A DNA stretch of 64,000 nt. Origin: Rhodococcus sp. SMB37 (GTDB taxonomy: Bacteria; Actinomycetota; Actinomycetes; Mycobacteriales; Mycobacteriaceae). Below, piece by piece: positions 1-64,000 of the stretch. The stretch's first letter is position 1. Every line of letters begins with the position of its first letter. The notes under the pieces are model-generated. The model saw nothing but the letters and a program-made list of their open reading frames with translations, was not told the origin of the DNA and ran no database searches. The position numbers were made by a program, and so were the translations under genes. The stretch covers positions 186,001 to 250,000 of the forward strand of contig NZ_SLVY01000003.1 in assembly GCF_004345605.1 (NCBI RefSeq), given 5' to 3'.

Positions 1-521
1 CCCCTGGTGAGCGGGTCGAGCGCACCGAACACCAGCAGCATCGCCAGCAATGGCATCGTGGCCAGCACGCCGTCGACGCGGCCGCGATTGTCAGGGCGGG
101 TCGAGTCGGTGACCCACGCATTGAACGCGGCGTCGTTCGCACTCGAACCGAGAATGCTCATCACACGGTCGAGTACGACGATCGCGATCACCGCGATCGT
201 CACTGCATCGAGCATCGGCATCAATGACGCGGCGGCATCGACACTCACCAGCCCGAAACCGGCGGTACAGAGGCCCCACGGCACGTGCCCGACCGCGATG
301 AACTCGCGTCGCCCGCCGGTTCTGTCCGACGCCGCGCCGGCGAGCAGCGTCGCAATGGTGGCATCGACGGCACTGGTCGCGACCAGGGTGGCGAGTACTG
401 TCGGCGAGTCGGTGATCGTGTTGTAGACGAACAGGTTGAGGTAGATGCTCTCGACCGTCCAGGCCAGTTGCCCCGTCAGCCCGAGCAGCACCACCCAGAT
501 CCAGAGGCGACGATCGGCCAC
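1..521 (-). CDS. MFS transporter, N-terminal part (runs off the window)
   Basis: The minus-strand frame opens at GTG 521 with MADRRLWIWVVLLGLTG and stays open to the window edge, giving about 173 residues. Hydrophobic stretches alternate with short polar loops. The loop GAASDRTGRREF after the second hydrophobic stretch is the loop 2-3 signature of the major facilitator superfamily. The longer minus-strand ORF overlapping it is Arg/His-rich and is a shadow. A stop lies upstream in this frame and no ATG is available, so GTG 521 is the only reasonable start, although its ribosome site is weak. It is divergent from the SDR gene and may carry a substrate of the catabolic cluster; that link is inference. 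Confidence 0.7.
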   Translation of the reverse strand, partial: MADRRLWIWVVLLGLTGQLAWTVESIYLNLFVYNTITDSPTVLATLVATSAVDATIATLLAGAASDRTGGRREFIAVGHVPWGLCTAGFGLVSVDAAASLMPMLDAVTIAVIAIVVLDRVMSILGSSANDAAFNAWVTDSTRPDNRGRVDGVLATMPLLAMLLVFGALDPLTR

Positions 522-677
522 ACGCTCGTGTATCCCGCGACCATGGTGGTTCGCGCCATCCCGGCGCGTGGACCGATCCCACCGTGTCGGACCTCGTCAT
601 GTCGCGCAGATACGCAGCGTTTCGACCGCACTGCGGTTGACCGGGGCAGCTCACCCAGGTGGATGTCCCGAATGGGT

Positions 678-699
678 GACCACGTAGCGGACCACGTAG
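678..699 (+). promoter_or_regulatory. Tandem GACCACGTAG operator upstream of the SDR gene
   Basis: Two exact copies of GACCACGTAG lie at 678-687 and 690-699, a 12-bp period, about 110 bp before the SDR start. Close relatives occur before the monooxygenase gene (8754-8775, minus strand) and before the acyl-CoA ligase gene (8935-8954). One regulator probably binds all three. The LuxR-type protein at 4749 is a candidate, but nothing in the sequence proves it. Confidence 0.5.
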
Positions 700-806
700 T
701 CGCCCGCCTGTGTGCAGCGCGCGGACCGGCCATTGTGATTCAGGGCATACCGCGTTCGAAACATCCTCGTCCATTCATAACCGTAGTCACAACGGAAGGA
801 ATCCTG

Positions 807-1643
807 ATGGGACAGCTTGAAGGCAAGGTCGCGCTGGTAACGGGAGCAGCACGCGGACAAGGGCGCTCGCATGCCATCCGGCTCGCGGAAGAAGGCGCCG
901 ACGTCATCATCGTCGACATCTGCGCCAAGCCGGCAACGACGAAGTACCGCGGTGCGACGGAGGACGAACTCCAGGAAACTGCCCGGCATATCGAGAAGCT
1001 CGGGCAGCGTGCCCATGTCGCTGTTGCCGACGTGCGGTCGCTGAGTCGGCTCCAGGACGTGGTCGCCGAGGGTGTTGCGAAGCTCGGACGCCTCGACACC
1101 GTGGTGGCGAACGCCGGCATCTTCTCGTCCAGTCCACTGCACGAGCTCACCGAAGCGCAGTGGGACGAAATGATCGACATCAACCTGTCGGGCGTGTGGA
1201 AGACAATGCGAGCGACTGTCCCCATCCTGATCGAGCAGGGTGAGGGCGGATCGATCGTCCTGATCAGCTCCACCGGTGGATTGCAGGGTTTCCCCAACTT
1301 CGCCCACTACGTCGCCGCGAAGCACGGCGTCACCGGTCTCGCCCGAACTGCCGCCAATGAGCTGGGCTCCCATCGGATTCGGTGCAACTCGATCCATCCT
1401 ACGTCGGTGCTGACGGACATGATCGACAACGAGGACATGTACCGGCTGTTCCGACCGGACCTCGAGACGCCCACACACGAGGATTTCCGCGAAGCGTGCG
1501 AGACCGCGATGAACGTGCTGCCGACTCCCTGGATCGAACCGGCGGATATCAGCAACGCCGTGGTGTGGCTCGCTTCGGACGCGGCACGCTACGTCACCGG
1601 CATCGCACTGCCCGTCGACGCGGGCGCCCTCAACAAGGTCTGA
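807..1643 (+). CDS. Mycofactocin-type SDR family oxidoreductase
   Basis: This is a 278-residue short-chain dehydrogenase. The nucleotide-binding loop TGAARGQGRSHA (near residues 12-23), the insertion after VDIC, the NAG motif, the catalytic Ser in ISS and the YVAAK Tyr/Lys pair are all present. The extended GQGRSHA loop is typical of the actinobacterial carveol-dehydrogenase-like, mycofactocin-coupled branch, whose tightly held NAD is recycled by mycofactocin. Expected reaction: secondary alcohol to ketone. The start is ATG 807 behind GGAAGGA; the frame is open further upstream but that part is not protein-like. A ketone product would suit the Baeyer-Villiger monooxygenase at 10824. The exact substrate cannot be read from the sequence. 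Confidence 0.85.
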   Translation: MGQLEGKVALVTGAARGQGRSHAIRLAEEGADVIIVDICAKPATTKYRGATEDELQETARHIEKLGQRAHVAVADVRSLSRLQDVVAEGVAKLGRLDTVVANAGIFSSSPLHELTEAQWDEMIDINLSGVWKTMRATVPILIEQGEGGSIVLISSTGGLQGFPNFAHYVAAKHGVTGLARTAANELGSHRIRCNSIHPTSVLTDMIDNEDMYRLFRPDLETPTHEDFREACETAMNVLPTPWIEPADISNAVVWLASDAARYVTGIALPVDAGALNKV

Positions 1644-1660
1644 TCAGCAGACACCAGCAA

Positions 1661-1694
1661 GCGGGGCACCCGGAACCAACCCGGAGTGCCCCGC
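1661..1694 (+). terminator. Hairpin after the SDR gene
   Basis: Nine-base arms GCGGGGCAC (1661-1669) and GTGCCCCGC (1686-1694) enclose a GC-rich loop 17 bp after the SDR stop. There is no T-tract, which is common for actinobacterial terminators. Confidence 0.6.
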
Positions 1695-1800
1695 TCTGCG
1701 TGCGCGAACGCTGCGGCGATCTCGTGACGACCAATCGTTCCCAGCGTGACACCGCCGCTGCTCATTTGTAGTGCCTTCTCACCATTGCGCTGCGTGGAAC

Positions 1801-1843
1801 CCCGCATGCACTGAGTCGTAAACCCCGACTCGGTGCATGCGGG
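1801..1843. terminator. Bidirectional hairpin between convergent genes
   Basis: Eighteen-base arms at 1801-1818 and 1826-1843 pair with a single T/G mismatch around a 7-base loop. The hairpin sits 10 bp beyond the stop of the leftward nitronate-monooxygenase-like gene and between the two convergent units, so it probably ends that operon and backs up the SDR terminator. Confidence 0.65.
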
Positions 1844-1853
1844 AAACCGGATG

Positions 1854-2831
1854 TCAGAGCAATACTGCTCTCGCCTGCGCATACTCGGCTCTGAGACGTT
1901 CGATGATCATTGCAGCCGTCAGCACGGCGTCGACGGCGCCGATGCCCTGCCCTGCGCCCCAGATATCGCGCCACGGCTTCGCCTGCGGCTTCGGACCCGG
2001 CTCGGCGCCTTCGGTGATACCGAAGTTCGGCACGGCCGGCCTCGAGTCGCCGAGTGCGTCGGGATCGAGCCCGGCGGCTCTGATGCTTCCCCGAAGGTAG
2101 TTGCCGTGGACACCGGTGAACCGGCTCGAGTAGACGATGTCGCCGGCGCCGGAATCGACAATCATCTGCTTGTACCTGAGGTCGGCATCGGCTTCGGTAC
2201 TAGCGATGAAGACGGAGCCCATGTAGGCGAGGTCCGCTCCGGCGGCCTGCGCTGCGAGGATCGCGCGGCCGTGGGCGATGGCTCCGGACAGCAAGAGCGG
2301 GCCGTCGAACCACGCACGTATCTCCTGGAGCAGAGCGAAGGGGGACTGTGTCCCCGCATGGCCACCGGCTCCGGCAGCCACCGCGATCAGCCCGTCTGCC
2401 CCCTTGGCGACCGCTTTGCGGGCGAACGTGTTGTCGATGACATCGTGAAGGACGATGCCGCCGTATGAATGGACGGCGTCGTTGACGTCCGCGCGGGCAC
2501 CGAGCGAAGTGATCACGATCGGAACCTCGAACTCGACGATCGTGGCGAGATCCTCCTCGAGCCGAGAGTTGGTCTTGTGCACGATGAGGTTGACCGCATA
2601 CGGGGCGGCCGGCGCTTCCGGGTTGTTCGCGTCGTATTTCGCCAGTCTCGCAGTGATATCGGCGAGCCACTCGCGCAGAACCGGCCGGGGTCGCGCGTTG
2701 AGCGACGGGAATGATCCGACCACACCGGAGGTGCACTGTGCGACAACGAGATCGGGACCGGAGACGATGAACAAGGGTGAAGCAACCACCGGCAGACGAA
2801 GCCGGTCGTGGAGGACGGGCGGCAGAGTCAA
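1854..2831 (-). CDS. Nitronate monooxygenase / 2-nitropropane dioxygenase-like flavoprotein
   Basis: A TIM-barrel FMN protein of 325 residues. It starts PPVLHDRLRLPVVASPLF, has the AAGAGGHAGTQSPF phosphate/flavin loop with the conserved His, then GAIAHGRAILAAQAAGADLAYMGSVF. These match the nitronate monooxygenase and related enoyl-reductase family. I choose TTG 2831, preceded by AAAGGA at 7-bp spacing, over the TTG at 2867, which lacks a ribosome site. It is the last gene of a leftward four-gene operon with a flavin reductase, a RibB-like protein and a SnoaL-like protein. Family members oxidise nitronates or act as reductases; the physiological substrate here is unknown. Confidence 0.8.
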   Translation of the reverse strand: MTLPPVLHDRLRLPVVASPLFIVSGPDLVVAQCTSGVVGSFPSLNARPRPVLREWLADITARLAKYDANNPEAPAAPYAVNLIVHKTNSRLEEDLATIVEFEVPIVITSLGARADVNDAVHSYGGIVLHDVIDNTFARKAVAKGADGLIAVAAGAGGHAGTQSPFALLQEIRAWFDGPLLLSGAIAHGRAILAAQAAGADLAYMGSVFIASTEADADLRYKQMIVDSGAGDIVYSSRFTGVHGNYLRGSIRAAGLDPDALGDSRPAVPNFGITEGAEPGPKPQAKPWRDIWGAGQGIGAVDAVLTAAMIIERLRAEYAQARAVLL

Positions 2832-2873
2832 GTTCGTGTCCTTTTCGACAACACGGCAATACGGCAACAGTTC

Positions 2874-3389
2874 TCAGGGTGTGTCGTGCGGAGTGTGTGT
2901 TCCGAACCGCCGAGCATGGTAGGTCAGTGGCGCGGCGATGGGGTCGGTGTCGACACCCGTGACGCCTCCGACGAGAATGACGTGATCACCACCCGGGAGA
3001 ATGTGATCGACCCTGCAGGACAGCCAGATTGCAGACCCGTCGAGTCGCGGTATCGAATCGTGCCGGTGCCAGAGTGTTCCCGCGAACTTGTCGTCCCCCT
3101 TGATGGCGAAACGCGTGGCGACGGATTGTTGCTGCGCCCCGAGGACGTTCACTCCGAACGTGCCGGTGCGCGTGATCGCCGACAGGCTTTCCGATGTCGT
3201 CGCCATCGCCACAGCGATCAGCAGTGGTTCGACCGACAAGGACATCACGGCACTGACGGTCGTGCCGTGTGGACGATCGCCGTCCATCGTCGTGACAACG
3301 GCGACCGGTGCGCACATGTGCGCCATCGCCTCTTTGAAGTCGGCCGATAGGTCGGCTTCACGGCTGGTCGTCGGGGTGGGGATGCTCAT
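2874..3389 (-). CDS. Flavin reductase (HsaB/HpaC-type small component)
   Basis: A 171-residue flavin-reductase-domain protein. DFKEAMAHMCAPVAVVTTM, then GTTVSAVMSLSVEPLLIAV and TFGVNVLGAQQQSVATRFA follow the order of FMN-binding NAD(P)H:flavin reductases that feed two-component monooxygenases. The start is ATG 3389 behind GGGAGA; the in-frame extension to 3593 is Arg/His-rich and not protein-like. The natural partner is the acyl-CoA-dehydrogenase-fold oxygenase at 7465-8664, encoded in a separate unit beyond the regulator. It lies between the RibB-like and nitronate monooxygenase-like genes. Confidence 0.82.
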   Translation of the reverse strand: MSIPTPTTSREADLSADFKEAMAHMCAPVAVVTTMDGDRPHGTTVSAVMSLSVEPLLIAVAMATTSESLSAITRTGTFGVNVLGAQQQSVATRFAIKGDDKFAGTLWHRHDSIPRLDGSAIWLSCRVDHILPGGDHVILVGGVTGVDTDPIAAPLTYHARRFGTHTPHDTP

Positions 3390-3435
3390 GGTCGATCGGT
3401 CTCCCAGGGACGTCGAGTGCGGTGGACGATGCCGT

Positions 3436-4086
3436 TCATGCAACGGCTGTACGACTGTCGGTGATCGAGGCTCGCAGGTCCGAGTAACGAATCGTAGGTA
3501 GGTCCCAGTGCTGGGCTTCGTCGATACCGGCCTCGCGGCACGGATCGATGCGGGACACCAGGGAGGCGAATGCCACCGGAAAGCCCTGCACATCCGCCCC
3601 GGCCGCTGCGCAGAGGTACCCGGCTTCCGCGATCAAGCGTGGTCTGCCGGGTGCGTTCTCGTCTGCAGCAAGGACAGGGATCACGTGGCCTGGGCGGGTG
3701 AACGAAGTGGGAGTCGATTGTCGATCTCCCAACGTGCGCAGAGTGACTGCGCGGTCCTGCGCGGAGATGCCGGTCGTGACGCCTTCTGCTGCGTCGACCG
3801 CCACGCACATCCGACCACCGAACGAATTATCGGCTTCCCAAACCATCGGCGGCAGGCACAGGCGATGAGCATCGAACTGGCTCACGGTGACGCAGACGAA
3901 CCCGCTTCCTTCACGAATCATTTCGGCCACTACGGGCGTCGACGCGCGCCGGGCCAGGACCATCATGTCGATGCCGGTGCCGTTCAGATCGTCCACTGCC
4001 AGCACGGGGCCACCGGCCTGCAGGGCTTCGATTGCAGAGTCGAGGGCCGAGCTGCGCATGCAGCGCTGTGCGATGCTCATCGCCAT
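3436..4086 (-). CDS. RibB-like (3,4-dihydroxy-2-butanone-4-phosphate synthase fold) protein, active site degenerate
   Basis: About 216 residues that track RibB along their length: a VDDxN segment, GFVCVTV, RLCLPPM, VAVDAAEGVTTGISAQDRA, then TRPGHVIPVLA. The residues that define DHBP synthase are altered: the acidic loop usually read as RExEGD is LNGTGID, and the GHTEA segment near the end is IAEAGY. This is a RibB homologue but probably not a normal DHBP synthase. It lies 3-6 bp after the SnoaL-like gene and 46 bp before the flavin reductase gene, so it is in the flavoenzyme operon. Possible roles are another ketose-phosphate or flavin-related reaction, or a non-catalytic part. GTG 4089 is an alternative start. 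Confidence 0.6.
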   Translation of the reverse strand: MAMSIAQRCMRSSALDSAIEALQAGGPVLAVDDLNGTGIDMMVLARRASTPVVAEMIREGSGFVCVTVSQFDAHRLCLPPMVWEADNSFGGRMCVAVDAAEGVTTGISAQDRAVTLRTLGDRQSTPTSFTRPGHVIPVLAADENAPGRPRLIAEAGYLCAAAGADVQGFPVAFASLVSRIDPCREAGIDEAQHWDLPTIRYSDLRASITDSRTAVA

Positions 4087-4092
4087 CACCTG

Positions 4093-4488
4093 TCAGCCGG
4101 CAAGTCCGGTCGCGGACCAGAACGCTTCGAACGAGGACGGCACGAGATCGTTGCCGCGCACGACCTTGCCGTCGACGAATCGGTGGCCCATGACCATCGT
4201 GATATCCAGTTCGTGTTCGCCGAGCTTGCGGTATGCCCGGATCTTGGCGACCACGAGTTCGTCGTCGATCACATCGCAGCTGACCACTTCGTTCGCGGAG
4301 GCGTCGAGTTTGGCGAGCACACCGAGACCCTCCAGGAATTCCGCCTTGGTGTAGACCCGCTGTGTGCCGTCGAAGGTGAATCCGGCCCAGGTCATCGTGT
4401 CGTCGTACAGGTCCAGGAGGGGTGTGGGATCGCCTTGGTCGGCAGCGGCGAAAGCCTTGGTGAGCGCGTCGGCGTTCTGCTGTGTCAT
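4093..4488 (-). CDS. SnoaL/NTF2-fold protein
   Basis: A 131-residue protein: N-terminal helix NADALTKAFAAADQGD, then the DDTMTWAGFTFDGTQRVYTKAEFLEGL pattern and alternating beta strands ending VVRGNDLVPSSFEAFW, as in the SnoaL-like cone-shaped fold. Family members are small isomerases, hydrolases or cyclases, or have no known activity. The start ATG 4488 has an ideal ribosome site (ACGGAGGT, 4-bp spacing), marking this as the first gene of the leftward operon that continues with the RibB-like, flavin reductase and nitronate monooxygenase-like genes. It is divergent from the LuxR-type regulator across 260 bp. Confidence 0.75.
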   Translation of the reverse strand: MTQQNADALTKAFAAADQGDPTPLLDLYDDTMTWAGFTFDGTQRVYTKAEFLEGLGVLAKLDASANEVVSCDVIDDELVVAKIRAYRKLGEHELDITMVMGHRFVDGKVVRGNDLVPSSFEAFWSATGLAG

Positions 4489-4748
4489 CAGTACCTCCGT
4501 ACGTAGGAATGTGGTCCACACCACCTTCGCAGCGACAACGAGGTGCGGTAACCGTCCGATCACGTGACCGTGTACGGGGGCGTCCAGCCACGACTCCCGG
4601 CGCCATTTTCGCTGGTGAAGGCCTATCCTATCGAGAAAGGGGGTGGCGCATGTTCCGCCGACGACCGAAAGTGACACATCTTGACCCCCCATGTTGCGGT
4701 GCGTCACCTTCGGCCAGCAGAGTGATACGCGTCTCATAGGAGGTGCGG

Positions 4749-7394
4749 TTGAACGCCGACGAGTGGTTCGAAATCCATCAGTGCCGTGGCGAAGGTGAGT
4801 CGATCAAGGGCATTGCCCAACGGTTGGGTATCTCCCGGAACACGGTGCGCCGAGCTCTTGCGATGTCCGAACAGCCGAACGACCACCGACGATTGAAGGG
4901 ATCGGTGGCCGACGAGGCGGATGCACGCATCCGGGACCTACTCCAACGGTCTCCGAGCATCTCCATCGCAGAGATAGGCAGATGCATCATGTGGAGCCAC
5001 TCGCGAACACTTCTCGTACGTAAGGTGAACCAGATCAAGAGCGAGATGACCACCGTTCCCTTCGATCCCCCCTCGATCGGCACCGGACTTCCGCAACATC
5101 CCACCAGTTTCGTCGGACGGCACCACGAATTGCGCGAGATCCGCCGTCTACTCGGTGACCACAGGCTGGTGTCGGTCGTCGGCCCCGGAGGGATCGGAAA
5201 GACCCGACTCGTCGTACGAGCAGCGGAAGAGTACCGACGGGCGTTCGCCGACGGAATCCGCTTCGTGGAACTCGCATCCCTACGTAGCGAAAGCTTGGTG
5301 AGCCAGGCGATCGCCGATCGACTCGGACTCGAAACCCGCGACGGCCCGAACAACTCCGCCGACGACATCCTCGTCGAGTACTTGCGCAACCGAAGGATGC
5401 TCCTGATCCTCGACAACTGCGAACATCTCGTCGACGGGGTCGCAGCCCTCGTCAGCCGCCTGACCGAAGAAACGCGCAACCTGCGAATCCTCACCACCTC
5501 GCGGGAGTACCTGGCAATCCCCGGCGAGTACGTCTTCCACCTTCCGCCACTTTCCATCGACGGTGGTAAGGAATCTGGAGCTGTCGAGTTGTTCGCCAAT
5601 CGCGCCGAGTCCGTGCTGTCCGGCTTCGAACTCAGCGACTCGAATGTGGACGCAGTCAGACGGATCTGTCAACGGCTCGACGGACTTCCCCTGGCCATCG
5701 AACTGGCCTGTACTCGCTTGAACGTCCTTTCGGTCGAGGACCTCGCGGAACGACTGGATCGGCGTCTGTCCATGTTGACCGTCTCCGCACGCGGACGCAC
5801 ACCGAGACACCGGAGTCTGCAAGCGACGATCGACTGGAGTTACGAGTTGTGTTCGGAGACGGAACGCATCTTGTGGTGCCACACTTCCGTCTTCGCCGAC
5901 AGTTTCGACATCGGTATGGCGGTGGCTGTGTGCTCGGACGATGCGCTGTCCGAGGACGAGATCATGGAAGCAGTCGCCGCGCTCGTCGCCAAGTCAGTGG
6001 TGGTGCGTGAGATCTCGGACAACGGGGTTCGCTTCCGGCTGCTCGAATCGATACGGGAATACGGATGGGGGAAACTGACCATCCCGGAACGCCGTCACAT
6101 GAACGAACGGCTCCTCGAATACTGTGCCCGTATCGTCGAAGAGTCGACCACCTCCTGGTACGGACCCGAGCAGCTGACGAAGGCGACGGCGGTCTCGATC
6201 AACCGCGGAAACATACGGGCTGCACTGCATTCGGTGATGAACACCCCCACCGATCCTGCACTCGTAGAACTGGCCGCTGACACGCTGGGATCCTCGAGAT
6301 TCCTGTGGGCCTGCGGAATCTCCGTACGCGAGCACAGAATGTGGTTGACGCAGGCACTCGACCTGCCCGGAGTCTCGAGGACCGCACGCGGACGTATCCT
6401 CACCGTGCTCGCATTGGTTCAGACACTTCAAGGTGATCGAGATGCGGCCGACTTCACCTTACGCAGGGCACGCGAGCTCGCCGGCGACCGCGAAGATCCG
6501 GTCACCAGATCATTCGCGGTCCATATCGCAGGACTGCGGGACTTCTTCGCCGGCCGAGCGGATTCCGGGATGGCATACCTCGACGAGGCAGAACGCGGAT
6601 ATCAACTCCACGGCTGTGATCCGGAACTGGTATCGATGTTGCAGGTCCATCGAGGCATGCTGCTCTGCTCCACGCAGGACGTATCCGGCGCCGCCGATGC
6701 TTTCAGCCGAGTGTTCACCAGTACCGACGAGATCGGCGAACTCTGGTTCCACTCCTACGCGACCTACGGACTCGGCCACGTCGCACTGCTCGAGAACGAT
6801 CCGGACACCGCTGCCCAGCGCGCGCTCGAAGCACTTCGCTACCAACGAGAGTTCGCCGACCCGATCGGCAAGACAGTGATGGCAGACCTTCTGGGATGGG
6901 CACTCGCCGAGCAAGGCCACGGTGCACGCGCCGCGGTCGTGCTGGGCGCGGCCTCATCCATGTGGGGATCGATCGGTCGACAACTCTACGGTGCAGATCA
7001 CTGGAATACCTTGCGCGCACGCGCAGTCGATACGGCACGGCACCACGTCGGCGGTTCGGCATTCGATGCCGCATGGGCCCGAGGCCAGGCCATGACCGCC
7101 CCCGAATTGCTCGCCTACATCTTCGACGAAGACTGTGCCAAGCACGATCACCCTGCCCCAGACCGGAGTTACTCCGCCCACGCAACAGCTAGGGCCGATG
7201 CCTCCCAACTCGACCTTCTCTCACCCCGTGAGCGAGAGGTCGCCGAACTGGTCGCACAGGGACTGACCAACAAACAGATCGCCGGGAGGCTCGTGCTGTC
7301 ATCTCGTACCGTGGAAGGGCATGTGGAGCACCTGCTACGCAAGTTGTGCCTTTCGCGACGAACCGAGGTACCTCGAGCACTGTTCGCGACGTGA
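4749..7394 (+). CDS. Large ATPase regulator with LuxR C-terminal HTH and IstA-like N-terminal HTH
   Basis: An 881-residue regulator. Residues about 1-95 carry a helix-turn-helix (GESIKGIAQRLGISRNTVRRAL) plus a second helical segment laid out like the N-terminus of IS21 IstA transposases. A STAND/AAA-type ATPase follows with Walker A GPGGIGKTRL near 145 and Walker B MLLILDNCEHL. A helical TPR-like region follows, and a C-terminal LuxR HTH (LLSPREREVAELVAQGLTNK, then SSRTVEGHVEHLLRKL). The TTG at 4749 has AGGAGG five bases upstream; the GTG at 4743 overlaps that site. It is divergent from the flavoenzyme operon and probably controls the cluster, with the ATPase/TPR part sensing a ligand. Two DNA-binding domains in one protein is unusual. 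Confidence 0.85.
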   Translation: MNADEWFEIHQCRGEGESIKGIAQRLGISRNTVRRALAMSEQPNDHRRLKGSVADEADARIRDLLQRSPSISIAEIGRCIMWSHSRTLLVRKVNQIKSEMTTVPFDPPSIGTGLPQHPTSFVGRHHELREIRRLLGDHRLVSVVGPGGIGKTRLVVRAAEEYRRAFADGIRFVELASLRSESLVSQAIADRLGLETRDGPNNSADDILVEYLRNRRMLLILDNCEHLVDGVAALVSRLTEETRNLRILTTSREYLAIPGEYVFHLPPLSIDGGKESGAVELFANRAESVLSGFELSDSNVDAVRRICQRLDGLPLAIELACTRLNVLSVEDLAERLDRRLSMLTVSARGRTPRHRSLQATIDWSYELCSETERILWCHTSVFADSFDIGMAVAVCSDDALSEDEIMEAVAALVAKSVVVREISDNGVRFRLLESIREYGWGKLTIPERRHMNERLLEYCARIVEESTTSWYGPEQLTKATAVSINRGNIRAALHSVMNTPTDPALVELAADTLGSSRFLWACGISVREHRMWLTQALDLPGVSRTARGRILTVLALVQTLQGDRDAADFTLRRARELAGDREDPVTRSFAVHIAGLRDFFAGRADSGMAYLDEAERGYQLHGCDPELVSMLQVHRGMLLCSTQDVSGAADAFSRVFTSTDEIGELWFHSYATYGLGHVALLENDPDTAAQRALEALRYQREFADPIGKTVMADLLGWALAEQGHGARAAVVLGAASSMWGSIGRQLYGADHWNTLRARAVDTARHHVGGSAFDAAWARGQAMTAPELLAYIFDEDCAKHDHPAPDRSYSAHATARADASQLDLLSPREREVAELVAQGLTNKQIAGRLVLSSRTVEGHVEHLLRKLCLSRRTEVPRALFAT

Positions 7395-7415
7395 ACGGAA
7401 CCATCGGGCCCGCCA

Positions 7416-7443
7416 CGCCCGGGCCGCCGGAGCGGCCCGGGCG
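7416..7443. terminator. Bidirectional terminator hairpin
   Basis: Perfect 12-base arms CGCCCGGGCCGC (7416-7427) and GCGGCCCGGGCG (7432-7443) with a 4-base loop lie between the convergent LuxR-type and monooxygenase genes, 21 bp from each stop. Confidence 0.85.
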
Positions 7444-7464
7444 GACTCGTAACGCACCCGGCGA

Positions 7465-8664
7465 TCAGCCCTGCTGATAGCCGGGCAAGATCGCCCCGGC
7501 CGCATCACTCAACGTCATGCGGTCGATCAGAGCGTGCTGAGTGGCAACAGCTGCGTCACGGACGCACCGGCCCAGCACGCTGGGGTTACGAACCGTGGCA
7601 CTACCGGCCCAGCGGTGAGCAAACATCACGACATCGCCCGCGACCTCCTGAACCCAGGTCGCAGCCTGCCGTAGACGCGCGTGCTGCTCGTCGGAGATCG
7701 GCAGTCCTGCTGCCGCGGTCTCCTCCGCATCCCCGAATACCTGGTAGACGTAGGCACAGGCGGCCTTGTACAAGGCTTCGTGGCGGGCGAACTCGATACG
7801 GAAGACATCGGAGTCACCGACGGCACCGTCGTATCCGGGCCGGACCTTCCCCGCGACGATGCGGGCGATCTCCTCCAAGGCTCGCTCGGCCAGCCCCAGT
7901 GCCACAGGTGCGTGGCCGCCGACACCGATGCCCAACAGCCCGAGCTTGTACACGGACTCGGGCCGGACTGGAACGGTCGAGAAGGTGTTCATGGTGAACC
8001 GCTCTGCGACGAACACGTCGGTCACGCGGTAATCGTACGAACCGGTGCCGACCATCCCCATGACGTCCCAGTTGCCGAGGAATTCGATGTTCTCCCTGGG
8101 GATCCAGGCGATACGGGCCTCGGGCTGCCCGTCCTCTCCCACCATCGGATTGCCCTGGTCGTCGTGTACGACGAAGCCTGCGCCGATCCACGATGCGTGG
8201 GCCGAGCCGCTGGCGAACTGGAAGCGGCCGGTGACACGGTATCCGCCGTCGACTCGCACGCCTGTGCCGGTGGGGACGATCATGCCCGCTGTGATGCCTT
8301 TGTCGACACCTGCAAACATCTCGCGCGCACCGTCGGGATTCGTGTAGCCGACCGCAACACCGGTGCTGCAGGAGTTGGCCATGAACGCCCAGCCCGTGGA
8401 GCCGTCGGCGCGTGTGATCTCCTGGACCACCTTGAAGGCACTGACGATGTCGAGGCCGGCACCGCCGTATTCGTCCGGCACCAGAATCCAGAACAAGCCC
8501 GCCTCCGCAAGCGCCTCGTAGACAGGCCGAGTGATCGTTGCTTCTGTTTCGATGGCGTTCGCTTCGGCCTCGATGACCCTGGCTACTTCGCGGGCGCGAT
8601 CGAGATACTCGGCCCCGCGAGCTCGCTGCTGATACGTCGAGAGAACGGGCGCGGTGATTGTCAT
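7465..8664 (-). CDS. Acyl-CoA-dehydrogenase-fold flavin monooxygenase (HsaA/HpaB-group D)
   Basis: A 399-residue protein with the acyl-CoA dehydrogenase fold: N-terminal helices, ILVPDEYGGAGLDI, a STGWAFMANS segment, GRFQFASGSAHASWIGAGF in the middle beta domain, and a C-terminal helical domain ending GAILPGYQQG. Length, the GRFxFASG segment and the missing acyl-CoA catalytic Glu context favour the two-component flavin-dependent hydroxylases (HsaA-like) over true dehydrogenases. The start is ATG 8664 (MTITAPVL) behind AAGGA. Its reductase is probably the product of 2874-3389. Substrate is unknown; a cyclic or aromatic compound is likely. The operator at 8754-8775 lies about 90 bp upstream. 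Confidence 0.78.
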   Translation of the reverse strand: MTITAPVLSTYQQRARGAEYLDRAREVARVIEAEANAIETEATITRPVYEALAEAGLFWILVPDEYGGAGLDIVSAFKVVQEITRADGSTGWAFMANSCSTGVAVGYTNPDGAREMFAGVDKGITAGMIVPTGTGVRVDGGYRVTGRFQFASGSAHASWIGAGFVVHDDQGNPMVGEDGQPEARIAWIPRENIEFLGNWDVMGMVGTGSYDYRVTDVFVAERFTMNTFSTVPVRPESVYKLGLLGIGVGGHAPVALGLAERALEEIARIVAGKVRPGYDGAVGDSDVFRIEFARHEALYKAACAYVYQVFGDAEETAAAGLPISDEQHARLRQAATWVQEVAGDVVMFAHRWAGSATVRNPSVLGRCVRDAAVATQHALIDRMTLSDAAGAILPGYQQG

Positions 8665-8753
8665 CCGAGGATTCCTTCCAGATGGGTACGACGGGTACCT
8701 GCATATGACTGGAATCACAATGACCCGCCACGCGTATCTCGACAGCGGGGCAA

Positions 8754-8775
8754 CTACGTGGTCGACTACGGGATC
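8754..8775 (-). promoter_or_regulatory. Tandem CGTAG operator upstream of the monooxygenase gene
   Basis: On the minus strand the site reads GATCCCGTAG, TC, GACCACGTAG: two half-sites with a 12-bp period. The second half-site is identical to both repeats at 678-699. Confidence 0.5.
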
Positions 8776-8934
8776 CCGACAACCGGGTACACAGCCAGGC
8801 TATAACAGCATCCCGCCTGCGTGACGGGGTCAGGATGTGTCGGTAGCGAAGACAGAGTATTTGGTTGCAGTGGCCCTTTCGAAAGAGGAGCATCCGAGCT
8901 GAGTCTTTCACTCCGCCCTTTCGATCCCGGTGCC

Positions 8935-8954
8935 GATCCGTAGTGATCACGTAG
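8935..8954 (+). promoter_or_regulatory. Tandem CGTAG operator upstream of the acyl-CoA ligase gene
   Basis: GATCCGTAG (8935-8943) and GATCACGTAG (8945-8954) lie about 110 bp before the ligase start. They are a slightly compressed version of the sites at 678 and 8754. The 400-bp divergent region 8665-9064 holds this site and the one at 8754 and no gene that I can support. Confidence 0.45.
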
Positions 8955-9064
8955 TTGGACGGTATCGACTCACCCAATTGCGAGGGCACAGTTCATCTAC
9001 GAGTCGTGCCGCGAGGCGGGAACCACGACCGACTCCGACTCACACCTGAGCAAAGAGGTCACAC

Positions 9065-10663
9065 ATGCAGTTCGGCAGCGCCTGCTCCACCCTCGTGTCC
9101 CACGCACGTGGCCAATCCATCGGCGACCTTCCGCGGCGGTCCTCGGCACGCTTCCCGGACAAACTCGCGATCGTTCACTGTGAGGTGCGGTTGACGTTCG
9201 CGCAGTTCGACGCGGTGGTCGACCGCGTCGCAGCCGCGCTCCACGCTGCCGGCCTGCGCCGCGGCGATCGCCTGGCAGCGCTCTCGCACAACTGCTGGCA
9301 ACTCCCTGTCCTCAACTTCGCGACTGCCCGGCTCGGGGTCGTCTTCGTCCCGATCAACTTCATGCTCACAGGGCCGGAGATCGCCTACATTCTCGACGAT
9401 TGCCGAGCCGATGCCTTCGTGGTCGAAGATGCCCTCGTCCCCGTCGCCGACCAGGCCGTCGCGGACTCTGCGGGAAGTGTCCGGATCAGAGTCGGTATCG
9501 AACTGTCCGATTCTCCAGTACCGGACAGTTGGACACCGATATCGGAGTGGACGGAGTTCCGTGGCGATGCAGCGCCGGAAGTGCCGATCGGCGACGACGA
9601 CGTCATCCGGATCATGTACACCTCGGGCACGGAGTCACGCCCGAAAGGGGCTCTGCTCACCAGCAGGTCCCTCATGTGGCAGTACATCAGTTGCATCGTC
9701 ACCGGAGGAATGAGCACCGAGGACAAGGAAATTCATGCTCTTCCGCTCTATCATTGCGCCCAATTGGACAACTTCCTCAGCACCGACATCTATCTCGGGG
9801 CCACCAGCGTCATCCTCGACAGACCGGCCCCCGAATTGTTGTTGCGCACCATCGAAGAAGAACAGATCACCAATTTGTTCTGCCCTCCGACCGTATGGAT
9901 CGCCTTGCTGAACTCGCCGAACTTCGACACCACCGACCTTGGGTCGCTGCGCAAGGGTTATTACGGTGCCTCTGCTCTCCCTGTCGAGATCCTGCACGAG
10001 ATGAATCGCCGACTTCCCGGAATCCGACTGTGGAACTTCTACGGTCAGACCGAGATGTCTTCTTTGGCAACGGCCCTGGGTCCGGAAGACCAGATCCGCA
10101 AGGCAGGTTCTGCCGGTCGGCCGGCGTTGAATGTGGAAACTTGCATCGTCGACGACCAGGACCGCCCACTACCCGCAGGAGAGGTCGGCGAGATCGTGCA
10201 CCGCAGTCCGCACGCCACGGTGGGTTATCTCGGCCGGCCCGAGAAAACTGCAGAGGCGTTCTCCGGGGGGTGGTTCCATTCCGGTGACCTCGGCTACCTC
10301 GACGACGAAGGCTATCTGTGGGTGGTGGACCGCAAGAAGGACATGATCAAGACGGGCGGCGAGAATGTTGCCACCCGAGAGGTCGAAGAGGTTGTCTACG
10401 CCCTCGACGGCGTCGAGGAAGTAGCGGTATTTGCTGTTCCCCACCCTCGCTGGATCGAAGCCGTTGCAGCAGCCGTCGTCGTCGCCGACACCGAGATCGA
10501 CGAAGCCGCCGTCGTCGCGTACTGCCGGAAACATCTGGCCGGCTACAAGGTCCCGAAGCACGTCGTGATCGTCGACAGCCTTCCGAAGAACCCCAGTGGC
10601 AAGATTCTCAAGCGCCGACTGCGTGAACAATTCTCCGCAGAACCGTCCATCGCCAGAACGTAG
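9065..10663 (+). CDS. Acyl-CoA synthetase (AMP-dependent ligase)
   Basis: A 532-residue ANL-superfamily ligase. Core motifs are in order: MYTSGTESRPKGALLTS (P-loop), the acyl pocket FCPPTVW, NFYGQTEMSS, GWFHSGDLGYLDDEGYLWVV with the adenylate-binding Asp, the hinge RKKDMIKTGGENV, and the catalytic Lys in LPKNPSGKILKRRL. It probably activates a carboxylic acid released in the pathway to its CoA ester. The start ATG 9065 follows AAAGAGG. It is divergent from the monooxygenase and carries a related operator. The 160-bp gap with its own operator suggests the BVMO operon downstream has a separate promoter. Confidence 0.9.
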   Translation: MQFGSACSTLVSHARGQSIGDLPRRSSARFPDKLAIVHCEVRLTFAQFDAVVDRVAAALHAAGLRRGDRLAALSHNCWQLPVLNFATARLGVVFVPINFMLTGPEIAYILDDCRADAFVVEDALVPVADQAVADSAGSVRIRVGIELSDSPVPDSWTPISEWTEFRGDAAPEVPIGDDDVIRIMYTSGTESRPKGALLTSRSLMWQYISCIVTGGMSTEDKEIHALPLYHCAQLDNFLSTDIYLGATSVILDRPAPELLLRTIEEEQITNLFCPPTVWIALLNSPNFDTTDLGSLRKGYYGASALPVEILHEMNRRLPGIRLWNFYGQTEMSSLATALGPEDQIRKAGSAGRPALNVETCIVDDQDRPLPAGEVGEIVHRSPHATVGYLGRPEKTAEAFSGGWFHSGDLGYLDDEGYLWVVDRKKDMIKTGGENVATREVEEVVYALDGVEEVAVFAVPHPRWIEAVAAAVVVADTEIDEAAVVAYCRKHLAGYKVPKHVVIVDSLPKNPSGKILKRRLREQFSAEPSIART

Positions 10664-10743
10664 CGCCGGAAACATCTGATTCGCCCGACGCGACATCCGT
10701 TACCGGCAGGCCGTTTCTGGCGTCACCCTGATGATCGACAAAA

Positions 10744-10760
10744 TGTCCGAAGTTCGGACA
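10744..10760. promoter_or_regulatory. TGTCC-N7-GGACA palindrome upstream of the BVMO gene
   Basis: TGTCCGAA-G-TTCGGACA is a perfect 17-bp inverted repeat 64 bp before the BVMO start. The same outer arms and spacing recur at 14034-14050 before the GAF-Fis activator gene, so the activator probably binds both. Confidence 0.6.
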
Positions 10761-10823
10761 GTCATCCGTGTCGACTCTCACAACAATGACATCTCAGTGA
10801 CCAGCACCACGGAAGGGCTCGAG

Positions 10824-12461
10824 ATGTCGACAGCGAATGCTGAACCTACGGAAACCGCAACGCAATCGCTCGAACTGGATGCACTGATCATCGGCGCAGG
10901 AGTTGCCGGTCTGTACCAGCTGCACCAGCTACGAGAACAGGGTCTGCGAGTGCGCGCATACGACGCCGCCGACGACGTCGGGGGTACCTGGTACTGGAAC
11001 CGTTATCCCGGTGCGCGTTTCGACTCCGAGGCGTACATCTACCAGTACCTGTTCTCAGAAGAGCTGTACAAGAACTGGAGTTGGAGCCAACGCTTTCCCG
11101 GCCAGCCGGAGATCGAGCGCTGGATGCACTACATCGCAGACTCCCTCGATCTTCGCCGCGACATCCAACTGTCCACCAGAATCACCAGCGCGCACTACGA
11201 CGAACTCGCCGCGAAGTGGGTCGTGCGGACCGATCGCGGCGAGACGATCACCACTCGGTTCCTGGTCGCCTGCAGCGGAATGCTGTCGGCTCCGATGTCG
11301 TCCATGTTCGAGGGGCAGGAAAATTTCGACGGACAGATCTTCCACACCTCCCGTTGGCCGAAGGACGGTGCTGATCTCGACGGCAAGCGGGTCGCTGTCA
11401 TCGGGGTCGGCGCCACCGGCATCCAGGTGATCCAGACCGTCGCCGACAAGGTCGAGCATCTGAAGGTGTTCATCCGCACCCCCCAGTACGCGCTACCGAT
11501 GAAGAATCCAGCCTTCGACGAGTCGGACGTAGCGGCATACAAGAACCGGTTCGCCGAGCTGAAAGAGACACTGCCGACCACCTTCAGCGGCTTCGAATAC
11601 GACTTCGAGCACGTGTGGGCAGATCTGACTCCGGAACAGCGCAACGACGTGCTCGAAGAGATCTACGAGAACGGCTCATTGAAGCTGTGGCTCGCGTCGT
11701 TCGGTGAGATGTTCTACGAAGAGGAGATCAGCGAAGAGATCTCGGAGTTCGTCCGACGCAAGATGCGCGCACGCCTCCAGGATCCACACCTGTGCGACCT
11801 GCTCATCCCCACCGACTACGGCTTCGGCACGCATCGTGTGCCCCTGGAAACGAACTATCTCGAGGTCTATCACCGCCCGAACGTCGAGGCCATCGGAGTC
11901 CGCAACAATCCGATCACCCGGATCGTGCCCGAAGGCATAGTTCTGGCCGACGGCACGCTGCACGAGGTCGACGTCATTGTCATGGCCACGGGTTTCGACG
12001 CCGGCACAGGAGCATTGACGCGGATCGACATCCGCGGGCGCGGCGGACGGTCACTGAAGGACGACTGGAATCGCGACATCCGCACGACCATGGGTCTGAT
12101 GGTGCACGGCTACCCCAACATGCTCACGACCGGTGCGCCTCTGGCCCCGTCCGCAGCACTGTGCAATATGACCACCTGCCTGCAACAACAGACCGAATGG
12201 ATAGCCGAATGCATCCGGTATATGCGGGCGCACGACCACACTGTCATCGAGCCGACCCTGGCCGGTGAGGACGAGTGGGTCGCCCACCATGACGAGACCG
12301 CGAACGCCACCCTGGTCTCGAAAACCGACTCTTGGTACAACGGCGCAAACGTCCCCGGCAAGCCCCGCCGCGTGCTGTCCTACATCGGCGGAGTCGGCGT
12401 CTATCGGGAAAAGACCCTCGCTGCCGCTGCCGCCGGGTACAAAGGTTTTCAACTGAGCTGA
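10824..12461 (+). CDS. Baeyer-Villiger monooxygenase (flavin-containing, class B)
   Basis: A 545-residue protein with two Rossmann motifs, GAGVAG (24-29) and GVGATG (194-199), flanking the Baeyer-Villiger fingerprint F168-x-G-xxx-H174-xxx-W178-P179. The N-terminal DDVGGTWYWNRYPGARFDSE is typical of cyclic- and aryl-ketone monooxygenases. Reaction: NADPH and O2-dependent insertion of oxygen next to a ketone, giving an ester or lactone. ATG 10824, behind GGAAGG, gives family-typical length; the ATG at 10731 would place the operator palindrome inside the gene. It heads an operon with a hydrolase (41 bp on) and an EthD protein. The substrate ketone may be made by the SDR at 807. Confidence 0.93.
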   Translation: MSTANAEPTETATQSLELDALIIGAGVAGLYQLHQLREQGLRVRAYDAADDVGGTWYWNRYPGARFDSEAYIYQYLFSEELYKNWSWSQRFPGQPEIERWMHYIADSLDLRRDIQLSTRITSAHYDELAAKWVVRTDRGETITTRFLVACSGMLSAPMSSMFEGQENFDGQIFHTSRWPKDGADLDGKRVAVIGVGATGIQVIQTVADKVEHLKVFIRTPQYALPMKNPAFDESDVAAYKNRFAELKETLPTTFSGFEYDFEHVWADLTPEQRNDVLEEIYENGSLKLWLASFGEMFYEEEISEEISEFVRRKMRARLQDPHLCDLLIPTDYGFGTHRVPLETNYLEVYHRPNVEAIGVRNNPITRIVPEGIVLADGTLHEVDVIVMATGFDAGTGALTRIDIRGRGGRSLKDDWNRDIRTTMGLMVHGYPNMLTTGAPLAPSAALCNMTTCLQQQTEWIAECIRYMRAHDHTVIEPTLAGEDEWVAHHDETANATLVSKTDSWYNGANVPGKPRRVLSYIGGVGVYREKTLAAAAAGYKGFQLS

Positions 12462-12501
12462 CCCACTACCCACTTCATCTGCTCGCCCGAGGAGGACGAC
12501 C

Positions 12502-13563
12502 ATGATCGAGAACCCGTACTACACAAGTGAATTTCATGGCGATTACGACGTGATCAGCATTGGACCACTCGATTTGGAGGAAGGCGGTTCCATACCCGAG
12601 TGCCGACTCGCGGTAGCAACCTTCGGCGCTTTGAACGAGGCCAAGGACAACGCGATCCTCATCCCGACGTGGTATTCGGGTACGCACCAGATCTGGCGGG
12701 ATGTCTATATCGGCCCCGACCACGCACTCGACCCGGAGAAATACTTCATCGTCTGCATCGATCAGATCGGTAGCGGGCTGTCGATTTCACCGCACAACGC
12801 CGCCGGCGCCAACGCAGGAATCGCGATGTCGAAGTTCCCGCACGTCCGTATCGGTGACAACGTGGTCGCGCAGGAACGCTTGCTGCGGGAGCACTTCGGT
12901 ATCACGCGGCTTGCGCTCGTGACCGGCGGTTCGATGGGAGCTCAGCAGACTTACGAATGGGCAGTGCGATTCCCCGACAAGGTATTGCGTGCCGCACCTA
13001 TCGCGGGCACTGCCCAGAACACGCCGGGCGACTTCCTCATCGCCCAGATCATGCGCGAAGCGATCCAGTCGGATCCGGGATGGAACGGCGGTGAGTACAC
13101 CTCCCACGAACAGGTCGTCGACGGTCTGACCCGGCAAGCCCATATCTGGGCAGTTCTCGGCTTCTCGACCGAGTTCTGGAAGCAGGAGATCTGGCGGGCA
13201 ATGGACTTCGACTCCAGGGACGCATTCCTCACCGGATTTCTCGAGCCCTATTTCACTGCGATGGATCCCAACGCGCTCCTCACTCAGTCATGGGCGTGGC
13301 AGCGCGGTGACGTCGCCCGTCACACCGGCGGCGATCTGACTGCAGCGCTCGGACGAATCACCGCCAAGACCTTCGTCATGCCCATCGACGAGGATCAGCT
13401 GTTCCCGGTGCGGGACTGTGAGCCCGAGCAGCAATTGATCAAGGACAGCGAACTGCGGGTCGTCGAAGACACCCTTGGCCATTTGGGGCTGTTCGGTGTT
13501 TCGCCTACCTATATGCCGCAGATCGACCGCCATCTCCGAGATCTCCTCGACACCGAGATCTGA
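12502..13563 (+). CDS. Alpha/beta hydrolase of the homoserine-acetyltransferase-like (MetX) branch
   Basis: A 353-residue hydrolase. ILIPTWYSGTH is the oxyanion-side strand, VTGGSMGAQQTYEW holds the nucleophile elbow (GGSMG), and the C-terminal MPIDEDQLFPVRD and LGHLGLFG segments supply the acid and His. This is the layout of MetX-like acyltransferases, many of which act as hydrolases. Its place directly after the BVMO gene (40-bp gap, GAGGAGG ribosome site) suggests it opens the ester or lactone made by the BVMO, as esterases do in several acetone and cyclic-ketone operons. A role in methionine synthesis is unlikely here. Confidence 0.8.
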   Translation: MIENPYYTSEFHGDYDVISIGPLDLEEGGSIPECRLAVATFGALNEAKDNAILIPTWYSGTHQIWRDVYIGPDHALDPEKYFIVCIDQIGSGLSISPHNAAGANAGIAMSKFPHVRIGDNVVAQERLLREHFGITRLALVTGGSMGAQQTYEWAVRFPDKVLRAAPIAGTAQNTPGDFLIAQIMREAIQSDPGWNGGEYTSHEQVVDGLTRQAHIWAVLGFSTEFWKQEIWRAMDFDSRDAFLTGFLEPYFTAMDPNALLTQSWAWQRGDVARHTGGDLTAALGRITAKTFVMPIDEDQLFPVRDCEPEQQLIKDSELRVVEDTLGHLGLFGVSPTYMPQIDRHLRDLLDTEI

Positions 13564-13602
13564 CCAGCTGTACCGCGCAGTCACATCTTCGAAGGGAATC
13601 CA

Positions 13603-13914
13603 GTGCATCACCTCATCGTCTGCTACGGCCACCCCGATGACCCCGAGTCCTTCGACCGGTACTACAGCGCCACCCATCGCCCATTGGCCGACAGGATCCC
13701 CGGTGTGCGTACCTGGCATGCCGGCAAGGTCAGCACGCTCGACCGGTCGCAGGCGCCCTACTATCTCGTAGCCGTTCTGAGCTTCGACTCCAGACAGGCG
13801 CTCGACGACGGGCTCGCATCAGCCGAAGGGCAGGCCGCCGCCGCCGACATCGGAAACTTCGCCACTGGCGGCGCCACCTTGTTCGTCACCGACGGCTTCA
13901 TTCCCTCCGCCTGA
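13603..13914 (+). CDS. EthD-domain protein
   Basis: A 103-residue ferredoxin-like fold protein. MHHLIVCYGHPDDPESFDRY, then THRPLADRIPGVRTW and a C-terminal FVTDGF strand match the EthD family, small dimeric proteins found in ether- and ketone-degradation operons, usually with poorly defined roles. The start is GTG 13603 with GAAGGGA upstream. It is the last gene of the BVMO operon, followed 9 bp later by a strong hairpin. Confidence 0.78.
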   Translation: MHHLIVCYGHPDDPESFDRYYSATHRPLADRIPGVRTWHAGKVSTLDRSQAPYYLVAVLSFDSRQALDDGLASAEGQAAAADIGNFATGGATLFVTDGFIPSA

Positions 13915-13923
13915 ACTGGGGCC

Positions 13924-13963
13924 GCGCCTCCCGGACCATGCACGCACTGGGTCCGGGAGGCGC
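13924..13963 (+). terminator. Terminator of the BVMO operon
   Basis: Perfect 14-base arms GCGCCTCCCGGACC (13924-13937) and GGTCCGGGAGGCGC (13950-13963) with a 12-base loop lie just after the EthD stop. Confidence 0.85.
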
Positions 13964-14033
13964 AGTCGTCCGGCTCCGCCACCCACCCTCGCACCTCGAG
14001 CCCGCCCCGAGTTGGAGCAGGTTTCCCACCCGA

Positions 14034-14050
14034 TGTCCCATTCTGGGACA
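14034..14050. promoter_or_regulatory. TGTCC-N7-GGACA palindrome upstream of the GAF-Fis activator gene
   Basis: TGTCCCA-TTC-TGGGACA is a perfect inverted repeat 66 bp before the activator start, almost the same distance as the matching palindrome before the BVMO gene. Autoregulation is the simplest reading. Confidence 0.6.
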
Positions 14051-14115
14051 CTCGAGACAGGTGATCTGCGACACAGTGATGTGGAAACGGCAGAGACACG
14101 CAGGACGGAGATGCG

Positions 14116-15876
14116 ATGGATACTGACTACCGGAGGCGGCGAGTGACCACCGACCGTCGACCCGCTTCATCCCTGTCCACAACCGACGACGTCTCGAGTT
14201 TTATCGCCCAGTCGTGGCAGCGATCTCGCCAGGCGGGTGTAGTACCGGATGGTTCGAACCCTCCTCGTCTCCAGTTCGTCGAGGACCTCGACCTGCGGCG
14301 CAGGCTGGTCCAATGCGCTTCACCGATCCTCGATCGCCTTCACGACGACCTGTCCGGAATGTCGCTGAGCGTCGCGTTGACCGACGAGCATGCGCAGGTC
14401 ATGTTGCGCCGCGACAACGATCCTGCCCTTGCCGCGAAGCTGGATGGTGTCTGCTTCGCGCCGGGGTTCAACTACTCAGAGGACGTCATCGGTACCAATG
14501 GCGTCGGCACAGCCCTCGAAACCGGGATGGCCGTCTACGTCAACGGGCGCGAACACTTCCACGAGGCAATTCACGATTTCAGCTGCGCCGGCGCACCTAT
14601 CCACAATCCGATTCTCGGGCGTGTCGAAGGGCTGATCGACATCACCGGTCTCGCCCGAGAGGCGAACCCCCTGATGCGTCAGCTCGCGCTCGGAGCTGCC
14701 CGGGACATCGAATCCGCACTCCGTTCGACGGGATCGGAGAAGCAACAGCTCGTACTGGGAGAGTTTCTGGCAGCCTGTCGGCGGCGGCAGGCCGCGGTGT
14801 ACTCACTGAGCTGCGGTGTCTTCATGTCGAACTCCATCGGCTCTCGCCTGCTCGATCCGATCGATGAAGCGTTCCTCCGCGAGGAGGCGCATGCACTGCT
14901 CGGCCCTTCGCAGATCACCCAACTCGACCTTCACCTGCCCTCGGGCGGAAGTATCACGGTCAAGCGCAACATCATCGAGGACGGTGTCGAGGTCGCGGGC
15001 GTGATCCTGGAAGTCGAACGGTCCCCGCACCCCACACGCGCGATCACACGCCACCGAAGCATTCCCGTGCTGCCGGGGTCGACCGGTTCGTCACCACAGT
15101 GGGCGCGGTGCAGCAGTGAGCTGATCGCGCTCGCCTCGTCAGAGGCCAACACGATCCTGCGAGGAGAAGGCGGAAGCGGCAGGCTCACCCTTGCCCGCGG
15201 CGCGCACCTGTACAAGAATCCGCAAGCACCGATCGTCGTCGTGGAGTGCGATGCCACCCAGCCCGTGGAATCGGGCGTAAGTAAGGCGATCGAGTCTTCC
15301 GCCACCACAATCGTTCTGCGCAATATCGATCTACTCGACGCACAACAGGACCAGGTCGTCTCCGATTTGGTATCCGCCGACCAGCGCAGCTATCCCGCAC
15401 GGTGGATCGTCGCCACTTCATCCACGGATGGCAGTCGACTCCTGCACTCGGTCCTCGCCCGAAACTTCGCCACGACACTCGACGTCCCCGCTTTACGGCA
15501 TCACCCCGATGACATACCGGCCATCATCCGGATGCGCTTGGGGCAGAGTGCACCTCACCGAGAGTCGGATATTCGCGATGACGCGTTGCGAGTGCTGAAG
15601 AAGTATCACTGGCCGGGCAACATCACCGAACTCGTGGACACTCTCGAGTTCGCCCTGCGTGTCAAGCCGGCGGGGGCGATCACCGCCGCAGATCTGCCAC
15701 CCGCACTCAGTTCTGCGCCTCGGCGAACGATGACGACGATGGAAATCGCCGAACGCGATGCCATCGTGGTGGCGCTCCGCGAATGTGGAGGCAACCGCGT
15801 CGCAGCCGCGAAATCGCTGGGAATCGCCCGATCATCGCTCTATCGGAAGATCGAGACCTTCGGCATTCACGTCTGA
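14116..15876 (+). CDS. GAF-Fis transcriptional activator, AcoR/MimR-like, without GAFTGA
   Basis: A 586-residue regulator laid out like AcoR-type activators: an N-terminal helical segment (FIAQSWQRSRQAGV), a GAF sensor (NYSEDVIGTNGVGTALETG, then SCAGAPIHNPILGRVEGLID), a degraded AAA domain, and a C-terminal Fis HTH (ALRECGGNRVAAAKSLGIAR). The Walker A position reads GEGGSGRL, the usual Lys is absent, and no GAFTGA sigma-54 loop can be found. It therefore probably works with a sigma-70-type polymerase, as described for some actinobacterial relatives. It sits after the BVMO operon and shares its 17-bp operator, so it is the likely local activator. The start ATG 14116 follows CGGAG. Confidence 0.85.
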   Translation: MDTDYRRRRVTTDRRPASSLSTTDDVSSFIAQSWQRSRQAGVVPDGSNPPRLQFVEDLDLRRRLVQCASPILDRLHDDLSGMSLSVALTDEHAQVMLRRDNDPALAAKLDGVCFAPGFNYSEDVIGTNGVGTALETGMAVYVNGREHFHEAIHDFSCAGAPIHNPILGRVEGLIDITGLAREANPLMRQLALGAARDIESALRSTGSEKQQLVLGEFLAACRRRQAAVYSLSCGVFMSNSIGSRLLDPIDEAFLREEAHALLGPSQITQLDLHLPSGGSITVKRNIIEDGVEVAGVILEVERSPHPTRAITRHRSIPVLPGSTGSSPQWARCSSELIALASSEANTILRGEGGSGRLTLARGAHLYKNPQAPIVVVECDATQPVESGVSKAIESSATTIVLRNIDLLDAQQDQVVSDLVSADQRSYPARWIVATSSTDGSRLLHSVLARNFATTLDVPALRHHPDDIPAIIRMRLGQSAPHRESDIRDDALRVLKKYHWPGNITELVDTLEFALRVKPAGAITAADLPPALSSAPRRTMTTMEIAERDAIVVALRECGGNRVAAAKSLGIARSSLYRKIETFGIHV

Positions 15877-15937
15877 TGTGGATCATCGGCATCGTCGGCG
15901 CGGTCCGGACGAACGCCCTGTCTGTCAGTATGGGCTC

Positions 15938-16315
15938 ATGTCAGCCCTGAGAATCTTAGGACGCGTGACCGGATGGACCTGCATCGCGATCGGAGGCATC
16001 CAGCTCGTCGGCGGAGCCTCCGCGGAACCCGGCATGACCGATGACGCGACCGTGGACTCACACGTGCGCTTCATGGGCCCCGTCTTCGCCGGCTACGGAT
16101 TGAGTTGGCTCGACGCCACGGCTCGCCCCGAACCGGACCTGAACCGGATGCGGATCCTCGCCGGATTGATGGCTCTCGGAGGTGTCGGCCGGCTCGCGAC
16201 CCGCGCCACCCTGGGTCGGCCCCACCGCTTCCATGATCTGCTGCTCGCCGTGGAGCTCGCTTCCCCGGTAGTGGTGGAGGTGTTGGCCCGGCGCGAGCGT
16301 CCCGCGCGCGGTTAG
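15938..16315 (+). CDS. DUF4345-like small membrane protein
   Basis: A 125-residue membrane protein with about four hydrophobic stretches (TGWTCIAIGGIQLVGG, MGPVFAGYGLSWL, ILAGLMALGGVGRLATRA, LLLAVELASPVVVEVL). The RFMGPVFAGYG pattern is typical of DUF4345. The function of this family is not known. I take ATG 15938 as the start; the track frame is open far upstream only because it overlaps the activator 3' end in another frame. Confidence 0.65.
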   Translation: MSALRILGRVTGWTCIAIGGIQLVGGASAEPGMTDDATVDSHVRFMGPVFAGYGLSWLDATARPEPDLNRMRILAGLMALGGVGRLATRATLGRPHRFHDLLLAVELASPVVVEVLARRERPARG

Positions 16316-16371
16316 CCTCCGACCCGGATGCCTCGATCAGCGCCTGGTGCCGTGTGCCGCACCAGACGACC

Positions 16372-16424
16372 TTGACAGGCAACCTTTGGGTTGCTTATTT
16401 TGGAATAGGCAACCCAAAGGTTGC
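16372..16424 (+). promoter_or_regulatory. Promoter with twin GCAACC-N4-GGTTGC operators
   Basis: TTGACA (16372-16377), 18 bp and TATTTT (16396-16401) form a strong sigma-70-type promoter, rare in this GC-rich window. One palindrome (16379-16394) fills the spacer; the second (16409-16424) lies just after the -10, centred 30 bp (three helical turns) away. A repressor bound there would block polymerase. The obvious candidate is the ArsR-type product encoded 20 bp downstream. Confidence 0.8.
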
Positions 16425-16443
16425 TTGAAGAGGTGATGGTGGC

Positions 16444-17208
16444 ATGGACGAGGTATTCAAGGCGCTCTCCGACGCCAACCGCAGACGACTACTCGACCGC
16501 CTCAACATGCGTAATGGGCAGAGCCTGCGGGAGCTCCGTGAGGGACTGGAGATGTCCCGGCAGGCAGTGACGAAACATCTCGCCGTGTTGATCGACGCAA
16601 ACCTCGTCGCGACCGTACGGCACGGTCGGGAACGTCTGCACTACCTCAATCCCGCCCCCATCAGCGAGATCGCCGACCGCTGGATCGGCAAGTACGACCG
16701 CGAACGCCTCCACGCGCTCGCGGACCTGAAACGATCCCTGGAGGACCGACCGATGAGCAAGCCCACGTTCGTGTACGTCACGTATATCCAGACCACCCCC
16801 GAGAAGCTCTGGCAAGCACTTACCGACGCCGCCTTCATCCGTCGCTGGTTCGGTGGGATGGCCATGGAATCCGACTGGCAGGTCGGATCACCGATCATCG
16901 CAATCGACCCGGACGGCACCCGGGTCGAGACCGGGGAGGTCGTGTTGGAATCCGAACCGGGCAAACACCTGGCCTACACCTTCAAGGTCGCAGCCGACGC
17001 CGGCAGCGAGTACGCCGAGTTGGCCGAAGAACCGGCGTCGCGGGTCACGTTCGAACTCGAACAGGACGGCGAGACAGTCAAGCTGACGCTGACCCACGAT
17101 GACTTCATCGGACCGGAGAGCAAGGTTCTGGAGTCCGTCCAGCACGGCTGGCCGGCGTTCATGTCCAGTCTGAAGACTTTGCTCGAGACCGGTGAGCCGC
17201 TGCCCTGA
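16444..17208 (+). CDS. ArsR-type HTH fused to an AHSA1/SRPBCC domain
   Basis: A 254-residue fusion. Residues 1-100 form an ArsR winged helix (FKALSDANRRRLLDRL, then MSRQAVTKHLAVLIDANLV). Residues about 105-250 form an AHSA1/START-like ligand-binding domain (TTPEKLWQALTDAAFIRRWF, then LTHDDF and a final HGWPAFMSSLKTLLE). An internal ATG (MSKPTF) starts the second domain, as if two neighbouring genes had joined; such pairs are often separate. Expected role: autorepressor whose hydrophobic pocket senses a small molecule. The paired palindromes in its promoter support autoregulation. Confidence 0.85.
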   Translation: MDEVFKALSDANRRRLLDRLNMRNGQSLRELREGLEMSRQAVTKHLAVLIDANLVATVRHGRERLHYLNPAPISEIADRWIGKYDRERLHALADLKRSLEDRPMSKPTFVYVTYIQTTPEKLWQALTDAAFIRRWFGGMAMESDWQVGSPIIAIDPDGTRVETGEVVLESEPGKHLAYTFKVAADAGSEYAELAEEPASRVTFELEQDGETVKLTLTHDDFIGPESKVLESVQHGWPAFMSSLKTLLETGEPLP

Positions 17209-17219
17209 CCATCAGACGA

Positions 17220-17397
17220 TCCACGCTGCCTCGTACCGCTCCCCGACCACCGTGTCGTGGTGGTCGGCGCCGCCAACTCCGCAATCCAGATCGCGGTCGA
17301 ACTCTCCGCACACTCGAGAGTCGTGCCGATGTCTCGCCATCCGATCCACTACGCGACCAACACTCTGATTCCGACGAGTTCCCATTTCTGGGCGTGA
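17220..17397 (+). pseudogene. Remnant of a flavin-containing monooxygenase gene
   Basis: From about 17245 the frame reads DHRVVVVGAANSAIQIAVE, then SRHPIHYATN and HFW before a stop. That is the NADPH-binding GxGxS/A segment and following strand of ArsO/YhiM-like flavin monooxygenases. Just upstream, in another frame, HAASYRSP fits the HxxxYRxP segment that normally precedes it, so a frameshift lies near 17243. Nothing else of the roughly 350-400-residue protein is present. A hairpin (17243-17251 with 17259-17267, 9-bp arms) falls at the frameshift and may serve as terminator for the ArsR-AHSA1 gene. The rest of the 17398-17718 interval shows nothing that I can support. Confidence 0.6.
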
Positions 17398-17718
17398 CTT
17401 TCACGTGCGGACGCGTGCCGATCTGTCGGCGGTTCGGTCACAGGCCGATACCCGTGGTCGACACACAGGGCGACAATCAGAGAATCGACGACGGTGCGCC
17501 CGAGCAACGCGACAGGTTGTCGGCGCACGAATTGTACGAGCCTCGGATTATCGTCGGCACGTGAAACGATGGGGTCCAGTACGCGGTTTCCGACAAATTC
17601 CGTCTGTTGTAACGGCAGTGTTGTCTGTTTCTCACGTGACCCGAGCGACAAGTCGTGCAGTATTGCAGCATGACCAGCGGCGGTGAACTCCCGCGCTTCG
17701 ACAACAAAGGTGTGCCGA

Positions 17719-18612
17719 ATGAAGTCGACCCGACCAACAAGGCTGAGAACTGCGGTATTCCTGACGGCCGTCGCCGTTGTCGCCGGCTGTTCGAACTCTT
17801 CGGGTGACACCGCAGTAGCCGAGCACGACACGCAGCCGGCAACACTACGTGTCTCCTACGGAGACGGCGCCGACAATTACGGATTCCTTCACCTGCCCGG
17901 CGGCGACGGCCCGCACCCGGTGGTGGTGATGGTTCACGGTGGAGGCTGGCTCGAAGATCACGATCTGTCGTATTTCGAGCCGCTCTCGCAATCGCTTGCC
18001 GACGAAGGCATCGCGGTCTGGAACATCGAATACCGTCGTGTCGAGGGTGCCGGAGGATGGCCGATCACGCTCGCCGATGCCGACGACGCCACCGAAGCAC
18101 TCGCGACTTCTGTGCAGGACGCGGCCGGTGGGAGCCTCGATCTGGAACGAGTGCACCTCGCCGGACATTCGGCAGGAGGGCATCTCGCCGCCTGGATCGC
18201 AGGACGTCATACCCTTCCCCCGGATGCCCCGGGTTCGCAACCTGAGATTCGTCCGGTGAGCGCGACCATCATGGCCGGGGTGTTCGATTTGTCGCTGGCT
18301 GCCACTGCCGGGCACGACGGGTTCGTACGCGAACTGCTCGACGGCATGCCCGACGACCATCCCGACCGCTACGCAATCGCCTCGCCCATCGAGCATCTTC
18401 CCGTCGGCCTGCCGGTGACGGCTGTGCACGGTACCGCAGATCAGACCGTGAACCCCGTGCAGTCACGCACGTACGTCCAGGCGTCCCAGGCCGCCGGCGA
18501 TCCTGCCGAGCTGCACATGCTCGACGGGCTCGGGCACGGCGAGTTCGGGGACGTTCACTCACCCGCGTGGAGCGCGGCGAAACAGATCATCGTGGAGCAC
18601 GTAGGCGTCTGA
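17719..18612 (+). CDS. Alpha/beta hydrolase lipoprotein (BD-FAE/esterase type)
   Basis: A 297-residue protein with a lipoprotein signal peptide (lipobox VAGC, Cys24) and an esterase fold: HGGGW oxyanion hole, GHSAGG nucleophile elbow, and a C-terminal HGTADQTV Asp and LGHGEFGD His. It probably sits on the outside of the membrane and cleaves short esters. ATG 17719 places the Arg-rich n-region directly before the hydrophobic core and has AAAGG upstream, unlike the GTG/ATG at 17683. No operon partner is evident. Confidence 0.82.
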   Translation: MKSTRPTRLRTAVFLTAVAVVAGCSNSSGDTAVAEHDTQPATLRVSYGDGADNYGFLHLPGGDGPHPVVVMVHGGGWLEDHDLSYFEPLSQSLADEGIAVWNIEYRRVEGAGGWPITLADADDATEALATSVQDAAGGSLDLERVHLAGHSAGGHLAAWIAGRHTLPPDAPGSQPEIRPVSATIMAGVFDLSLAATAGHDGFVRELLDGMPDDHPDRYAIASPIEHLPVGLPVTAVHGTADQTVNPVQSRTYVQASQAAGDPAELHMLDGLGHGEFGDVHSPAWSAAKQIIVEHVGV

Positions 18613-18639
18613 GGACGACGGTGAACCGACCGGCGTAGG

Positions 18640-19050
18640 TCAGCTGTGCCCAAGGAGTTCATCGGCGATGAACGCCGTCCACGAGAGGATCCGCTCGGTA
18701 TCGGTCGTCGGGAAGTACTTGTAGTCCCGTGCCGTGACCGTCTCCGCCAGTTCGGACAGGTCGATGTTTCCGCTCGACGTGTCGTCGGGCGCAGAGCCGG
18801 AGAACAGCCAGACCAGCCGTTGTGTCAGTGCGGGGGCGTGACGTCTGCACGCCTCTCGCGCGACGTCGGGCCAGCCGTCACCCTCCGTGTCGCTCCCGAT
18901 GACGATGGCCTCGAACTCCGCGGCCCGTTCGAGGTCGGACAGGGTGCCCAGTGTGACATCGAATCCGTGTTGGGCCAGCGACCCCGCGATCACCGTGGCG
19001 GCGCGCCGGGTAGTGCCTCGGGTGCTCTCCGTTGCGACAAGGACGGACAT
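18640..19050 (-). CDS. Flavodoxin-domain protein
   Basis: A 136-residue flavodoxin-fold protein. MSVLVATESTRGTTRRAA matches the first strand and phosphate loop of flavodoxin-domain proteins, and AIVIGSDTEGDGW and LVWLFSGSAPDDTSS follow as later strands. It resembles the haem/menaquinone-type flavodoxin-domain proteins of actinobacteria rather than electron-transfer flavodoxins, and its role is unclear. The ATG at 19050 is preferred to the GTG six bases upstream. Confidence 0.72.
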   Translation of the reverse strand: MSVLVATESTRGTTRRAATVIAGSLAQHGFDVTLGTLSDLERAAEFEAIVIGSDTEGDGWPDVAREACRRHAPALTQRLVWLFSGSAPDDTSSGNIDLSELAETVTARDYKYFPTTDTERILSWTAFIADELLGHS

Positions 19051-19114
19051 GCCCACCGGGTTCCCCGGCGCCGGAGTGGGGAAACATCACTTCGAACGTG
19101 GCTACACCGAGTCC

Positions 19115-20114
19115 TCAGGTAGCGACGGCCCCCCAGTCCTCGGGTGCCACCTCGCGGATCGTCTGCCCGAAAGTCCACGCGTGGCCCTCGGGGTCGTCCG
19201 AGGAAAAACTGCGGCCGCCGTACGAGTGGTCTTCGAGATCACCTGGACGCCGAACGAACACATCTGTCACCCATTCGTCTGATATGAACGGTTCGCCGCG
19301 CCACTTCCCCTGGTTGGTGCCGTGCGCCAGGATCACCGCGACGTCGCCGTACACCCGCGCGTCCAGCACCGTGAAGTCCATTGCCGAATGCGTCAGGTCT
19401 CCGGAGGCGACGAACGCGAGGAACGAGTCGCGTCCGATCGGGCCTCCCTCAGGCCCGACGAGCTTCCAGTCGGGCTCGGCAAAAGCGCGATCCGGTCGGC
19501 GTCGTCGGCGACGATGGCGTCCGCCCACCCCTGCAGCAGCGCGGCGAACCGGGAGACGGGTAGCGCCCCGCCGCATTCCACGATCCCCTGCCACGTGGCC
19601 GCCAACTCGCGAGCAACGGTCTTCTCCCGCAGCAGCCGGAGCAGGACCCGGTCACACACCTCGAACCGCTCGGACCGGCCGGCGGGGCTCTGCAGTCGCT
19701 CCCAGAGCTCGTCCCCCACCTGTCCCAGCACGTCGGCGGATTCGAAGGAGCCGTCCCACAACTCGGCCGCCGGCATTCCGAACAGGGCGCGACACCCCAC
19801 GGGCGACAGTTCGATCACGACGCCTTCCTGACTGCCATCATGAGCGATCAGCGCGGTCGACGCCTGCAGACCGCTGAGTACACACCGATAGCTGTCGGGA
19901 TGTTGCGCCGGAAGGTCTGCGCGCACACGACGATCGGGGCTCCGATACTCACGATGAACGTCATGTGCCGCGACGGCAGCCCGCGATGGATTCCCGCGGG
20001 AAACCCCGCCATGCGATAGCCGAGGTAGCCGTCGACCAGTCCGCGCAGCGGTTCCGCTACTGCGCGGGTGGAATAATCGACGACCGGTTCCACGCCTGCC
20101 AGTGTATTGCGCAT
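19115..20114 (-). pseudogene. Decayed AraC-type regulator joined to a SnoaL-like gene remnant
   Basis: Three reading frames are needed to follow the homology. ATG 20114 starts an AraC N-terminal domain (MRNTLAGVEPVVDYSTRAV, then GLPSRHMTFIVSIGAPIVV). A one-base shift near 19912 moves to a second frame (DSYRCVLSGLQASTALI through ECGGALPVSRFA). There the DNA-binding HTH should begin, but the frame passes straight into GWADAIVADDADRIA, the first helix of a SnoaL/DUF4440 protein. A second shift near 19493 leads to FAEPDWKLVGPEGGPIGRD and the rest of that protein, ending at 19115. The HTH is gone and the SnoaL gene has lost its start. The joint fits a deletion fusing two genes. Confidence 0.7.
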
Positions 20115-20190
20115 GGAAGCCGCTCTGAGCGGAGAGATTGGGGCAGGACGGCGTCGAGGGAATCGCAAGGATCGTGCCGCCTTTCCGCAA

Positions 20191-22260
20191 TCAGCCTCGG
20201 TGCCTCGCGCGCCCCAGATTGCCCCCGCGGGTTGCCGTGTCGTGCCGTGTTTCCTCTGTGTGCGGCCCGGTCGAATGATCCCGCCATCCGACCAGCACCT
20301 TGTGCACGGTTTCAGCTCCGTGCAGCGGCGCAGGTGGTGCAGGCAGGTCTGCGGGGTAGATGAGAAAAGGCGTGCTCTGCGGGCCGCCCATCCCACCGTG
20401 CGAACCGACCTGCTCCTCGAACGCCGCAACCTCGTCGGTGTCGGGCCAGTACGCGCCGCCGACCATGATGTCGGCGACGTTGTCGAAGGTGTCGGTGCGA
20501 CGCACCTTCGCCAGCGCGTCGTCGCCCATCACCGCCAGCGGGTCCTCGCCGGTCACCTCGCCGGTGGTCAGGTCGACCTGTCCGTGGGGCCCGAGCACCA
20601 CAGATCCGCCAGGCGCCGCGACGAGCAGAAAGCCGATCCCGGGATGTTCACGCAAGCCGGTGAGTAGCCCGGGGTGGGCAGCCTCGATGGCATGGATGTC
20701 GGCGCGACCGGGCAGGTGCGGGAAGTAGATCAGACCGAGGTTGCCCGAGCCCAGCACGATCGGCTCACCCGTAGACGGGTGCGCCTCCTCACCGGCGGTC
20801 GGCGAATGCACACTGGCCGCGGCGTAGCCACGCCCTTCCGCTCCCGGCTGGGAAGGCACCTCGGATCGACGCTCGTACCAGTGACGCCGGACAGCGTCCG
20901 ATTTGCTCCTTGATGCCAGCCGGATCAACAACTGCCCCAGTGTTTCCCCGTAGCGTTGCAGAAAGGTCGCGCCCTGACTCTGGCCGTGGTCGGACAGCAC
21001 CACCACGCGGTACGGCCGGTCGGCCTGCGCCACCACCGCGAGCAGCATCTCGACGACGTCGTCGAGTTTGGTCAGCACCGCAAGGGTCTCGGGCCGGGAG
21101 ATACCGGAGTGGTGCGACACCTCGTCGTACCCGATCAGATCGAGATAGACGGTGCTGCGTCCCTTGATCAGATCTCCGACCACCGCGGCAGCGGCGACGT
21201 CGGTGGCCAGCACCGTCGCGAACGCTCGGACGAATGGGTACACCCCGCCCCGCGGCACCCGCGGCCGGATATCTTTTCGCTTCTGCCGCAGAGACTGACG
21301 TATTTCCCGTTGCAGTTCCGCGACCATCCTGATGACGGTGCGCAGTGCGCTCGCCGGATCGGCGAAATAGTCGCGGTAGCCGGCACCGCCACCGAGGCGC
21401 GCACCACGCATGCGGCTGACGACGAGCACGTTGTCGTGCGCGCCCCCGGTGAACAGGTTCCCGCGGCTCGCACCGTCGCGCGCGAGCAGCCCGGGAATGT
21501 CGCTGCGTTCGAGTTCTCGCTGTTCGTTGTCGGCCGGGTTGCTGAACACCGAGACCCGTCCGGTGCTCTTGTCGTACCAGCGGAAGGCAGGCACGTTGTG
21601 GTTCGAGCCGTGCAGCACGCCGAGTTGGGTCGCGCCCGTCTGGCTGCTCCAGTCCGTATGCCACGGCATCAGGCGGTGGGTCTCACGCACCAACTTCGCC
21701 AACCCGGGAGTCACACCGTCGGCGATCGCGCGGCGCAGCACGTCGTAGCCGAGGCCGTCGATCTGGACACACAACAACCCCGGGGACGCGTCCGCGAGCA
21801 CCCTGTGGCGACGCAATCGGAACCGTTGTCGGCGTACCTGCATCAACCGGTATGCGTTATCGGAGCGGGAAGCGATGGCTCCCGAGACCACGGACGTGAA
21901 CAGCGAGAGCAGCGCCGCGAGGAAGAACGCATCCTGCCATCGGTCCACCGACGCCAACGGTACGAGGTAGAGCGTGAGCAGCATGATCAGTCCACCGGCC
22001 ACGAACACCCCGACGAACAACAGTACGGGCCCGATCCATGACATCAACCGCATCATCACGGGCCACAGCGCCGCGTTGAGCAGCCCGAAGACCAACGACA
22101 GCGCCAACGCGGCCGGAAGGGTCGGAATCGGAGCGAACCCGGACGGATCCAGTGTGATGCCACCGAGGATGCGGTCGAGCACGATGATCGCGAGCGCCGA
22201 CAAACTCCACAGCACAAGGAACTCGACGAGCACTCGAACCATCCCACTCACCGTGCGCAT
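20191..22260 (-). CDS. Membrane protein: holin-like N-terminus fused to an alkaline-phosphatase-type phosphodiesterase
   Basis: A 689-residue protein. Residues about 1-150 contain four hydrophobic segments (FLVLWSLSALAIIVLDRILG, LALSLVFGLLNAALWPVMM, LLFVGVFVAGGLIMLLTLY, DAFFLAALLSLFTSVVSGAI), as in phage-holin-family-4-like proteins. The rest is a nucleotide pyrophosphatase/phosphodiesterase domain with metal-ligand segments VQIDGLGYD, IGYDEVSHHSG, VVVLSDHGQSQG and GSHGGMGGP. Expected role: membrane-tethered hydrolase of a phosphate or phosphodiester ester. The start is ATG 22260. It is divergent from the metallo-hydrolase gene across 35 bp. Confidence 0.85.
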   Translation of the reverse strand: MRTVSGMVRVLVEFLVLWSLSALAIIVLDRILGGITLDPSGFAPIPTLPAALALSLVFGLLNAALWPVMMRLMSWIGPVLLFVGVFVAGGLIMLLTLYLVPLASVDRWQDAFFLAALLSLFTSVVSGAIASRSDNAYRLMQVRRQRFRLRRHRVLADASPGLLCVQIDGLGYDVLRRAIADGVTPGLAKLVRETHRLMPWHTDWSSQTGATQLGVLHGSNHNVPAFRWYDKSTGRVSVFSNPADNEQRELERSDIPGLLARDGASRGNLFTGGAHDNVLVVSRMRGARLGGGAGYRDYFADPASALRTVIRMVAELQREIRQSLRQKRKDIRPRVPRGGVYPFVRAFATVLATDVAAAAVVGDLIKGRSTVYLDLIGYDEVSHHSGISRPETLAVLTKLDDVVEMLLAVVAQADRPYRVVVLSDHGQSQGATFLQRYGETLGQLLIRLASRSKSDAVRRHWYERRSEVPSQPGAEGRGYAAASVHSPTAGEEAHPSTGEPIVLGSGNLGLIYFPHLPGRADIHAIEAAHPGLLTGLREHPGIGFLLVAAPGGSVVLGPHGQVDLTTGEVTGEDPLAVMGDDALAKVRRTDTFDNVADIMVGGAYWPDTDEVAAFEEQVGSHGGMGGPQSTPFLIYPADLPAPPAPLHGAETVHKVLVGWRDHSTGPHTEETRHDTATRGGNLGRARHRG

Positions 22261-22295
22261 CTCAGTCCCTCCCCTCGTCTGGAATCGTAAGGGGC

Positions 22296-23087
22296 GTGAA
22301 CACCACCGCGGGCCGAGATGACGCCCCGTCCGGTGTGCGCTGGCTCGGACATGCCAGCACGCTGATCGCGGATCGGGGGACGGTCGTCCTGACCGATCCG
22401 GTGCTGACCGACCGCGTCGCGCATCTGCGCCGCCGACGGGGCCCCACTCCCAGCGGGCCGCACGTGCGAAACCCGGACGCGGTCCTGCTCTCGCATCTGC
22501 ACGCAGACCACACACATCTACCGTCGTTGCGGCTGCTCGATCCGAGCATTCCGATCGTGACCCCGTGGGGAGCGATCGACGGTCTGCCCGCACTGCGCCG
22601 GTTCGCCGACCGCCTGGTGCCGCTGCGCATCGGCGAAGAGATACGGATCGGCAGCGTCACCGTCCGAGCCGTGCCCGCCCGGCACGACGGCCGGCGCTGG
22701 CGACGCGGCCCGGAGCTCGCTCAGGCGATCGGTTTCGTCGTCGAGGGCGACCGCCGGACCTACTTCGCCGGTGACACCGATCTGTATCCGGGCCTTGCCG
22801 ACCACGTCGGCCCCGTCGACATCGCGTTGCTTCCCGTCGGCGGCTGGGGCCCCACCCTCGGCAACGGTCACCTCGACCCGTCCCGAGCCGCGGTCGTCGC
22901 GCGTCTCGTGGCTGCGGGACTGGCAGTACCGATCCACTACGGCACCCTGTGGCCGGTCGGCCTCGACGCCGTGCGCCCCCGATTGTTCTTCGGCCCCGGA
23001 GCCGAGTTCGTCCACCATGCCCAGCAGGCAGGTATCGACGCGGTGGAATTGTCCCCAGGTGGCGAACTCGGCACGCCGCACGAGTGA
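22296..23087 (+). CDS. MBL-fold metallo-hydrolase (UlaG/N-acyl-phosphatidylethanolamine PLD-like)
   Basis: A 263-residue metallo-beta-lactamase-fold protein with the metal-binding HLHADHTH motif, the earlier Asp/His strand RWLGHASTLI, AGDTDLYPG and the C-terminal PIHYGTLWP. This pattern fits the UlaG/NAPE-PLD-like branch. The substrate is not evident. The start is GTG 22296 with AAGGGG close upstream. It faces the holin-phosphodiesterase gene head to head over 35 bp, suggesting shared regulation and possibly a shared substrate class. Confidence 0.82.
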   Translation: MNTTAGRDDAPSGVRWLGHASTLIADRGTVVLTDPVLTDRVAHLRRRRGPTPSGPHVRNPDAVLLSHLHADHTHLPSLRLLDPSIPIVTPWGAIDGLPALRRFADRLVPLRIGEEIRIGSVTVRAVPARHDGRRWRRGPELAQAIGFVVEGDRRTYFAGDTDLYPGLADHVGPVDIALLPVGGWGPTLGNGHLDPSRAAVVARLVAAGLAVPIHYGTLWPVGLDAVRPRLFFGPGAEFVHHAQQAGIDAVELSPGGELGTPHE

Positions 23088-23100
23088 GGCGCTCTACGAG

Positions 23101-23904
23101 TCAGCGAAACAACTCGACATTCGCGGCGGCCCACCGAGCGAAGGTCGTCGCGGGCCGGCCGAGAATCTCCTCGACCGTCGTCAATGCCGATTGTGGATGA
23201 TCGACGAGCAGCGCCCGACCATCCAGATACCACCCGGCGTACTCACCCATCGAGCGAGCAAGCACCGCTTCCGCTTCCTCCCGCGGCACCTCGACGAACG
23301 GCACGTGGCGCCCGAGCGCCGAACCGATGTCATGAACCATCTGCGGATGGGTCAGCGACTGTGGCCCGGTGAGTTCATACGTTCGGCCGGAATGGGACTC
23401 GCCGAGCAGTGCCTGCGCCGCAACCGCAGCGATGTCTTCGAGCGCGATCGGGGCATTCGCCGCGGTCGGATACGTGCCGCGGACCTCACCCGTCGTGCAT
23501 ATCTGCTCTGCCCAGATGGTCGCGTTGGTCATGAACTCGCCTGGTTCGAGGTGGGTGCATTCGAGGCCGGACGCTTCGACGTCGGCCTCGATGCCGTACC
23601 AGTCGGTTCCCGGGGCGCCGGTGAGGGTGACGAACCGGCGCACCCCGGCGTCGCGCGCGAGGATCGCGACTTCCCGCGCTGCCGCGGGGACCGGCGCGAG
23701 GTACACGGTGTCGATGCCGTCGAACACCCCGCTGAGTGAATCAGGCTTGCCCACATACCCTTCGACGACTTCCACGTCGCCGGGTAGCGCCGCCCGCGTG
23801 GGGTTCACCGTCAAGGCGCGCACGTGTGGGGCATCAGCGCGCATCAGTTCGTCCACCACGAGTCTGCCGACGTTTCCGGTTGCTCCCGTCACGAGAATTG
23901 TCAT
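23101..23904 (-). CDS. NAD(P)-binding NmrA/SDR-a-type oxidoreductase
   Basis: A 267-residue atypical SDR: N-terminal TGATGNVGRLVVDEL, DTVYLAPVPA, and RFVTLTGAPGTDWYGIEADV, followed by HLEPGEFMTN. It lacks the classical YxxxK pair, as usual for NmrA/QOR2-like proteins that sense or reduce with NADPH. The start ATG 23904 gives the glycine-rich loop at residue 7. It is convergent with the metallo-hydrolase gene and separated from ohr by 218 bp without recognisable features. Confidence 0.8.
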   Translation of the reverse strand: MTILVTGATGNVGRLVVDELMRADAPHVRALTVNPTRAALPGDVEVVEGYVGKPDSLSGVFDGIDTVYLAPVPAAAREVAILARDAGVRRFVTLTGAPGTDWYGIEADVEASGLECTHLEPGEFMTNATIWAEQICTTGEVRGTYPTAANAPIALEDIAAVAAQALLGESHSGRTYELTGPQSLTHPQMVHDIGSALGRHVPFVEVPREEAEAVLARSMGEYAGWYLDGRALLVDHPQSALTTVEEILGRPATTFARWAAANVELFR

Positions 23905-24122
23905 TTCACCAGAGTAGGTCGCCGTCGCAGCTCCAGTCGGCGAATACCTGCACCATATGCAGTGCAAAGCTGGACGTCCGCGCTCACACCCGATTCGGGA
24001 TCGCTCGGATTTCTTGGTTACGTCAACGGCGTATAGCGACGTTGATCCAACCAAAGTTCGATCTGCGCCGTGACAATCCGGGCGCGATGTCCACCGTGCA
24101 CAACCGGCAGAGGTAGACGGAT

Positions 24123-24545
24123 CTAGTCTTCCGCCACCTCGAGCACGACGTCGATGTTGCCACGCGTCGCGTTGGAATACGGGCAGACCTGGTGCGCCTT
24201 CTCGGTGAGTTCGAGCGCCTTGTCGCGCGTCAGATTCGGCAGTGAGACCTCGAGGGTCACCGCGAGCGCGAAACCGCCCGCGTCCGTCGGGCCGATACCG
24301 ACACGAGCACCGACTGCAGAATCGCTGACGTCGGCGCCTTCCTGACGCGCGACCATCTGCAGGGCGGAGTGGAAGCACGCCGCGTATCCGGCGGCGAATA
24401 GCTGCTCGGGGTTGGTGCCCTCGCCGTTGCCACCCATTTCGCTGGGAATCGCAAGGTTCACGTCGAGCTTTCCGTCGCTGGTGCGGGCGTGGCCGTTGCG
24501 TCCCTCACCGGTGGCGAGGGCTTCTGCGGTGTAGATGATCTTCAT
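24123..24545 (-). CDS. ohr: Organic hydroperoxide resistance protein
   Basis: A 140-residue Ohr/OsmC-family peroxidase. Both catalytic cysteines are visible, in FAAGYAACFHSAL (about residue 61) and AHQVCPYSNATRG (about residue 125), with the family length and the EGTNPEQLFA segment. It reduces organic and fatty acid hydroperoxides to alcohols, usually with lipoylated partners. It is second in an ohrR-ohr operon (8 bp after ohrR), under the palindrome at 25027-25054. Confidence 0.95.
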   Translation of the reverse strand: MKIIYTAEALATGEGRNGHARTSDGKLDVNLAIPSEMGGNGEGTNPEQLFAAGYAACFHSALQMVARQEGADVSDSAVGARVGIGPTDAGGFALAVTLEVSLPNLTRDKALELTEKAHQVCPYSNATRGNIDVVLEVAED

Positions 24546-24553
24546 GACGGGTC

Positions 24554-25009
24554 TTACCCTTCTTCGGAGGTTCCGCCGGTTGCGTCCTGCAGCGCGGCGG
24601 TCAGCTGGTGAAGCGTGTCTCGAAGCGCGACCAGTTCGTCGACGCCGAGCCCACTTGCGCGCGCGATGCAGCCGGGGATGTCCTCGGCCTCCTCGCGGAG
24701 CGCGTTGCCGGCATCGGTGAGGTGAACGACGACTCGGCGTTCGTCGGCGCGTTGCCGTCGACGTTCGACGAGCCCGGCGGTCTCGAGCCGTTTGAGCAGC
24801 GGCGACAGCGTGCCGGTATCGAGATCGAGGGCGTCGCACAGATCGTGCACTCCGCGTGCGTCCCGTTCCCAGAGCGCCAGTAGTACGAGGTACTGCGGGT
24901 AGGTGACGCCCAGCCGCTCGAGGTGGGGCCGGTACACGGCGGTGGTGGCGCGCGACGCCCGGTACAGGGCGAAGCACACCTGCTCGTCGAGTGCGAAGTG
25001 ATCGGACAC
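24554..25009 (-). CDS. ohrR: MarR-family peroxide-sensing repressor
   Basis: A 151-residue MarR protein. The N-terminal LDEQVCFALYRASR holds the reactive cysteine conserved in OhrR, followed by YPQYLVLLALWE and the winged helix LDLDTGTLSPLLKRLETAGL with RRxxADERRVVVHLT. Oxidation of that Cys releases DNA and induces ohr. The start is GTG 25009. Transcribed leftward with ohr from the promoter region containing the near-perfect palindrome. The gene order ohrR-ohr is common in actinobacteria. Confidence 0.92.
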   Translation of the reverse strand: MSDHFALDEQVCFALYRASRATTAVYRPHLERLGVTYPQYLVLLALWERDARGVHDLCDALDLDTGTLSPLLKRLETAGLVERRRQRADERRVVVHLTDAGNALREEAEDIPGCIARASGLGVDELVALRDTLHQLTAALQDATGGTSEEG

Positions 25010-25026
25010 GGCACCGAATGTAGTGC

Positions 25027-25054
25027 ACAGTTATATTGTGCGCAATATAGCTGT
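25027..25054. promoter_or_regulatory. OhrR operator
   Basis: ACAGTTATATTG and CAATATAGCTGT pair around TGCG with one mismatch, a 28-bp inverted repeat 17 bp before the ohrR start. It is AT-rich in a GC-rich genome and resembles known OhrR boxes with TACAATT-type cores. Confidence 0.75.
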
Positions 25055-25117
25055 CCGCGATCTACCTCATGAAGCGCGTCACGATACGACCGAGATCAGC
25101 GAACGGCACCCTGCCCC

Positions 25118-26512
25118 TCATGGCTGGGTCAGTCGTCGAATCGCATTGAGGGGCAGCCTCAACCACGTCGGCCGGTTCCGCGCCTCGTACACCACCTCGT
25201 ATACCGCTTTGTCCACCTCGTACGCGCGAAGTAGTGCACCGATCCCCCGCGGATCGGATCCGGACGTGGCGGCATATCCGTCGCAGAACGCGGCGGAATT
25301 GCGCTGCGCCCACTCCCCCGCCCGGAACTCCCGTTGCGTCGCGACACCGTCGGGCTCGCGCTCGCGCACCGAATGGTGCGCCGCGTAGTCGAAGGACCGC
25401 AGCATCCCGGCTACGTCTCGCAGCGTCGTGTCAGGGCGCCGGCGTTCCGCGAGCGACTTCGCCGGCTCCCCCTCGAAGTCGATGAGCAGCCACCGCTCCG
25501 GTGTCCGCAGCACCTGACCGAGATGCAGATCGCCGTGGATACGCTGCACCGCGACCGGGCCGAGCATCGCGACCTCGCCGAACAACGCCCGCAGGTCGGG
25601 CACGAAGGCAGCGAGTTCGTCCACTTCGGCGGCCGCGGCCTCGAGTCGCCCGACCATTCCCGCGGCGAGCTCCGCCGCCGAGCGCTCCGATTCACCGAGA
25701 CCAGCGGCGAGATGAGCGTGGACCTCGGCGACCGCGACGCCCATCCGGTGCGCCTCACCCGCGAAGTCCGTACCGACCTCGTCGGCGCGCAGATCCCCTT
25801 CGATGAGCAGGTCCCGGACGCTTCCGAGCGCCATCGACCAGCCGTCGGCGGAGTTCGCCGCAAAGTCCTGAACCATCGCGAGGGTGGTACGGACGCCGTC
25901 GATGTCCGCTTCGATCCACGCGCGTATCGGCGCCACCGACCGGCACTCCACCTCGGCGAGCGCGAGGTGGAGTTCGACGTCGGGATTGATCCCCAGCGTG
26001 ACACGACGGAACATTTTGAGCAGCAACTGTTCCCCGAGCACAACAGAGGTGTTCGACTGTTCTGCACTCAGTGCACGCCCCCGCATCCCCGGCTCGATCT
26101 GCGTCCCCGGAACGGTGTGTAGGTCGATGGGGCCGCGGGTTCCGCCGAGCGCCAGGCTCTGTGCGTACAGACCGATGACCTCCTGGTCGCGTAGCCCGTC
26201 ATACACGAACACGGAGTGGCGGGCCGCCTTGTCCGGCGCGGTGATCGTCGCCGGTACCAGTTCGTCCGGCAGATGCGATCGATAACCGAGTGGCACCTGA
26301 TAGATCTGCTCGGGTGTGGAATCGAACGTGACCGCCACGAGCAGGTGGTCTGCACCGAACCCCGGCTCCTCGGCCAGGGGTTGCCGCAATACAACTCTCA
26401 CGCCGGTGATCGTGTGCCCCTTCGCGGCAAACCACCGCTGATGCGGCAGCCACTCCACCAGTTGGGCTTCGAGTTCGGAATCCGGATACAACCGTCCGTT
26501 CTGTTCGGTCAT
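25118..26512 (-). CDS. mak: Maltokinase
   Basis: A 464-residue aminoglycoside-phosphotransferase-fold kinase. [18 protein letters not shown] is the signature start of maltokinases, [19 protein letters not shown] holds the ATP-site Lys, [10 protein letters not shown] the catalytic Asp and LLIDFEGEP the metal-binding Asp. It phosphorylates maltose to maltose-1-phosphate, the substrate of GlgE for alpha-glucan synthesis. The start ATG 26512 overlaps the treS stop by 4 bp (ATGA), so the two are translationally coupled and probably form the TreS:Mak complex known in mycobacteria. Confidence 0.93.
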
Positions 26513-28344
26513 GGCTGCACCGCCGCTTCCGCCTCGCTGCTGACCGGATGCACTCCGGGACCTTCGCGCGCGGGATCCGGCTGCAGCGCGAACCAGAAGA
26601 ACCCGTGCCCGGGAAGCGTGATCATGTACCCCTCGTCCGTGATCCGCGGGAACGGCACGGACCCTGTGAGCTCCACCGGAATCCACCCGGCGAACCTCGA
26701 CAGATCCAGCACCACGGCCTGCGGATATCGCGACAGATTGTTCACGCACAGGATCACGTCGCTGTAGTTGCGGCCAGGCCCGGGGTCCATTTCCCGCAGA
26801 TACGACAGCACCGCGGGATTGGCGCTGCCGAGTTCGGTGAACGCGGCCTTGCCGAACGCAGGATGCTGCCTACGCACCTGGATCATCCGGCGCGTCCAGT
26901 GCAACAACGAGTTCGTCGAATTGAGCTGCGACTCGACGTTGACCGCCTGATACCCGTAGGTCTGGTCCAGGATCGTCGGCAGATACAGGCGTGCCGGGTC
27001 GGCTCGGGAGAAGCCCGCGTTGCGATCGGGCGTCCACTGCATGGGTGTGCGCACCGCATCGCGATCACCGAGCCAGATGTTGTCGCCCATACCGATCTCG
27101 TCGCCGTAATACAGCACCGGCGAACCGGGCAGACTCAGCAGCAACGCTGTGAACAGTTCAAGTTGGTTGCGGTCGTTCTCGAGCAACGGGGCCAGACGCC
27201 GGCGGATCCCGATGTTCGCACGCATCCGCGGATCGGTGACGTACTCGGCGTACATGTAGTCGCGTTCCTCGTCGGTCACCATCTCGAGGGTCAGTTCGTC
27301 GTGGTTACGGAGGAATATTCCCCACTGGGCGGTCCGCGGGATGGGCGGCGTCTGGGCGAGGATCTCGGAAATCGGAAACCTGCTCTGTCGTCGCACCGCC
27401 ATGAAGATCCGCGGCATCAACGGGAAGTGGAAGGCCATGTGGCATTCGTCGCCGATCTCGGGTTCGCCGAAGTACTCGACCACGTCGGTCGGCCACTGGT
27501 TCGCTTCTGCCAGCATGACCCGGCCCGGATATTCGGCGTCCATCACCGCGCGGCACTTCTTCAGGAAAGCGTGCGTCTCGGGCAGGTTCTCGCAGTTCGT
27601 GCCCTCACGCTCGAACAAGTACGGCACCGCGTCGAGGCGAAATCCGTCGATGCCGAGGTCGAGCCAGAACCGCAGGACGTCGAGCATCGCGTCCTGCACG
27701 GCAGGGTTGTCGTAGTTCAGATCCGGCTGGTGCGAGAAGAAGCGATGCCAGAAGTACTGCTTGCGGACGGGGTCCCACGTCCAGTTCGACGACTCCGTGT
27801 CGACGAAGATGATGCGCGCATCCTGGTACCCGGTATCGGAGTCGGACCACACGTAGAAATCGCCGTACGGGCCGTCGGGGTCGGTACGCGAGTCCTGAAA
27901 CCATGCGTGGGTGTCGGAGGTGTGGTTCATGACCAGGTCGGTGACGACGCGAATTCCTCGCTTGTGGGCCTCGTCGAGGAACGTCACGAAGTCGTCGACG
28001 GTACCGAATTCCGGCAGTATCGCGCGGAAATCGCGGATGTCGTAGCCCCCGTCGCGCAGCGGAGAGTCGTAGAAGGGTGGCAGCCAGATGCAGTCGGCGC
28101 CGAGCCAGGCGATGTAGTCGAGCTTCTCGGTCAGCCCGCGGAGATCGCCGGTGCCGTCCTGATTCGAGTCGTTGAACGCGCGTACGAGCACCTCGTAGAA
28201 CACCGCGGTTTTGAACCAATCCGGATCGACAGGGAGACTACGCGCGTGCGCGAAGTCCTCGGATCGTGTCTCGACGATACGTCCGTCCGCGGTGTGCTCC
28301 GGTTCCACTGCGCGAGGGTCCGGGTGGGAGCTTTCCGCTGGCAT
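26509..28344 (-). CDS. treS: Trehalose synthase (maltose alpha-D-glucosyltransferase)
   Basis: A 611-residue GH13 enzyme: [51 protein letters not shown], the nucleophile region [15 protein letters not shown], acid/base AEANQWP and [12 protein letters not shown]. These match TreS, which interconverts trehalose and maltose. The start is ATG 28344 (MPAESSHP); the in-frame extension to 28371 is short and possible. It is coupled to mak by a 4-bp overlap. Together they move trehalose towards maltose-1-phosphate. GlgE itself is not in the window. Confidence 0.95.
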
Positions 28345-28484
28345 GGCGCCTCCGTGCTCGTCGCGTCGCAAGACAGACGTGAGGAGGGTTCCCCGTTATC
28401 CGGGAATCCACACCCTGTTGGATCGAGAACATGAGATCGCTCCCGATCAGTGCGGTCCACCCCGCGCGAACGGAGACAATGCGC

Positions 28485-30200
28485 TCAGCGCGACCACGTC
28501 GGGAGATCGATACACGACGGCGTGGCCGACTCGTGGGAGATTTCCTGTTCTGCCCGGTGCAGGGTGGTCGCGGTGGCTGCGGGTTCACCCGACCCAGGGT
28601 TGCGGGCGTAGCGGGGGTGCGCGCCGGAGCTGATCTGGATCCCGACGCGGTGACCGGCGGCGAATTCGTGGAAGGTGGGCCACAGGCGGACCTCGACGAT
28701 GCGGAATCCGTCCGAATCCGGTTCGGGATCGGTGGCTTTCGTTCCGACGGAGCCGATCCGGCGAATACCGTCGCAGACCGTCATCGCGCGGCCGTCCGGA
28801 TGCACATCGCAGATGCGGACGAACAGGTCGGCGCTGGGCCGAGACGAGCGGAATCGGATTCGGGCGACAGGTTCACCGGCGACAGTCAGGGGTTCGGCGA
28901 GTGCGTCGCCGCGGAACACCACCACATCGGCCCGTCGTTCGTGTTCGGTGTTGTCCGCCGGATCCGATTTCGGATCCAGGCTCGGGCCGCCGAGGGCAGG
29001 GGTGGGATCGGAGGGGTCGTAGACGTAGGTAGTGCTGCCACCAGCGGGCTTGTCGGGCCCGAACCTGCCGCTGGGCTGGAGGAACAGCGATTCGGTGGAG
29101 ACGCCCTGGGGTGGCCACGTGGGCAGATCGTGCCACTCGTCGGCACCGGTGCGGAACGCACGAACCGGTGCGACGCGTGTGGTGGGCGCGTCGGCGAACT
29201 GCTCCTTCAGGAACTCGACTGCCCCCGTGATCGTCGGCGCGGCCATACCGCGGGACTGGTGAGCCCACGGCCCCACCGTCAGGCTCGGCGGCCTGCCGGC
29301 CTCGACGAGTTGGGCGTAGTTGCGTAACTGCCAGGGCAGGAAGATGTCGTACCAGCCGGTGACCATGAAGATCGGCGCGGCGACCTCGGGAACGGACGCG
29401 GTATGCGACTGCTGGGTCCAGTACTGGTCGGCGAGGTCCTCGCGGGCGACCCAATCCTGGTACCAGTCGACCTTCCGTCCGTTCGCTGCGACGTCGCCGG
29501 CGGTCAGCGGCAGCACGTCGAACGCCTTCCGCAGTTTCGAATCCGGGCCGCGTAGCCCCAACAGCAGGGGCAGCATCTCCCGGTGGTTCATGCGGTCCAT
29601 CATCTGCGTCCAGCCCAGCGCATTGCGCATGGAGAAAGCGCCATTGTCCCAGGTGGTGGCACCGAAGTCGGGCATGGTGACGAGCAGACAGAGCGCGTTC
29701 GGGGCGTTGTCGGGGTCGGTGCGTTCGAGTTCTGCCGCCACCGCCCACTGGGTGAATCCCATGTAGCTGGCGCCGTAGGTCGCGATCGGACCGGTGTGCC
29801 ACGGCTGGTCGCGGACCCAACGATGCGTGGCCAGACCGTCGCGCTGTTCGTCGATCTGCGGGGTGAAGACTCCCCCGGACCCCCACGTGCCTCGGCAACT
29901 CTGGAACAACACCCGGAAACCCTCGCGGGCCAGAGCCCGCGCCGAACCTGCCACCCCGCCGCTGCGTCCATATGGGCCGCGAATCACGACGGTGGGCAGG
30001 CGCGGATCGGTATCGCCGAGTGGGGTGATGAGGTCGGCGAGGAGCACGACGCCGTCGTCCATCGGAACCCGGAGATTCTTACGGACCTCGATGTCGTACG
30101 GTCCGGGTTCGAGCCCTTTGATGGTCTTGGATTGAATCCAGCGACCGAGATGTTGACGTAGCGTGCTCACACCATCGATGCCCACCCCTACGATCCCCAT
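28485..30200 (-). CDS. CocE/NonD-type hydrolase (X-Pro dipeptidyl-peptidase S15 fold)
   Basis: A 571-residue serine hydrolase. VVIRGPYGRSGG, then SCRGTWGSGGVF and the nucleophile elbow ATYGASYMGFTQW match the CocE family; GWYDIFLPWQLRNY and VGPWAHQSRG supply Asp and His, and the C-terminal jelly-roll (VARIRFRSSRPSADLFVRI) is present. Members hydrolyse cocaine, glutaryl-7-ACA or other esters and amides. The start is uncertain: ATG 30200 lacks a clear ribosome site and a GTG at about residue 11 (VSTLRQHL) is possible. It stands alone, 74 bp after the unknown gene at 30275. Confidence 0.85.
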   Translation of the reverse strand: MGIVGVGIDGVSTLRQHLGRWIQSKTIKGLEPGPYDIEVRKNLRVPMDDGVVLLADLITPLGDTDPRLPTVVIRGPYGRSGGVAGSARALAREGFRVLFQSCRGTWGSGGVFTPQIDEQRDGLATHRWVRDQPWHTGPIATYGASYMGFTQWAVAAELERTDPDNAPNALCLLVTMPDFGATTWDNGAFSMRNALGWTQMMDRMNHREMLPLLLGLRGPDSKLRKAFDVLPLTAGDVAANGRKVDWYQDWVAREDLADQYWTQQSHTASVPEVAAPIFMVTGWYDIFLPWQLRNYAQLVEAGRPPSLTVGPWAHQSRGMAAPTITGAVEFLKEQFADAPTTRVAPVRAFRTGADEWHDLPTWPPQGVSTESLFLQPSGRFGPDKPAGGSTTYVYDPSDPTPALGGPSLDPKSDPADNTEHERRADVVVFRGDALAEPLTVAGEPVARIRFRSSRPSADLFVRICDVHPDGRAMTVCDGIRRIGSVGTKATDPEPDSDGFRIVEVRLWPTFHEFAAGHRVGIQISSGAHPRYARNPGSGEPAATATTLHRAEQEISHESATPSCIDLPTWSR

Positions 30201-30274
30201 GGTTGGTCAGTTTCGCCGAAATACCGTTCCGGGTCAATGACGTACACACCGTCACCCTGACGAGAGGTACCCCG

Positions 30275-31456
30275 TCAGGCGACACGCACCACCACCCGGG
30301 GTGGCCCGGCCTTCCCCGCACCTGCTGCGCGGGTCCAGTCTCGGCCGTCCCAGAGAACTATATTGTGCGGCACTATCTTTCCGAGAAGCGCCAGGACCTG
30401 TCGGTCCGGCACATCGTCGATCAAGTGTGTTCCGGAAGGGAAGTCGACGAGGCCGTCTGTCGCCAGCACCTGCGGCGCCGTGTACTGGGAACCACTTCCA
30501 TCGGGTGTGTGCGGTTCTCCGCCGACAGCGAGATAGGCATACCGGTGTCCTCGCAGCGCCTGACCGAGATCGACGTCCGGCGCGTGATCGGACCGCAGCG
30601 TCAGCCGAGAGCGCCCGGCACCTCCGCCCGTCTCCACGAGCATGTACTCCGGCTGCCTCTGCCGTCCGGATGATGCCGGTTCGGCGGTGGGGATTGCCAG
30701 GTAGTCGTCGACGACCGGCACGAACGCCGTCGGCTCACCGTCTGCGGCATCGGACCAGTCGAGCAGGCCGCGCGGCGAGTGGAGCGGCGAACCCGTCACC
30801 ACCGAGGGCAGCGCTGTACCGTCCTCGACGCGGAAACCGTAGGCACGTTGCGGAACCCGGAACTCCGATACCGCCCAGGCCGCGAGCTGCACGACCACGT
30901 CATGTCGGGGAGAGCGGGTGAGATAGTCGGTCAGAAACGCGCGGCGCGGATCCTCGATGCGGCGCAGACCGTGCTCGTCGACGCGCAGCCGAACCTGCTC
31001 CCAGTTGTGGAACGGCAGCAGCGCGTCGCGGAGGAGCACCAGTTGGTGCAGCCACTCGTTGTACAGCTGCATCAACACCGGAGCGTTCGGCGTCCGCGCG
31101 AGGTGAGCGGCTGCAGCCGGCGTCCACAGATGTCCCTCGCAGTTGCTACGCAACACCACTCCGCACACCGGAACTGCAGACTTCTCGGCGAGCGTCGTGA
31201 TACCGGAACCGATCACGCGAGCCTGCCGCGCCAGTTCCCGCCGACGGTCGTCACCGGTGCGCTCGAAGTGCTCGACTCCGAGGACGGATTCGCGCCCGGC
31301 CGTGGCGAGCGATGCGGCGAGGCCGGCGAGGAGGTCCTTCCGCACTTGCTCGCCGGGAACATGGACCAGCACAGCGCCGATGAGGCCGCCTGCGCTGCGA
31401 ACGAAATCCGTCGCCGTGACCGACGCGCCGGTGGCCCAGTTGTTCCATCCGGTCAT
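30275..31456 (-). CDS. Uncharacterised protein coupled to a substrate-binding lipoprotein
   Basis: A 393-residue protein that I do not recognise. It has no signal peptide or membrane segment. The N-terminal third is helical (LLAGLAASLATAGRESVLG, then RRRELARQARVIG), the middle has LMQLYNEWLHQLVLLRDALL, and the C-terminal part is richer in strands and Asp/Gly (VPVVDDYLAIP, YMLVETGGGAG, IVLWDGRDWTRAAG). Its ATG overlaps the stop of the preceding lipoprotein gene by 4 bp, so the two are translated together. Codon usage looks ordinary for the region. No catalytic motif is evident. Confidence 0.7.
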   Translation of the reverse strand: MTGWNNWATGASVTATDFVRSAGGLIGAVLVHVPGEQVRKDLLAGLAASLATAGRESVLGVEHFERTGDDRRRELARQARVIGSGITTLAEKSAVPVCGVVLRSNCEGHLWTPAAAAHLARTPNAPVLMQLYNEWLHQLVLLRDALLPFHNWEQVRLRVDEHGLRRIEDPRRAFLTDYLTRSPRHDVVVQLAAWAVSEFRVPQRAYGFRVEDGTALPSVVTGSPLHSPRGLLDWSDAADGEPTAFVPVVDDYLAIPTAEPASSGRQRQPEYMLVETGGGAGRSRLTLRSDHAPDVDLGQALRGHRYAYLAVGGEPHTPDGSGSQYTAPQVLATDGLVDFPSGTHLIDDVPDRQVLALLGKIVPHNIVLWDGRDWTRAAGAGKAGPPRVVVRVA

Positions 31457-33039
31457 GATGCGAACCTCGCTCCGTAGAAGAGTGGCCGGCTCGACGCATC
31501 GAGCACGATGCCGTCGGCCGACGCGGACGTGCCGACAACAGCGGATTGCTCGACCAGAGGTATGGCATATCCCTGATCGATCACCTCGCGCGCCGCTTCG
31601 TCGGTGAGACGTTGGCGCAACGACGGTTCTGTGACGCCTCCCAGCTCGTCGAGCAGCGCATCGATACGGGCGGGCTCGGTGCGCCGGTTGGGGTTGCCGG
31701 CACTCGCCGACGAGAACACGGTGTTCAGGACCTCCGGATCGGGTCGCGTCACCGCCCAGCACACGAAATCGTAGTCACCGTTGTTCTGCGCTTCCAGATT
31801 CGCCCCCGTGTGCAGCGGCACCAGCCGGAAGTCCACTCCGACGCGGGCCAGCTGCTGCTGCACGATCTCGTACACGTCCGAGCGGGTCTCGGTCGCCGCG
31901 AACACCAGACGCAGGGTCAGCGGGCGCCCCTCACGGACACGGATGCCGTCCGGCCCCTGCAGCCACCCGGCGGCGTCGAGCTCGGTGGCCGCGCGATCCG
32001 GGTCGTAGGCGAGCTCGGCGGACAGGTCGACGTAGCCGGGTGTCGCTGCGGACAGCACGCTGGTGGCGTAGCTCTCGTGCTGCGACAGTACCGAGGCCAG
32101 TTCCGGTCGATCGATCGCGTGGTTGACGGCGCGTCGCACTGCGGGATCCGACAGTGCGGGGCTCTGGTCGTTGGCGAGGAGCGTGTAGACGATGCCGGGG
32201 CGAGCACGCGCGAACACTTCGATGCCTGCCGCGGACAGCGCCGACTCATCCTGCGCCTGAACATCGGTATCGACATCGATCTGGGCGGTCTGCAAAGCTC
32301 CCGACCGCACCCCCGACTCGGTCATGACCGTGAACTCGAGTCGTTCGATCGCCGCGGCACCGGTGTGCGTCGCGGTGGTGCCGGGCCAGCTGTAGTCGGT
32401 ACGCGACGACAGGGTGGCAGACGCGTTCGGGGCGTACTGGTCCAGAACGAACGGGCCAGACCCGATCAGCTGCCCGGTGCATCGCTCCTCCGGGCTCGTA
32501 TCGAGTGTCGCCGGGGCGAGAAGCCCCGTGGTCACCATCGACGTCGCCTGCAGGAACTGCGCGTTCGGTACGTCGAACGCGAACTCGACAGTGCGAGCAT
32601 CGGGGGTCTCGATGCTCCGCAGTCCGCTGACATACGAGAGCCCGAACGGGGATTTCGCACCGAGATCGCGTAGGTCCTCGAAATTCGCGGCCACGGCCGC
32701 CGCATCGATCGGGGTGCCGTCGCTGAAGGTGGCGTCGTCGCGGAGCGTGAACCGGAAACGAGAGGCATCGTCGGATACCGTCCACTCGGTGGCAATCCAG
32801 GGCACGATCTCGCCGGTCTGCGGGTCCTGGTCGGTGAGGTTGGCGACCAGTTGCCGACCCACGTGCAGGGATTCGGTGTAGGGGGCCTGATGCGGATCCA
32901 GGCATTGCGGGTCCGCGGACAGTGCGATCCGCAGCGAGCGTGGGCCGGTCGAGTTGTCGGAGCAGGCGGCGAGACCGGACGCGGTGACACTCGCGGCGAG
33001 GATCGCGCCTGCCGCGCGCACGATTCGAGAAGCAGACAT
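31453..33039 (-). CDS. ABC-type peptide/nickel substrate-binding lipoprotein (family 5)
   Basis: A 528-residue solute-binding protein with lipobox LAAC (Cys26). SADPQCLDPHQAPYTESLHV, then EWTVSDDASRFRFTLRDDATFSDGTP and AVRRAVNHAIDRPELASVL are the DppA/OppA/NikA family landmarks. No permease or ATPase gene is nearby. Instead its stop overlaps the start of an unknown 393-residue protein. It is divergent from an IclR regulator 125 bp away, which probably controls it. The ligand may be a small metabolite rather than a peptide, but this cannot be read from sequence. Confidence 0.88.
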   Translation of the reverse strand: MSASRIVRAAGAILAASVTASGLAACSDNSTGPRSLRIALSADPQCLDPHQAPYTESLHVGRQLVANLTDQDPQTGEIVPWIATEWTVSDDASRFRFTLRDDATFSDGTPIDAAAVAANFEDLRDLGAKSPFGLSYVSGLRSIETPDARTVEFAFDVPNAQFLQATSMVTTGLLAPATLDTSPEERCTGQLIGSGPFVLDQYAPNASATLSSRTDYSWPGTTATHTGAAAIERLEFTVMTESGVRSGALQTAQIDVDTDVQAQDESALSAAGIEVFARARPGIVYTLLANDQSPALSDPAVRRAVNHAIDRPELASVLSQHESYATSVLSAATPGYVDLSAELAYDPDRAATELDAAGWLQGPDGIRVREGRPLTLRLVFAATETRSDVYEIVQQQLARVGVDFRLVPLHTGANLEAQNNGDYDFVCWAVTRPDPEVLNTVFSSASAGNPNRRTEPARIDALLDELGGVTEPSLRQRLTDEAAREVIDQGYAIPLVEQSAVVGTSASADGIVLDASSRPLFYGARFAS

Positions 33040-33117
33040 GGGCTTCGGAACTTTCTGAGGTGGACGAATGCTGTGCGCAGAACTCTTCGCGTCAGGGCTG
33101 TTCGGGTCTACGTTCGA

Positions 33118-33134
33118 ATTTCATTGGTTGAAAT
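33118..33134. promoter_or_regulatory. Inverted repeat in the IclR/lipoprotein divergent promoter
   Basis: ATTTCA (33118-33123) and TGAAAT (33129-33134) are separated by 5 bp, 31 bp before the IclR start. It is an AT-rich island between divergent genes and a plausible IclR site. Confidence 0.4.
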
Positions 33135-33164
33135 CGTGTTGTCCATGTCACGGAGGTCGAGCTC

Positions 33165-33893
33165 ATGACCAGCGCTACTCGAACGGGAGTCGCCCGGCGC
33201 CTGTTCAGCATTCTCGAAGCGTTCGAGGACTCCGCGTCACCGCTGAGACTCAACGAGATCGCGCGGCGGTGCGGCCTGTCGTCCGCCACCACGCTGCGGA
33301 TGGTCCGCGAACTGGTCGACTGGGGTGCGCTCGACCGTCTCGAAGACGGCAGCTATCGCGTCGGGATGCGGATGTGGGCAATCGGATCGCATGCGCCCTG
33401 CGTCCAGCGAATCCAACGGGAAACCACATGGCACCTACGGAGTCTCGCCGCTGCCAGTGGCCGCACTGTCGTGCTGGGCGCAGCCGTCGGAGGTGCTGTG
33501 GTGATCGTCGACCGGGCGCTCGGCCCGCGGCGCGACGGCACTGCTGTCGAGATCGGCGACAGGTTCCCGCTGCACGCGACCGCGGTCGGCAAGGTGTTCC
33601 TCGCCGCGGGAGATCCGCCCACAGCCGTCACCGAGCGCTACACCCGCTACACCCTCGACATCGCCGCACTCTCTGCGCCGCTGGCCCGGACCCGTCAGAC
33701 CGGCATCGCGCGGGAGCGCGAGGAGTATCGGTACGGACGCTATGGCGTTGCCATCGGGATTCGCGGACCGTCGGGGCGGATGTCCGCGGCGCTCGGGGTC
33801 GTCGGAGCGGCTGTGCCCGACGAGCAACAATGGGTCCGGTTGCTGCAGGAAACGGTGGGTACCGTGACCGAGAGCATCATGCGGGTAGGATAA
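33165..33893 (+). CDS. IclR-family transcriptional regulator
   Basis: A 242-residue IclR protein: winged helix (RLNEIARRCGLSSATTLRMV), then the effector domain with FPLHATAVGKVFLAAG and the C-terminal VAIGIRGPSGRMSAALGVVG. Members bind small acids or aromatics and control catabolic or transport genes. The start ATG 33165 has GGAGG upstream. It is divergent from the substrate-binding lipoprotein gene, its likely target, and convergent with the riboflavin synthase gene (27 bp between stops). Confidence 0.88.
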   Translation: MTSATRTGVARRLFSILEAFEDSASPLRLNEIARRCGLSSATTLRMVRELVDWGALDRLEDGSYRVGMRMWAIGSHAPCVQRIQRETTWHLRSLAAASGRTVVLGAAVGGAVVIVDRALGPRRDGTAVEIGDRFPLHATAVGKVFLAAGDPPTAVTERYTRYTLDIAALSAPLARTRQTGIAREREEYRYGRYGVAIGIRGPSGRMSAALGVVGAAVPDEQQWVRLLQETVGTVTESIMRVG

Positions 33894-33920
33894 CCGTTCG
33901 TCCGGGATTGCGGCAGCGTG

Positions 33921-34523
33921 TCAGTGCAACGTCAGTCGATCGAGGTACTTCGCCACCACATCGACTTCGAGATTGACGGCGCTACCGACATCGGCGCGAC
34001 CCAGCGTCGTTGCCGACAGCGTGGTCGGAATCAACGAGACCCGCAAGCTGTGTCCACTGGCGTCGTGCGCGAGGGCGCTGACAGTCAGCGAGACCCCGTC
34101 GATCGCGACAGACCCCTTCTCTGCGACGAAGCGGGCGAGTTCTCTGGGCAGGGATATCCACACTTCCTCCCAGAAGTCCGACGGTGAACGCCCCAGCACC
34201 TGACCCGTGCCGTCGACATGCCCCTGCACAATGTGCCCGCCGAGGCGGGTGGTGGGCAGCACAGCGCGCTCGAGGTTCACTACCGAGCCGGGATCGAGCT
34301 TCTGCAACGTGCTGCGCAGCAATGTCTCCTGCATGACATCCGCAGTGAACTCCCCACTGTCAAAACACCGCACCACGGTCAGACACACACCGTTGACCGC
34401 GATCGAATCGCCATGTCTGGCGTCGGACGACACCAGTGGTCCTCGGATCCTCAAACGGGCTGCCTCGGGAAGATCCTCCTTTCCGACGATCTCGCCGAGT
34501 TCTTCGATGATTCCGGTGAACAC
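33921..34523 (-). CDS. ribE: Riboflavin synthase alpha chain
   Basis: A 200-residue protein with two lumazine-binding barrels: FTGIIEELGEIVG at the start, GDSIAVNGVCLTVV, RLGGHIVQGHVDGTG between barrels, and GSVAIDGVSLTVS in the second. It dismutates two 6,7-dimethyl-8-ribityllumazines to riboflavin. GTG 34523, behind AGGGAGAG, gives the family-typical N-terminus. It follows the GntR gene by 43 bp, outside any rib operon, so it is probably a second copy that feeds the flavoprotein oxidase divergent from the GntR gene. Confidence 0.92.
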   Translation of the reverse strand: MFTGIIEELGEIVGKEDLPEAARLRIRGPLVSSDARHGDSIAVNGVCLTVVRCFDSGEFTADVMQETLLRSTLQKLDPGSVVNLERAVLPTTRLGGHIVQGHVDGTGQVLGRSPSDFWEEVWISLPRELARFVAEKGSVAIDGVSLTVSALAHDASGHSLRVSLIPTTLSATTLGRADVGSAVNLEVDVVAKYLDRLTLH

Positions 34524-34566
34524 AACTCTCCCTTCGGTCAAGAACAGTCGGTCGGGTCGGGGCTTG

Positions 34567-35268
34567 TCACGTGTGCGGCTCACCGTGCCGGCGAGCAAGG
34601 CGGATTCGCACTTTCCGCACGTGAGCGCAGCTCGCACGTTCGGCTGCGTCCGCATCACCTGCGATCAATGCGTCGGTGATGGCGTGGTGCTCCTCGACGG
34701 ACAGGCGCGCGTACTCACGATTCGACCATCCGCTAGGAAATGCTCGACTGGTCTTGTTTTCGAACGAAGCCACGGTGCGTCGCAGAGTTTCGTTAGCCGC
34801 AACGTCGGCGATGAAGCCGTGAAAAGCGACATCTAGTTCCATGAATCGGCTCTCGGGAGTATCACCGGTAAGCGCAGCATCCTGCTCATCCATCATGGCT
34901 TTTAGGGCATCCACGTCGACCTCCGTGAGCCGGGTTGCCGCGAGGCGGGCCGCTAGACCCAAGAGAGGCTCCTTGACCTCGTAGATCTCGATGAGCTCGG
35001 AGATCTCGAGGCGGGCAACCTCGGCGCCTCGGTTCGGAACGTGAGTAGCAAGCCCCTCATGGATAAGTCGCTGGACTGCCTCGCGAACGGGACTACGGCT
35101 GATCTCCAGTTCCCTTGCCAGCGCCGGAACACTCAGTGCGGTCCCCGGCTCGAAACCCGAGTCGAGGATGCGTTGGCGAAGTTCCTCGTAGGCCCGATCC
35201 GCCAAGGACCCGCAATTCGCTGCATCGTCCCCACCGGGGTGGACGACGACAACACTGCGTAGCGACAT
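34567..35268 (-). CDS. GntR-family regulator (FadR/FCD type)
   Basis: A 233-residue GntR protein: N-terminal winged helix (AYEELRQRILDSGFEPGTAL, then ISRSPVREAVQRLIHEG) and a helical FCD domain (YEVKEPLLGLAARLAATRLT, FHGFIADVAANETLRR, and a C-terminal EEHHAITDALIAGDADAAE) with the metal-binding Asp/His set. The start ATG 35268 has GAGAGG upstream. It is transcribed with ribE and is divergent from the oxidase/ABC/oxygenase operon, which it probably represses. Confidence 0.88.
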   Translation of the reverse strand: MSLRSVVVVHPGGDDAANCGSLADRAYEELRQRILDSGFEPGTALSVPALARELEISRSPVREAVQRLIHEGLATHVPNRGAEVARLEISELIEIYEVKEPLLGLAARLAATRLTEVDVDALKAMMDEQDAALTGDTPESRFMELDVAFHGFIADVAANETLRRTVASFENKTSRAFPSGWSNREYARLSVEEHHAITDALIAGDADAAERASCAHVRKVRIRLARRHGEPHT

Positions 35269-35671
35269 ATCGCCTCTCTCCGATCTACATGCAACACGGA
35301 TACAGAGGCAGCATGACCTCGTACCCAGTATCGGCGGATCCACCTTCATCGCCGCCGTGGTTCTGGCGACCTACAGCATGCAATCTGTTGATCGCGATCC
35401 ATCACTTGGGTGAATCATCTCCGAATCTTTCCGGGATTTGCGAAGGCCAGATGCCTTGTAACGGGATTGTCATGCGATATCTACCATGTGAAACACGAGA
35501 TCCCGAATAGTAGTGCTCGGATCGCCAACGTTACATGCAATCGGGTAGAACCGACCGGGGAAGGCCCTCCCCGACTCCATGACGGTACAAATGCCGCCCA
35601 CTCATCACGGTGCACCACGCCACCGATCTACGGCGCTGCATCCGTCAAACCACGCGAGGAGCACCCCCGTC
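35269..35671. promoter_or_regulatory. Divergent control region of the GntR and oxidase/ABC units
   Basis: This 403-bp region has no supported gene and is less GC-rich than its surroundings. TTGTAA (35456-35461) and TATCTA (35478-35483) with 16-bp spacing make a plausible rightward promoter. CATGCAA occurs three times (near 35288, 35388 and 35533) and may be a regulator half-site. No clear palindrome stands out. Confidence 0.35.
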
Positions 35672-37096
35672 ATGACCGCTGTGAGTGAATCCCAGAACCG
35701 CCCGTATCTTGACGAGTTCGTAGCGCTGCTCGGCGACCTTCAGGTACTGTCCGAGGGACGGAAGATCTCTCGATATCTCCGCGACTTCTCTTGGTACAGC
35801 CCGATTCTCGAGAACGCACTCGCAGATACATCGGTCGACGCCGTCGTGCGCCCCAGGAATATCGATGAACTGACCGCCGTCGTCGCGCTTGCCGCCCGCC
35901 ATCGCATCCCGATCACGATGCGCGGCGCCGGGACCGGCAACTACGGCCAGTCGTTGCCGCTCGAACAGGGCATCGTCGTCGACATCAAGGGTGTCGCCGG
36001 AATCCTCGATGTTGCCGAGGGGCGAATCGCAGCACTTCCCGGGACGATCATGAAGTCGATCGAGGAAGCTGCCCGTGGGACGGGGCAGGAACTCGCTGTC
36101 ATGCCGAGCACGTACCGTGTCGCCACGGCCTCCGGTTTCATCTCCGGCGGTTCCGGCGGCCTCGGCGCGGCCGCACATGGCGACCTGTGGAGCAACAACG
36201 TCCTGGCCGTCGAACTGATCACCGTGGAGGAACTCCCACGCACCATCCGCCTCGAAGGCGCCGACGTCAACCTCATCCTCCATATGTACGGCACGGTTGG
36301 CGTCATCACCCGCGTCGAGATGCGGTTGGTACCCGCACACACCTATGAAGACGTCCTCGTTGTCTTCGACGACTTCGAACAGTGTTGCCGATTCGGTTGG
36401 GAACTGGTCGACTCCGACATCCATGCGCGGCTGGCCTCGCTCCAGCAGGCACCCATCCCGGCGATGATGACACCGATCACTCACGAGATTCCCGAAGGCA
36501 GCCATGTGGCATTGGTCTGGTCGGACCTCGACGATGCCGCGTCGATGCGTGCACTGGCGGAGTCGTACGGCGGCACGGTGAAGGCGTGGCCCGAGGGCGC
36601 CACCCACATCACCCAGTTCCCATACAGTCACACCATCCTGTGGTCGCGCAAGGCCGAGCCAGAATCATCCTGGCTGCAATGCGAATACGCCTCCGGCGAC
36701 AAAGATCGATTCATCGAGCAGGTGCGTGCAGTCACCGAGCGGTATCCAGGCGTGTTTCTCCAACACATCGAGATCAATACCTCTCCGGATCGGACCGTGC
36801 GGTGCATGGGAATCCCGCCGCTCGTCGGGCTTGCGAATCATGAAGAAGCACTTGATGAACTGATCAGCTACTGCACGGGGCTGGGGATCTACCTGCTCAA
36901 TCCACACAGCTACGTAGTGGAAGAAGGTGGATTCGTCGGCGATACCGAGCGGATGCTGGCTCTCAAGCAGGAAGTGGATCCATTCGGAATTCTCAACCCC
37001 GGGAAGCTCGGTGAGAGCTTCTTCTCCGACCGGACCGCCGTCGTCGTCTCCTCCGAGCGCGACATGCGCGCGCCCGAGCAACTCTCGGGCGAGTGA
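35672..37096 (+). CDS. FAD-binding oxidase (PCMH/VAO-type)
   Basis: A 474-residue FAD-linked oxidoreductase. VVRPRNIDELTAVVALAARH, then TMRGAGTGNYGQSLPLEQG form the PCMH FAD-binding domain; SGGSGGLGAAAHGDLWSNNV is the second FAD segment, and DPFGILNPGKLGE is the usual C-terminal end. Members oxidise alcohols, amines, lactate or phenols. The start is ATG 35672 with GAGGAG upstream. It is the first gene of a six-gene rightward unit with an ABC importer and an oxygenase, so it probably acts on the imported compound. I cannot name the substrate. Confidence 0.85.
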   Translation: MTAVSESQNRPYLDEFVALLGDLQVLSEGRKISRYLRDFSWYSPILENALADTSVDAVVRPRNIDELTAVVALAARHRIPITMRGAGTGNYGQSLPLEQGIVVDIKGVAGILDVAEGRIAALPGTIMKSIEEAARGTGQELAVMPSTYRVATASGFISGGSGGLGAAAHGDLWSNNVLAVELITVEELPRTIRLEGADVNLILHMYGTVGVITRVEMRLVPAHTYEDVLVVFDDFEQCCRFGWELVDSDIHARLASLQQAPIPAMMTPITHEIPEGSHVALVWSDLDDAASMRALAESYGGTVKAWPEGATHITQFPYSHTILWSRKAEPESSWLQCEYASGDKDRFIEQVRAVTERYPGVFLQHIEINTSPDRTVRCMGIPPLVGLANHEEALDELISYCTGLGIYLLNPHSYVVEEGGFVGDTERMLALKQEVDPFGILNPGKLGESFFSDRTAVVVSSERDMRAPEQLSGE

Positions 37097-37136
37097 CACC
37101 TAGGTCCCGACAATCCTTCGAATCGGAGGCACAGAA

Positions 37137-38258
37137 ATGAGCACACGCACCAGTCAGCGCGCACTGGGTATCCTCTGCGCGCTGGGCACCGCGGCCACGC
37201 TTATCAGCTGCAGCAGCGAGGACGGGGCGACATCGACGGCGGCCCCAGCAGAATCAACGGCCACGATCGGAGCCGACCGCTGCGAGCAGAACCGCGCCGC
37301 AGGCAAGATCATCTATCTGACCTCATACGATCTCGGCGGCGGAGCCGGGGTCTTGAGCCAGGTCGCCGCCGAGGGCATGGGCTTCTATGACGACCTGTGC
37401 CTCGATATCGAGGTCCGCGCCAAGACCGACAACAACTCCCAGATGGTCAGTGCCGGCACTGCACAGTTCGCAGGCCTCGGCAGCGCCAGCGACGTTCTGG
37501 CCGCACAGGCCAACGGCGCCGAGGTCACGGGCATCGGCACCTTCGGCAATGTCGGGCAGGTCACCCTGATCACCATGACCGACGGGCCCATCCAGTCGCT
37601 GCAGGACCTCGAGGGCGCGACGCTCGGCTACAAGGTGACCATGCCCGGGCAGCTCCGTTCGATGATCGAGGATGATGGCGTCGATTTCTCCAAGGTCGAA
37701 GACGTGAAGGTGGGCTTCGATCCGCGGATCCTCCCGCAGGGGCAGGTCGATGCACTGCAGGGCTACAAGGACAACGAACCTTGGATCCTCGAGGCCGAAG
37801 GCTACGACGTCAGGATGTGGGATCCCGCCGAATTCGGCGTCGGGGGAACATTCTCCACCACGATCGTCAATACCGCGTGGGGCGAAGCACATCCGTCTGC
37901 GGTCGAGGATTTCCTGCGTGCCACCTACCATGCTTTCAATTGGATGCGAGAGAGCGAGCAGAATCTCGACGAGGCCATCGCCTACTCGGAATCCGTCTCC
38001 CAAGCCGGCTACGACGCAGCACACGAGAAGAATCGCTGGAAATCGTCGAGCGACCTCATCGTCACGAATCTCCTCGACGGTCACGGGGTGGGCTATCAGA
38101 CCACTGACTTGTGGCAGCCGGAAGCCGACGAGCTGCTGCGGTTCGGCATCGTGACCGAGGCCCTCGATGTCGGTTCGCTGCAGACCTCGAAGTACGTCGA
38201 TGCGATCTACGACGGGCCGGAACTCATCTGGCCAGCGCCCGGAGCCCTCGCACCGTAA
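37137..38258 (+). CDS. ABC transporter substrate-binding lipoprotein (NMT1/SsuA-like)
   Basis: A 373-residue lipoprotein (lipobox LISC, Cys25) with the NMT1/THI5-like pattern: LSQVAAEGMGFYDDLCLDIE, MVSAGTAQFAGLGSASDVL and LEGATLGYKVTM. Such proteins bind sulfonates, nitrate, thiamine precursors, riboflavin or aromatic acids. It lies 40 bp after the oxidase gene and 22 bp before the ATPase gene. The neighbouring riboflavin synthase makes a flavin-type ligand worth testing, but that is speculation. Confidence 0.85.
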   Translation: MSTRTSQRALGILCALGTAATLISCSSEDGATSTAAPAESTATIGADRCEQNRAAGKIIYLTSYDLGGGAGVLSQVAAEGMGFYDDLCLDIEVRAKTDNNSQMVSAGTAQFAGLGSASDVLAAQANGAEVTGIGTFGNVGQVTLITMTDGPIQSLQDLEGATLGYKVTMPGQLRSMIEDDGVDFSKVEDVKVGFDPRILPQGQVDALQGYKDNEPWILEAEGYDVRMWDPAEFGVGGTFSTTIVNTAWGEAHPSAVEDFLRATYHAFNWMRESEQNLDEAIAYSESVSQAGYDAAHEKNRWKSSSDLIVTNLLDGHGVGYQTTDLWQPEADELLRFGIVTEALDVGSLQTSKYVDAIYDGPELIWPAPGALAP

Positions 38259-38280
38259 CCGGCTCGAAAGGACACCAGAG

Positions 38281-39108
38281 ATGACACACATCGCCGCCAC
38301 AGTGACCGAGCCGCACCCTCGAGCAGACAGCAGAATCATTGTCCGCGGAGTCCACAAGAACTTCGGATCCGGACGCGACACGTTCACTGCACTACACGAT
38401 GTCGACCTGGAGATTCAGGAGGGCAGTTTCACGACACTGTTCGGACCGTCCGGATGTGGAAAGACCACCCTGCTGCGCATCCTCGCCGGGCTACAGACCC
38501 AGGACAGCGGAGAGATCTCACTGTTCGGACAGACCCCCCGGGCTGCGACCCGCGAGAAGAACATTGCCTGGATACCGCAGTCGTCGGCGCTCTTGCCATG
38601 GAGGGAGGTCCGCGCCAACGCCCTGCTGTCGAAGGTGGTGAACCGGCGAGCCGATCGCCGTGCCTCTCCCAAGCGGGTCGACCAGGAAGTCGAGACGGTG
38701 CTCAACGAGATGGGGCTGCGCGACTTCGCTCGCTCCCGACCTTCGCAGCTGTCAGGTGGCATGCGCCAACGAGCCTCGCTGGCCCGAGGGTTCGTTCATG
38801 GTGCACCGGTGATGCTTATGGATGAGCCGTTCTCCGCCTTGGACGAGTTCACCCGCGAGGCGCTGCGTTACCAATTGCTCGACATGTGGCAACTACTACG
38901 CAAGACCGTCGTGTTCGTGACGCACTCCGCGTCCGAGGCAGTGCTCCTGTCCGATCGCGTGGTGGTGATGACCTCCCGACCGGGCAGGATCCACCGAATC
39001 ATCGACGTCGATCTACCCCGCCCTCGCCATGCCAGGCTCGAACGATCGATCGAATTCCACGAGAAGGTCACCGAAGTCCGAAACGCACTCCAGGAAGGGT
39101 GGAGCTGA
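38281..39108 (+). CDS. ABC transporter ATP-binding protein (SsuB/TauB-like)
   Basis: A 275-residue ATPase with Walker A GPSGCGKTTLL, Q-loop PQSSALLPW, signature LSGGMRQRASLARG, Walker B VMLMDEPFSALD and switch His in VFVTHSASEA. The type matches importers for sulfonate- or nitrate-like solutes. The start ATG 38281 follows GAAAGGA. It ends 2 bp before the permease ATG, so the two are likely coupled. Confidence 0.93.
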   Translation: MTHIAATVTEPHPRADSRIIVRGVHKNFGSGRDTFTALHDVDLEIQEGSFTTLFGPSGCGKTTLLRILAGLQTQDSGEISLFGQTPRAATREKNIAWIPQSSALLPWREVRANALLSKVVNRRADRRASPKRVDQEVETVLNEMGLRDFARSRPSQLSGGMRQRASLARGFVHGAPVMLMDEPFSALDEFTREALRYQLLDMWQLLRKTVVFVTHSASEAVLLSDRVVVMTSRPGRIHRIIDVDLPRPRHARLERSIEFHEKVTEVRNALQEGWS

Positions 39109-39110
39109 TC

Positions 39111-39935
39111 ATGGTCGCCGAGGTGCACACACGTCCGCCGAGAACACTCCCGGCGAAGCTGCTCGACCCGAACAAGCTCATGCGGCGGCTCCCCCGCCCG
39201 TCCCTACATTCGACCGTCGCCGTGCTTGCCCCCGTGATCTTGATGGGGTTGCTCGCGTTGGGTTGGGAGTGGGTCGCGAAAAACCGCACCAGCGTCCTTC
39301 CCACCCTCGGCGCGGTCTTCACTGATCTCGTCGACCGGCCGGCTTTCTATCGAGAACACCTCGGATACACGCTGTCGACCGCACTGATCGGTTTCGTGAT
39401 CGGGATCGTCGTTGCGATTGTGCTGGCCATCGTCGTCGTGCACGTCCCGTTGCTGCACGCTGCCATCATGCCCATCGCTGTACTCGTGCACGCCACCCCG
39501 ATCGTGGCCGTCGCACCGGCCCTCGTCGTTGCCTTCGGATTCGGTACGACACCACACCTGATCGTCGTCGCTCTGATGGTGTTCTTTCCGATGCTCATCA
39601 ACGCGATCACCGGATTCAAGGCAGTACCGGACGACATGATGGAAGTCTTCCGTTCGATGGCCGCCTCGAAGGCCGATATCTTTTGGAGGCTGCGACTGCC
39701 GATCAGCGCAACCTATCTGTTCGCAGCCGCCCGGACCTGCGTGACCCTGGCAATGATCGGGGCCGTCGTCTCCGAGTTCCACGGTGCCAACCAGGGTCTC
39801 GGCGCCACCATCGTGCAGGCCATGACCTACCTGAACCTTCCACAGATGTGGGGTGCGATCGCGATCTCGGCACTCGTGTCGCTCGGACTGCTCGGTGCCG
39901 TCGGCCTCCTCGAGAAGGTCGTCGTCCGCTGGTAG
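39111..39935 (+). CDS. ABC transporter permease (SsuC/TauC-like)
   Basis: A 274-residue membrane protein with about six hydrophobic segments and the inner-membrane EAA loop (FRSMAASKADIFWRLRLPI). VLPTLGAVFTDL and GFGTTPHLIVVALMVFFPML are typical of the SsuC/TauC branch. It completes the importer with the two preceding genes. Confidence 0.92.
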   Translation: MVAEVHTRPPRTLPAKLLDPNKLMRRLPRPSLHSTVAVLAPVILMGLLALGWEWVAKNRTSVLPTLGAVFTDLVDRPAFYREHLGYTLSTALIGFVIGIVVAIVLAIVVVHVPLLHAAIMPIAVLVHATPIVAVAPALVVAFGFGTTPHLIVVALMVFFPMLINAITGFKAVPDDMMEVFRSMAASKADIFWRLRLPISATYLFAAARTCVTLAMIGAVVSEFHGANQGLGATIVQAMTYLNLPQMWGAIAISALVSLGLLGAVGLLEKVVVRW

Positions 39936-39995
39936 CGAATTCTCGGCGTTCTAAACCACACCCTCCCTACCCGTATCCACCCTGAGGAGAAGTAC

Positions 39996-41021
39996 ATGTC
40001 CCCCACCGAAAGCATCGTTGTACCCGTCATCGACATCAGCGGCTTCCTCGACGGGTCAGACCCCCACACCGCTCCCCGCGAAATCAACCACGCGGCAACG
40101 ACAAGCGGATTCTTCCAGATCGTGGGGCACGGCATTGATGCCGCGCTGATCGACGCTGCCTATCAGGTTGCGACGGGACTCCAGTCGCTCCCCCGAGATG
40201 TCAAGGACACTCTCCGATCACCGTCAGGTCATCCGTTCCGTGGCTTGATGACCAACTACGACCTGAACGGAAAGATCTGTTCCGAGGGCTACACTGTGTC
40301 ACGCTTCGACAGCCCGACCGACGCAATGGCGCACGGAGTCGACCCCGACTTCGCCGACTATTTCGACGACAATGTGTGGCCGCCGGTCGACAACTTTCGC
40401 GAGGTGATGACCGCGTGGTCGACCCGGGTCCGCGCGCTCGGCGCCCAAATGATGCGCGCATTCGCGGTGGGGCTCGAACTGCCCGCCGACTACTTCGACA
40501 CCTACACCGCCCTCGACGCCTCGACCTCGACGATCCGTTCCTACCCCGCGCGCCTCGCACCACTCGACCATGATCCGACGGTCATCTTCGACGAGCACTT
40601 CGACGGCGGCATGCTCACGATGTTGCACCAGCGTGGAACCTACGAGGGCCTCGAGGTGAAGACACTCGACGGCGCGTGGTTCCCCGTCCCGGTCTACGAG
40701 GACGCATTCGTCATCAATGTCGGTGAGCTGATGACCCGATGGACCAACGGCAGGTGGCCGGCGACGCGACATCGCGTCGTCGCGTCGAGGGACCCACAGG
40801 GCTACCGCTTCACGCTCCCGACCTTCTACAACGTTGCCGTCGACACAGTGGTCGAACCATTGCCTACCACAATCGGCGACGACAGAGGAGCACCGTTCGA
40901 AGCTGTGACGGTGTACGGCTGGTTCCGCCGCCATCTGGCGACGACATACAAGGAACGCAAGCACACCCGAGTACCTGCCGCAGCCGAAGCCTTCGTGGCA
41001 AGCCTGCAGGACGCACCGTGA
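39996..41021 (+). CDS. Isopenicillin-N-synthase-like 2-oxoglutarate/Fe(II) oxygenase
   Basis: A 341-residue non-haem iron oxygenase. The N-terminal VPVIDISGFL and ATTSGFFQIVGHGID define the DIOX_N domain. The iron ligands are visible as H-x-D in DEHFDGGMLT and a distal His in WPATRHRVV, followed by YRFTLPTFYN with the co-substrate Arg. Members hydroxylate, desaturate or cyclise small molecules using 2-oxoglutarate or only O2. It follows the permease by 60 bp and overlaps the VOC gene by 4 bp. It probably modifies the imported compound. Confidence 0.88.
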   Translation: MSPTESIVVPVIDISGFLDGSDPHTAPREINHAATTSGFFQIVGHGIDAALIDAAYQVATGLQSLPRDVKDTLRSPSGHPFRGLMTNYDLNGKICSEGYTVSRFDSPTDAMAHGVDPDFADYFDDNVWPPVDNFREVMTAWSTRVRALGAQMMRAFAVGLELPADYFDTYTALDASTSTIRSYPARLAPLDHDPTVIFDEHFDGGMLTMLHQRGTYEGLEVKTLDGAWFPVPVYEDAFVINVGELMTRWTNGRWPATRHRVVASRDPQGYRFTLPTFYNVAVDTVVEPLPTTIGDDRGAPFEAVTVYGWFRRHLATTYKERKHTRVPAAAEAFVASLQDAP

Positions 41022-41428
41022 CCACATCCGACCCTACCCACCGCATAGACCACCGCGGAACCGAATCCGCGGACATCGAAGCCGAAGTCGACTTCCTGGT
41101 GAACGTGATGGGGATGACCCTGATGCGTTGGGGAGTCCATGCCTGCACCGGAAAGCGCATCGCACTGCTGCATGACGCCGCAGCATCGAAGGTAGAACTG
41201 ATGGAAGTCGACTCGGTAACAGGGGAACTCGACCATATCGCCTTCGCAGTGGAGGACCTGCACACGGCGCACGGCCAGGCGCTCCGCGCCGGGTGCACCG
41301 AGGAGCGTGGCCCGTTCCGCATCGATGCGGCCGGGGCCGACACCTCCTTCGTCCGCACGAATGGGGGCGCGCTGCTGCAGCTGATCAGGTATGACGCGGA
41401 CAGCCCGGATCGAAGGCCCTGGGGGTGA
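41018..41428 (+). CDS. VOC-family (glyoxalase-like) protein
   Basis: A 136-residue VOC protein. EAEVDFLVNVMGMTLMRWG, KVELMEV and HIAFAVEDLHTAHGQALRAG are the first beta-alpha-beta module, and GALLQLIRYD ends the second. The start GTG 41018 overlaps the oxygenase stop (GTGA), indicating coupled translation. Members are lyases, isomerases or ring-cleaving dioxygenases. It is the last gene of the oxidase/ABC/oxygenase unit. Confidence 0.78.
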   Translation: MTTSDPTHRIDHRGTESADIEAEVDFLVNVMGMTLMRWGVHACTGKRIALLHDAAASKVELMEVDSVTGELDHIAFAVEDLHTAHGQALRAGCTEERGPFRIDAAGADTSFVRTNGGALLQLIRYDADSPDRRPWG

Positions 41429-41464
41429 TCCCGACGCTGTCGCTGATCCAAGTACGTTGATCCC

Positions 41465-41893
41465 ATGCGGCTACTCCCGGTTGTCTCGACGATCTCTGCG
41501 CTGTGCGCGGTGCCGATCCTCCTTTTCGTCGTTCCACAACTGGTCGCCTCGGGAGTTGTCGAGGTCGGGGGCAGTGTCGAGTTCATGGTGGTACTTCCGA
41601 CTCTGATCGGGCTGCCCTGCTCGCTCATCGGAGCCACCGTCGGGGTCGGTGGTCTCCTCGGGCGGCGCACTCACGGGCTCGAGACGGTACTCATGACCAT
41701 CGGCCAGGTGACGACGGTGCTACTGGCGCTTGTCATCGTTGTGTGGGCGTTAGGCTTCGCCTCGACGGGCTGGGAACTGCTGTTGTTGCCCACGTCGCTC
41801 ATGGTCGGTCAGGTCATCGTGGCAGCGGGTCTGATCAAGACCGCTCGGCAATACAGGGCGTCGCCGGTGGCGGGTCCCGACTCAGCCGAGTGA
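41465..41893 (+). CDS. Small membrane protein of unknown function
   Basis: A 142-residue protein with four hydrophobic segments (VSTISALCAVPILLFVVP, VVLPTLIGLPCSLIGATVG, VLLALVIVVWALGFA, LLLPTSLMVGQVIVAAGLI). I recognise no family. The start ATG 41465 is 36 bp after the VOC stop and lacks a strong ribosome site, so it may be a separate gene. Confidence 0.55.
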   Translation: MRLLPVVSTISALCAVPILLFVVPQLVASGVVEVGGSVEFMVVLPTLIGLPCSLIGATVGVGGLLGRRTHGLETVLMTIGQVTTVLLALVIVVWALGFASTGWELLLLPTSLMVGQVIVAAGLIKTARQYRASPVAGPDSAE

Positions 41894-41920
41894 CGCAGCG
41901 GGGTCGATGCCGCCGAAAAG

Positions 41921-42286
41921 CTATTGTTCGTCGTCCGAGTGGCTCACGATGTTGACCACGGTGCCATCCGGCGCGCGCACGAAGAATCGCCGCACGCCCC
42001 ACGGCTCCGTCGTCAGCGGGTACACGATTTCGAACCCGCGCCGTTGCGCGTCCTCGTAGGCGGCCTCCACCTCGTCGCCGACGTGGATGGACAATGCGGA
42101 ATCCACGGGCGCAGTCTCATCGCCGCTCACGAGTTGCACGGTGGCGCGCCCGTCCGGGGTGGTGAACCGGGCGACCCATCCCAGATTCATCTCCTCGACG
42201 GAAAGCCCGAGATAGTCGGCGTAGAAGCTGCGGGCTTCCTCGATGCTCGGGACGTTCAGGTTTGCGGTGAGACCGGTGGGACGCAT
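41921..42286 (-). CDS. VOC-family (glyoxalase/bleomycin-resistance-like) protein
   Basis: A 121-residue VOC protein: LTANLNVPSIEEARSFYADY, LGWVARFTTPDGRATVQLVS, then a C-terminal module ending GVRRFFVRAPDGTVVNIVSH. The start ATG 42286 follows GAAGGAG. It is leftward, near the flavodoxin gene but 90 bp away. Its ligand is unknown. Confidence 0.8.
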   Translation of the reverse strand: MRPTGLTANLNVPSIEEARSFYADYLGLSVEEMNLGWVARFTTPDGRATVQLVSGDETAPVDSALSIHVGDEVEAAYEDAQRRGFEIVYPLTTEPWGVRRFFVRAPDGTVVNIVSHSDDEQ

Positions 42287-42376
42287 GTCGGAATCTCCTT
42301 CGGACTCGGGTGCGTTCCACCCGATTCCACTACATGCATGGGCATACCCGTGGCGGTTCGGGCTCGCGCAAGACCG

Positions 42377-42901
42377 TCACGCGCTATCCGTGCCGATGAG
42401 TGCGCGCCCCCATCGACTCGCACGTTCCGCTTCGCCAGGTGCAAGGACTGTCCGCTTGTCGACAAGAAAACTCTCCGGCTCTGCAACGAGAGTGAAACCG
42501 GCTTTGCGAAGTTTCTTGCCGATCGACTTCGATGCTCGGCCGGTCAACAACGGGTTGGCGTCGAGTCTCGTGTCGAACGCGGCGGCCTTCCCGGTAACCT
42601 GGCCGAGGGAAGCGAGCCATTCGCGCACGCCGTCGCTTTCCGCGTCAGGTTCGAGGGTGAGCGGGTTGTCGGGTTTCTCGGCCGCCTCCACTGCGCCGTG
42701 GCGGGTGGTGGGCCTGCTCATGCCGTGCACGTGGGTGGGGCCGCCGACCACCACCAGGTCGTACGCGGTGAGATCTTCGTCCCTCGCGTCTGCGGCTGCG
42801 ACGATGGTCACCGCGGCAGCTTCTCCGATCCCCTGCGCAATCGCTTCCGCGACGTGACGGGTGTTCCCGTACATCGATTCGAAGATCACGAGAACCTTCA
42901 T
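42377..42901 (-). CDS. Flavodoxin-like protein
   Basis: A 174-residue flavodoxin: VLVIFESMYGNTRHVAEAI has the FMN phosphate loop (SMYGNTR), and LVVVGGPTHVHGMSRPTTR the second FMN loop. It is probably an electron carrier or an FMN-binding oxidative-stress protein. It follows the LLM oxidoreductase gene by 77 bp in the same direction, so the two may be co-transcribed. Confidence 0.85.
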   Translation of the reverse strand: MKVLVIFESMYGNTRHVAEAIAQGIGEAAAVTIVAAADARDEDLTAYDLVVVGGPTHVHGMSRPTTRHGAVEAAEKPDNPLTLEPDAESDGVREWLASLGQVTGKAAAFDTRLDANPLLTGRASKSIGKKLRKAGFTLVAEPESFLVDKRTVLAPGEAERASRWGRALIGTDSA

Positions 42902-42978
42902 GGCGGATATCCTCTCGCCGGGAGAACTGCCGGCCTCGAGGCGACCGGCACGTCAATGCTATGCCCGTCGTGGGGTCG

Positions 42979-43944
42979 TCATTCGCGGATATCCCTCGAG
43001 AGCACCGGTGCGAGTTCATCCGTATAGAACCGGAAGAACCCGTCGACGTCCGGCCCCGCATTCACAAGGGCGAGATGGTCGAATCCGGCGTCCGCATAGG
43101 TTCGGATCTTCTCCAGGTGGCGTTGCACATCGGGACCGTAGGCGAAGCTCTCGGCTATGTCCGCTTCACGAACAACGGACGCTGCTGCCTCGAAGTTGAC
43201 CGGATTCGGCAATTCCGCCTGAACCTTCCATCCGGTGGCAGAGAAACGGAACAGAGTGTGGGCCGACGTCAGCGCTGCCTCTTCTGTCGGTGCCCACGAC
43301 AACGACGCCTCGGCATAGCGCGGCCCGTCACCACCGGCCTTCTTGTATTTGTCGACCAGATCGGGATCCGCATCCGTGGTGAAAAGTCCGTCGCCCAGCT
43401 CTGCAGCGAGCTTCACTGCCGGCCCGCCCGAACCCGCGACCACGATCGTTGGGAGCTCGTCGGGAAGATCGAACACACGCGCGTCCTCGAGCTGAATGTG
43501 GCGTCCGTCGTAGCTGTGGTAGCCGCCGCTCCACAACAAACGGATCACCTCGATCGACTCGCGAAGCATTTGCGTCCGTGTCGCGGCGGGTGGCCAGCCG
43601 CGTGCCACCACATGTTCGTTGAGCCGCTCACCGCTTCCCAGACCGAGGACGAACCGGCCTTCCGACAGGAGGGCCGTCGTCGCCGCAGCCTGCGCGACGA
43701 TCGCGGGGTGATAGCGAATGAACGGGCATGTCACACCGGTGGCCAGGCCGAGTGTCGAGGTCTTCGCGGCAATCGACCCCAGTATCGACCACGCAAAACC
43801 AGAGTGTCCCTGATCGTGCAGCCACGGATGATAATGGTCGCTGATCTCGACGAAATCGAAGCCGGCCTCCTCCGCACGCACCGCCTGCCGGACCAGCTCG
43901 GTCGGTGAATACGCCTCCGCGAACAGTTTGTATCCGATTTTCAC
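42979..43944 (-). CDS. F420-dependent LLM-class oxidoreductase (FGD-like)
   Basis: A 321-residue luciferase-like TIM-barrel protein: VKIGYKLFAEAYSPTELVRQ, then DFVEISDHYHPWLHDQGHSGF, LATGVTCPFIRYHPAIVAQA, RFVLGLGSGERLNEH and the C-terminal DHLALVNAGPD. This is the pattern of the F420-dependent, glucose-6-phosphate-dehydrogenase-related branch. Its substrate is unknown. The start is GTG 43944, behind GGAGG. Confidence 0.88.
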   Translation of the reverse strand: MKIGYKLFAEAYSPTELVRQAVRAEEAGFDFVEISDHYHPWLHDQGHSGFAWSILGSIAAKTSTLGLATGVTCPFIRYHPAIVAQAAATTALLSEGRFVLGLGSGERLNEHVVARGWPPAATRTQMLRESIEVIRLLWSGGYHSYDGRHIQLEDARVFDLPDELPTIVVAGSGGPAVKLAAELGDGLFTTDADPDLVDKYKKAGGDGPRYAEASLSWAPTEEAALTSAHTLFRFSATGWKVQAELPNPVNFEAAASVVREADIAESFAYGPDVQRHLEKIRTYADAGFDHLALVNAGPDVDGFFRFYTDELAPVLSRDIRE

Positions 43945-44068
43945 AGCGCCTCCGTTCACTCCTTCGGCAAAGCGCATGCATAGGCGCACACGACTGCCTC
44001 GTAGAGCGGTCTACCCACGGCGACGCTTCTCGAACCTGCCGACGGCACGTTGGGGGTGAGTTTCTCGT

Positions 44069-44329
44069 TCAGTATCGGTTGTAATGCTGCACAGTCTGCG
44101 CTTCGCCAGAGCAGATGCATTTTCGGTCGAGGCTTCGGTTCGAGGTCACGGCACAAAACCGAATACCGAGAGCATCGTGGGAATCCATGCTGTGCGGACA
44201 TGCGTTGCAGGACAGCGCTGATTCCTCTGCGCGTGCCGGGTTCAACATTTCGGTCGGGTTCGACGCCATGGTGGCGCTCCAGTTCTCGGCCTTTCGACTT
44301 CCGGCCGGGTTACGCGCCGAGGACGACAT
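44069..44329 (-). CDS. RGCVC-family-like small cysteine-rich protein
   Basis: An 86-residue protein whose C-terminal half has the pattern CNACPHSMDSHDALGIRFCA followed by LDRKCICS. This resembles the actinobacterial RGCVC family (CxxCxH, HDxxGxRFCAAT, RGCVC), with RKCIC in place of RGCVC. The Cys/His spacing suggests a small metal site. Function is unknown. The start ATG 44329 is a best guess. Confidence 0.45.
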   Translation of the reverse strand: MSSSARNPAGSRKAENWSATMASNPTEMLNPARAEESALSCNACPHSMDSHDALGIRFCAVTSNRSLDRKCICSGEAQTVQHYNRY

Positions 44330-44447
44330 GGCTGATCGCTCATATTCGAGTGTCCTCGGCAACCCCGAGGCTACCCTGGACCCGGCAGAACTTCGCCATC
44401 CTCGGCTTTTGCCGTCGGGTTGGCAATCGCAGACCCCTGACGCCAAT

Positions 44448-44571
44448 GTGTCGCCGATCGGACGAGGGGACCGATCGATGGGCGAACACGGGGATGACCG
44501 ACACGCTCGAAGCCGACCTGCCGCATCTGAGGTCGGTATCTCACCGCTTCGATCTACACGCCGAAGAACTG
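44448..44571 (+). pseudogene. Truncated copy of the EspC-like gene at 57062
   Basis: This 124-bp stretch matches 57021-57145 at about 104 of 123 positions counted by eye, covering the sequence just upstream and the first 26 or so codons. ATG 44494 would give MTDTLEADLPHLRSVSHRFD, then LHAEEL, against MTNTLEADLPQIRSVSRHFD at 57068. The match stops abruptly at 44571 and the rest of the gene is missing. The remaining sequence around it, 44330-44905, holds this fragment and the palindromic repeat and nothing else that I can support. Confidence 0.75.
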
Positions 44572-44702
44572 CCATCATGTCGCATCGCTTGGTCGCAGCC
44601 CTTTGAATCGATCTCAGCTCACCCGAGATTCAGGTTGCGCGAGCATATTTCGAGAGTCGCAGAAACTACATTCGAACCGCTGATTTCGCGGATACGTCCG
44701 GG

Positions 44703-44772
44703 CGAATGATCCCGCGATCTTCCCAGCTTCCCGCTCGCGCAATCGCGGCCGCGGGAAGCTGGGATGATCGCG
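44703..44772. repeat. 70-bp palindromic repeat, copy 1
   Basis: Identical to 49851-49920 at 66 of 70 positions. It folds into a long hairpin: CGCGATC-tt-CCCAGCTTCCCGC pairs with GCGGGAAGCTGGG-at-GATCGCG around a 16-base loop. It lies 133 bp before the acyl-CoA synthetase gene. Confidence 0.85.
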
Positions 44773-44905
44773 ACAAGGTCGCACCGCTGGACGGCGTCGG
44801 CGTTGACTCGCGGTCGGGGTACCAGCCCACCCGATCCCACTACGTGCACGAGCATCTCTATGACACTTCCCGCGGTCGGAGCCGCCCGCTGATAGATTGG
44901 CATGT

Positions 44906-46468
44906 ATGCTGCTCAGCCGCCTGATGCAGGACGCGCTTGCCGCCACACCCGACAAACCCGCCCTCATATTCGAGGACACGGTGCTGTCATATCGGGAGCT
45001 GCACGACGCGATCGAACGTTCGGCCCGGGGCCTGCTCTCGCTCGGGATCGGCCGCGGCGATCGCGTGGCGATCTTCATGCGCAACCGGTGGGAGTACGTC
45101 GAGTTGTACTTCGCGTGTTTTCGCATCGGTGCGATCGCGGTACCGCTGAACCACCGGTTCCAGACCGACGAGGTCGTCTTCGCCGTCAACCACTGCACGG
45201 CGAAGTTGCTGATCGCCGACGAGGCACTGCTGCCGATCGTGAAGGACGTGCCCGAGCAGGCGCCAAGCCTCATCGGGATGTACGTGTACGGCGGCGACGC
45301 AGCACCGGACGCGCCGAACCGGTGGAGCGATGTGGTCGCCGCGGCATCCGATTCGGTCGTACGGTCCGAGGTCGACGACGACGATCCCGCGATGATCCTC
45401 TACACCTCGGGCAGCACGGGCAAGCCGAAGGGCGTCACCCACACGCATCGCTCGATCGGAGCGACCGTGGCAAGCCGCGTGACAACACAGCAGCTGGACG
45501 CCGACGACATCTCGCTGGCGGCCACTGCGATCTGCCACGCCGGAGCCGCGATCGGCGTGACGTTTCCGACCCTGCACGCAGGGGGCACCGTGGTGATCCT
45601 CGCCGAGAGCGATCCGGGGCTGTTCCTCGACGCAGTGAACACGCACCGGCCCACGCGCACCGTGCTGCTGCCCGCGCAGCTACTCGACGCCGTGGTCGAC
45701 CCGCGCGCGACGAGCGTGGACTTCGGGAGCTTCCGGGAGGTCGCGTGCGGCGGCGATCAAATGTCGTCGGACCTCTACGACGAGTTCGCGAAGGTCGCCG
45801 ACCTGCAGCTCAACCAGCTCTACGGGCTCACCGAGTGCGAAGCCGTGAGCATGAACCCGCCGTTCGGGCTGGTCGAACGTGGCTCGTTCGGCCTTCCCCG
45901 CGCCGGCGTCGAAGTGCGCATCGTCGCGGCAGCCCCCACTGCGGATGACACCGACGGTTCGCAAGTGCTGGATGCCGCACTCGGCGAAACCGGCGAGATC
46001 TGGGTGCGTAGCGACTCGGTGATGACCGGGTACTGGGACGACCCCGAGCACACCGCGGCAACATTCGTCGGCGACTGGCTGCGCACCGGAGACCTCGGCA
46101 GCCGCGACGCCGACCGCTACCTGCACTTTCAGGGGCGCATCAAAGAGATCATCATCAAGGGCGGCTCCAACATCGCCCCCGGTGAAGTGGAGGATGTGCT
46201 CGAGGCGAGTCCCGGCGTCGAGCTGTGCGGGGTCGTCGGCACGCCCGACGCGCGACTCGGGTCGCTCGTGCACGCGTTCGTCGAACTGAAGCACGGCCTC
46301 GCCGACCCGCCCACCGAAGCCGACCTGTGGGCCTTCGCAACCGAGCGGCTGGCGGCCTACAAAGTGCCCGATCGCTGGACGTTCGTGACCGGTCTGCCGC
46401 GCAACCACGTCGGCAAGATCGACCGGCACGCGCTGCATATTCGCGCGGCAGAACTCGACGCGACGTAG
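44906..46468 (+). CDS. Acyl-CoA synthetase (AMP-dependent ligase)
   Basis: A 520-residue ANL ligase with LYTSGSTGKPKGVTHTH, QLYGLTECEAVSMNPP, GDWLRTGDLGSRDADRYLHF, hinge GRIKEIIIKGGSNIAPGEVE and the C-terminal Lys in LPRNHVGKIDRHAL. It is only distantly similar to the ligase at 9065, so it is not a recent duplicate. The start ATG 44906 is taken over the TTG nine bases upstream. It is monocistronic, bounded by a hairpin. Its substrate is probably a medium- or branched-chain acid. Confidence 0.9.
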   Translation: MLLSRLMQDALAATPDKPALIFEDTVLSYRELHDAIERSARGLLSLGIGRGDRVAIFMRNRWEYVELYFACFRIGAIAVPLNHRFQTDEVVFAVNHCTAKLLIADEALLPIVKDVPEQAPSLIGMYVYGGDAAPDAPNRWSDVVAAASDSVVRSEVDDDDPAMILYTSGSTGKPKGVTHTHRSIGATVASRVTTQQLDADDISLAATAICHAGAAIGVTFPTLHAGGTVVILAESDPGLFLDAVNTHRPTRTVLLPAQLLDAVVDPRATSVDFGSFREVACGGDQMSSDLYDEFAKVADLQLNQLYGLTECEAVSMNPPFGLVERGSFGLPRAGVEVRIVAAAPTADDTDGSQVLDAALGETGEIWVRSDSVMTGYWDDPEHTAATFVGDWLRTGDLGSRDADRYLHFQGRIKEIIIKGGSNIAPGEVEDVLEASPGVELCGVVGTPDARLGSLVHAFVELKHGLADPPTEADLWAFATERLAAYKVPDRWTFVTGLPRNHVGKIDRHALHIRAAELDAT

Positions 46469-46475
46469 GGCACGG

Positions 46476-46498
46476 CTCGGCGAAGGTAGCTCGCCGAG
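46476..46498. terminator. Bidirectional hairpin
   Basis: CTCGGCGA (46476-46483) and TCGCCGAG (46491-46498) with a 7-base loop lie between the convergent acyl-CoA synthetase and HAD-hydrolase genes. Confidence 0.65.
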
Positions 46499-46502
46499 GA
46501 GA

Positions 46503-47351
46503 TCACCAATCACTGTGTACAGCAGCAGAATCGAGTGCATCTCCTGCAAGCTTCTCCAGATAGCCGGCGACACCGTCCTCGTCGTTACTCGGCAGGACGT
46601 GGTCGGCGAGCGCGAGGACTTCCGGCATCGCGTTGGACGGGCACAGTGCCGTGCCCGCCCACAACAGCATCGGGACGTCGTTGATGGCGTCGCCGGCGAC
46701 GGCCACCTCCTCGGCACCGATCCCGTCGACCGCACAGAGCTCGGCAAGCGCACTCGCCTTGGAGACACCGGACGCCGCCATCTCGACGTACGGCGCACCG
46801 GAGTGCGTCAGCTCGACGCCGTCGACACCCGCCGCCACTGCCACCCGGTACAGCTCCGCGCTGGGAACCTCCGGATGTCGGGCGACGATCTTCACCATCG
46901 GCTCATCGATGTCGGGCAGCATTTCCGACAGTGCCATCTCGTGCGGATGCCGGTGGTGGTCGGCGTACTCACACAGCGCCGCGTATGCCCGCTCGGCGAC
47001 GAAGCGAGTGGGTCCGACGTTCGCGAACACGACACCGGGCATCAGCGTCCGCACCCGGTCCATCGCGGCCGCGGCCGCCGCCACCGCGATCGTCGTGGTC
47101 GCCGTGATCACCGGAGTTCCATCGGCCAGATCGAGGACCACCGCGCCGTTCGCGCAGATAGCCTTGCCGCGGAATCCGCACGACTGCGCCAGCTCGTGCA
47201 CCGAATGCCGAGCGCGAGCGGTCGCCCACACCACCTCGATACCCGACCGTCGCGCGTCTTCCATGGCTTGGGCGGTGCGAGGCGAGATCGTGCGGTCGGA
47301 CCGAAGAAGGGTGCCGTCGAGGTCTGTCGCGAGGAGCCGAATTTGCGTCAC
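46503..47351 (-). CDS. HAD-superfamily Cof-type phosphatase
   Basis: A 282-residue HAD IIB hydrolase: catalytic LLATDLDGTLLRSD, motif II VVWATARARHS, and motif IV VAVAGDAINDVPMLLWAG. Members dephosphorylate sugar phosphates, nucleotides or pyridoxal phosphate. The start GTG 47351 puts the DxDGT motif at residues 9-13. A longer in-frame start is possible but the added sequence is not protein-like. Confidence 0.9.
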   Translation of the reverse strand: MTQIRLLATDLDGTLLRSDRTISPRTAQAMEDARRSGIEVVWATARARHSVHELAQSCGFRGKAICANGAVVLDLADGTPVITATTTIAVAAAAAAMDRVRTLMPGVVFANVGPTRFVAERAYAALCEYADHHRHPHEMALSEMLPDIDEPMVKIVARHPEVPSAELYRVAVAAGVDGVELTHSGAPYVEMAASGVSKASALAELCAVDGIGAEEVAVAGDAINDVPMLLWAGTALCPSNAMPEVLALADHVLPSNDEDGVAGYLEKLAGDALDSAAVHSDW

Positions 47352-47500
47352 CTCGGCATGATGCCAGGCAGCACGTGCACCCACACCTGAGACCTGGCCC
47401 GGTGACTGCCGGGAGCTGCGTGCAAGAGAGAGCAGATCGTCATGACCGCGCGCACAGCAGCAACCAGACGTCCCGTCCGCCTGTGCTCGCCGTCCGCTTT

Positions 47501-48139
47501 TCAGGCGGTAGTGCTCGGCTCCTCCGCATCTCGTTCGGCGCGGTCGGGGTAGGTGTTCGTGAAGTGGACCATCCAGACGATCAGGCCGATCGGGACTGCC
47601 CAGTTCAGGAAGAAGTCGAGTAGGTACGGGCTGTCGGTGCCCGTGGCGTGGGCGTCCAGGGCGGTGACGAGCACGGCCGCTGCCCCCATCAAGGTGATGG
47701 CGACACCCCACGCCGCGGACAGGACCAGGTTGATCCGCCGGAACAGCGGCGAGCCCCAGTATTCGCGGGGCGTCGATTTCTTGGCGTACTCGGCGGTGAA
47801 CGGGCGGATGGACGAGGTTGCCAACACGGCCAGACCGAGGACCACACCGACCAGCGGACGTCCCCACTCGTACAGCCACTGGTCCACTCGGTGGTCGCCG
47901 ATGAACCCGACCACAGCGATCACGGTGAACAGGACGAGGGAGTACATCTCGATCTGCGTGGGGCTTGACGTGCGTCGCCCGTAAATGACGAACACGAGGC
48001 TCATCACAGCAGCCAGCAGTGCGCTCCAGGCGACGCCGTCCGCGGCCAGTCGCTGGGCAACCAGGGTGAACACGATCCAGGGAACGAAGCCGACGAAGAT
48101 CGACAACGGATTCAAATTCTTGGGTGAATTATCAGGCAT
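47501..48139 (-). CDS. Multi-pass membrane protein of unknown function
   Basis: A 212-residue protein with about five hydrophobic segments, starting MPDNSPKNLNPLSIFVGFVP. The arrangement (GFVPWIVFTLVAQ, SALLAAVMSLVFVIYG, SLVLFTVIAVVGFIG, GVVLGLAVLATSS, GVAITLMGAAAVLVTAL) suggests a septation-protein-A or DUF3159-like membrane fold, but I would not name it. The start is ATG 48139. It follows the lipase gene by 63 bp, both leftward. Confidence 0.7.
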   Translation of the reverse strand: MPDNSPKNLNPLSIFVGFVPWIVFTLVAQRLAADGVAWSALLAAVMSLVFVIYGRRTSSPTQIEMYSLVLFTVIAVVGFIGDHRVDQWLYEWGRPLVGVVLGLAVLATSSIRPFTAEYAKKSTPREYWGSPLFRRINLVLSAAWGVAITLMGAAAVLVTALDAHATGTDSPYLLDFFLNWAVPIGLIVWMVHFTNTYPDRAERDAEEPSTTA

Positions 48140-48202
48140 GGCACTGCAGTCCTTTCCGGACGGATGGTGGGTACGGCCGAGGTGTGCGGGGATCTCTGGC
48201 GG

Positions 48203-49507
48203 TCACGGAACCGGAGTGGGGGCGAGGTCGCTGCCGGGCCCCACCAATGCGCAGTTGTCTGTGGGGGCTGCACCGGCGAAACGATCGGTGAAGAACTGTG
48301 CCGTCTGCGCCTGGAACGGCAGGAACGCGTCGCTGTGCGAAAGACGGTCGTACTGAGCGTAGGTGACGGCAACACCACGCTCGCAGTATTCGTGCGCCAA
48401 CCCTTCGACATCGCCGGTGATCATCACCGAATCGCCGGTACCGTCGACATCCCCGACCGCCAACAGCATCGGCACCCGCGGAGTGCCCGCTGTGCCCATG
48501 ATGTTGTCGTTGATGGCGCGGACGATGCCGGAGATCTCGAGCAGCGATGTGTAGGGGGCTTGAAGCATCTCGGTGTCGGTCAGGCCCGGGTAGTGGGAGG
48601 CGAACGCGTTGATGCACTGAGAGCTGACCGTGTCCACGATCTCCTGCCCGTGCGGGTTGAGGAACGTGGTGGTGTCGAGACCGTAGGTGCGCTGGTAGGC
48701 GACGATCAGTGCCGGGATGACACCGGCCCAGTCCTTGCTGCCGCTGACGTAGGGCAGGTTGTGGGCCAGGTTCACGGGCAGGCCACCGGCAGCTGCGCCG
48801 ACGATGTTCAACTCGGGCGCGTACGCTGGCGCGACCTCCGCACCCCACTGGGTGGGCACCGAACCGCCGGAGTAGCCGGCCAACCCCACCGGCGTCGACG
48901 CGGGAAGCCCCAGCACCGATTCTGCGGCGCGAATCCCGTCGAGTGCCGCGTAGGCAGACTGGCGTCCGATGGTCCACTCGAGATCGGGGCCCTCGTAATC
49001 GGGGACCACCACCGAGTATCCGGAAGTCAGATAGCCGGTGATCACGCCCTGTTCGAACGTGCCCGCCTGACTGTAGGTGCCGTTCCCGGTGAGGGTGTAC
49101 GACGGATCGCATTCGGACCCGAGCGCGTCGTACGCCATGTGATAGGAAATCAGCTTTGCCGGGCCGGGCGCCAACGGCCGCAGGATCGTCGCGACTGTCG
49201 TGGTCGGGCGGTCGAACTGGTCGGTGGTCCGATAGAGCACCTGGGTGCTCGTGATCGGTGTGGCCTGATCATGGAATCCGTAGGGCATCGTCCGGGTGTC
49301 CAGCACCGAACCGGGTGCGACGTCGTCGAGCGGTCCGTCCCACGTGTAGAACGGGTCGGCCGACGGCAAGGGAACCACCATCGGGGCCGCTGGCTGTGCG
49401 GCCGCTGTGCCGACCCCGGCCGCCGTCCCGGCGAGCAGGACAGCGGCGGTGAACACGGCGCCGGCACAACGCCGGACCGGCCGGGCGGGGAAGCTGACTG
49501 GGGGCAT
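48203..49507 (-). CDS. Secreted lipase (LIP family)
   Basis: A 434-residue protein with a Sec-type signal peptide (hydrophobic core AGAVFTAAVLLAGTAAG, cleavage near AAAQ-PAAP) and the secretory lipase fold: PAKLISYHMAYDALGSECDP, nucleophile elbow GLAGYSGGSVPTQW, and C-terminal LAVGDVDGTGDSVM and LSHSDAF. It matches the actinobacterial/Candida-type LIP family and probably hydrolyses triacylglycerols outside the cell. The start ATG 49507 gives a proper signal peptide; the extension upstream is shadow. Confidence 0.9.
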   Translation of the reverse strand: MPPVSFPARPVRRCAGAVFTAAVLLAGTAAGVGTAAAQPAAPMVVPLPSADPFYTWDGPLDDVAPGSVLDTRTMPYGFHDQATPITSTQVLYRTTDQFDRPTTTVATILRPLAPGPAKLISYHMAYDALGSECDPSYTLTGNGTYSQAGTFEQGVITGYLTSGYSVVVPDYEGPDLEWTIGRQSAYAALDGIRAAESVLGLPASTPVGLAGYSGGSVPTQWGAEVAPAYAPELNIVGAAAGGLPVNLAHNLPYVSGSKDWAGVIPALIVAYQRTYGLDTTTFLNPHGQEIVDTVSSQCINAFASHYPGLTDTEMLQAPYTSLLEISGIVRAINDNIMGTAGTPRVPMLLAVGDVDGTGDSVMITGDVEGLAHEYCERGVAVTYAQYDRLSHSDAFLPFQAQTAQFFTDRFAGAAPTDNCALVGPGSDLAPTPVP

Positions 49508-49638
49508 GGAGGGCAGCCTGTCTCGGACGCGACTCCCGCCCGGGGACCAGGTGGGGTGATGTCCGTCGTCGGATGAAGTGGCGAAGAACCGACCGGGACG
49601 TGATCCGACGTGCGGAGCGAGCCCTCGGCGCGACTGCA

Positions 49639-49890
49639 TCAAGCATTGAGGCGATGCGGAACAAGATCACCGATGTTCAGCGGCGGAAGCACGCGCACTC
49701 CGAGCATGATCGCATCGCACACCAACGCTGTCGGCGCACCCGTCGTACATACATAATTGTCGAGCTTGTCCCAGTTGTCGCAGTAACCGGCGAAATCGAT
49801 GAGATCGCGGAGCTCTCGAGCTCGCCCTCGGATGAATTGCCCTGTCCGACCGAATGTTCCCGCGATCGGCCCAGCTTCCCGCTCGTGCAA
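49639..49890 (-). CDS. Doubtful 83-residue ORF overlapping the palindromic repeat
   Basis: The C-terminal half (DLIDFAGYCDNWDKLDNYVC, then ALVCDAIMLGVRVLPP) has a protein-like composition, but the N-terminal part lies inside the repeat copy at 49851-49920. It may be the 3' end of a gene cut by the repeat, or chance. I do not recognise it. The rest of 49508-50033 holds the repeat and nothing else that I can support. Confidence 0.25.
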   Translation of the reverse strand: MHEREAGPIAGTFGRTGQFIRGRARELRDLIDFAGYCDNWDKLDNYVCTTGAPTALVCDAIMLGVRVLPPLNIGDLVPHRLNA

Positions 49891-49920
49891 TCGCGGCCGC
49901 GGGAAGCTGGGATGATCGCG
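49851..49920. repeat. 70-bp palindromic repeat, copy 2
   Basis: The second copy of the element at 44703-44772, four differences in 70, with the same nested inverted-repeat structure. It lies 113 bp before the DHFR-like gene. Confidence 0.85.
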
Positions 49921-50033
49921 GGAATCGACAGGATCGGCGTGCAGGCACTCACCGCCGATGAGAAATGGCGCCGACAGTAGTCATAATGCTGTCCGGTGAA
50001 GACGCCCTGCGCGCATCAAGGGAGAGCAACGAG

Positions 50034-50603
50034 ATGAGACCACTTCGATACTCGATCAACGTCACGCTCGACGGCTGCTGCCATCACGAGGCAGGGCTCC
50101 CCCCTGACGCGGAATCGATGCGCTACTGGACCGATGAGATGGAACGAGCCGATGCCCTGCTGTACGGCCGGGTGACCTACGAGATGATGAAGTCGGCGTG
50201 GCGGAAGCCGGCCACGGGAACGTGGCCTGACTGGATGGATGAGTGGGAGTTCCCGTTCGCCGAGACCATCGACCGCGCGAAGAAGTACGTCGTGTCGAGC
50301 ACGCTGACCGGGGTCGACTGGAATGCCGAACTGGTGCAAGGCGACCTGGGGCAAGCGGTTCAGCGGCTCAAGCAGGAGCCAGGCGAGGGCATTCTCATGG
50401 GTGGCGTGACGCTCCCCCTGGCGTTGGCAGATCTGGGGTTGATCGACGAGTACATCTTCGTTGTGCAGCCGGTCCTTGCCGGACACGGGCCGACGTTGCT
50501 CGCGGGTCTGCGCGAGCGCATCCAGCTCGAGCTCGTGGATCGCCATGAGCTCCGGTCGGGGGCGGCCGCCCTGCGATACCGGCCCACACGAATATCGGCT
50601 TGA
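50034..50603 (+). CDS. Dihydrofolate-reductase-family (RibD C-terminal-like) protein
   Basis: A 189-residue protein: MRPLRYSINVTLDGCCHHEA, then RADALLYGRVTYEMMKSAW, KKYVVSSTLT, GILMGGVTLPLALADLGLID and PVLAGHGPTLLAGL. This is the RibD-C/DHFR-like fold common in actinobacteria, usually of unknown substrate. The start ATG 50034 follows GGGAGAG. Confidence 0.88.
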   Translation: MRPLRYSINVTLDGCCHHEAGLPPDAESMRYWTDEMERADALLYGRVTYEMMKSAWRKPATGTWPDWMDEWEFPFAETIDRAKKYVVSSTLTGVDWNAELVQGDLGQAVQRLKQEPGEGILMGGVTLPLALADLGLIDEYIFVVQPVLAGHGPTLLAGLRERIQLELVDRHELRSGAAALRYRPTRISA

Positions 50604-50677
50604 CGTGATTGGTCCTTCGGTCGGGCGTCGCGCTACTCAGCATTCGTACGCTGTGTGACGAGATGGGAAAACGCGTG

Positions 50678-51610
50678 CTACGGCTGAGCCGCGAGATCTG
50701 AGCGATGGCGCGAGCGCTCGTTCTTGAGGTCCACCGCCCAGTCGATCAGCTGCACTACATCGTCGTCCGCTGCGCAGAAACTCGTCGGCCGGAACACCGC
50801 TATGGTGGCGCCGGCGTCGCGCCACATGCGAGCCTTGTCTGCGGTCGCGCCGTAATCGACGGTGCCGTCGTCCCGTCGTTCGGGCGTCACCGACACCTGA
50901 ACGATGGGCGAGCGCGGATCGCGTCCGTGTTCCTCGAACGTGTCGCGCAGCAGTGCCACGCTGTCCGAGAACGACTGCATGTCTGCGGGATTGACGGTCC
51001 ATCCATCCGCAACACGAGCAATACGATCGAAATTACGCTTACTCGGTCCGAATCCGAAGATCACCGGCACCCGCTCCTGAACCGGGAAGGGCAGCGAGTG
51101 GAACTCCTCGAACGCGAACTCGCGCCCCTGGAAGGTTGCGGGCGCCTTCGTCCAGAGCTCTCGGCACGCTCGGACGGTGTCTTCCATGCGTCCGAATCGG
51201 GCGTCGAACGGCATGTTGGTGGCCGTGTACTCGGCCTCCTGCCAGCCGACACCCATACCGATTGCGGCGCGGCCACCGGAGATCGCGTCGAGTGTGGCGA
51301 TCTGCTTGGCCAGCAATACCGGCGGACGCACCGTCGCGATCAGCACCGACACATTCAGCAGGACCCGCTCGGTCACCGCGGCGACCGAGGAGAGAAGCGA
51401 GAGAGGCTCGTACCAATCATGTTCCAGCGGGAACGGAAAGTTGTGTGTCCGTCGTCGTTCCGCGTGGGCGGTCGCATTGAAACCGAGGTGGTCTCCGGTG
51501 GTGATCACGTCGATTCCTGCGCGATCAGCGCGCGCAGCCAACTCCAGCACCGGACGGATCGCGCCGCCGTAGAGGTTCTCAGCTCCGAGAATGTTCAGAC
51601 CGACCTGCAT
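50678..51610 (-). CDS. F420/LLM-class oxidoreductase
   Basis: A 310-residue luciferase-like monooxygenase: VGLNILGAENLYGGAIRPVL, ITTGDHLGFNATAH, LNVSVLIATVRPPVLLAKQI, GGRAAIGMGVGWQEAEYTAT and DGWTVNPADMQSF. It belongs to the probable F420-dependent, Rv-type LLM branch common in mycobacteria and rhodococci. The substrate is unknown. The start ATG 51610 follows GAAGGAG, and an inverted repeat lies just upstream. Confidence 0.88.
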   Translation of the reverse strand: MQVGLNILGAENLYGGAIRPVLELAARADRAGIDVITTGDHLGFNATAHAERRRTHNFPFPLEHDWYEPLSLLSSVAAVTERVLLNVSVLIATVRPPVLLAKQIATLDAISGGRAAIGMGVGWQEAEYTATNMPFDARFGRMEDTVRACRELWTKAPATFQGREFAFEEFHSLPFPVQERVPVIFGFGPSKRNFDRIARVADGWTVNPADMQSFSDSVALLRDTFEEHGRDPRSPIVQVSVTPERRDDGTVDYGATADKARMWRDAGATIAVFRPTSFCAADDDVVQLIDWAVDLKNERSRHRSDLAAQP

Positions 51611-51625
51611 GGCGCTCCTTCGTTA

Positions 51626-51641
51626 CGAAACGATAGTTTCG
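51626..51641. promoter_or_regulatory. Inverted repeat upstream of the LLM oxidoreductase gene
   Basis: CGAAAC-GATA-GTTTCG, 16 bp, is a perfect palindromic pair 16 bp before the LLM start, in a position to block transcription. It resembles a TetR-type site; no TetR gene is adjacent. Confidence 0.45.
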
Positions 51642-51685
51642 CGCACTATGGCAGTCGGGTCTGTCTCGATCAATCCGCGTTTCTG

Positions 51686-51904
51686 TCAGCGGGAGTTCCG
51701 TCGGAGTGTCCGCACATTCTGGGCCTGGGGACCTGTCACTCCGTAGCCGATCTCGTATTCGACCTGCTGGTTGTCTTCCAGCGTCGTGAAGCCGTTGCCC
51801 GCAATCTCCGAATAGTGCACGAATATCTCGTCGCTACCGTCGGCCGGGGTGATGAATCCGAATCCCTTCGAGTTGTTGAACCACTTCACGATGCCCTGCG
51901 TCAC
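51686..51904 (-). CDS. Cold-shock-domain protein
   Basis: A 72-residue CspA-type protein: [20 protein letters not shown] with RNP1 KGFGFI, and the later [10 protein letters not shown] with RNP2-like FVHY. It binds single-stranded nucleic acid. The start is GTG 51904, eight bases after GGAGG, matching the usual family N-terminus; the ATG at 51919 is inside the ribosome site. Confidence 0.92.
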
Positions 51905-52009
51905 GCTTCCGACCTCCATCTTCGGTGTCAGCAGGCGTCCCGAAGCGCCCGCCGTGTTGTTCGGTTTCCGTGTCGAGCACGGGCCGGCCCATCTCGTTCG
52001 ACGAGCGGA

Positions 52010-52174
52010 TCACGCGTCGCGTTCGGCCGGGTAGCAGGGGCGCAGAGTGCGTTCGCCGAGCCGGAAGGAACGTCGGCGCGGGTCGAGACGCCGGGACCGT
52101 AGCGCCCCCTGCAGCGCTACGGTCCCGGCGAGTCCGGCGGCCAGCAGGGCCAGTGTGTGGGCGGGGGTGTTCAC
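52010..52174 (-). CDS. Small membrane protein, 54 residues
   Basis: VNTPAHTLALLAAGLAGTVALQ gives one membrane segment (residues about 7-22), followed by an Arg-rich tail. The start GTG 52174 overlaps the stop of the 40-residue ORF just upstream (GTGA), a strong sign of coupled translation. No family is recognised. It is probably anchored with the basic tail in the cytoplasm. Confidence 0.45.
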   Translation of the reverse strand: MNTPAHTLALLAAGLAGTVALQGALRSRRLDPRRRSFRLGERTLRPCYPAERDA

Positions 52175-52293
52175 GCCGCGTTCTTTCCTCGCCTCGAGTT
52201 CCTGTCTTTGCGCGTCGGCCGGCCGGTACGAGGCGGGGTGTCGTCGTGTGCGTACATGGCCTCGATGCGAGCCTTGATCTCCGTGGTGCTCAT
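52171..52293 (-). CDS. Small hydrophilic protein, 40 residues
   Basis: MSTTEIKARIEAMYAHDDTP, then RTGRPTRKDRNSRRGKNAA. It has an amphipathic N-terminal helix and a basic tail. Its stop overlaps the start of the 54-residue membrane protein by 4 bp. A GGTGGA precedes the ATG. I do not recognise it. Confidence 0.4.
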   Translation of the reverse strand: MSTTEIKARIEAMYAHDDTPPRTGRPTRKDRNSRRGKNAA

Positions 52294-52410
52294 CGATCCA
52301 CCAGTCGCCACACGGTGGGGAGATCGTGGTGTGCGCGATGCATTCATACGTGAATTCCTCTGTTTTCAAGCATGTTTCGACTGCGATACAGCAGGAACGC
52401 TGCATGACGG

Positions 52411-52596
52411 TCAGATCATGAGGGCAGCGAGGCCGACGCAGGCGACGGTGAGCACGGCGATCAGCGCGCACAGGGCGAGTGAGCCGGTCAGCGCCAACAT
52501 GGGTGCGCCGGCCGGGACACCGGAGCCTAGGGCGATGGCCGTGTGCGACCGAAATCGGGAGTCCGACGGTTCCGCGTGGTTCATGTGCGTGTCCAT
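52411..52596 (-). CDS. Small membrane protein, about 61 residues
   Basis: MDTHMNHAEPSDSRFRSHTA, then a hydrophobic C-terminus with about 25 nonpolar residues (LALTGSLALCALIAVLTVAC, then VGLAALMI). It ends 117 bp before the 40-residue ORF in the same direction. The start is uncertain. No family is recognised. Confidence 0.35.
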   Translation of the reverse strand: MDTHMNHAEPSDSRFRSHTAIALGSGVPAGAPMLALTGSLALCALIAVLTVACVGLAALMI

Positions 52597-53088
52597 GCGC
52601 AAGTCGGTCTGTGGCATCAGCAGCTGCAAGTTCTTCGGCCTTTCCGAAATCCCAGCCGGATCGAGAACGGTCCGGTCCCCCTGGGAACTGTGGGTGTGGC
52701 ATGTGTGTGGTGTGTGTCTATCGACCCCTGAATTTGCGATAGATCACAACCTGTTAGCCCCTGGAACCAGTTCTACATCACAATCGTGATCGCGGCCACC
52801 TAGGTAAATTCCTGATTTGCGCTGGTGAGAGACGGTTTCGGTACGTTCGTGCAGATTATCGGCGCCCACGTTCACACAGCCAGGTCGGGTGGCTCCGTGC
52901 CTGATCACAGTGGTTTTCTACGCAACCCGTGCGGTGCCGCACTCGGACAGGCAGCCCAGTACTGATGCGGCACGAAGGTCTTCCGACGCCGGCGCGGGGG
53001 TCGTGCAGCGAAAAGATTGAGGACTTTCGACCCACCCGGGTGTTGCGGTAGTACCTGTCGACAATCGGGTGGTAAGCCCGTGGCGCGG
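52597..53088. other. Gene-free interval
   Basis: I find no supported gene in these 492 bp. It contains a TGTG-rich patch near 52690-52720, and AT-richer patches near 52735-52850 that could hold promoters for the leftward small genes. No palindrome or RNA structure convinced me. Confidence 0.5.
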
Positions 53089-53457
53089 TCAGCCGACGGT
53101 GAGCTGTCCGGTCATCTCTGGATGGTAGGTGCAGTAGATGTCGTAGGTACCAGACTCCTCCGGCGCGGTGAACGTGACCGTCTCGCCGGCCTCGACCTCG
53201 ACGTCGAAGGTGTCGTCGCGGGCCGTGACGCTGTGCTCGACCTGGTCGTCGTTCCGCACGGTGACTGTGGTGCCCGGGCCGACCGAATCCGGGATCTCGA
53301 ATGCGAAGTCCTTGATGACGATCATCACGGCTTCGGCGTTACCGGTGTCGTCGGCCGGGGTCGTGGTGACCGTCGACGAGTCGGTATCGGACCCGCATGC
53401 GATCAGAGCGAATGCTGCAGTCAACAGTGCTACGAGGAGCAACGCTGCGCGCTTCAT
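53089..53457 (-). CDS. Cupredoxin lipoprotein (type 1 copper)
   Basis: A 122-residue lipoprotein (lipobox LIAC, Cys21) with a plastocyanin/azurin-like domain. The four expected copper ligands are visible: His in DQVEHSVTA, then Cys, His and Met in YCTYHPEMTG. The strand pattern VMIVIKDFAFEIPDSVGPG is typical. Expected role: membrane-attached electron carrier or copper-binding protein on the outer face. The start is ATG 53457 with GGAGG upstream. Confidence 0.88.
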   Translation of the reverse strand: MKRAALLLVALLTAAFALIACGSDTDSSTVTTTPADDTGNAEAVMIVIKDFAFEIPDSVGPGTTVTVRNDDQVEHSVTARDDTFDVEVEAGETVTFTAPEESGTYDIYCTYHPEMTGQLTVG

Positions 53458-53569
53458 GAGTGCCTCCTGTTCGGGCCCCCAGCTACAAATTCAACACCCC
53501 ATGGACGCGAGAAGACCCGAAATCAGCCGAACTTCTTCGCCGTGGTTCCGTACCCTCGTAGGGGTAGCC

Positions 53570-53698
53570 TTTCGCAGCCAGTGTTCCCGGTCGTCGTCGA
53601 GCACCCATGCGACGACGGCACCGGCATGCGTCGAGCGAAGGCACGCTCCCATCCCATACCGTCTTCGACGAACAGCACGCCCGCCGGCAACCCGTCGC
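53570..53698 (-). pseudogene. Internally deleted relic of a paralogue of the 61004-62125 gene
   Basis: On the minus strand DGLPAGVLFVEDGMGWERAF, then ARRMPVPS matches DGLLAGVLFIEDSMGWERAF with ARRMPVPS in the gene at 61004. The next codons jump, one frame over, to VVAWVLDDDREHWLRKA, matching VVEWMLDDDRDHWRRKTARA at that gene's end. About 110 internal codons are missing and the frame is broken. The joint lies at a short CGAC shared by both ends, which fits a deletion. The surrounding 53458-53805 interval holds nothing else. Confidence 0.75.
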
Positions 53699-53805
53699 AG
53701 CGTCCGAACGTAAGGCGCCTTGACGTGTCGGATCCGGATTGCGGCGCTCACCTTCGCGTTGCATGCTTCTTGCGGAAGGCCGCGACTACTTCGGTTCTGG
53801 CGACG

Positions 53806-56800
53806 TCACCGACTCCACTCCGCGTGACGATCCAATTCCCGCGCGAGCACATCGAACCGCGGGTGCCGCGACCACGCCGCACGATCCCCGATCACATACA
53901 GGCGCTGCTTCGCCCTGCTCACGGCGACGTTTACAAGATTCGGTTTCGACGACGCCCACCGCTTCGCGCCTTCACGGGCCGGGTCGCCTCCCAACACCAG
54001 GACGACGACCTTCGCCTCCCGTCCCTGTGCGGTGTGCACGGTTCCGGCGGTGATCCCGTCGTACCGGGAACGCAATCCCGCGAGGCGCCGCGCGACGTCC
54101 CGGAAGGGACTGAGCACGATCACGTCGTCCATCGGATGTTCCCTGCTCACCAGGTCCTCGAGAAGTTCGACGAGTCGGTCGTGTTCGGCCTGCACGAAGT
54201 GGCCGTTCGACGTCCCGGTCACGTCGTACCACTGCGACGGCGGCAGATCACCGTCCGGCTGCGGATTCCCTCCGTGGATCATCGTGCCGCCGTACGCGAT
54301 GGTGTTGACGACAGAGAACATCGGCTCGGCACAGCGCCGGTGCACACGCAGGGGCGCACCCACCCAGATCGGTTCGTCGTCGCCTCGCAAGGTCGTTCCC
54401 CACCGAGTGAGACGGTCGGCGATGGACTGGGTCGACGACCGCCCAGGCAACCACCGTTCGTCCACGCCGAACGCACCTCGCACCGCCTGCTGTGCCCGGA
54501 ACGGCAGAGTCACCACAGGTTCGAGTTGTAGCGGGTCGCCCACGACGACGGTCCGTCGCGACCTCCAGATCGCACCGACCGGGTTCTGCGGTGTCGCCTG
54601 GCCGGCTTCGTCGATGAGCAACCAGCCGAGGGCTTCACGTCCGAGCCCACGGAATACCCGGTCGAAGGAGGCGAACGTCGTCGACACGAGCGGGACGACG
54701 AAGAACAATGTGCGCCACGCGTCGGCGACGGCCGCCGGATCCAGGTCGTGTGGCGCGTTCCCTGCGACGACGTCCATCGCCCCATGCATGCTCTGACGCA
54801 TCTGTTTCGGCACCTGCGCGAGGAACTCCTTGTGGAGCGCGAGCGCTGCCACGAACAGTCGTGACCGTGCCTCGTTCAGGGCCATGTCCGACCACGGCGC
54901 GGCCAGCTCTCGGTCCGGGTCGTCGGCCCACTCCGGCCCCGGCATCGCGCCACCCCACCTCTGCCGCAACTCGTCGAGAGTGCAGTCGAGTTCGTTGCGG
55001 CGATACCGCACTGCGTCGGATCGCTGGGCGAGTTGATCGTGGGTGCCCCGTAGGTCGACCAGCTTCTGCATGGTGTGCTGGTGTGCTGCGAACGCGTCGG
55101 CGTACTTCTCTTCCCACACCGCGAGTGCATCCGTCAACCGGGTGTGGTGGGACTGCCAGAGCCGACGTTCCTCGCGTGCGCCGCGGCTCATCCGCCACCA
55201 CGCCACACGCTGCTCGTTGTGCGCGGCGAGTTCGTTCTCGACTGTGGCCCGGCCCTGCTGGAGACGGTCGACGGTACCGCGTTGCACCACTTCGATGCCG
55301 GCCGCGGAGCGAAGTGCCTCGGTGTGGGCCTCCACCTGGTCGAGGACTGCTCGCAGTTCGCTGTCGCGGTGGGCTCGCTCGCGGTACCGCTCGTACCCGT
55401 GCTGACGTTCGTCGATCATCGCGGCAACAGCGTCGCGCGCGCGGCGATACTCTGCGACGGCGTCGTGCCATGATCTGGTCGGCCCGGCCGATTCGAATTC
55501 CTTGAGGATCGACTGCAGTCCTCGTCGAGTGGCCTTCTTTCCGCTGCTCTTCTCGTCGAACCAGAGCGTGTTCGTGAATCCGGTGCGGTAGCTCTTTCGT
55601 CCGAGCCGGGCGGCGGTCAACCCCCAGGCCTTCGAATCCTTGCCGGTGTCGTTCAAGAGCGCCGTTGCGATGTCTGCGAAATAGTCGGTGTCGAACCGGT
55701 CGGAATGGATGGCGTCCGCTGCGGGCATCTCGAAGCTGATGTTCTCGACAGCACCGTTGTTGGACGAGGCCACCACGATCTCGAATCCGTGGAAGGCGTC
55801 TGTCCACCGCTGCACAACCCTCGTGTACTCGCCGGCTTTCCAGCGGTGTGGCGTCGCCGTGAACGCGTCGGCCGGGCTCGCGAGATGCGCGAGACGATCG
55901 GCGCGTTCGACGACGACCGCGGCGACGAGGTCGCGCAGCAGCGTCGATTTCCCTGTCCCCGGTGGCCCGTTCACCGCGAAAATCCCGGCGTTGCTGTGTA
56001 ACTCGTCCATGATCGTGTTGACGGCGAACTGCTGCCCGAGCGCCAAGGGATGTTCGGGCTTTCCTGGCCACCGGCCGGGCGGAATTGCTTCGGGCCGGCA
56101 CGCCACGAACGACGCAGCCGGCACAGCACTGACGTCGACGCGTCGGGCCGTGTCGAGCACTGCGTCCTCGGTGAGGTAATGCGCGAGTCCGGTGCCGATG
56201 TCTCCGGCGGCGACTCGGCCGGCGACCATCCCCAGGTCGGCGGCGATGAAGCTGTTGAGAAAGTCGGTGCCGTCGACACCGTCGGACTGCTTGACCTCCA
56301 CCGACCGGACACGGATCTCCGCGCAGTCGATCATGCCGTTCACGCCCACAAGCGCGGCGATACGTCGCCGTATCGCCGAGAGCCGTTCGGTGTCCAGGGG
56401 TAGGCGGCATCCGCAACGGGGGTTGATGTGCTGTTCGTCGTCGAGGAGTTCGGTCAGAAGTTTCTGCGCGTCGTCCAGTCCGTGCAGCCAGGACGCGGAG
56501 CCCGGTCCCGGGTTGCAGGTACGCCCGGCCGCCCACGCCAGCCCGGACAGCACTTCGGACCCGGAAACGACACAGCCGTACTTGTCGACGACGAGTGCCG
56601 CCAGCGCGCATTCCCCCGACGGTCGCGGATCGTAGTTCTCCTCACCAGGGGCGAGGATCTCGTCGACAGCGGACCACACATCGTCGATGCGGTACACGCC
56701 GAAGTAGACGATGTGCTGCCGCTCGTAGCCGGCGCGTCGCGGAGATATGCGCAGCCGATGGCCGTGTTCCCACGGCAGCAGATCGCGAGGCGTCACCTTC

Positions 56801-56916
56801 TCCACGGGCGACAGAGTGTCGAACTTGTCGACCTTCGGTACCTGCTGAGGGCTGAACAACTCCACCGCTCGCCAGAACTCGATGATGCCGCCCTGCCGAT
56901 GATATTCCGCGTCCAC
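53806..56916 (-). CDS. SF1 helicase with long helical insertion (Upf1/Dna2-like)
   Basis: A 1036-residue protein. The N-terminal 290 residues have no recognised domain. The helicase follows: Walker A GPPGTGKS (317-324), Walker B DEAGQ (769-773), motif III GDPLQLEP (793-800), TAQGREAKV (962-970) and motif VI NVAVSRAKQRLYVIGD (996-1011). About 240 residues rich in Glu, Arg and Ala (near 470-660) separate motifs I and II and look like a coiled coil, as in AAA_11/AAA_12-type helicases. The start is GTG 56916, with GAGGGGGA upstream. It has no nuclease or methylase partner and is divergent from the type VII cassette. A role in RNA/DNA surveillance or phage defence is possible but unproven. Confidence 0.88.
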   Translation of the reverse strand: MDAEYHRQGGIIEFWRAVELFSPQQVPKVDKFDTLSPVEKVTPRDLLPWEHGHRLRISPRRAGYERQHIVYFGVYRIDDVWSAVDEILAPGEENYDPRPSGECALAALVVDKYGCVVSGSEVLSGLAWAAGRTCNPGPGSASWLHGLDDAQKLLTELLDDEQHINPRCGCRLPLDTERLSAIRRRIAALVGVNGMIDCAEIRVRSVEVKQSDGVDGTDFLNSFIAADLGMVAGRVAAGDIGTGLAHYLTEDAVLDTARRVDVSAVPAASFVACRPEAIPPGRWPGKPEHPLALGQQFAVNTIMDELHSNAGIFAVNGPPGTGKSTLLRDLVAAVVVERADRLAHLASPADAFTATPHRWKAGEYTRVVQRWTDAFHGFEIVVASSNNGAVENISFEMPAADAIHSDRFDTDYFADIATALLNDTGKDSKAWGLTAARLGRKSYRTGFTNTLWFDEKSSGKKATRRGLQSILKEFESAGPTRSWHDAVAEYRRARDAVAAMIDERQHGYERYRERAHRDSELRAVLDQVEAHTEALRSAAGIEVVQRGTVDRLQQGRATVENELAAHNEQRVAWWRMSRGAREERRLWQSHHTRLTDALAVWEEKYADAFAAHQHTMQKLVDLRGTHDQLAQRSDAVRYRRNELDCTLDELRQRWGGAMPGPEWADDPDRELAAPWSDMALNEARSRLFVAALALHKEFLAQVPKQMRQSMHGAMDVVAGNAPHDLDPAAVADAWRTLFFVVPLVSTTFASFDRVFRGLGREALGWLLIDEAGQATPQNPVGAIWRSRRTVVVGDPLQLEPVVTLPFRAQQAVRGAFGVDERWLPGRSSTQSIADRLTRWGTTLRGDDEPIWVGAPLRVHRRCAEPMFSVVNTIAYGGTMIHGGNPQPDGDLPPSQWYDVTGTSNGHFVQAEHDRLVELLEDLVSREHPMDDVIVLSPFRDVARRLAGLRSRYDGITAGTVHTAQGREAKVVVLVLGGDPAREGAKRWASSKPNLVNVAVSRAKQRLYVIGDRAAWSRHPRFDVLARELDRHAEWSR

Positions 56917-57061
56917 CGCTCCCCCTCACTGCACAGTCAAGTCGGTTGCGAACCCTAGCGAAGGGTGCCGACACAGCGACCATCTACTGCGGAATTGGTG
57001 GACACCACCCGAGACGCTATTCTGTGGCGGATCGGACAAGGGGACCGATCGATGGGGGATC

Positions 57062-57373
57062 ATGGGGATGACCAACACGCTCGAAGCCGACCTGCCACAA
57101 ATCCGGTCGGTGTCACGCCACTTCGATCTGCACGCCGAAGAGCTCTGCGAGATCGACACCTCACCGATGAGGGCTCATTCGACAAACGGATTCCTGCAGG
57201 TGTCGTCCGTCGCCGCCGCGCTCGGCGACGCCGAGGCAGCAACCCGCCGCGCCCTGTTGATCCTCGCCGATAGATCATGGGCACTGCACGACACCATGAA
57301 CCGCGTGTGTGAGGACTACTCACAAACCGAGGAACACTTCAGGGACGAACTCGCGAGGGCAGTGTCCGCGTGA
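57062..57373 (+). CDS. EspC-like ESX/type VII secretion-associated protein
   Basis: A 103-residue helical protein: MTNTLEADLPQIRSVSRHFD, then HAEELCEIDTS, ALGDAEAATRRALLILADRS and a C-terminal YSQTEEHFRDELARAV. Length and the helix-turn-helix hairpin pattern suit the EspC/DUF2580 family, which pair with larger type VII substrates. A Y-x-x-x-E-like motif (YSQTE) precedes the end, as in ESX export signals (YxxxD/E). It overlaps the next gene by 4 bp (ATGA-type, GTGA). ATG 57062 follows a GGGGGA; ATG 57068 is an alternative. A truncated copy lies at 44448. Confidence 0.65.
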   Translation: MGMTNTLEADLPQIRSVSRHFDLHAEELCEIDTSPMRAHSTNGFLQVSSVAAALGDAEAATRRALLILADRSWALHDTMNRVCEDYSQTEEHFRDELARAVSA

Positions 57374-59760
57374 TTCCCTCGGTATCCGATGTACGTCAAT
57401 GGAATTGGTCGGCGCTATCCGAACAGGTGATCTCAACAGAGTCGGTCGCCACCCGACTCGAGGACGCCCGCGACTCGATCCACGCATCCACCAACGACCT
57501 CTGGTCTGCATGGACAGGTATCGCTGCCGACGCCGCAGCAGACCACCTCGACCGCGAACGCAAGTCCGACACCAACATCTCCTACGAACTACGCGAAATC
57601 GCCTCCGCCACCAGAAGAGCCGACGAAGATCTCGCACACGCAGCCCGTGTGGCTCTCGACAGAATCGCCGCCGCCGAACGAGCCGGCTTCACTGTCGGTG
57701 ACGGGGGCGTCACCGCCGGGCCAGACTTCACAGGGGTCTACGAGGGAGAACCCGACGCCGCCGCGCATTGGGGCATGATTCAAGACGCACTGCGCGTGAT
57801 CGGTGAGGTGGACGACGACCATGCACGCCGCATCACCGGCATCGTCTCGAACCTCATCGACGTCACACCATCACCAGCAGCCTTCTCCCCCGACGAAGCC
57901 GCCCACGACTGGGCCATGCTCACCGATGGCACGGTCACGTCCGAAGATCTGGGACGGTTCACCACGAACCTTGCCGCAGCCGGACTCGACCCGCAGTCTC
58001 TCGATGAGCTTGCGAAAGGCAAGGTCGTCACCGCCCTTCCAGCAGGCGCGTTCAGCTACCTCGAGAACCTGTACGGCGAAGCCGGAGCGGATGGCGTCAT
58101 GGAGTTGCAGCAGCAACTCCTTGCCGACGGCAGTACCTCAGCACTCGACGCCCGCGACAGTCTCGCAAACGGAATTCTCACACTGTCGAACGAACACGTC
58201 CGCGACGTCGACGACGACCGCGGCGGATGGGACCGCCTACCACAGGACGTCCGCGACCTCGTCGGAGCGCGCCCCGGCTCGGCCCAGCTCGACGGTTACC
58301 AGGTCCCGCCCACCTTGTCCGCATTCATGGACACCTTGCCGCCCGACATCCGGAGCGAGCTCGAGTCCGAGCCAGGCGCCGCGGCCACTGCACACCGCAA
58401 CGCACTCGCCGATCCGGCTGACGCCGCCTACATCGACTCCGTGATCCGCGGGCGCGAATTCTGGGACTTCGTCGGAACAGGGAACGGCACTCCCGGCGCC
58501 GAACTCGGCACGAAACTCGTCGAATCGGCCGCATCCCAGGCATCCGTGCTCGATACGCCCGGATCCGGCACCTCGCCGTACGACACCATCCCCATCACGG
58601 TCGGTCATGCCGGCGAATCGATGCTCGACGTCGCCACGAGCAACCACGACGTCAGTGCCCGTGTGCTTGCAGGAGACCTGAACGGAGACGGCCGCACCGA
58701 CATTCAACGCGACGACATTCTCACACCACTGTTCACTCATGCCTGGGACGACGGTGGAGAGTCCGCAGGACGCCTCACCAACTGGATGACCCACGAGATC
58801 GGCGACGCCCACGCTGCCGGCGACCCCGCACGTGCCGACCGCGCGGAGCTCGCCGCGCTCCACCTGTCGCAGTATCTTTCACACGAAGCGAGCTTCGACC
58901 GATTGATGGACGTCCACGGCGAGAACACCTCCAGTATCGGTGAGGTGAATCCCGGACTGGTTCGAGCATTCGCCGACGGGTTGCATGGGTACATCCCCGA
59001 ACTTGTCAGGGCGGACGCGTCAGGGGCCTGGAAAGAGGACAACCTCGATTCACCCAATTCGAACGAGAACGCGCGTCGCATCTTCACTCTCATGGCGACG
59101 GATCAGGAATCCAGTGCCATATTCGGAAGCGCGGCTACTGCATTCGGTCGGTACTACGCAGACGACTTCGTCGAAGGCCCCTCGTATCTCGGTGCTTCCA
59201 ACGCGGGTCGCCTCCAAGCGCTGCTCGATACCGGCATCTACAACGCAGGAAGAGAAATGTTCGACGACCGCGCTCGGATCGATGAGTTCGTGCAGCAGCG
59301 CCGAGAAGACACGTTCAACACGAACTACACGATCATCCGGAATCTTGTCGCACTCGATCCCCGCCTCAGCGGCACGGTCGGACTCTTGATGGACGTCAAC
59401 AGCACCTCTATCCGAGACACGTTCGTGCCGGCATTCGATAACCCCGAGCTGACCCCGTTCACCGGCGACTTCAGTCGATACAGCGCGCCGAACGCGTACA
59501 ACCTGCTGGAGAATGCGGTGGGGCGGTACGGATTGCCGGACGATCCCACCATCGTGGACGACCTTCGCACACTCGGACTGTTGAGATCCGACGGAACACT
59601 CACCTACCCGAGCGGCGACCCCTCCCTCGACAAAATCACCGACCTCGCCGACCGGACTTTAGAGACACACGGAATCGACTTCTCCACCTTCCGCGAGCAC
59701 TACATCGACGCATACGGAAGCGTCGCACCTACTACAAGGGAGTCGAGCAGCCCACGATGA
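57370..59760 (+). CDS. Large type VII-associated protein: WXG-like N-terminus and TPR-like region
   Basis: A 796-residue protein. The N-terminal 90 residues look like a WXG100/LXG helical hairpin (WSALSEQVISTESVATRLED, then LWSAWTGIAADAAADHLD, with W-T-G at the turn). The body is helical, with LPAGAFSYLENLYGEAGADG repeating the pattern of mycobacterial TPR-region proteins, and a DLNGDGRTDIQRDDILTP loop that resembles a calcium-binding DxDGD site. No catalytic motif is recognised. Start GTG 57370 overlaps the EspC-like stop; its stop overlaps the lipoprotein ATG. It is probably the secreted component of the cassette, with unknown activity. Confidence 0.7.
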   Translation: MIPSVSDVRQWNWSALSEQVISTESVATRLEDARDSIHASTNDLWSAWTGIAADAAADHLDRERKSDTNISYELREIASATRRADEDLAHAARVALDRIAAAERAGFTVGDGGVTAGPDFTGVYEGEPDAAAHWGMIQDALRVIGEVDDDHARRITGIVSNLIDVTPSPAAFSPDEAAHDWAMLTDGTVTSEDLGRFTTNLAAAGLDPQSLDELAKGKVVTALPAGAFSYLENLYGEAGADGVMELQQQLLADGSTSALDARDSLANGILTLSNEHVRDVDDDRGGWDRLPQDVRDLVGARPGSAQLDGYQVPPTLSAFMDTLPPDIRSELESEPGAAATAHRNALADPADAAYIDSVIRGREFWDFVGTGNGTPGAELGTKLVESAASQASVLDTPGSGTSPYDTIPITVGHAGESMLDVATSNHDVSARVLAGDLNGDGRTDIQRDDILTPLFTHAWDDGGESAGRLTNWMTHEIGDAHAAGDPARADRAELAALHLSQYLSHEASFDRLMDVHGENTSSIGEVNPGLVRAFADGLHGYIPELVRADASGAWKEDNLDSPNSNENARRIFTLMATDQESSAIFGSAATAFGRYYADDFVEGPSYLGASNAGRLQALLDTGIYNAGREMFDDRARIDEFVQQRREDTFNTNYTIIRNLVALDPRLSGTVGLLMDVNSTSIRDTFVPAFDNPELTPFTGDFSRYSAPNAYNLLENAVGRYGLPDDPTIVDDLRTLGLLRSDGTLTYPSGDPSLDKITDLADRTLETHGIDFSTFREHYIDAYGSVAPTTRESSSPR

Positions 59761-60509
59761 AACATCCCACCACCGGAAAAACCATCATCGTGATCGTCAC
59801 CGCAGCATTGACCTTCACGACAGGAGCCTGCGCAACACCCGACCCCGTGCCGACACCACCTGAACCCGAACAGGTCTCCTTCGCAGCACTCGACGCCGAC
59901 GCAAAACTGATGTCACATCGCTGGAATGCACCAGACGGTGTTTCACTCGACTCACGAGAACTACAAGCGGTCCGGTCCTACATCGAAAGCGCAAGCACCT
60001 ACGACCACACGGCAGATCGAGCCAGCGTCCACCCCGGATTCTGGGATGTCCGAACCCAATGGGAAACCACTCCCATACCTGAATACGGGACGGTCTACCA
60101 CCACATCCTCCTGATCGAACCCTCCGTCCACATCGGCGAACCCGTAACAGAAGTATTGGTGTGCAGCGACTATATGAACACCGCGATATCCACAAAATAC
60201 GCATGGATACGCATCCATACAATGCGGTACACGCCCCTACGAATCCGACTGTCCACCGACGGCCCTGCCACCACTCCAGCACTCGACTACGAGCATCGAC
60301 TTCCCTATCCGACGTGGAATGTATTCGAAGGCCTCGAAATAGAACGAGCAGATGGCGACCGCGGCAGCAAGAGGCCCATGTGGACCATCTGCGATGAGGA
60401 CATGCCGGGATACAACCCGGAAGCACCCCAAGAGGAGGAGCTTCCGGCCGCGCCCGTCGTCGAACCGTTCTACCCCGGCTGGCCGACCCTCCTCGACGAG
60501 CATCCATAG
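59757..60509 (+). CDS. Lipoprotein of the type VII cassette
   Basis: A 250-residue lipoprotein (lipobox TGAC, Cys25) followed by a Pro-rich linker (PDPVPTPPEPE) and a globular domain with ELQAVRSYIESASTYDHTAD, HHILLIEPSVHIGEPVTEVL and IRIHTMRYTPLRIRLSTDGP. I recognise no family. Its ATG overlaps the stop of the 796-residue gene by 4 bp, so it is made with it. It may be an immunity-like or surface partner; that is inference. The C-terminus is Pro/Glu-rich. It seems less GC-rich than its neighbours. Confidence 0.7.
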   Translation: MKHPTTGKTIIVIVTAALTFTTGACATPDPVPTPPEPEQVSFAALDADAKLMSHRWNAPDGVSLDSRELQAVRSYIESASTYDHTADRASVHPGFWDVRTQWETTPIPEYGTVYHHILLIEPSVHIGEPVTEVLVCSDYMNTAISTKYAWIRIHTMRYTPLRIRLSTDGPATTPALDYEHRLPYPTWNVFEGLEIERADGDRGSKRPMWTICDEDMPGYNPEAPQEEELPAAPVVEPFYPGWPTLLDEHP

Positions 60510-61003
60510 AATCGTGGGTGTGTCCGGAGCATCTGATGCAGTGAAACAGCCAGACCGCATGGCGTCACCCTGCATTCACAGAGAGATGCGAGCGGGTCCG
60601 AGCAAGTGGGCGCCGATCACTCCGTCACACAGGCGCATCCATATATCTCCGCGATGCCGGAGGTACGCGGCATACGGGAGGATGCCACCGCGCCCGGCAT
60701 CTTTGGTGCATTTCTACCCAACCAGCGACCAATATTCCACCAAAGACCCCCTCCATCATCGTTTCGATGTGCTCGGGATGTTCACCGGAGCGGTATCCCC
60801 GCCGTCAGCGAACCGAAACGATTCGTGCGCGGCGAAATCGATTTGTTCCGTTGACAATTCGACGTGACCACCGAAGAGGTGTGGGCAAGATTCGGGCATG
60901 GGTGCACGGCGCCGGGACGCCGTCGGTGCTCGCCCTCCAGCAGGATCGGTCGTTGTCGGGCTCCTCCTTGGAGCGATGGGCGTGAGGTGCGGCGGCACGT
61001 CTA
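60510..61003. other. Gene-free interval after the type VII cassette
   Basis: I see no convincing gene in these 494 bp. The minus strand has a 47-codon ORF (about 60756-60899) without a ribosome site. The part near 60640-60760 is AT-richer than the rest. No hairpin was found near the lipoprotein stop. Confidence 0.45.
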
Positions 61004-62125
61004 TCACTGCGGTCCCGCATCCCCTGCACGAGCGGTCTTTCGCCGCCAGTGATCGCGGTCGTCGTCGAGCATCCACTCGACCACGTCGCCGTCGGGGCGG
61101 ACGGCGTCGGTGAGCCAGTGGGTCTCGTCTGGTGCCCACCCGGCGATCACACTCGCGGCATCTTCGTCGACGTCGATCGCGGTGCCCGCCGCGGCGAGAT
61201 ATCCCGTCACCGTGAGGTGCACTCCCCCGTACATTTCGGCGACGCGACTCCAGTCGGGCATCACCCAGCGACCGTCGCGGCCGGTGGTCCGGTACCAGTC
61301 GTGACGTTTCTGCGCCGTCACCTCCAACGGGAAACGCCGGCACAAATCGGCCCACGCATCGGCGCCGTCGATCTCGAACACCTCGATTCCCGACGGCACC
61401 GGCATGCGTCGAGCGAAGGCCCGCTCCCAGCCCATACTGTCTTCGATGAACAGGACGCCCGCCAGCAACCCGTCATCAAGAGACCGCGCCGAACAGCGCG
61501 CCTCCCCCGGAAAAGACCACCACTCACCCGAGAAGTTCGCCTTCGGGTCTTGCGGGCGCTCGCGTTCCGCTTTGGCTTCCTGGTCGACGACGCGGTCGCG
61601 CCATGCGACCAGGCAGTCGGTGAGCGGCTCTTGTTCGGGGGGTTGCTGCACAGATGATTCGGCAGAATCGGCCCAGCCCACCGACCATTGGTCGTCGCGA
61701 GCCACCTCGGTCGGCCACCAGTCGACGTGAGGTGACTGCGCGATGTGGTCGGCGACGCGCCGCAGTTCTCGTCGCATGGGGGTGGTGGCGGCGAGGATGT
61801 CTTCCCCGTCGGGTTCCTGCCAGTAGCGGGCATTGTCCACCGCCATCCCGAGCGCCGAACGCAGGACCGCTGCCGTCACCTCGGGGAGCAGCACGGTCGA
61901 GAGCTTACGGGCGACCTCCTCCGGTGGAAGGTCGGGCAGCGGCTCGTCGGCACCCGGGCCGTACAGGACACCCGGGTTGGGGTCGAGGTTGTGTGCGGCG
62001 TAGAAGACGGCGGAGTTGAAAGAACTCCGGTCGTAGCTCTGCCAGGTGGCGCGGTCGGCTTCCCGCGCAAATTCCAACAACAACCTGCGGCCGCGAGGGC
62101 CTGTCAACAATGCGTTTGCCGTCAT
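61004..62125 (-). CDS. Uncharacterised 373-residue protein with a paralogous relic nearby
   Basis: A soluble, Trp- and Asp-rich protein that I cannot assign. The N-terminal half is helical (LTGPRGRRLLLEFAREADRA, then LRSALGMAVDNARYWQEPDG, with VDWWPTEVARDDQWSVGW); the C-terminal half has FPGEARCSARSLDDGL, MGWERAFARRMPVPSGIEVF, GADAWADLCRRFPLEV and HDWYRTTGRDGRWVMPDW. The pattern is regular and clearly coding. A deleted copy of its C-terminal half lies at 53570-53698, so it belongs to a small local family. Its start is ATG 62125. It faces the type VII cassette across 494 bp. Confidence 0.75.
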   Translation of the reverse strand: MTANALLTGPRGRRLLLEFAREADRATWQSYDRSSFNSAVFYAAHNLDPNPGVLYGPGADEPLPDLPPEEVARKLSTVLLPEVTAAVLRSALGMAVDNARYWQEPDGEDILAATTPMRRELRRVADHIAQSPHVDWWPTEVARDDQWSVGWADSAESSVQQPPEQEPLTDCLVAWRDRVVDQEAKAERERPQDPKANFSGEWWSFPGEARCSARSLDDGLLAGVLFIEDSMGWERAFARRMPVPSGIEVFEIDGADAWADLCRRFPLEVTAQKRHDWYRTTGRDGRWVMPDWSRVAEMYGGVHLTVTGYLAAAGTAIDVDEDAASVIAGWAPDETHWLTDAVRPDGDVVEWMLDDDRDHWRRKTARAGDAGPQ

Positions 62126-62207
62126 GCGGACCAGTAGATCACCGGACGACCCGAATCACCGGTGGTGTACGGCAGGGCGTCAGGGCACCCGGACGCCCTG
62201 CCACTGA

Positions 62208-63407
62208 TCAGTCCAGCGATCGATACACGCGTGACTCGAATTCGAGGAACCCGTCGACAGATGCGCGGTCGGCGAACGGCAGGATCTGCGTCGCCCAGAT
62301 CCCGGCGACATCTGCACTACGATCGATCCAGTAATACAGATTTGCCAATCCGGCCCAACTCAACGATCCGGCGCTGCGACCTGTAGGCGCTTGCTCTTCG
62401 TTGACCATGAAAGTGTAGGCCCACGTCTTGCGCTGCCCGGGAAAGAATTCTGCGTCGTTCGACAGTTCCGGCTCGACGCCGGGCAGCATGGTCACCTGAA
62501 GATTGCCGAGACCGTTGATCGCGGCGTTCGCAACGGTTTCCGGCTGCAGCACCCGGCCATGTTCACCTTCGCCGTCGTTCAGCCACATTTGCAGAAAACG
62601 GCTGTAGTCACCGACGGTCGAGTACAGACCGTGGCCACCCATATCCACCTCGGGTTCCTGCGGCAGCACCAGACCGGTCGGTTCCAGCGTCCCATCCTCT
62701 CCACGTTGGTGGACCTCAGTCCGCCGGTCCTCCATCGACGGAGTCAGAACGAATGATGTGTCGCTCATTCCGAGAGGGCCGAATACCCGCTCCGCCATGA
62801 CCTCCCCGAGTCGCTTCCCGCGAATGGCCTCGACCACCAGCCCCGCCCAATCGATGTTGGATCCGTAATTCCACCGGGTGCCGGGCTCGAACAACAACGG
62901 GGTGTTCAAGGCGGCACGAGTTGCTGTGATGACACTCGGATGCACGCCGTCGACGACGAGACGATGATACGTCTCGTCGAAGAACGAATAGCCGAGTCCG
63001 GCCGTGTGCAACAAGAGCATTCGTGTGGTGATCGGCGTCTTGGGAGCTCGCAACTTCAGTGCCCCGGCATCATCGAAACCCTCTGCGACGGACAGGTCTG
63101 CGATCTCGGGAACATAATCCGAGGCGGGAGCATCGAGGTCGAGCAGCCCCTCCTCGACGCACTGAAGCACCGTCGTTCCGGTGATGGCCTTGGTCGTGGA
63201 GAACATCGCGAACACTGAATCTGGCTTCATGGGTGCCGCATCGTTCAACGACCGGACACCGGCCGCACCCTCGTACACGGATCCTGTCGAGCGCGTCACC
63301 GCGGCAGCCACACCGGGAACGAGGTCGGGGCCATTTGGAGCGGTGGTGACATCGGCGAGGGCATCGTCGAGCGTCGACTTCAACGGAGATTGTTTCAGCG
63401 TGGACAT
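62208..63407 (-). CDS. Beta-lactamase-fold serine hydrolase (class C/EstB-type esterase)
   Basis: A 399-residue protein with S70-T-T-K73 (SxxK), Y181-G-S183 (YxN/S position), and a C-terminal [20 protein letters not shown] segment with the third motif. [13 protein letters not shown] is typical of EstB-like esterases. It probably hydrolyses esters rather than beta-lactams. The start ATG 63407 follows GGAAGGAT; the frame extends upstream but is shadow. It is in the same direction as the AraC gene, 108 bp downstream of it. Confidence 0.88.
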
Positions 63408-63515
63408 TTCGATCCTTCCGGTGTGATCAGCAGCACAACGAAAGGTAGGGCGATCGCTCACCCGGTTACGTCCGCGATCGGCAGCAACCGTCTTCAATCG
63501 GCAACAACGACTCGG

Positions 63516-64000
63516 TCAACCCCTACGCCGCCACGCCAACGTCTCCGACGGGTTCTCCCCGAATCGGCGGCGATAGGCGGCTGCAAAAACGCCCATGTTG
63601 ACGTAACCCCACTCGTGGGCAGCCGACGACACCGACAATGCTCCCGCAGTCAATGCCCGGTGGACACCCTGCAGCCGACGCTCGATGAGATACGCGCGCG
63701 GCGACATTCCCACGTACTTGTGGAACGCGCCGTTCAGCGCGCGAACGCTGACACCTGCAGCCCGTGCCGTCTCAGCGACGGTCGGCAGGTCCTTGACGTG
63801 CTCGTCGATGTACTGCACCGCTGTCCGCACATACCCGGGTGCCGCGACAGAAGGGGGCTCGGAGAGATCGATTCCGGCAGAGCTTGCCCACTCATCAAGC
63901 AGATGAGCAGCGATCATCTCTTCCAGATTCCGGCCCACTCGCCCGGTGGCGACCGCCTCGGGTGCCGTCGACGCCGTTCGCGCAGCGTACTCGAGCAGAG
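63516..64000 (-). CDS. AraC-family regulator, C-terminal part (runs off the window)
   Basis: The frame stays open to the window edge; the part seen is about 160 residues. It contains an AraC DNA-binding domain: YIDEHVKDLPTVAETARAAG, VRALNGAFHKYVGMSPRAYL, then SVSSAAHEWGYVNMGVFAAA and RRRFGENPSETL. The N-terminal sensor lies outside the window. It probably controls the esterase gene that follows. Confidence 0.88.
   Translation of the reverse strand, partial: LLEYAARTASTAPEAVATGRVGRNLEEMIAAHLLDEWASSAGIDLSEPPSVAAPGYVRTAVQYIDEHVKDLPTVAETARAAGVSVRALNGAFHKYVGMSPRAYLIERRLQGVHRALTAGALSVSSAAHEWGYVNMGVFAAAYRRRFGENPSETLAWRRRG

Follow-up and report, generated by a model that had tools for sequence, protein, structure and literature searches.

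Competition between bacteria by way of type VII secretion is a well-documented role of the Bacillota T7SSb. The TslA-TilA-TlaA1/2 system of Staphylococcus aureus combines a T7SSb lipase toxin, exported with small helical partners, and an immunity lipoprotein by the toxin end, with tandem lipoproteins that vary in copy number and sequence between strains (PMC10730906). LXG toxins with Lap partners, likewise of T7SSb, are arranged in the order of partner, effector, and immunity (PMC10730906), and one review describes LXG proteins as not associated with T7SSa (PMC10765036). M. abscessus prophages carry WXG100-polymorphic toxin-immunity sets composed of a WXG100 partner, a WXG-headed large protein, and a downstream immunity gene; some have recognized toxin domains, no lipoprotein is named in the passages considered, and export by Esx-3 or Esx-4 was hypothesized (PMC9434293). 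Strings of nonidentical immunity paralogues are found among the tandem T7SS immunity genes esaG, tsaI, and tipC, with copy number driven by recombination for esaG and tipC, while recombination was not found for tsaI (PMC9484751). Among the ESX systems found in actinobacteria, ESX-4 is the ancestral one (PMC4791881), and the authors of an M. abscessus study consider that further ESX-4 substrates are still to be identified (PMC11791044).

The window examined here, a 64,000-nucleotide stretch of the Rhodococcus sp. SMB37 genome (contig NZ_SLVY01000003.1, positions 186,001 to 250,000), carries a three-gene cassette (Table 1) that shares features with each of these systems. TslA has the reverse domain order and carries a lipase domain: the large protein of the window has its ESX-like part at the N-terminus with no lipase domain seen, and the window lipoprotein has no Pfam family match. 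Similar to LXG toxins, the N-terminus of the large protein is more constant and the C-terminus more variable; however, no LXG domain was detected among the four families listed for the window protein at E ≤ 1. The M. abscessus sets are prophage-borne, whereas the cassettes studied here have one conserved TPR_23 body and lipoprotein arrays. The esaG, tsaI, and tipC genes differ in belonging to Bacillota and to other protein families. In the mycobacterial EspA/EspC and EspE/EspF substrate pairs, too, a large EspA-like protein has a small neighbor of the EspC family; we know of no comparable lipoprotein array for these pairs.

Table 1. Features of the cassette by position in the window
Feature	Position	Strand	Basis
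Small EspC/WXG-like export partner (putative), 103 aa	57062..57373	+	profile of same-position homologues
YxxxD/E-type motif of the small protein (YSQTE, residues 86-90)	57317..57331	+	motif enrichment
Large TPR_23 protein, putative effector, 796 aa	57370..59760	+	PF23275, E = 1.2e-48
WxG motif (WTG), residues 48-50, N-terminal ESX-like part	57511..57519	+	
TPR_23 region in two stretches, residues 202-305 and 320-472	57973..58785	+	
Moderately hydrophobic stretch, residues 655-673, where many homologues have a Gly/Pro hydrophobic segment	59332..59388	+	
C-terminal tip, variable, starting near residue 720	59527..59757	+	change-point analysis
Lipoprotein with lipobox Cys25, candidate for cognate immunity, 250 aa	59757..60509	+	ORF and profile

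Gene layout and the two ESX-like proteins

The three genes were confirmed as originally described, all on the + strand and with neighbors sharing exactly 4 bp at both junctions. The large gene starts with GTG, and the third-position GC was 0.78 for the small gene, 0.74 for the large gene, and 0.64 for the lipoprotein gene, which thus has the weakest coding character. Comparison was made across 63 cassettes of the same kind (60 fetched and three from the Rhodococcus sp. SMB37 genome itself), with gene starts picked by the analysis rules and at least three of the small-gene calls wrong or broken. An upstream small gene was called in 59 of these cassettes and a downstream lipobox-type gene in 51, and the exact 4-bp overlap was found at 31/59 and 27/51 of the junctions, respectively. 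Because the same length recurs at these junctions, the 4-bp overlaps are more than chance; it does not follow from gene overlap, as had been claimed, that the three products are synthesized in fixed proportion.

Type VII substrates are characterized by a WxG motif on one partner and a YxxxD/E motif on the other. Both were found in the cassette, with WxG on the large protein and YxxxE on the small protein. Across the homologues, WxG was located within residues 41-60 in 58 of the 63 large proteins (shuffle mean 1.8, maximum 7), W48 was invariant in an alignment of 50 large proteins, and Yxxx[DE] was present in 37 of 56 small proteins (shuffle mean 12.6, maximum 24). The N-terminal part of the large-protein profile matched CFP-10/ESAT-6 chains in the PDB (best E = 3e-6), and the WXG100 cut-offs were not reached (PF06013, 17.5 bits versus 27.3; TIGR03930, 19.6 versus 44.85). 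The small protein of the window alone matched no Pfam family at E ≤ 1 and was found at E = 2.5e-15 (for 10,000 sequences) by a profile built on 41 homologues that occupy the same position in other clades; 24 of 45 such homologues matched EspC (PF10824) and 10 of 45 matched WXG100, both at E ≤ 0.1. Judged by these sequence relationships, the small protein is probably an EspC/WXG-like partner of divergent sequence that carries YxxxE. The proposal of ESX-type modules in both of the first two genes is supported by the profile matches, with the structure models being of low confidence (mean pLDDT 46 and 36), too low to see a helical hairpin of about 100 residues with WxG at its turn.

The TPR-like body proposed for the large protein was recovered as a match to PF23275 (TPR_23) at 166.5 bits, well above the curated cut-off of 27 bits. 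No catalytic family was detected at E ≤ 1 in the window large protein or at E ≤ 0.01 in 50 homologues. A possible DxDGD-type metal site, also part of the original prediction, was rejected: the stretch DLNGDGRTD (residues 436-444) lies within a loop rich in indels, at that place D.[DN]GD was found in 4 of 63 large proteins, all of the window's own branch, and the motif was missing from the closest intact relative (L105). The FG-GAP model was below its cut-off in the large protein. The hydrophobic stretch ahead of the tip is modest in the window protein (maximum 19-residue mean 0.96), with 15 of the 63 large proteins exceeding 1.2.

Consistent with the earlier remark that no secretion machinery is nearby, an EccD search of the whole genome identified a single locus, which is ESX-4-type, lies on another contig, and is the only T7SS found. 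TPR_23 was detected in 95 of 251 sampled genomes (19 of 31 sampled genera), and an EccD match was present in 94 of the 95. The same gene order was found to recur across the family, in other mycolata with an ESX locus elsewhere in the genome, as anticipated; the co-occurrence with ESX is in itself weak evidence, since 241 of the 251 sampled genomes carry EccD regardless.

Lipoprotein arrays and co-variation with the tip

The third gene was identified as a lipoprotein gene, as had been proposed, with its product displaying a signal peptide and lipobox cysteine and being found at E = 1e-22 by a profile of 44 other-clade homologues. The cysteine was invariant in 47/47 lipoproteins, an invariance that is partly built in as members were picked with the lipobox pattern. 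Of the 150 lipoprotein matches listed, 134 had TPR_23 no farther than 20 kb away; every one of these shared its strand, 131 were downstream of it, and the cassettes had one to seven lipoproteins each (among the matches listed). Among the 150 TPR_23 matches listed, 59 were without a listed lipoprotein within 20 kb, some of them being pieces of a single gene (its second half or a fragment); 22 genomes had TPR_23 and no lipoprotein among the matches listed. When 15 distant lipoprotein loci were examined, 11 (about seven independent sites) had neither a partner nor a large gene within ~4 kb; at three, the large gene alongside was truncated or carried an internal deletion. Both lipoprotein arrays and copies lacking a large gene were found, as expected of immunity paralogues in a polymorphic toxin-immunity system. 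In the closest intact relative, the counterpart of the window lipoprotein is the fifth of five (93% DNA identity) and follows some 18 codons left from the end of an older large gene. Older lipoproteins and tail relics persist beside the cassettes as apparent legacy copies. The dN/dS of the window lipoprotein was 0.96, a high value that 22 other pairs did not reproduce.

In sister cassettes, the body of the large protein changes little, and the tail and first lipoprotein change together. Across 30 sister-cassette pairs, identity in the last fifth of the large protein correlated with that of the first lipoprotein (rho 0.81, or 0.76 as a partial correlation controlling for the first four fifths). 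With one pair taken from each of 12 groups, the last fifth gave a correlation of 0.78 (p = 0.0026), compared with -0.02 in the first four fifths. In the 30 pairs, segments three and four of the large protein likewise tracked the first lipoprotein (rho 0.45 and 0.68), and coupling is thus not in every case limited to the tip. Change points were located at residues 686-724 in 7 of 12 pairs picked; that of the window pair, at residue 724 (91% before, 66% after), had the weakest support of the 12. In another pair (L112/L113) the DNA was 88% identical to codon ~722, then did not align, and was again 87% identical from 225 nt before the lipoprotein end. A strict rule for such a patch with conserved DNA on both sides was satisfied by 9 of the 30 pairs (four groups) and failed in 21, the window pair included; no clear patch was seen in 9 of the 30. 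The tips align with each other over their length, with no exchange between unrelated folds. Adjacency or co-transfer alone could give part of the correlation between tip and lipoprotein. Overall, the family resembles polymorphic toxin-immunity systems in (i) a more constant N-terminal part and (ii) a variable tip coupled to the adjacent gene, with the contrast weaker in the window pair.

Candidate function and alternative explanations

The arrays, the co-variation of tail and first lipoprotein, and the stand-alone lipoproteins make immunity the best-supported reading of the third gene, and add to the layout of effector, helper, and surface or immunity partner that was first proposed. The gene arrangement is also that of Lap-LXG-immunity loci and of the TslA/TilA lipoprotein arrays (PMC10730906; PMC9484751). 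Of that proposal, the ESX modules, TPR-like body, lipoprotein, layout, and recurrence have held, and the metal site has not. We lean toward the cassette encoding a polymorphic T7SSa effector and its cognate lipoprotein immunity protein, with putative toxicity and binding and with predicted export via ESX-4. The large protein's N-terminus, with its WxG, and the small protein would pair as a helical bundle, the WxG turn and YxxxE tail would form the export signal, and the pair would probably leave by ESX-4, the sole T7SS detected. The variable tip, carried on the TPR_23 body, may then act on related cells, at their cytoplasmic membrane or outside it, with membrane damage as the favored guess because a Gly/Pro-centered hydrophobic segment precedes the tip. 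Anchored outside by Cys25, the lipoprotein would neutralize the tip and shield the producer and its kin. Recombination may bring in new modules of tip plus lipoprotein, leaving the older lipoproteins downstream as an array. Several results count against this explanation: no recognized toxin domain, tips that align with each other, correlation expected from the co-transfer of neighbors, coupling that reaches into the third and fourth segments, pairs that fail the patch rule, listed TPR_23 matches lacking a listed lipoprotein, the isolated high dN/dS, and the modest hydrophobic stretch of the window protein.

The coupled variation and adjacency of tail and lipoprotein would also be expected if an exported TPR_23 protein docked by its tail on the lipoprotein at the envelope, for adhesion, nutrient uptake, or cell-wall work, such that the co-variation came from binding and not toxicity. 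Mycobacterial T7SSa have roles in nutrient acquisition (PMC10765036), a lipoprotein-type N-terminus is found ahead of TPR_23 in one genome, and lipoproteins with the C-terminal domain of the large protein are found in another. However, docking has no obvious need for arrays of up to seven divergent copies (among the matches listed), for tail and lipoprotein replacement between sister strains, or for lipoproteins retained without the large protein, and we consider this explanation unlikely. The strain-level polymorphism flanked by conserved DNA in some pairs may instead reflect kin or mating recognition tied to ESX-dependent DNA transfer, with tail and lipoprotein as a surface identity pair and no killing, and T7SSa systems have been linked to horizontal gene transfer (PMC10765036). 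We give this little credence, as the 10 further ORFs of the window that were scanned had no DNA-transfer family except a helicase-like protein, and protection accounts better for the arrays of legacy lipoproteins. It is similarly improbable that the large protein is a host-directed EspA/EspE-like substrate, with the lipoprotein as chaperone or anchor and the variation due to immune or predator pressure; though TPR_23 is described in Pfam as EspA-like and the partners are of EspC type, the occurrence in 19 of 31 sampled genera argues against a host-directed role, which also does not predict lipoproteins kept next to decayed large genes.

Returning to the effector and immunity reading, these cassettes provide concrete candidate ESX-4 substrates that are common, here in a genome where an ESX-4-like system is the only T7SS detected. 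More tentatively, and with somewhat less than even confidence, they may represent a chromosomal, family-wide T7SSa system of interbacterial toxin and immunity, with a TPR_23 body, a small changeable tip, lipoprotein arrays, and delivery by ESX-4 where no other ESX is detected. If true, type VII-mediated bacterial competition would be extended to T7SSa, a toxin-immunity matrix would be open to direct testing, and proteins of the 'EspA-like' TPR_23 type would serve as weapons, not as host factors.

Composition and distribution of the cassette

The original prediction of three open reading frames with 4-bp overlaps was confirmed, with positions as described, all on the plus strand and with 4 bp shared at each junction. 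Codon-position composition was coding-like for the three genes and weakest for the lipoprotein. The cassette is located on contig C3 of a 6.2-Mb genome, and related loci were found in Rhodococcus sp. HNM0563 (89% identity) and Rhodococcus sp. JCM 9791 (99% identity, with the frame broken in that record).

Coordinates of the cassette, its neighbors and other loci discussed (G000, the window's own genome, with contigs C2, C18 and C31; G007 and G052, sampled genomes; L085 and L139, examined loci)
Feature	Location	Strand	Description
Helicase-like protein	window 53806-56916	-	1036 aa, superfamily 1 (AAA_11/AAA_12)
Small protein	window 57062-57373	+	EspC/WXG-like
Large protein	window 57370-59760	+	TPR_23
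Lipoprotein	window 59757-60509	+
Downstream protein	window 61004-62125	-	373 aa, no Pfam match at E <= 0.001
Beta-lactamase-fold protein	window 62208-63497	-	PF00144, E = 1.2e-59
Additional cassette	G000:C31:4483-7927
Additional cassette	G000:C18:126921-131250		two lipoproteins
Candidate exporter locus	G000:C2:448,800-460,505		EccD, EccE, WXG100 pair
G052 locus L085	5066-7923	numbered along the reverse complement	three consecutive lipoproteins
G007 locus L139	3992-7618	reverse	partner, N-terminal part of large gene, lipoprotein

The large protein was matched to Pfam TPR_23 ("ESX-1 secretion-associated protein EspA-like, TPR repeats") at an E-value of 1.2e-48. It has WTG at residues 48-50, and a WxG within residues 41-60 was present in 58 of 63 cassettes (60 fetched plus three of the window's own genome), compared with a mean of 1.8 and a maximum of 7 in shuffles. 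CFP-10 and ESAT-6 PDB chains were matched by the N-terminal stretch of the family profile (E = 3e-6 to 5e-5); the window protein alone fell under the WXG100 cut-offs. The small protein alone had no Pfam family match and was recovered at E = 2.5e-15 by a profile built on other clades, from 41 homologues at the equivalent cassette position; at E <= 0.1, 24 of 45 homologues at this position matched EspC and 10 matched WXG100. It carries YSQTE at residues 86-90, and Yxxx[DE] was found in 37 of 56 homologues (59 minus three wrong or broken calls; shuffles, mean 12.6, maximum 24). In the lipoprotein family the lipobox cysteine is joined by two more conserved cysteines, and the stretches WSA, WNVF and YPGW are conserved as well. 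The window lipoprotein had no Pfam match and was found at E = 1e-22 by a profile trained without its clade; among 47 family members Pfam matched one to DUF3558 and one to TPR_23, and no relative with a solved structure was found.

Of 251 genomes sampled from the window's bacterial family, 95 carry TPR_23 (19 of 31 genera); an order-level sample had it in 16 of 200, six of these outside the family. Our own calling rules recognized the small gene in 59 of the 63 cassettes and, in 51, a downstream gene of lipobox type; lipoproteins missed by the rule were added by a later profile search. Co-occurrence with ESX genes, as originally predicted, was observed: EccD was matched in 94 of the 95 TPR_23 genomes (more than once in 33), and the exception, G230, has EccE. 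However, EccD was found in 241 of the 251 genomes, so this co-occurrence says little.

Coupled variation of the tail and the lipoprotein

Thirty-one related cassette pairs were picked by shared peptide words. Mean amino acid identity was 0.81 for the small protein, 0.86, 0.87, 0.87 and 0.83 for the first four fifths (segments) of the large protein and 0.64 for its last fifth, with 0.59 for the first lipoprotein downstream and 0.68 for the best-matching one. Once a duplicate of the window pair had been set aside, identity of the last fifth correlated with that of the first lipoprotein (rho 0.81 over 30 pairs; 0.76 as a partial correlation controlling for the first four fifths). The correlation was weaker for segments 4 (0.68) and 3 (0.45), and segments 1 (0.19) and 2 (0.13) and the small protein (0.12) were hardly related. 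With one pair from each of 12 independent groups, the last fifth gave a rho of 0.78 (P = 0.0026), and segments 1-4, averaged, gave -0.02.

Change points in 12 hand-picked pairs fell at window residues 686-724 in seven and at 536, 583, 594 and 759 in four; the twelfth (144) was rejected as a split-frame artefact, and identity in the bins of that pair still declines at 720. The window pair changed at 724, with 91% identity before and 66% after, the weakest support of the 12. In several pairs the DNA difference is a bounded patch: (i) L112/L113 are 88% identical to codon ~722, and 87% identity resumes 225 nt before the lipoprotein end; (ii) L122/L124 are 98% and 92% identical on either side; and (iii) L101/L102 are likewise 95% and 88% identical, with L101's only lipoprotein continuing into L102's second. 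Both the body of the large gene and the downstream flank were well above the patch in nine of 30 pairs, from four groups; with no demand on the flank, the count was 21 of 30. The window pair belongs only to the latter set, its upstream flank aligning at 91% and its downstream flank being unalignable.

Lipoprotein arrays, stand-alone copies and putative displaced modules

A lipoprotein profile, built from some of the 251 genomes on which it was run, matched 98 of them (82 at E <= 1e-9, 16 only between 1e-5 and 1e-3). Among the matches listed, 150 for the lipoprotein and 150 for TPR_23, 134 lipoproteins had TPR_23 within 20 kb, always on the same strand, and three of them lay upstream. Among these same matches, 91 TPR_23 entries had one (65), two (18), three (3), four (3), five (1) or seven (1) lipoproteins and 59 had none, a group that includes fragments and second halves of single genes. 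Both kinds of listed match occur in 72 genomes, TPR_23 only in 22 and the lipoprotein only in three.

Fifteen of the 16 distant lipoproteins were examined (L125, L127-L140). At eleven, neither a partner nor a large gene lay within ~4 kb; at three, the lipoprotein accompanies a large gene that is truncated or has an internal deletion; and at the remaining locus (L139) the large gene keeps only N-terminal profile part 20-192 and then diverges. Since neighbors are shared among L127-L129, L133/L136 and L137/L138, the 11 represent about seven independent sites. At L127, L128 and L129 the same stand-alone lipoprotein occupies the same gene neighborhood in three genomes, possibly a long-kept orphan immunity gene.

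The HNM0563 locus has five lipoproteins versus one in the window, whose product is 45-53% identical to four of them and 84% to the fifth. The DNA match to the fifth (93%) reaches into about the last 18 codons of a large gene ahead of it, which reads as a putative remnant of a replaced tail. Downstream of the lipoproteins there is also a large-gene fragment at L055 (profile 545-637) and, at L053, a TPR fragment. At L085, the mature parts of the three lipoproteins are homologous to the large protein's C-terminal domain (profile 396-603) and not to the usual lipoprotein family. At L106 in genome G160, a TPR_23 protein has a lipoprotein-type N-terminus and no WxG part, and no partner gene was found by the calling rules. 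If these signals work, they would place the C-terminal or TPR_23 domain outside the cytoplasm.

Candidate exporter and proposed function

Whole-genome searches of the window's genome identified one EccD (all 19 candidates scored), one EccE (among 19 of 105 candidates scored), and two neighboring genes that pass the WXG100 cut-off, with two weak WXG100 matches elsewhere. EccD, EccE and the WXG100 pair share one locus, where gene order suggests EccB, EccC and MycP as well. Its flanking genes, which we take by eye to be rplM, rpsI, glmM and glmS, are the usual surroundings of ESX-4. On the basis of these searches, the flanking genes and a published survey reporting ESX-4 in Rhodococcus (PMC4791881), the only exporter candidate detected is this ESX-4-type locus with EccE, separate from the cassette.

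We give somewhat better than an even chance to the cassette encoding a polymorphic type VII effector and its cognate lipoprotein immunity protein. The main weakness is that the tail adjoins the first lipoprotein, and joint transfer without binding could correlate the two. Docking of the tail on the lipoprotein is the chief rival; immunity is favored over docking because of the lipoprotein arrays, the stand-alone lipoproteins and the decayed large genes.

The cassette would work like the Lap-LXG-immunity and TslA-TilA loci of Bacillota and like the combinations of WXG100 protein, toxin and immunity protein that have been predicted in prophages of M. abscessus. What sets it apart is a conserved TPR_23 body, an EspC-type partner and arrays of lipoproteins. 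No LXG or known toxin domain was found in the large protein, and no description of the cassette was found in the literature searched. By eye, many homologues have a Gly/Pro-centered hydrophobic segment just before the variable tip, recalling glycine-zipper membrane-depolarizing T7SSb toxins (PMC12744356). A membrane-depolarizing action is only a guess, because the mean hydrophobicity of the segment exceeds 1.2 in just 15 of 63 and reaches 0.96 in the window copy.

For the effector and immunity interpretation, the EspC-like partner and WxG head would most likely form the export signal, and the TPR_23 body and tail would exit through ESX-4. An immunity protein placed outside the cytoplasm points to a membrane or wall target. 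The tail would harm relatives without a matching lipoprotein, and the lipoprotein, outside the membrane, would give protection.
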